Positions 1 to 17,750 of a stretch of 17,750 nt of DNA are shown here, piece after piece (the stretch's first letter is position 1; every line of letters begins with the position of its first letter). A model generated the notes under the pieces. The model ran no database searches, was not told where the DNA came from, and saw only the letters and a list, made by a program, of their open reading frames with translations. The position numbers and the translations under genes were made by a program. Source of the DNA: JBMFOH01 sp049969715 [NCBI: bacterium] (GTDB taxonomy: Bacteria; DUMJ01); assembly GCA_049969715.1 (NCBI GenBank), contig JBMFOH010000033.1, positions 1 through 17,750 of the forward strand, in the 5' to 3' direction.

Positions 1-216
1 TCTCTCAAAAGGCAGTTTACTACTTTCTACAATTATAATTAAATCAAGGTCACTTCCTATGCCAAAGTCTCCTCTAGCATAAGAGCCAAAGAATCCTATC
101 TTTAGCACATCGTTCCTTTTTTCTATTACCTCTTTTATCCATTCTTTGAGTTTGTAGATTACTTCTTCATAAGTTGGCCATTTTAGAACGGACGAATTCA
201 ATGATCTCACTGGCAT
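1..216 (-). CDS. MNT-family minimal nucleotidyltransferase (antitoxin), 3' end outside window
   Basis: Partial gene; 72 N-terminal residues are visible and it runs off the left edge. Residues 44-50 read GSYARGD and are followed by SDLDL with D56 and D58: this is the GS-x(10)-D-x-D nucleotidyltransferase signature with two of the three metal-binding carboxylates. Family knowledge: MNT proteins of MNT/HEPN pairs act as antitoxins, in characterised MntA/HepT systems by adding AMP to the HEPN toxin. The ATG at 216 is chosen because a GGAGG sits 9 bases upstream, inside the HEPN gene; the next downstream ATG in the region (170) is out of frame and stops after three codons. The gene overlaps the end of the HEPN gene by 50 bases, so the two are co-transcribed and probably translationally coupled. 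Whether this pair acts by AMPylation is inference. Confidence 0.85.
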   Translation of the reverse strand, partial: MPVRSLNSSVLKWPTYEEVIYKLKEWIKEVIEKRNDVLKIGFFGSYARGDFGIGSDLDLIIIVESSKLPFER

Positions 217-469
217 ATTTTATAGCCTCCTCACTTTGAATAGATCCATAGTGTTCAAAAGGTATATTCTCCTGTAGCTCTCTTAAGAGCTTAGATATTA
301 TATGTCCCCAGGCTTCTTGCCTTAAATATAAATGTAGCGCCTTAACAGCCTTTTCAGCAGATTGCTGAGAGGCAAAACAAGCCCATTCATATTTACCCAG
401 CTTATGAGAGTCTTTTGCATGTTCAAGATCCCGCATGGCTTGATTTAACCAGTCGTAAGCTCTATTCAT
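167..469 (-). CDS. HEPN-domain protein (putative RNase toxin of MNT/HEPN pair)
   Basis: A 100-residue, all-helical HEPN protein. The first helix resembles the PF05168-type start (AYDWLNQAMRDLEHA) and the second has the typical C-F-A-x-Q-x-x-E-K-A-x-K-A pattern at residues 31-44. R50 and H56 give an R-x5-H, fitting the R-x(4-6)-H ribonuclease motif of HEPN toxins. Family knowledge: such proteins are RNases neutralised by the partner MNT. The ATG at 469 has an AAAGGAG site 9 bases upstream, and a TATAAT box lies about 40 bases upstream. The gene precedes and overlaps the MNT gene, the usual toxin-first order of HepT/MntA modules. Toxin activity is not shown by sequence alone; some HEPN/MNT pairs may have other roles. 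Confidence 0.85.
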   Translation of the reverse strand: MNRAYDWLNQAMRDLEHAKDSHKLGKYEWACFASQQSAEKAVKALHLYLRQEAWGHIISKLLRELQENIPFEHYGSIQSEEAIKYASEIIEFVRSKMANL

Positions 470-506
470 ATTCCATAACTCCTTTAATATCGTTCTCTTT
501 ACAAGT

Positions 507-512
507 ATTATA
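507..512 (-). promoter_or_regulatory. -10 box of HEPN/MNT operon
   Basis: Read on the minus strand this is a perfect TATAAT, 38 bases before the HEPN start codon. The best -35 candidates 16-17 bases upstream (TTAGAA or CTTAGA) match the consensus poorly, so this may be a weak or regulated promoter. The surroundings are very AT-rich, so chance matches are possible. Confidence 0.45.
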
Positions 513-607
513 TCATATATTTAACATTTTCTAAGACTTTGAGATTCTCTGTGACTGTTACGTAAATGATTGATGAATTTGCGATTTTTGTAATATTTGT
601 CTTGGTA

Positions 608-629
608 GGACAGGCATCCTTGCCTGTCC
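608..629. repeat. Extragenic palindrome, 9-bp stem with 4-base loop
   Basis: GGACAGGCA, loop TCCT, TGCCTGTCC: a perfect 9-bp inverted repeat, much richer in GC than its surroundings. It lies between two divergent genes and has no T-tract on either side, so it is not an intrinsic terminator. It resembles the short GC-rich palindromes (REP-like elements) scattered between genes in many bacterial genomes. Only one copy is visible here, so repetitiveness is inferred. Confidence 0.6.
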
Positions 630-663
630 ATCAGAAAAAGATTAGAGATTATTAGATTAACTT

Positions 664-707
664 ATCAACCAAATTTGAAACAATTACCAGGTGATTCCTT
701 GGTTGAT
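664..707. promoter_or_regulatory. Inverted repeat over the -35 box, possible operator
   Basis: ATCAACCAA (664-672) and TTGGTTGAT (699-707) form a perfect 9-bp inverted repeat separated by 26 bases. A smaller imperfect dyad, AATTACC-A-GGTGATT, sits between the arms at 680-694. The right arm covers most of the TTGATT -35 hexamer at 703-708, so a protein bound here would occlude the promoter of the glycan operon. No regulator gene is adjacent. Confidence 0.35.
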
Positions 708-731
708 TTTTATTCTCCTCTAGCTTATAAT
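703..731 (+). promoter_or_regulatory. Promoter of the glycan operon
   Basis: -35 TTGATT (703-708), a 17-base spacer and a perfect -10 TATAAT (726-731). Transcription would begin near 738 and give a leader of about 55 bases before the aminotransferase start. No further strong promoter or terminator is evident between the following same-strand genes, so this probably drives 793-7537. Confidence 0.65.
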
Positions 732-792
732 AGTGCTAGTGAAAAGGAAATAAGGGAAATGCCTAAGATATATCTCTTAAGGAAGGTTAAAG

Positions 793-1908
793 ATGGAAAG
801 AATTCCTATGTCAGCACCTGATTTGGATGAGAGTGATATCAATGAAGTATTAGAGGTTTTGAACTCTGGACGCCTTGCTTTAGGTCCTAAGGCAAGAGAA
901 TTTGAGGAATTGATGGCAGATTATGTTGGAACAAGATATGCTATTGCAGTAAGCTCTGGTACAGCTGGTCTACATATCCTAGTCAGAGCTTTAGGCATTG
1001 GTCCTGGTGACGAGGTCTTAGTTCCTTCTTTTACATTTTCTGCATCAGTTAATGCAATTTTGTATGAAAGAGCTACACCAGTTTTTGTAGATGTAGAGTC
1101 AGAGACATATAATCTAGATCCAGAGGATTTAGAGAGAAAGATTACAAAAAGAACTAAAGCTGTAATGGCGGTAGATATCTTTGGACATCCAGCAGAGTGG
1201 GACAGGATTTTAAAGGTTGCAGAAAAGTATAATCTAAAAGTTATTGATGATTCCTGTGAGGCTTTAGGAGCAGAATATAAAGGAAAGAAGATTGGGCAAT
1301 TTGGAGATGCTGCTTGTTTTGCCTTTTATCCAAATAAACAGATAACTACAGGGGAAGGTGGAATTATTGTAACAAACAATCCTAGTATTGAAAAACTTGC
1401 AAGGAGCTTAAGGAATCAGGGAAGGGAAGAGATGGGTTCGTGGCTTGAGCATGAAAGATTAGGATATAACTATAGGATGGATGAAATGTCAGCAGCTCTT
1501 GGAGTATCTCAGCTAAAAAAGATAGAGACCTTTTTAGAGAAGAGAGAAAGAGTTGCAAGGATGTATACTGAGAAGTTAAAAGATTCTCCTTGGGTAAGAC
1601 CCCCAGTAGTTAAACCTTATGTAAGGATGAGCTGGTTTGTATATGTGATCACTCTTGAGAAGGGTTTAGATAGGGATAGGGTTATAGAGAAGATGGAAGA
1701 AATGGGTATCCCCGCTAGAGGGTATTTTTCTCCAATACATCTACAGCCGTATATTAGAGAGATGTTTGGAACAAAAGAGGGGATGCTTCCGATTACAGAA
1801 GATATCTCAAAAAGGACCTTAGCATTACCGTTTCATAATAATCTCAAAGTAGAAGAGATTGAAGAGGTAGCCAGAATCCTAAGAGAGGTAATTAAAGCTT
1901 GTTTATAG
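793..1908 (+). CDS. DegT/DnrJ/EryC1/StrS-family sugar aminotransferase
   Basis: A 371-residue PLP enzyme of the family that transfers an amino group, usually from glutamate, to a keto sugar bound to a nucleotide. SSGTAGLH at 54-61 is the PLP-phosphate loop, D152/D153 in IDDSCEALGA contacts the PLP ring nitrogen, and K182 in FYPNKQITTGEGG is the Schiff-base lysine. The length is normal for the family. The ATG at 793 follows a GGAAGG site with a 6-base gap. It is the first gene of the glycan operon and lies just before a UDP-sugar 4,6-dehydratase, whose 4-keto-6-deoxy product is the natural substrate for this family (PglE, WbpE or ArnB-like enzymes). Making a 4-amino-4,6-dideoxyhexose is therefore the likely role. 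Exact sugar and C3 versus C4 specificity cannot be read from the sequence. Confidence 0.92.
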   Translation: MERIPMSAPDLDESDINEVLEVLNSGRLALGPKAREFEELMADYVGTRYAIAVSSGTAGLHILVRALGIGPGDEVLVPSFTFSASVNAILYERATPVFVDVESETYNLDPEDLERKITKRTKAVMAVDIFGHPAEWDRILKVAEKYNLKVIDDSCEALGAEYKGKKIGQFGDAACFAFYPNKQITTGEGGIIVTNNPSIEKLARSLRNQGREEMGSWLEHERLGYNYRMDEMSAALGVSQLKKIETFLEKRERVARMYTEKLKDSPWVRPPVVKPYVRMSWFVYVITLEKGLDRDRVIEKMEEMGIPARGYFSPIHLQPYIREMFGTKEGMLPITEDISKRTLALPFHNNLKVEEIEEVARILREVIKACL

Positions 1909-1971
1909 AACTTATTTTATGATAAACTATTCTTATCTTAAAAAGATTTAGAAGGAGGTCTTTTTTCTGTA

Positions 1972-3786
1972 ATGTATGAGAAATTTATATGGGACCTGGC
2001 AAGCTTTTCTTTGGCTTCTTTTATTTCCTTTCTTATAAGATTTGACTTTCAATTTTTGAGAGTATCTCTTTATTATCCTATAATATTGAGATCTACATTT
2101 TTAGAGAGCCTTCTTGGCTTTATAGCGATTCTTATCTTTAAGCCTTATAAAGATATCTGGTCTTACACTAGTATAAATGAGGTTAAATCAGTATTAATTA
2201 TGATCTTATTAGAGAAGATGTCTTTTGTACTGTTGACCTATATAATAGGAATGGAGAGATTTCCTAGGTCTATCTTTGTAATATCATTTGGCGTCTCTAT
2301 TTTTCTAATACTATTACCGAGGTTTGTTCAGAGATACTTTAGAGAATCCCTCTTTAGAGGTAATAAAGTAGAACCTAAGAATAGAGTTCTTATAGTAGGT
2401 GCAGGGGAGGCTGGAGAAAGGCTGCTTAGAGAGATATATGCACATCCAGAATTGGGTTATAATATAGTTGGCTTTATTGACGATGATGAAAAGAAGATAA
2501 ACAATTACATACATAATATAAGGGTGCTAGGAAAGACTAATAGAATTCCTGAAATTGTTGATAAATATGACGTAGACACAGTTATTGTTTCTATCCCAAG
2601 TGCTTCAAGAAGAGATCTATATAGGATACATACGATTATATCTACAACTAAAGCTAAAGAATTAGTGACTCCAGGACTTTACGAGATTTTAGGAGGAGAT
2701 ATCTCTATATCTACTCTAAGACCTTTTGGTTTACAGGACCTTCTTTTTAGAGAACCCGTAACTATAGATATCAATGATGCAAGGGCTTACTTAGGTGGTA
2801 AGAGAATACTGGTTACTGGCGCCTGTGGTTCTATTGGAAGGGTTATAGCTCAACACTTAGTAAGTTTTGGAGCTGAAGTTATAGGCTTTGATAATAATGA
2901 GACAGGTGTCTTTGACTTAGAGAAGGATTTAAGTAAGATAGGAAAGATTATCCCAGTAGTTGGAGATATAAGATTTAGGGATTCTCTAGATAGAGTAATG
3001 AGTTATTATTCTCCAGAGATAGTATTCCATGCTGCTGCCTATAAACATGTTCCTCTTATGGAAATATATCCAGAGGAGGCAGTGCTTACAAATGTTGTAG
3101 GTACGTTAAATCTAATAGAATCCTGTAAAGGAAATGGAGTAAAACAGATGATTAATATTTCTACTGATAAAGCAGTAGAGCCTAAAAATATGTTAGGAAT
3201 AACTAAGAGATTTACTGAAATTATGACTATTAAAGCAAATGGGGATAGAACCTGTTATTCTACCGTCAGGTTTGGTAATGTATTGGGAAGTAGGGGAAAT
3301 GTTTTAGAGGTATGGAAGAAAGAATTAATTTCTGGACAACCCCTAAGTATAACTAGTCCTCAGATGAAGAGATACTTTATGCTTACTGAAGAGGCTTCTT
3401 TGCTGGTTATAGAGGCAAGCCGAATAGCAAAACCAGGAGATTTATATATACTAGATATGGGAGAACCTATACTTATAGAAGAGTTGGCAAGAATCTTCTG
3501 TAGGCTTCAAGGATTTGAGTTGGGAAGAGATGTTAAGGTTAGGTATATTGGAGTAAGACCTGGAGAAAAGGTAGAAGAAAAGCTTTGGGCAGATGATGAG
3601 AAGGCCTTTAAGACCCAACATCCAAGGATTATTAAAGTTATCTCACCAGTTCCTGACTTTTCTTGGGATGATATTAAGTCTATAGTTAGAGAACTTGAAC
3701 TTTTGGCAAGGAATGGAGATAAAGAAAAGATAAGGAAAGCAGTGAGGGATATAATATATGGGTCACCTAGCGTCATTAGCGAATAG
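1972..3786 (+). CDS. Membrane-anchored nucleotide-sugar 4,6-dehydratase (CapD/WbpM/PglF type)
   Basis: A 604-residue protein of the long dehydratase class. Residues 1-115 carry about four membrane helices. A first Rossmann domain has VGAGEAGE at 142-149, and the catalytic Rossmann domain has the NAD-binding TGACGSIG at 282-289. The active site shows the family pattern TDKAVEPKNMLGITK, with TDK at 398-400 and K412; methionine replaces the usual SDR tyrosine, as in PglF and WbpM. The expected reaction is UDP-GlcNAc to UDP-2-acetamido-4-keto-2,6-dideoxyhexose at the inner face of the membrane. The ATG at 1972 has a perfect AAGGAGGT site but with an unusually long spacing of about 12 bases; no closer in-frame start exists. 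It follows the aminotransferase by 63 bases with no clear terminator, and its 3' end overlaps the next gene by 29 bases. Confidence 0.93.
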   Translation: MYEKFIWDLASFSLASFISFLIRFDFQFLRVSLYYPIILRSTFLESLLGFIAILIFKPYKDIWSYTSINEVKSVLIMILLEKMSFVLLTYIIGMERFPRSIFVISFGVSIFLILLPRFVQRYFRESLFRGNKVEPKNRVLIVGAGEAGERLLREIYAHPELGYNIVGFIDDDEKKINNYIHNIRVLGKTNRIPEIVDKYDVDTVIVSIPSASRRDLYRIHTIISTTKAKELVTPGLYEILGGDISISTLRPFGLQDLLFREPVTIDINDARAYLGGKRILVTGACGSIGRVIAQHLVSFGAEVIGFDNNETGVFDLEKDLSKIGKIIPVVGDIRFRDSLDRVMSYYSPEIVFHAAAYKHVPLMEIYPEEAVLTNVVGTLNLIESCKGNGVKQMINISTDKAVEPKNMLGITKRFTEIMTIKANGDRTCYSTVRFGNVLGSRGNVLEVWKKELISGQPLSITSPQMKRYFMLTEEASLLVIEASRIAKPGDLYILDMGEPILIEELARIFCRLQGFELGRDVKVRYIGVRPGEKVEEKLWADDEKAFKTQHPRIIKVISPVPDFSWDDIKSIVRELELLARNGDKEKIRKAVRDIIYGSPSVISE

Positions 3787-4324
3787 GATATCGCTAGTAA
3801 TGCCTAGTACAAATATCGGTGGAGCAGAAAGAGTGATGACAAATCTGAGTATTGGCTTAAAGGAAAAGGGCTTTAATGTAGACTTGGTGTTGGTAGACAG
3901 CAAGGGACCTTTTCGAGAGCTTATACCTGAAAATATTAATATCGTAGACTTAAATTCGTCTAGAGTTCTTTACAGTTTGCCTAAGTTTGTTCAATATCTA
4001 AAGAAATATAAACCTGATGTTGTAATATCTGCTATGGACCATCAGAATATAGTGACCCTATGGGCTATTCATATTGCAAAAATAAAACCCGTAACTATAG
4101 TCAGTGTGCATAATGATTGGTCGGTCCTATATAATAAAGTTAGATCCCTTAAGGATAAGGGACTTCCACTACTTATGAAAAGATTCTATCCATGGGCAGA
4201 CTATATTGTTGCTGTATCTCAAGGAACTGCTCGTAGCTTATCTCTAATAACTGGTATCCCATTAGATAAGATAAAAGTGATCCATGAAAGATATCTATAT
4301 TACTCTCTTTACCCCAACATATAA
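3758..4324 (+). pseudogene. Truncated GT4 glycosyltransferase, N-terminal domain only
   Basis: 188 residues against 350-400 for a complete GT4 enzyme. The N-terminal Rossmann domain is well preserved: the NIGGAERV acceptor-side motif at 19-26, VSVHNDW at 115-121 and the end of the domain WADYIVAVSQGTARSL at 146-161, running to IKVI (about 172-175). At this point an intact relative continues into the donor-binding C-terminal domain; compare the 400-residue GT4 at 5200, whose corresponding segment reads MVIYNPI. Here the sequence instead reads through the beginning of the next gene in the wrong frame for about 13 residues and stops. The whole C-terminal domain, including the E-x7-E motif, is missing. 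The ATG at 3758 has a GTGAGGG site 9 bases upstream and overlaps the dehydratase gene. The product should lack transferase activity. A 3' deletion joining this gene to the next is the simplest explanation. Confidence 0.75.
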
Positions 4325-5198
4325 CAGGGAAAAATTGTTAAGTAGACTATATGAGAGTATAAAGAGACAAAGTTTTTCAAATTTTGAATGGATTATTGTA
4401 GATGATGGTAGTACTGATAATACAGAGCAAATAGTAGAGTCTTGGCTTAAAGAGAGTACTTTTGATATTCGATACTTTTATCAGCAAAATTCTGGTAAGC
4501 ATATAGCTATTAATAAGGGTGTTAGAGAGGCAAGAGGAGAATTATTTTTTATAATAGATTCTGATGATTGGCTTGGAGATGATTCTTTACAAGATATATG
4601 GCAAACTTGGCAATCTATTCCTGAAAAGCAGAAGCCATATTTTGCAGGTGTTAGTGGTCTATGTGCTTATAGAGATGGTAAAATAGTTGGAACAAAATAC
4701 CCTCTTGATCATTTAGACAGTGACTCTATTGAGATAAGAACCTTTTATGATGTTAAGGGTGATAAATGTGAGGTCTTTAGGACAGAGGTTTTAAAGGAAT
4801 TTCCATTTCCTGATAATTTGGGAAGGTTTGTTACAGAAGGAATTGTATGGAATAGAATAGCTCTGAAATATAAGATGAGATTTGTTAATAGGGTTTGGTG
4901 TTATAAAGAGTATCAAGTAGAAGGGTTAACTAGTAGGAGCATCGAGTTAAGAGTAAAGAATTTAGACTCTATAATCCTTTATTATAAAGAGTTTTGTGAA
5001 ATTAAAGGAAAGAGGATTAAGTTCAGATATCAATTAAAAAATGTTATAAATTACTCTCGCTTCTCCATTCATAGGAGAAGGTTTTTCAGAAATCTCACTA
5101 GCCTAGATAATAAAAGTTTAAGATTCTTATATCTAGTTGTCTTTCCTATTACATTTCTTCTATATTTGCGTGATAAAGTGATAGTAAAAGGGATATAG
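4284..5198 (+). CDS. GT2-family (GT-A fold) glycosyltransferase
   Basis: A 304-residue inverting glycosyltransferase. FTPTYNREKLL at 9-19 begins the nucleotide-binding domain, D40/D41 in VDDGSTDNT bind the nucleotide, GKHIAINKGV lies at 71-80 and the metal-binding DSDD at 92-95. The C-terminal ~25 residues are hydrophobic and basic and may touch the membrane. The start is normal for the family, so the coding region is complete, but its upstream neighbourhood is not original: the first 41 bases overlap the broken GT4 gene and only a weak AGTGA lies before the ATG, so expression may depend on readthrough from that gene. It should add one sugar to the lipid-linked glycan on the cytoplasmic side. 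The sugar is unknown. Confidence 0.88.
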   Translation: MKDIYITLFTPTYNREKLLSRLYESIKRQSFSNFEWIIVDDGSTDNTEQIVESWLKESTFDIRYFYQQNSGKHIAINKGVREARGELFFIIDSDDWLGDDSLQDIWQTWQSIPEKQKPYFAGVSGLCAYRDGKIVGTKYPLDHLDSDSIEIRTFYDVKGDKCEVFRTEVLKEFPFPDNLGRFVTEGIVWNRIALKYKMRFVNRVWCYKEYQVEGLTSRSIELRVKNLDSIILYYKEFCEIKGKRIKFRYQLKNVINYSRFSIHRRRFFRNLTSLDNKSLRFLYLVVFPITFLLYLRDKVIVKGI

Positions 5199-5199
5199 T

Positions 5200-6402
5200 A
5201 TGGCTTTATTCTTTTTAATCAATTCTCTTGCAGGTGGTGGGGCTGAAACAGTCTTAATCAGAATAGCAAAATACCTTAAACCTAAGAAGATATTTTTACT
5301 TGAGAGAGACGTAAAATATCCTATAGAAGAAGAGAATCTAACTACCTTTCTTTCTAGTCATACTAGAAGTGTTAGTCCTGTTTTTAAGAGTTTTTACATT
5401 CCAATATATGCAATTGAGCTTTCTAAAAATATTAGTACTAGTGATATAGTAGTATCTTTTTTAGAAAGAGCAAACTTCGTTAATATAGCAGTTAAATATC
5501 TAAAGGGACACAAAGTTATAATATCTGTACATATAGATCCAATAAGTGGACATAGGGGTATAAGAGGGATAAATAAGATTTTGATAAAAACTCTCTATGC
5601 TAGAGCAGATTATGTAGTTACTGTTTCAGAGGGAGTAGCTTATTCCTTAGAATCTTTAGGAATTCCAAGGAATAAGATGATGGTAATCTATAATCCAATC
5701 TCTCTTAGAGAGATAACACAAAGGTCCGAGGAAGATATAGAAAAAATCTTTAATGATAAGGATTTCTTGATAACGGTAGGAAGACTTACAAAGGCAAAGG
5801 GCCAGTGGCATCTTCTAAGAATTTTTAAAGAAGTTAAAAAGGATTTTCCAGAGTTAAAACTATTACTCTTAGGAGAAGGAGAACTAAAAGACTATCTAGT
5901 TAATCTATCTCTAAAGCTTGGTTTTAAAACTTATGTTTGGGATAGAGATAGAATTTCGCCAGATTATGAAGTCTATTTTATGGGATTTAAGGAAAATCCA
6001 TTTAAATATATTGCAAGAGCTAAGCTTTTTATCTTATCTTCCTTATGGGAAGGATTTCCTAATGTTGTAGTTGAAGCCTTAGCATGTAAAACTACTGTTA
6101 TCGCGTCTGATTGTCGTTCTGGTCCAAGAGAGATTCTAGCTCCAGATACTGAAGTTAGTTATCAAACAAGAATACCAGAATTTACGGAGTTTGGAGTTTT
6201 AATGCCTGTTTTAGAATCATATTTTATAGATCCGGAAGAAGGGTTAACAGGAAGAGAAAGAGTCTGGTTAGATACCATAGTATCATTATTAAAAGATGAG
6301 AATCTAAGAAAGAGTTATCAATCGAAGGCTATAGAGAGGGCTAAGAATTTTGATATAAATAAAATCATAGGGGATTGGTATAGGTTACTTCAGTATGTCT
6401 AG
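5200..6402 (+). CDS. GT4-family glycosyltransferase (GT-B fold)
   Basis: A complete 400-residue retaining glycosyltransferase. NSLAGGGAETV at 8-18 is the N-terminal glycine motif, VGRLTKAKG at 193-201 marks the start of the donor-binding domain, and the E-x7-E motif is E284 to E292 in EGFPNVVVE. ASDCRSGPREIL follows at 302-313, typical of enzymes related to GalNAc-alpha-1,4 transferases such as PglJ/PglH, though that sub-assignment is only a suggestion. The ATG overlaps no gene; it lies one base after the preceding stop, with AAAAGGG as ribosome site. It aligns in general pattern with the truncated GT4 at 3758 and shows what that copy has lost. Confidence 0.9.
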   Translation: MALFFLINSLAGGGAETVLIRIAKYLKPKKIFLLERDVKYPIEEENLTTFLSSHTRSVSPVFKSFYIPIYAIELSKNISTSDIVVSFLERANFVNIAVKYLKGHKVIISVHIDPISGHRGIRGINKILIKTLYARADYVVTVSEGVAYSLESLGIPRNKMMVIYNPISLREITQRSEEDIEKIFNDKDFLITVGRLTKAKGQWHLLRIFKEVKKDFPELKLLLLGEGELKDYLVNLSLKLGFKTYVWDRDRISPDYEVYFMGFKENPFKYIARAKLFILSSLWEGFPNVVVEALACKTTVIASDCRSGPREILAPDTEVSYQTRIPEFTEFGVLMPVLESYFIDPEEGLTGRERVWLDTIVSLLKDENLRKSYQSKAIERAKNFDINKIIGDWYRLLQYV

Positions 6403-7537
6403 AAGACTTAAAATTCTTTTTGTTGCCAATGTGTCACGTGACCTATACAACTTTAGAATAGGTCTTATGAGAACCCTTAAGAGAAGAGGTTTTGAGGTTG
6501 TGTGTATTGCTCCAAAGGATAGCTTCTCAGAGAGATTTATAAAAGAGGGTTTTAGATATGTTTCAGTAGAGTATCTAAAGAGGGAAGAGAAAGGCTTCTT
6601 TAAGAATTTACTACTCATTTGGGAATTATACAAGATCTATAAAAAAGAAAATCCTGTTTTAGTCTTGCACTATACTATAAAACCTAATATCTTTGGGAAT
6701 ATTGCTTCTAAATTATCTAGGGTAAGGTCCTTTTCTATAGTAACAGGCTTAGGTTCTTTCTTTGTTAGAAAGAGCATATTTCAGATACTAATTAGGTTCC
6801 TTTATAAAATTTCATTTAATTTTACAGAAAAGGTCTTTTTCTTAAATAGAGAGGATAGAGAGCTCTTTATTAAAAATGGGATCATCTCTCCTAATAAGGC
6901 AGTACTAATCAATGGAGAAGGTATAGATACAAGTTACTTTTCTCCAGATTTTTGTAGTAGAGTTTCCAAAGAAGAGAAAAACCCGGTTTTTCTATTAACT
7001 GCAAGGCTCCTTTGGGATAAAGGGATAAAAGAATTTGTTGAATCAGCTAGGAAAGTAAAGGAAATATATCCCAAGGCTGAGTTTTGGCTTTTAGGTCCTA
7101 TAGATGAAGCAAATCCTACAGCTATCCCAAGCAAAACTGTAAAAGACTGGGAAGAAAAAGGAATTATTAAATACCTAGGTATAGTTGATGACGTCCGTCC
7201 GCTTATATGTCAGAGTGATGTTGTTGTATTACCATCTTATCGTGAAGGGGTCCCTAGGTCACTACTTGAGGCGATCTCTATGGGAAAACCAATAATTACT
7301 ACAGATACAGCAGGTTGTAGAGAGGTTATTGAGGATGGAAGGAATGGATTTCTTGTCAAGGTTAAAGACGTAGAATCTCTTACTAACGCTATGATTAGAT
7401 TTATAGAGCTTTCTAAAGAGAAAAAACGAGAAATGGGGATGTATAGCAGGGAGAAGGCTATAAGAGAATTTGATGAAAGGATAATTATTGATAAGTATCT
7501 AGAAATTATAAGAGAGGTCTTGGTTATAGATATCTAG
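6395..7537 (+). CDS. GT4-family glycosyltransferase, CapM/PglA-like
   Basis: A 380-residue GT-B enzyme. NVSRDLYNFRIGLMRTLKRRG at the N-terminus, LHYTIKPNIFGNIASKL at 91-107 and VTGLGSFF at 116-123 are hallmarks of the CapM-like subgroup, which includes PglA. The donor domain has ARLLWDKGI at 203-211 and the E-x7-E pair E284/E292 in EGVPRSLLE, then DTAGCREVIEDGRNG. Subgroup members usually add GalNAc or a similar HexNAc to a diphospho-lipid-linked amino sugar, which fits the amino-sugar genes upstream; this donor assignment is inference. The ATG lies 8 bases inside the previous gene, so the two are translationally coupled. It is the last gene of the operon, and its stop codon directly abuts the stop of the convergent gene. 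Confidence 0.9.
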   Translation: MSRRLKILFVANVSRDLYNFRIGLMRTLKRRGFEVVCIAPKDSFSERFIKEGFRYVSVEYLKREEKGFFKNLLLIWELYKIYKKENPVLVLHYTIKPNIFGNIASKLSRVRSFSIVTGLGSFFVRKSIFQILIRFLYKISFNFTEKVFFLNREDRELFIKNGIISPNKAVLINGEGIDTSYFSPDFCSRVSKEEKNPVFLLTARLLWDKGIKEFVESARKVKEIYPKAEFWLLGPIDEANPTAIPSKTVKDWEEKGIIKYLGIVDDVRPLICQSDVVVLPSYREGVPRSLLEAISMGKPIITTDTAGCREVIEDGRNGFLVKVKDVESLTNAMIRFIELSKEKKREMGMYSREKAIREFDERIIIDKYLEIIREVLVIDI

Positions 7538-8797
7538 CTATCTCGCTCCCCATTTTATTAATAAAACCTTGATTGTTTTAAATGCTATTACTAAGTCTAA
7601 CCAGATGGATTGATTTTTTATATAGTATAGGTCATATTCTAGTTTTTCTTTGGTCTCCTCGATTCCTGCTGCATAGCCCTGATGGATCTGAGCCCAACCT
7701 GTAATTCCTGGTTTTACAAGATGTCTTAGATTGTAAAATGGGATTTCTTGAATAAATTCCTCTACAAATTTTTCCTGTTCTGGTCTTGGTCCAATGAGGC
7801 TCATCTCCCCCTTTAACACGTTCCAGAATTGAGGAAGCTCATCCAGACGAAATCTTCTTAATATTTTCCCTATGCGGGTTACCCTTGGGTCATCATTACT
7901 GGCAAATCTTGGCCCATTAGCTTCTGCATTTATGTGCATTGTCCTGAATTTTATTATCTTATAAGTCCTTCCTCCCTCTCCTATCCTTGTCTGTTTAAAT
8001 AGGATCGGTCCTTCGGAGTCTAGCTTTATGAGTATGGCAATTATTATGCTAAGGATTAGGACAAATGGGGAGATTATAATCACTAAGAGGATATCAAAAA
8101 GCCTTTTTAAAAATTTTGTCGCAAGAGATTTATAGTTTCCTTTTATAGATTCTTCGTAGAAGTAACTGATAGGTATCTTACCTAAAACTGTCTCATATAT
8201 CTCAGATATATTATATATAGGTATACCTTTTAGAAGTAAGTTGGTAGTATAACGCGTCCATTCTGGAGGTAGATTGGCTTGTGAGGATACTACTACTCCA
8301 TCTAGAGTGTACAGATTTGATATCTCAGAGGGATTATCTAGGATATACCAATTGATGTTGGGTATATTCAATAATTCATCACTTATGGAGAAAGGAAGTA
8401 ATGCAAGGTTTAGTCTTCTTTTTTTCTCTATAAAGGATGCTATTATTAACCAAGCAAGGTTCAATATGTATGCATATAGAAGAAAACTGCGGGAATAGTA
8501 GAACCTGCCTATAGCGATGATACTAATAATAATTAGATAGAAAAGTGTTATAAATGTAAAGATAATACTATAGTGTTCTATACGAGGGAATCTAATAATC
8601 TTAGGGATAATTAGAGAAGAGATTAGATAGACCATTAGAACTAAGAAGAGCATTGTAAATCCATCTTTTACCGTCCAAAATTTTAATGTATTCCAGCTTA
8701 GATATGATGGGAAGAATAGGATTATAAGGCTTCCTACAATACACCACACCCTATAGAATAAAATATTTACGTATCTAGGTGAGAATTGTGCCCCCAT
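7538..8797 (-). CDS. Polyprenyl glycosylphosphotransferase (initiating sugar-phosphate transferase)
   Basis: About 419 residues with the WbaP/WcaJ/CpsE layout: four or five membrane helices in the first ~125 residues, a small soluble domain to ~210, a hydrophobic re-entrant segment at ~237-257 and the catalytic domain. Signatures are KRLFD, DSEGPILFKQTRIG, KFRTM (283-287), the catalytic Asp-Glu in LDELPQFWNVLKGEMSLIGPRPE (D320, E321) and LVKPGITGWAQ. It transfers a sugar phosphate from a UDP-sugar to undecaprenyl phosphate and starts glycan assembly at the membrane. An upstream ATG at 8818 is also in frame, but only the ATG at 8797 has an AGG-type site in range, and it lies just after a candidate promoter. 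It is downstream of zwf on the same strand and convergent with the glycan operon it presumably serves. Confidence 0.9.
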   Translation of the reverse strand: MGAQFSPRYVNILFYRVWCIVGSLIILFFPSYLSWNTLKFWTVKDGFTMLFLVLMVYLISSLIIPKIIRFPRIEHYSIIFTFITLFYLIIISIIAIGRFYYSRSFLLYAYILNLAWLIIASFIEKKRRLNLALLPFSISDELLNIPNINWYILDNPSEISNLYTLDGVVVSSQANLPPEWTRYTTNLLLKGIPIYNISEIYETVLGKIPISYFYEESIKGNYKSLATKFLKRLFDILLVIIISPFVLILSIIIAILIKLDSEGPILFKQTRIGEGGRTYKIIKFRTMHINAEANGPRFASNDDPRVTRIGKILRRFRLDELPQFWNVLKGEMSLIGPRPEQEKFVEEFIQEIPFYNLRHLVKPGITGWAQIHQGYAAGIEETKEKLEYDLYYIKNQSIWLDLVIAFKTIKVLLIKWGAR

Positions 8798-8808
8798 TTC
8801 AAGACCTA

Positions 8809-8837
8809 AGTATATCATAACTAAAAGGGCGAGACAA
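8809..8837 (-). promoter_or_regulatory. Possible promoter of the glycosylphosphotransferase gene
   Basis: On the minus strand: TTGTCT (8837-8832), a 17-base spacer, TATACT (8814-8809). The start of transcription would fall within a few bases of the ATG at 8797 and give an almost leaderless message, so chance similarity in AT-rich DNA is possible. If real, it would uncouple this gene from the gnd-zwf transcript. Confidence 0.3.
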
Positions 8838-8873
8838 TTGAACAGCTAATGAATGGGCAGGAGGTTAAAAGAT

Positions 8874-10331
8874 TTATAAGAACCTTCTCCCATCTCTAGA
8901 GATGAATCTATCTGCCTCCTCTGGACCACAAGAACCTTCTCTGTAAAGGTGTAGTTGAGGAGCCTCTGGCCCTTCCCATCCTTCTATAATTGCGTCTACA
9001 ATATCCCAGGCTAATTCTATCTCATCATTTCTGGTAAATAAAGATTGGTCTCCGTTTATCACGTCTAGGAGTAGTCTCTCATAGGCATCAGGGAGAAGAT
9101 TATCTCCGAAGGAATTTCTATAGCTAAAGTCCATATCTACAGGCGATATGTCCATATCCATCCCAGGTCTTTTCACATTAAATTGGAGTCTTATACCTTC
9201 ATTTGGTTGAATCCATAGATACAGGATATTTGGGTTTACTCTGGTCCTTATACTGTAGGGAAACATTATATGGGGTACATCTTTAAATCTGATAGCTATA
9301 AATGTAGCCTTCTCTTTTAACTTCTTCCCAGATCTCAGATAGAAAGGAACTCCCTGCCATCTCCAGTTATTAATATAGAGATTCAATAATGCATAGGTGG
9401 CAGTATTAGAATTGACAGAGACTCCTTTTTCTTCTCTGTATCCTATATACTGAGCCCTTACCGTGTAGTTGTATGTTTCATGAGGACTTATCCTTCGAAT
9501 AGCCTTTAGTATCTTTACTTTTTCATCTCTTAATGATTTTTCATCAAAATCAATTGGAGGCTCTATAGCTATTAGGGAGAGGAGTTGAAGCATATGGTTT
9601 TGAAACATATCCCTAATAACTCCAGCCTTATCATAGTATCCTGCTCTTGTCCCAATTCCTTCCTTCTCTGCTACTGTAATCTGGATATTATCTATATAAT
9701 TTCGGTTCCATATAGGCTCAAAGATTGCATTGCTAAATCTAAAGAATAGGATATCCTGTACAGTATCTTTCCCTAGGTAGTGGTCTATTCTATAGATCTG
9801 TTTTTCATCAAAGTATATATGTAATCTTTCATTGAGTAATTTTGCACTACTTAGATTATGTCCGAATGGTTTTTCTATTACTATTCTAGGGAAATTATCT
9901 TCTTTTTTGGTAAACCCTGAAGCTCCAAGGGATTCTATTATCTCCTGATAGAGAATAGGCGGGGTGGCGAGGTAAAAGATATATCGATTCTTAGGAATGT
10001 TATATTTTGTTTCAATCTCGTTTAATAGCTCCTTTAACCTTTTATAGCTCTCTAGGTCATTGTAATCTCCCCTATTATAGATAATCCTATCTGAGATATT
10101 AGGCCAGAGCTTACACTGTGAGGTAGTAATGCGTGAGTAACTCTCTACCCCCTTGAATAATTCTTTTCTAAATTCCTCACTATTGAATTGAGTCCTAGCG
10201 AAACCTATAATGAAGATATCATTAGGAGAAAGAAACCCTTCACAGGTTAAGCTAAATATTGCTGGAACTAGTTTTCTCTTTGCTAGGTCTCCAGATGCTC
10301 CGAATATAACGAGTATTACTTTTTCTGACAT
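8874..10331 (-). CDS. zwf: Glucose-6-phosphate 1-dehydrogenase
   Basis: A full-length 485-residue enzyme that oxidises glucose 6-phosphate to 6-phosphogluconolactone and makes NAD(P)H, the first step of the oxidative pentose phosphate pathway. GASGDLAKRK at 11-20 is the dinucleotide-binding motif, EKPFG at 153-157 is conserved, RIDHYLGK at 181-188 holds the substrate-binding histidine (H184) and lysine (K188), and RDMFQNHMLQ contains the catalytic histidine H246. The start overlaps nothing: there is a single base between the gnd stop and this ATG, and the ribosome site is a weak GAAGAG, so translation is probably coupled to gnd. No 6-phosphogluconolactonase gene is present in the window. Arginine after the glycine motif hints at NADP use but is not decisive. 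Confidence 0.97.
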   Translation of the reverse strand: MSEKVILVIFGASGDLAKRKLVPAIFSLTCEGFLSPNDIFIIGFARTQFNSEEFRKELFKGVESYSRITTSQCKLWPNISDRIIYNRGDYNDLESYKRLKELLNEIETKYNIPKNRYIFYLATPPILYQEIIESLGASGFTKKEDNFPRIVIEKPFGHNLSSAKLLNERLHIYFDEKQIYRIDHYLGKDTVQDILFFRFSNAIFEPIWNRNYIDNIQITVAEKEGIGTRAGYYDKAGVIRDMFQNHMLQLLSLIAIEPPIDFDEKSLRDEKVKILKAIRRISPHETYNYTVRAQYIGYREEKGVSVNSNTATYALLNLYINNWRWQGVPFYLRSGKKLKEKATFIAIRFKDVPHIMFPYSIRTRVNPNILYLWIQPNEGIRLQFNVKRPGMDMDISPVDMDFSYRNSFGDNLLPDAYERLLLDVINGDQSLFTRNDEIELAWDIVDAIIEGWEGPEAPQLHLYREGSCGPEEADRFISRDGRRFL

Positions 10332-10332
10332 A

Positions 10333-11244
10333 TCACTCTTCTCTCTTTATTTTTACCTCATGACCACCAAATTTGTTCCTCATAGCAGCCAATAACTTAC
10401 AGGCGAAACTTTCATCCTGGCGTGAGGCAAATCTTCTCATAAGAGAAATGGCAATAACCGGGGCAGGAATACTTAGGTCTATAGATTCTATTACTGTCCA
10501 TCTTCCCTCTCCAGAATCTACTACGTAATCTTCTATCCCTTCTAGTTCTTGATCTTCAGATAGTGCATCTGCTGTAAGGTCTAACAACCAGGATCTTATT
10601 ACACTTCCATATCTCCAAATCTGAGATATCTTGGCTAGATCTAGATTGAACTCCTTTTTGTTTTTTAGTATCTCAAAGCCTTCTGCCAATGCCTCCATCA
10701 TTCCATATTCTATTCCGTTATGGACCATCTTTACAAAATGTCCTGCACCACTTGGACCTACATATCCCCATCCCTTATTAGGTTCAGGTGCTAATGTTTT
10801 AAATAGAGGGGTTAAAGAATCTACTATTTTCTTTTCTCCTCCAATCATAAGGCTATAACCTTCTTTAAGCCCCCATATACCTCCACTTGTTCCTACATCT
10901 ACAAGATGTAACCCTTTCCCCTTTACAAAGTCTGCCCTTCTCACAGTGTCTTTATAATTGGAATTCCCCCCATCTACAATAATGTCCCCGGGGGACAGGA
11001 TATCTATAAGATTTTTAAGCATCTCTTCTGTTGGGTCTCCTGCAGGTAACATCATCCATACTATTCTTGGCTGAGAGAGTTTAAGTATCTCTTCAAGAGA
11101 ATAGATTCCAATTATACCTTCCCTTTCAATCTCTTTAGTCTTTTGAGCGGTTCTATTGTAGGCAAATACCTGATGCCCTCCATTATGAAGCCTTCTTGCT
11201 ATATTGGCTCCCATTCTTCCTAAACCGACTATTACTACTTGCAT
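10333..11244 (-). CDS. gnd: 6-phosphogluconate dehydrogenase, decarboxylating (short form)
   Basis: 303 residues, the short class of 6-phosphogluconate dehydrogenase (about 300 rather than 470 residues), which converts 6-phosphogluconate to ribulose 5-phosphate and CO2. GLGRMG at 7-12 binds the dinucleotide, DGGNSNYKD at 91-99 and GTSGGIWG at 118-125 bind substrate, and K172 with N176 in KMVHNGIEYGMM are the catalytic group. The AYNRT after the second strand (28-32) resembles NADP-preferring relatives; this is inference. An in-frame GTG at 11253 was passed over because AGAGGTGAT, an excellent match to the anti-Shine-Dalgarno, sits 4-6 bases before the ATG at 11244. First gene of a gnd-zwf operon with its own promoter. 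Confidence 0.94.
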   Translation of the reverse strand: MQVVIVGLGRMGANIARRLHNGGHQVFAYNRTAQKTKEIEREGIIGIYSLEEILKLSQPRIVWMMLPAGDPTEEMLKNLIDILSPGDIIVDGGNSNYKDTVRRADFVKGKGLHLVDVGTSGGIWGLKEGYSLMIGGEKKIVDSLTPLFKTLAPEPNKGWGYVGPSGAGHFVKMVHNGIEYGMMEALAEGFEILKNKKEFNLDLAKISQIWRYGSVIRSWLLDLTADALSEDQELEGIEDYVVDSGEGRWTVIESIDLSIPAPVIAISLMRRFASRQDESFACKLLAAMRNKFGGHEVKIKREE

Positions 11245-11262
11245 TATTATCACCTCTTAGAG

Positions 11263-11291
11263 ATTATATTTTATAATCTTTTATATTTCAA
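11263..11291 (-). promoter_or_regulatory. Promoter of gnd-zwf operon
   Basis: On the minus strand: TTGAAA (11291-11286), a 17-base spacer and a perfect TATAAT (11268-11263). Transcription should start near 11257, giving a leader of only about 13 bases in which the Shine-Dalgarno site sits at the very 5' end. Its -35 hexamer occupies the same six bases as the proposed -35 of the divergent OsmC gene. Confidence 0.6.
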
Positions 11292-11313
11292 CCCTATCCT
11301 TTGGTGTTATAAT
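11286..11313 (+). promoter_or_regulatory. Promoter of the OsmC-family gene
   Basis: -35 TTTCAA (11286-11291, 3 of 6 consensus bases), a 16-base spacer and a perfect TATAAT (11308-11313). Start expected near 11320, leaving a leader of about 40 bases. The -10 is convincing; the -35 is weak and is shared, base for base, with the divergent gnd promoter. Confidence 0.5.
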
Positions 11314-11361
11314 AAGAGAGGTATTAATTAATAGAGATTAAATATATAGGAGGTATTAACA

Positions 11362-11796
11362 ATGAGTGATATAGCTTTTGAAACCACTGTTGAGTGGAAG
11401 GGTGGGCTTACTGTAGAAGCAAAGGCAAGAAATTTTACCCTCTTTATAGATGAACCTCCAGCCCTTGGAGGACAGGATAAGGGTCCAAACCCTGTAGAGT
11501 ATGAACTTATGGCATTGGGTGGATGTGTGATAATAGTTGGACAGGTTGTAGCAAAAGAGATGGGTATAAAGATTGACTCTTGCAAGATAAAACTTTCAGG
11601 AAATCTAAATCCAGCAAGGTTTATGGGACAGCCTAGTCCAGATAGGGCAGGTTTCAAGAGCATAAATCTTGAGATAGAAGTTAAGTCAGATGCTCCCAGA
11701 GAAAAGTTAGAGGTATGGGTAAAAACTATAGAACAACGTTGTCCAGTTGGGGATAACCTGAGAAATCAAACCCCAGTTATTGTAACCTTAAAATAG
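11362..11796 (+). CDS. OsmC/Ohr-superfamily protein (possible thiol peroxidase)
   Basis: 144 residues, normal for the OsmC superfamily. The two diagnostic cysteines are C55 in LGGC and C127 in RCPVGDNL, which in characterised members are the peroxidatic and resolving residues of a thiol-dependent hydroperoxide reductase. E47 in PVEYELMALGGC is the usual conserved acid. It looks more like the YhfA/OsmC-like branch than true Ohr, and many such members have no demonstrated substrate. The ATG follows a strong AGGAGGT site with a 7-base spacer. It has its own promoter, divergent from gnd, and precedes galT by 87 bases that include a stem-loop. Sharing a promoter region with NADPH-producing genes would fit an oxidative-stress role, but that is inference. 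Confidence 0.9.
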   Translation: MSDIAFETTVEWKGGLTVEAKARNFTLFIDEPPALGGQDKGPNPVEYELMALGGCVIIVGQVVAKEMGIKIDSCKIKLSGNLNPARFMGQPSPDRAGFKSINLEIEVKSDAPREKLEVWVKTIEQRCPVGDNLRNQTPVIVTLK

Positions 11797-11825
11797 ATAG
11801 GTTCTACTAAGAATAAAATATTATA

Positions 11826-11846
11826 GGGCAACCTTTATGGTTGCCC
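11826..11846 (+). terminator. Stem-loop between OsmC-family gene and galT
   Basis: GGGCAACC, loop TTTAT, GGTTGCCC: a perfect 8-bp GC-rich stem 29 bases after the OsmC stop. It is followed by AAGGTATTTTGG rather than a clean T-run, so termination efficiency is doubtful. The sequence also resembles scattered extragenic palindromes seen in other bacterial genomes. It could serve as a partial terminator or as an mRNA-stabilising hairpin. Confidence 0.5.
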
Positions 11847-11883
11847 AAGGTATTTTGGTATTTATTGGGAAGGAGTTGATTAA

Positions 11884-12858
11884 ATGGCAGAACTAAGATG
11901 GAATCCACTTCTTGAAGACTGGGTAATGATAGCTTCCCATAGGCAGGAAAGGCCACAGATGCCCAAAAACTGGTGTCCTTTCTGTCCTGGTTCTGGGAGA
12001 GTGCCAGAAAAGTATGACGTCCTTGAGTATGATAATGACTTTCCGGCACTTATGCTGAACCCTCCAGAACCTGATGATGTGGCTACTGAGTTCTACAAGG
12101 TTGCCCCTGCCTATGGTAAATGTGAGGTAATATTGTACTCTTCTGACCATCATACTACCTTACCAAAACTCTCTGTAGCTCATATAAGGAAACTTGTAGA
12201 CCTATGGTGCGAGAGATTTGTAGAACTAAGCAAGTATGAGAAGATAAAATATGTATTCATTTTTGAGAATAGAGGAGAGGTTGTGGGTGTTACTATGCCC
12301 CATCCCCATGGACAGATATATGGATATCCATATATACCGTTAAAGATAAAGAGAGAACTTGAAAGCTGTAAAAGGTATTTTGAAGAAAAAGGTGAGTGCC
12401 TTGTATGCAGAATGAATCAGGAGGAGATAGATTTTAAAAAGCGGATAATTATAGAGAATGAGCACTTCATTACGTATCTTCCCTTTTTTACAGAGTATCC
12501 ATATGGAGTATTTATAGTGAGCAAGGCACATAAATCTAGAATCACAGACTTTCAAGACGAGGAAAGGACTGCTTTGGCTTCTATCCTTAGGGATACTGTT
12601 GGAACATTAGATAACCTCTTTGACTATGAATTTCCATATATGCTCTGTATGCATCAATCTCCTGTAAATAGTGGAGATTACGATGAGTTTTATCATTTTC
12701 ATATAGAATTCTATCCCCCTATGAGGTCAAAAGATAAACAGAAATTCAATGCCTCTAGTGAAACAGGTGCATGGGCACCTTGTAATACTACCTCGCCAGA
12801 AGAAAAGGCAGAGGAATTGAGACAGGCTTATAGGAGGTATCTAGAGAAAAATGGATGA
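11884..12858 (+). CDS. galT: Galactose-1-phosphate uridylyltransferase
   Basis: A 324-residue GalT, which exchanges UMP between UDP-glucose and galactose 1-phosphate in the Leloir pathway in the cytoplasm. C31 and C34 in CPFCPGS and H89/H90 in SSDHHTTLPKLS match zinc-site residues; FENRG at 127-131 and the active-site HPHGQ at 140-144 are intact, with H142 as the nucleophile that carries UMP. The C-terminal FHIEFYPP and the ETGAW segment bind the second half-site as in bacterial GalT. The ATG has AAGGAG 8 bases upstream. It overlaps galK by 8 bases. No galactose-operon regulator is present, and no strong promoter is seen in the 87 bases upstream, so partial readthrough from the OsmC gene is possible. 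Confidence 0.95.
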   Translation: MAELRWNPLLEDWVMIASHRQERPQMPKNWCPFCPGSGRVPEKYDVLEYDNDFPALMLNPPEPDDVATEFYKVAPAYGKCEVILYSSDHHTTLPKLSVAHIRKLVDLWCERFVELSKYEKIKYVFIFENRGEVVGVTMPHPHGQIYGYPYIPLKIKRELESCKRYFEEKGECLVCRMNQEEIDFKKRIIIENEHFITYLPFFTEYPYGVFIVSKAHKSRITDFQDEERTALASILRDTVGTLDNLFDYEFPYMLCMHQSPVNSGDYDEFYHFHIEFYPPMRSKDKQKFNASSETGAWAPCNTTSPEEKAEELRQAYRRYLEKNG

Positions 12859-14035
12859 GATAAAGGAGAGATTCTATAAACTCTTTGGTGGAGGAAATTT
12901 TCGGGTATTTACCTCTCCTGGGAGGGTAAATCTTCTAGGGGAGCATACTGACTATAATGGAGGATACGTTCTACCTGTAGCCTTGAGCGTTGGCACAACG
13001 GTATATATAAATAAAAGAGAAGATAACAGACTCTGTCTTTCTGCTACTGATTTAGAAGATTTGGTATGTGCCGAACTTGATAGGTTAGAAGATTATAGAA
13101 AGATAAGATGGGGGAACTATCAGTTAGGGGTAGCATATGAGCTACTGAAGGCGGGCTACAGTGTAGGGGGATGCAATATGCTCTTTAAGGATACAGTTCC
13201 TCATGGAGCAGGGCTCTCTTCCTCTGCTGCTATAGAGTGCGCTACAGGTATAGCCCTATTTACTTTATTTAATCCAGAGAGGGAACTGAATAGGATAGAA
13301 CTTGCACTACTCGCCCAAAAGGCAGAGAATGAATTCGTAGGGGTAAATTGTGGGATAATGGACCAATTTGCCTCGGTAATGGGAAAGAAGAATAATGCTA
13401 TATTTTTAAACTGTAAGACCTTAGAGTATAGATACGTCCCCCTCAATCTGGGAGACTATTTATTAGTAATTGCCAATACGAATAAAAAGAGAGGATTAGC
13501 CGATTCAAAGTACAATGAAAGACGAAGTGAATGTGAGAAAGGTCTTTCCCTTTTAAAGAAAGAACTGCCGGATATTGAGTGCTTGGGCGATATAAGTATA
13601 GATATGTATGAAAGAGTGAAGGGTGCGATAGATGACCCTATAGTAGAAAAAAGGGTGAGGCATGTAATATATGAAGATTCCAGAGTGTTAATGGCTATTG
13701 ATGTATTAGAAAGGAATGATCTAGATACCTTTGGAAAACTAATGATTGCTTCTCATGAGTCTTTGAGAGACCTTTATGAGGTTACCGGTAAGGAGCTAGA
13801 TACATTATTTGAAGAGGCACTAAAGGTAGATGGGGTTCTTGGTTCTAGGATGACTGGTGCAGGTTTTGGTGGCTGTACTGTTAGTATAGTCCATAGGGAT
13901 AATATAGAGGAATTTAAGGAGAGGGTAGGAAGAAATTATACCAAGAATACAGGTCTTATGGCAGATTTTTATATAATGGAGACAGATGATGGTTCAAGAG
14001 AGATTTTTCCTCTGCACCTAAACGAAGAAGGATGA
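12851..14035 (+). CDS. galK: Galactokinase
   Basis: A 394-residue GHMP-family kinase that phosphorylates galactose at C1 using ATP. The galactokinase signature GRVNLLGEHTDYNGG is at 24-38, the ATP-binding VPHGAGLSSSAA at 116-127, the catalytic base D171 in GIMDQFAS, and motif 3 SRMTGAGFGGC near residues 332-342. The length is normal. Its ATG overlaps the galT stop by 8 bases; the nearest AGGAGG is 13 bases away, so translational coupling to galT is likely. GalK and GalT together turn galactose into UDP-galactose and glucose 1-phosphate. The epimerase galE and mutarotase galM are not in the window. Confidence 0.96.
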   Translation: MDEIKERFYKLFGGGNFRVFTSPGRVNLLGEHTDYNGGYVLPVALSVGTTVYINKREDNRLCLSATDLEDLVCAELDRLEDYRKIRWGNYQLGVAYELLKAGYSVGGCNMLFKDTVPHGAGLSSSAAIECATGIALFTLFNPERELNRIELALLAQKAENEFVGVNCGIMDQFASVMGKKNNAIFLNCKTLEYRYVPLNLGDYLLVIANTNKKRGLADSKYNERRSECEKGLSLLKKELPDIECLGDISIDMYERVKGAIDDPIVEKRVRHVIYEDSRVLMAIDVLERNDLDTFGKLMIASHESLRDLYEVTGKELDTLFEEALKVDGVLGSRMTGAGFGGCTVSIVHRDNIEEFKERVGRNYTKNTGLMADFYIMETDDGSREIFPLHLNEEG

Positions 14036-14052
14036 CAACTCCAGAGAATATC

Positions 14053-14081
14053 TTGACATCTGTAATTGATCGAGCTATCAT
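14053..14081 (+). promoter_or_regulatory. Promoter of the large secreted protein gene
   Basis: A perfect -35 TTGACA (14053-14058), a 17-base spacer and -10 TATCAT (14076-14081, 5 of 6 bases). Start expected near 14088, giving a leader of about 30 bases. It lies in the 82 bases between galK and the next gene, so that gene can be transcribed independently of galT-galK. Confidence 0.65.
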
Positions 14082-14117
14082 TAAAGTACTAAAGTAGTGA
14101 AAGGCTGGTAGAAGTTT

Positions 14118-17100
14118 ATGAGAAATATAAGAGGAAAAGAGGAAAATAGTTTTAGAAGAAACTATTTTAGGCTCTTTATATTTGTATCTCTTCTCTGTGT
14201 CTTCTCCTTTACAGAAGTAACCAGGGGGGATCCTCAATTAATTAGGTGGGATTTTAATAAAGATTCTGAAGACTGGACTCCTACACATAGCCTTTCTCAA
14301 TTTATAGTTAAAGATGGGATTCTTTATACTGAAGTTGCTGGATTCGATCCGTATATGCATAGTCCTATTCTAGATCTAGATGCTAAGACCCATTATCTAT
14401 TGGAGATTAGAACTGCCGTAGATAAGGGCTCTGAGATGAGCATCTATTGGATTACTGATGAATCTCCTAATTGGGCAGAGGATAAGAAGATGAACTTTAA
14501 GATTATTCCAGACAATGAGTTCCATACATATAGGGTAGATATAGGTGTGCATAAGAAGTGGTTAGGAAAGATTAGACAATTTAGGTTGGACTTAGAACCA
14601 CCAGATACTAATGGAGCTCATATAAGGATAGATTATGTACAACTTGGGATATCATCTTCTAAGGTGGAGGTATATAGTATGAATATCGGAACAGGCGTTC
14701 CTAGGCCAGGAAAATCATTCCCTCTATATGTAACTATTAAAAATCCAAGCGGTGAAGTCTTTAAAGATGTCTCTTTAAAAGTAAAAGTACTAGATAAAAT
14801 CTTTTCTGAGTTGGTAAAGGAGATTCAATCTCGAGATACAAAGACTCTTAGTTTTAATGTTAAATTCGATAAGGAAGGTGTTTATAAGATCCCAATTGAG
14901 GTAACCTCTGAAAGTAAGGTTATAGATAAAGGGGATATAAATATCCTAGTAACACGGGATAATCTTTTTGAACAATCTCCTAAGGATATAACATTAGAGA
15001 ACAGTAAGATATTTATACGATTTGCTAGGGTTCCATTTGGTTTTACAACCGCCCTAATCTATGGGAAGAAAGATAATAAATTAGAATTACTTTCAGTTAT
15101 ACATCCTCTTTCTTCGATTACCTATACTGAGCCTGAAGGAAATAGGGTAACAGATATCCTGTGCCCTTCAACAGTAAGGAAGGAAGGCAATAAAGTAGTG
15201 TTTGAAGGGGAGAACAACTTATATAGGTATAAGATAACTATTGAAAAGACAAAAGACGACGAAATAATCAATACCGATTACGAATTGGGTGCAAAAGGAG
15301 ATATAAGGCTTATAAGATTTGATGGTCCATTTCTCCGTGTAGGAGAAGGCTCTTTTGGAGCTAAGAAAATATCTGCATTATTCCCTGGGTTAGAATGGTT
15401 AGTAGGGGAAGAAAGGTCATCTAGTACATTAGATGCTATGGAGCCTTTTAATATGAGGCTTGTCCCTAATCCTCATAAAATAACCGTCCCCTGTATGGGG
15501 ATAGAGTCTAATAACTATCTCATAGGGTTATTATGGAAAGGGGAAGACAACCAGCCTGCTAGTATTTTTTGTTCACCTAATTGGTATGAAAATCAAGAGA
15601 ATCATCTACTGGGGTTATTTTTTCCCTATGTTCCAAATTATGTAAAGGAGAATAAGACATATGCTGATGTTCCATATGTTCTTAGACCAGGAGATAAGAT
15701 AAGTATAGGATCAAAAATACTTATAAGCTATAACAGAACTATTTTAGACCTGGTCCCAAAATGGCTTAGTTTATATGGTTCTTTAGATGTGAAATTCCCT
15801 CGTTCTCTTGAAGAAGAGATAAGATTATGTGAAGAAGGTTATAAAGGTATATGGGAGCCAAATGCTCCTGGATGGCCTCATGCTATCCCTGGTAATTGGA
15901 CTCCATCACCATATCCAAAAGATGCCTTTCTTCTTTATATAGGTAGTATTTTTACAAAAGATAAAGAAGCAAAAAGGATGGCTGATACTGTAATAAATCT
16001 TCTTATAAAGGAGCCTTATAAACTTTCTGATCCTGGAGGGAGCCATATATATGAGTTTCAATTGCCATTTATAATAGGTAGATTACCACAATCGTTAGGG
16101 GCATTTAAAGATTTTGTCTCGACATATCTTTCATCACAGAAGCCTGATGGAAGCTTTGTATATTCGTCTAGTATGTCTATGCAAGAGAAGAGATTAGGAG
16201 AAGAAGGAGAAACGAATGTTGGTCTTTGTGCTGTGCCAGCGTCAGTAATCCTCCGATACGCCAGAGTTACTGGAGATGATACCTTCCTAAAGGCAGGACT
16301 AATGGCGTTAGAATTTATGAAAAATTTTAGAGTTCCTAGAGGGGCTCAAGTATGGGAAGTCCCTGTCCATACACCAGATATATTGGCATCTGCACGAGCA
16401 GTTGATGCCTACCTTGAGGGTTATATAATAACAGGTAACAGTGAATATTTAGATAAAGCTGTGTATTGGGCTGAGACAGGATTACCATTTGTCTATTTAT
16501 GGGGTAGAAGTGATAGACCTGTAATGAAATATTCCACTATTCCAGTATTTGGAGCTACGTTCTTCAATTATCCTTGGTTTGGATATCCTGTACAATGGAA
16601 TGGACTTGTCTATGCTTATGAACTATTGAGGCTAGCTAGGTATGATAATAGTTTTCCTTGGAAAGATATAGCTACCGGAATCTTAGCCAGTGGTATGTAT
16701 CAGCAGATGACAAGTGGTGAGTATAAAGGTCTATATCCTGATTCTTGGGATCTAGAGAATAATCTCCCTAGAGGTCCATATATAAATCCTGAAGATCTAT
16801 TAAAGCCTTTATATCTACTAATGGGAATAAAATCAGACCTAGATACTAAGGTTATTAATTTTAGAGAGAACAATGTACATATTACAACTGTTGCCAGGAT
16901 AAAGGATATTAATGCTACAGATAGATGTATAGAGGTTACTATAGATAATATCTCTATCAAAGAAAAATATCTGTTAATAACAAAAGTTGATAGACCTAAG
17001 TCTATCCTTCTAGATGGCAAAGAGATAAAAGAGCTATTAGAATTAGAGGTTCAGCCTATTGGATATAAATATTATAAAGACTACAAGTGGTTAGTAGTAA

Positions 17101-17144
17101 AAGTAGACGGGGGTTCGATGATTAGGTTAGCTATTAACTTCTAA
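14118..17144 (+). CDS. Large secreted modular protein, predicted glycoside hydrolase or lyase of unassigned family
   Basis: 1008 residues. Residues 1-37 are a signal peptide: basic start, hydrophobic LFIFVSLLCVFSF, cleavage plausible after TRG. Residues 40-180 look like a jelly-roll carbohydrate-binding domain (WDFNKDSEDW near the start, IRIDYVQLG at the end). Residues 183-280 form an Ig/CARDB-like sandwich. Residues 290-545 are a large beta-rich domain; 560-905 are helical with spaced G-x-F/E-x-A repeats and Trp/Tyr-rich loops (EPNAPGWPHAIPGNWTP at 580-596, QVWEVPVHTPDILASARAVDAY at 744-765), as in (alpha/alpha)6-toroid glycosidases; 915-1008 return to beta. The start codon lacks a good ribosome site (GGTAGAAG). 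I do not recognise a named family and cannot assign catalytic residues. The place next to galT-galK suggests action on a galactose-containing glycan. An epimerase or a non-catalytic surface protein remains possible. Confidence 0.75.
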   Translation: MRNIRGKEENSFRRNYFRLFIFVSLLCVFSFTEVTRGDPQLIRWDFNKDSEDWTPTHSLSQFIVKDGILYTEVAGFDPYMHSPILDLDAKTHYLLEIRTAVDKGSEMSIYWITDESPNWAEDKKMNFKIIPDNEFHTYRVDIGVHKKWLGKIRQFRLDLEPPDTNGAHIRIDYVQLGISSSKVEVYSMNIGTGVPRPGKSFPLYVTIKNPSGEVFKDVSLKVKVLDKIFSELVKEIQSRDTKTLSFNVKFDKEGVYKIPIEVTSESKVIDKGDINILVTRDNLFEQSPKDITLENSKIFIRFARVPFGFTTALIYGKKDNKLELLSVIHPLSSITYTEPEGNRVTDILCPSTVRKEGNKVVFEGENNLYRYKITIEKTKDDEIINTDYELGAKGDIRLIRFDGPFLRVGEGSFGAKKISALFPGLEWLVGEERSSSTLDAMEPFNMRLVPNPHKITVPCMGIESNNYLIGLLWKGEDNQPASIFCSPNWYENQENHLLGLFFPYVPNYVKENKTYADVPYVLRPGDKISIGSKILISYNRTILDLVPKWLSLYGSLDVKFPRSLEEEIRLCEEGYKGIWEPNAPGWPHAIPGNWTPSPYPKDAFLLYIGSIFTKDKEAKRMADTVINLLIKEPYKLSDPGGSHIYEFQLPFIIGRLPQSLGAFKDFVSTYLSSQKPDGSFVYSSSMSMQEKRLGEEGETNVGLCAVPASVILRYARVTGDDTFLKAGLMALEFMKNFRVPRGAQVWEVPVHTPDILASARAVDAYLEGYIITGNSEYLDKAVYWAETGLPFVYLWGRSDRPVMKYSTIPVFGATFFNYPWFGYPVQWNGLVYAYELLRLARYDNSFPWKDIATGILASGMYQQMTSGEYKGLYPDSWDLENNLPRGPYINPEDLLKPLYLLMGIKSDLDTKVINFRENNVHITTVARIKDINATDRCIEVTIDNISIKEKYLLITKVDRPKSILLDGKEIKELLELEVQPIGYKYYKDYKWLVVKVDGGSMIRLAINF

Positions 17145-17150
17145 GGAGGT
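17143..17150 (+). promoter_or_regulatory. Orphan Shine-Dalgarno site
   Basis: AAGGAGGT, a perfect match to the anti-Shine-Dalgarno, overlaps the stop codon of the secreted protein gene. No start codon leads to an open frame behind it: the first ATG (17173) reads two codons and stops. It suggests that a translationally linked gene once followed. Confidence 0.5.
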
Positions 17151-17198
17151 TTAGATAATAGAAGAGATTAGGATGCTGTAGCCTCTCGGAAACTCCCC

Positions 17199-17227
17199 TT
17201 GACAAATGTGGGGGGGTAAAATATAGA
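17199..17227 (+). promoter_or_regulatory. Strong promoter of an unidentified transcript
   Basis: Perfect -35 TTGACA (17199-17204), 17-base spacer containing a run of seven G, and TATAGA (17222-17227, 4 of 6). Transcription would start near 17234. No protein gene follows on this strand. Confidence 0.5.
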
Positions 17228-17233
17228 TAGATT

Positions 17234-17353
17234 TATTATGAAGATAGTATCCCCAGGCTATAGGAGCCTATAAAGAAGGGGAACGCACCTTGAAAGTTGA
17301 ATATTGGAGTAAAAAGAACAATTAGCTACTAAGAGACCTTTCTTGTAGTCTCT
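17234..17353 (+). other. Structured non-coding segment resembling an rRNA operon leader
   Basis: The stretch 17145-17390 has no protein gene. Downstream of the promoter at 17199 it holds a hairpin, CCCC-AGGCT-loop-AGCCT-spacer-GGGG (17251-17281), then ACCTTGAAAGTTGAATA (17287-17303), close to the boxA-like motif that precedes or separates rRNA genes in Firmicutes and relatives, and a second hairpin AGAGAC/GTCTCT (17332-17353). No 16S start is seen before the transposase remnant begins. An rRNA leader is an inference from motif order; a stand-alone small RNA or part of an insertion-sequence end is also possible. Confidence 0.3.
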
Positions 17354-17390
17354 CTTATACTTTAAACTTGAACTTTCGATAATCTTAAGT

Positions 17391-17750
17391 CTAAGCTGCT
17401 TTTTGCGCCAAACTAGCTAGTTTCCCAACTATGTTAGGTCTAGAAAAGTCTATCCAGGCATCTAGATGGATGTTTATACATATAAAAGCTATCCTCCATA
17501 TCCATTGCTTTCTACTATAGACCCTAGCGGACTCTAACTTATAGTCTATTAATATACGCTTCATGCATCTTTCTGCCGAAGACCGATACTTACTATAGAT
17601 ATCCTCCCATAACTTAGACTCTTTAGCTATCCCAACCCCATCTAGCTGAAGGATCGGAGAAACGTCTCTTACATCTACGATGTCTGATACCTTTTTTAGA
17701 ACACTCACAGGTCTTTTTGCCATAGGGATTAGAGGGAGATTCAACTGGCG
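17391..17750 (-). mobile_element. C-terminal part of a DDE transposase, 5' end outside window
   Basis: 119 C-terminal residues are visible and the frame is open to the right edge, so the gene starts beyond 17750; the TTG/ATG codons near the edge are internal. The segment YRSSAERCMKRILIDYKLESARV followed by RKQWIWRIAFICINIHLDAW fits the C-terminal end of IS4-type transposases, where R-x3-E carries the third catalytic acid and the rest is a helix after the RNase H fold. A family name cannot be assigned safely. The element end should lie in 17150-17390, but the terminal inverted repeat cannot be recognised without the other end. Confidence 0.6.

What the first reader, a model, noticed from the sequence alone, without database searches (positions are those of the whole stretch)
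14118..17144. Unclassified 1008-residue secreted modular carbohydrate-active protein
The order signal peptide, carbohydrate-binding-like jelly roll, Ig-like domain, large beta-sandwich, helical toroid, C-terminal beta domain is the plan of many glycosidases and polysaccharide lyases, yet I cannot match it to a named family. With galT-galK immediately upstream and a near-consensus promoter, it is the best candidate in the window for an undescribed enzyme, perhaps one that frees galactose or uronic acids outside the cell.
Basis: partly seen in the sequence, partly recalled or inferred. Interest (0 to 1): 0.6.

Follow-up and report, generated by a model that had tools for sequence, protein, structure and literature searches.

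The report
Unnamed secreted toroid sugar-enzyme family
The gene encodes a probably secreted multi-domain protein from a large, unnamed bacterial protein family that has the build and conserved acids of an enzyme that cuts sugar polymers; its real substrate is unknown.

Summary
ORF 14118-17144 (+) encodes 1008 residues: hydrophobic N-terminus, CBM-like jelly roll, Ig-like domain, large beta-sandwich, helical toroid, C-terminal beta domain. It is not an orphan: one genome scan gave 53 loci with relatives, and a profile finds the family in 112 of 291 genomes of an Armatimonadota phylum set and 11 of 199 of a Planctomycetota set. No Pfam or NCBIfam model and no PDB sequence names the core. Conservation sits in toroid and sandwich. 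E747 and D875 are identical in 76 of 76 sequences; R447 and D754 in 75. The toroid resembles GH88, AGE and GH76 enzymes, the sandwich a GH36 enzyme, and PL27 spans both. Best reading: a secreted glycoside hydrolase, less likely a lyase, of a family without a name in the libraries at hand. The galactose idea is not supported: galT was not found among ORFs of 101 loci. CAZy/dbCAN could not be searched, so a CAZy number may exist. Export, substrate, mechanism and catalytic pair are inferred.

The parts
14053..14081 (+). sigma-70-like promoter candidate TTGACA-17-TATCAT in the galK-ORF gap
   Evidence: 11/12 match; 1 of 4000 shuffles of the 82-bp gap reaches this. No experimental evidence.
14118..17144 (+). 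the whole gene, 1008 residues and stop
   Evidence: relatives in 53 loci
14118..14228 (+). N-terminal export signal, residues about 1-37 (boundary guessed)
   Evidence: strongest hydrophobic 12-mer of the protein at residue 19; charged residues before it; no A-x-A site by eye; no predictor run
14241..14642 (+). jelly-roll domain, residues 42-175, CBM-like
   Evidence: model pLDDT 91.7; VIA Z 12-13 to CBM29, CBM28 and CBM22 structures, Z 15.2 to the phage R4C baseplate chain 8gtc_M; profile match to the same chain E 3e-10. Non-sugar jelly rolls score in the same range.
14670..14987 (+). Ig-like domain, residues 185-290
   Evidence: model; CARDB E 0.019, below cut-off, here; NPCBM_assoc in 24 of 32 and CARDB in 16 of 32 relatives at E up to 0.1
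14988..15740 (+). large beta-sandwich, residues 291-541
   Evidence: model; alignment to GH36 galactosaminidase 8x1b, 226 residues, rmsd 2.7, Z 20.6, first and last aligned model residues 107 and 612
15384..15491 (+). conserved sandwich loop, residues 423-458 with E426, E432, S434, S435, D439, R447
   Evidence: 13 of the sandwich's 19 positions conserved at 95% or more lie here (list); S434 76, R447 75, E426 72 and E432 71 of 76
15807..16820 (+). (alpha/alpha) helical toroid, residues about 564-901
   Evidence: model; VIA Z 22.0 to unsaturated glucuronyl hydrolase 1vd5 (322 residues, rmsd 4.2), Z about 21 to cellobiose 2-epimerases, 19-20 to GH76
16335..16379 (+). most conserved loop, residues 740-754, family consensus PRAAQVWEVPVHTPD
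   Evidence: consensus; W746 and E747 identical in 76 of 76; model pLDDT under 50 at residues 743-751
16740..16742 (+). D875, second acid that never varies
   Evidence: 76 of 76
16830..17141 (+). C-terminal beta domain, residues about 905-1008
   Evidence: model; 1 of 104 positions conserved at 95%

Best explanation
This is an exported carbohydrate-active enzyme of a large unnamed family, most likely a glycoside hydrolase. The jelly roll would hold it to a glycan, the Ig-like domain is a spacer, and the beta-sandwich sits against an (alpha/alpha) toroid. The substrate would lie in the toroid cleft, lined by aromatic residues such as W746, W784, W820, W827 and Y793 and closed by the conserved sandwich loop (E426, E432, S434, S435, D439, R447). 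Catalysis would use two carboxylates on separate toroid loops, most likely E747 and D875, with D754 and Q826 assisting. An inverting mechanism is favoured only by analogy with other two-carboxylate toroid hydrolases (recalled). Shown: gene, domain order, folds, family spread, conservation. Inferred: export, glycan cutting, cleft lining, catalytic pair, stereochemistry. The substrate is unknown; galactans are not favoured over any other glycan.
For: Confident fold whose toroid matches GH88, AGE and GH76 enzymes and whose sandwich-toroid order matches PL27 5no8 over 480 residues. Foldseek also lists cellobiose and chitobiose phosphorylases, GH127, GH116 and an alpha-L-rhamnosidase. CBM-like first domain. 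Conservation concentrates in toroid and sandwich (57 of 363 and 19 of 251 positions at 95% or more; C-terminal domain 1 of 104; Ig 0 of 106, or 2 of 106 when gaps are ignored), and 33 of 56 conserved positions of the helical ring fall in loops assigned to one face. E747 and D875 identical in 76 of 76. Some relatives sit beside carbohydrate genes: heparinase II/III-like (L011), SASA esterase (L023), GH127 and a GH20b domain (L038), Melibiase with NPCBM (L020). The family is common in the Armatimonadota set.
Against: No sequence relative with a known activity was found. Neighbours of relatives do not converge: among 65 scanned, no Pfam family occurs in more than 2, and many of the 28 scanned singly have no Pfam match or no link to sugars. 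The loop holding E747 is the least confident part of the model (pLDDT under 50 at 743-751), so the distance E747-D875 is unknown. The top Foldseek alignments over the whole model have TM-scores of about 0.2-0.3 and rmsd above 20, so they show shared domains, not a shared whole, and complement/TEP proteins appear among them. The face loops were picked by hand. R447 and H751 are also nearly invariant, which a lyase would want too.
Confidence: 0.52

Rival explanations
1. A polysaccharide lyase of the PL27 or heparinase-like build: beta-elimination at a uronic acid in the same cleft, with R447 neutralising the carboxylate and H751 or Y793 as base.
For: [quoted passage not shown] R447 75, Y793 73 and H751 72 of 76. 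A heparinase II/III-like gene follows one relative (L011).
Against: The charged residues that never vary are two acids, not the basic/tyrosine set usual for lyases (recalled); H751 is replaced in 4 of 76 and R741 in 6 of 76. rmsd 7.8 shows a shared plan, not a close match.
Confidence: 0.22
2. A sugar epimerase, isomerase or phosphorylase that uses the toroid (AGE- or GH94-like).
For: AGE-type enzymes score Z about 20-21.5; cellobiose, chitobiose and cellobionic acid phosphorylases fill many top Foldseek rows.
Against: Only one conserved histidine in the toroid at 60% or more (H751), whereas AGE enzymes use a histidine pair (recalled); export, if real, would leave it without the cytosolic partners of phosphorolysis.
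Confidence: 0.08
3. A non-catalytic scaffold or adhesion protein with a degenerate enzyme fold.
For: No activity known in the family; the jelly roll is shared with a phage baseplate protein and weakly with a PHROG tail-protein family (E 0.078).
Against: Very strong conservation of acids and aromatics in the toroid across distant members.
Confidence: 0.1
4. An already numbered CAZy family that simply has no Pfam or NCBIfam model. This does not compete with the mechanism above, only with its novelty.
For: CAZy/dbCAN is not among the libraries here; the family is large enough (112 of 291 genomes) to have been noticed.
Against: No paper in the held library contains the motif strings searched; Pfam with models to 2025 and NCBIfam of June 2026 have no match above a cut-off to the core.
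Confidence: 0.35

Closest known systems
PL27 L-rhamnose-alpha-1,4-D-glucuronate lyase (BACCELL_00875, 5no8)
   Same: beta-sandwich followed by (alpha/alpha) toroid; 480 residues align, Z 19.2
   Different: rmsd 7.8 and 12% identity; no profile match among PDB sequences; here also jelly roll, Ig and C-terminal beta domain
unsaturated glucuronyl hydrolase (1vd5, 3wiw, 2zzr; GH88, family number recalled)
   Same: toroid fold, Z 21.6-22.0, 312-335 residues, rmsd 4.1-4.3
   Different: matches the toroid only; no PF07470 match in this protein or in the relatives scanned; 9-12% identity
GH36 FpGalactosaminidase (8x1b)
   Same: beta-sandwich, 226 residues, rmsd 2.7, Z 20.6; NPCBM_assoc (NEW3) Ig domain in 24 of 32 relatives
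   Different: FpGalNase has a central GH36 domain between N- and C-domains (PMC11762096, part 1 of 2 of the text); here the next domain is a helical toroid
GH127 beta-L-arabinofuranosidase
   Same: toroid; weak Pfam matches in 3 of 32 relatives, best E 0.0067; Foldseek rows 41 and 49
   Different: no match above cut-off; profile-profile probability 19% over 124 columns; no invariant cysteine
phage R4C Megatron protein (8gtc_M) and CBM29/CBM22-type modules
   Same: jelly roll; sequence profile E 3e-10; Z 15.2, 145 residues, rmsd 2.7, 19% identity
   Different: a baseplate protein, not an enzyme; no CBM family model was matched

Membership tests
GH127 (PF07944) | match above Pfam cut-off (24.9 bits) | tested here: not met
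   no match for this protein at E up to 1; 3 of 32 relatives at E up to 0.1, best E 0.0067, the one shown 14.6 bits
GH127 (PF07944) | catalytic cysteine with zinc-site cysteines (recalled) | tested here: not met
   no cysteine conserved at 95%; the best is C704, 63% of 43 rows
GH88 (PF07470) | match to the GH88 model | tested here: not met
   this protein, E up to 1; 0 of 32 relatives, E up to 0.1; 0 of 9
GH88 (PF07470) | toroid fold | tested here: met
   1vd5 Z 22.0, 322 residues, rmsd 4.2
GH88 (PF07470) | two catalytic aspartates at equivalent places (recalled) | not testable with these tools
   no coordinates or residue-level structural alignment returned
[quoted passage not shown]
   5no8 row; definition from PMC8377490 passages. 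Six full helix pairs were not proven: part of the ring is modelled with low confidence.
PL27 | sequence relation to PL27 | tested here: inconclusive
   profile A2 finds no PL27 chain among PDB sequences at E up to 10; no PL27 model was available
PL27 | rhamnose-glucuronate lyase activity | not testable with these tools
   needs an assay
GH36 | GH36 catalytic domain after the beta-sandwich | tested here: not met
   the sandwich is followed by the helices of a toroid; no Melibiase match at E up to 1
GH36 | N-terminal large beta-sandwich | tested here: met
   8x1b, rmsd 2.7 over 226 residues
AGE epimerases | catalytic histidine pair in the toroid (recalled) | tested here: not met
   H751 is the only toroid histidine conserved in 60% or more of 43 rows
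any CAZy family | match to a CAZy/dbCAN model | not tested
   library not available
secreted protein | signal peptide | tested here: inconclusive
   hydrophobic stretch from residue 19; no A-x-A by eye; no predictor

The most novel reading that the evidence does not exclude
A CAZyme family new to classification, common in Armatimonadota and present in other phyla, with a catalytic site shared between a GH36-like sandwich loop (E426, E432, S434, R447) and a toroid (PRAAQVWEVPVHTPD loop with E747; D875), acting on a glycan that no known toroid family cuts.
Probability: 0.4. Interest if true: 0.62.

Novelty: new variant of a known kind. Interest (0 to 1): 0.45.

Why it matters
At least one member was found in 112 of 291 genomes of the Armatimonadota phylum set (only the best three candidates of each genome were scored), and two of ten carrier genomes hold matches on four contigs, yet no library used here names the family. 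If it is a glycan-cutting enzyme, part of the polysaccharide capacity of these little-cultured bacteria is missing from annotations. The invariant motif gives an easy search handle and two obvious mutants, so function is directly testable.

Tried and rejected
Galactose release: galT had no match at E 1e-8 and galK two distant ones among ORFs of 101 loci, so the neighbouring Leloir genes are not a family trait; many of these loci are short and some overlap. Orphan or spurious ORF: rejected. GH127 membership: weak Pfam matches and 19% profile-profile probability; a first try used wrong reading frames in several loci and was discarded. GH88 genes were also sought in 8 carrier genomes to build a comparison, and none was found. 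A profile-profile hit between A2 and the jelly-roll profile (97.8%) was traced to rows such as L024 and L028 that carry their own jelly roll before the Ig domain. Substrate from neighbours: 28 scanned singly and 65 in aggregate give no common partner. Viral origin: no relative in viral contigs with the single protein or with A2, none in phage records; matches to predicted viral structures are poor (best TM-scores 0.2-0.3 over long alignments). Plasmids: only the jelly roll, in one Natrinema plasmid, from P0001 and from L016; none from L085. The combined alignment A1 put Ig segments on the jelly roll and was not used for folding. Families not listed are not excluded by it. Taxon of the window: no genome held; the best zwf match in 291 Armatimonadota-set genomes is 52% identical, so it stays unresolved. 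Literature: eight searches, of which some were aimed at PL27 and FpGalNase; their listings show no paper that describes the family. The library lacks most subscription papers. Papers seen beyond listings: PMC8377490 (passages) and PMC11762096 (part 1 of 2).

Rows dropped before counts: A2 holds 42 of the 51 core pieces (nine shorter pieces left out) plus the window; A3 holds 32 of the 43 full-length frames; A4 holds 46 of the 47 jelly-roll pieces plus the window. The Ig count treats gaps as changes although many rows begin inside the Ig domain; with gaps ignored it is 2 of 106.
Full report
WHAT IS THERE. ORF 14118-17144 on the + strand encodes 1008 residues. There is no other ATG/GTG/TTG in its frame within the first 60 codons, and the strongest hydrophobic 12-mer of the protein begins at residue 19, so export is likely, though no signal-peptide program was run and I see no A-x-A site. 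The gene follows galT-galK with an 82-bp gap that holds an 11/12 promoter-like site at 14053-14081; 1 of 4000 shuffles of the gap does as well. Base composition of the stretch (0.36-0.37 G+C) lies within that of the rest of the window (0.32-0.39).

IS IT KNOWN BY SEQUENCE. Pfam gives only CARDB at E 0.019, below its cut-off; NCBIfam nothing at E 0.01; PHROGs a tail-protein family at E 0.078 on the jelly roll; PDB sequences nothing better than E 0.29. With the toroid part (residues 640-845) as bait, one scan of genome contigs gave 53 loci that encode relatives; the record titles name Armatimonadota, Zipacnadia, Planctomycetota, Kiritimatiellota, Hydrogenedentota, Verrucomicrobia, Victivallales and Hinthialibacteria, and some only 'bacterium'. 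Of 56 ORFs found there, 45 are closed at both ends, and 35 of these are 1290-1500 residues from stop to stop. A profile of 43 core sequences (A2) finds no solved structure by sequence (best E 0.82, a designed protein). 32 full-length relatives (A3) match mainly Ig-type families (NPCBM_assoc 24, CARDB 16, DUF11 6 of 32), and GH127 weakly (3 of 32); six other families match one or two members each. In NCBIfam three unrelated families match one member each (E 0.00047-0.0086). Nine further divergent members give nothing above cut-off on the core; L087 reaches CARDB at its cut-off.

HOW WIDE IS THE FAMILY. The profile matches 112 of 291 genomes of the phylum of G002 (genome of L011, Armatimonadota by title) and 11 of 199 genomes of the phylum of G003 (genome of L028, Planctomycetota by title; drawn evenly from a larger group). 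Both sets include carriers known beforehand, and only the best three or four candidates per genome were scored, so these are lower bounds. Ten genomes chosen because they carry it all matched, on one to four contigs each. No relative turned up in viral contigs or phages, and in plasmids only the jelly roll in one Natrinema record.

ARCHITECTURE AND ITS EVOLUTION. In most of the 53 first relatives the jelly roll stands behind the core; here it stands before it. That is not unique. Among 76 core rows, the window protein and 9 others have one jelly roll before the core and none found behind; 4 more have one or two before the core (L024, L028, L034, L038), three of them also one behind; 53 have it only behind; in 9 none was found, some of them cut short. 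L099 (1029 residues) has the window's order and aligns collinearly over residues 30-1008 at 29% identity. A subfamily of about 900-990 residues (L084, L085, L086, L095, L096, L100, L101) has jelly roll plus core, and its profile match begins after the Ig region. The window protein is a long lone branch outside the big clade with the jelly roll behind (quick tree, SH-aLRT only; the tree program also flags its letter make-up). That the N-terminal order is older is my inference.

FOLD. The core model (residues 185-1008) is confident: mean pLDDT 90.7, pTM 0.91. In the second look at Foldseek's matches the toroid aligns best with unsaturated glucuronyl hydrolase (1vd5, Z 22.0, 322 residues, rmsd 4.2), cellobiose 2-epimerases (Z about 21) and GH76 (Z 19-20); the sandwich with GH36 FpGalNase 8x1b (Z 20.6, 226 residues, rmsd 2.7; first and last aligned model residues 107 and 612); PL27 5no8 spans both (480 residues, rmsd 7.8, Z 19.2). 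Rows within 1 Z unit are tied. Foldseek itself puts a cycloalternan-forming enzyme, cellobiose and chitobiose phosphorylases and also TEP/complement proteins near the top, with TM-scores of about 0.2-0.3 over the whole model; GH127 and GH116 enzymes follow. The labels GH88, GH94, AGE and GH78 are recalled. The jelly-roll model (pLDDT 91.7) matches CBM29, CBM28 and CBM22 modules at Z 12-13 and, best, the baseplate chain 8gtc_M of phage R4C (Z 15.2), which the profile also finds by sequence (E 3e-10). Against a sugar-binding reading: a complex I assembly intermediate scores Z 13.3 and meprin 12.0, and the first Foldseek row is an Eph receptor domain.

ACTIVE SITE. At 95% identity or more in 43 sequences, 57 of 363 toroid positions, 19 of 251 sandwich positions and 1 of 104 C-terminal positions are conserved; the Ig has 0 of 106, or 2 of 106 with gaps ignored. 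Of 56 such positions within the helical ring, 33 lie in loops that I assigned by hand to one face, which make up 130 of 328 positions (hypergeometric p 0.001, rough because of that choice). Over 76 sequences that include the divergent subfamilies, S434, W746, E747, W784, W820 and D875 never vary, nor do eight proline, glycine or phenylalanine positions; S435, R447, D754, Q826, W827 and a few others vary in one; E426, H751 and E432 in four or five. The sandwich loop 423-458 carries 13 of the sandwich's 19 conserved positions. I read this as an active site built mostly by the toroid and closed by a sandwich loop. The stretch 743-751, within the most conserved loop, is also where the model is least confident, so geometry cannot be claimed.

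FUNCTION. I favour a glycoside hydrolase because the only charged residues that never vary are two acids on separate toroid loops; a lyase remains open (R447, H751, Y793; the PL27 plan). Neighbours of relatives do not name a substrate: 28 scanned singly include a heparinase II/III-like protein, a SASA esterase, GH127, Melibiase with NPCBM and a GH20b domain, but also CstA, a clostripain-type peptidase, DXP reductoisomerase, MutL and others, and many without a match; of 65 in aggregate no family occurs more than twice. galT was not found near relatives.

NOVELTY. Fold and plan are known; the sequence family is unnamed in the libraries used here. CAZy itself could not be searched, and I put 0.35 on it already having a number. 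Eight literature searches, one of them for the motif strings themselves (0 papers), showed no description in their listings.

Noticed in passing
window 1-469 (-): HEPN protein (within 167-469, PF05168 E 1.1e-21) next to a nucleotidyltransferase (1-216, cut by the window edge, PF01909 E 2.4e-10), the layout of a HEPN-MNT pair (that this is a toxin-antitoxin layout is recalled).
   Followed up: partly
window 793-7537 (+) and 7538-8818 (-): Surface glycan cluster: PseC-like aminotransferase, PseB/FnlA-like dehydratase, four glycosyltransferase-like ORFs and an exopolysaccharide sugar-phosphate transferase above its cut-off.
   Followed up: no
window 3758-4324 (+): 188-residue ORF that matches only the N-terminal Glyco_transf_4 domain and overlaps the next ORF: perhaps a short or broken GT4 gene.
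   Followed up: no
window 8874-11253 (-): zwf and a 306-residue gnd-related gene (above the gnd_rel cut-off) side by side, opposite to the flanking galT-galK side.
   Followed up: no
window 17391-17750 (-): 119-residue ORF cut by the window end, without Pfam match; by eye it resembles the end of a transposase.
   Followed up: partly
P0001 residues 42-175 and 8gtc_M: The jelly roll's nearest solved relative by sequence and by structure is a phage baseplate protein, and the only PHROG trace is a tail protein: a domain shared between bacterial proteins and phage tails.
   Followed up: partly
L069 and L021: The family gene is split in two ORFs (L069 from G190, one TGA inside, two ORFs; L021 two ORFs).
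   Followed up: no
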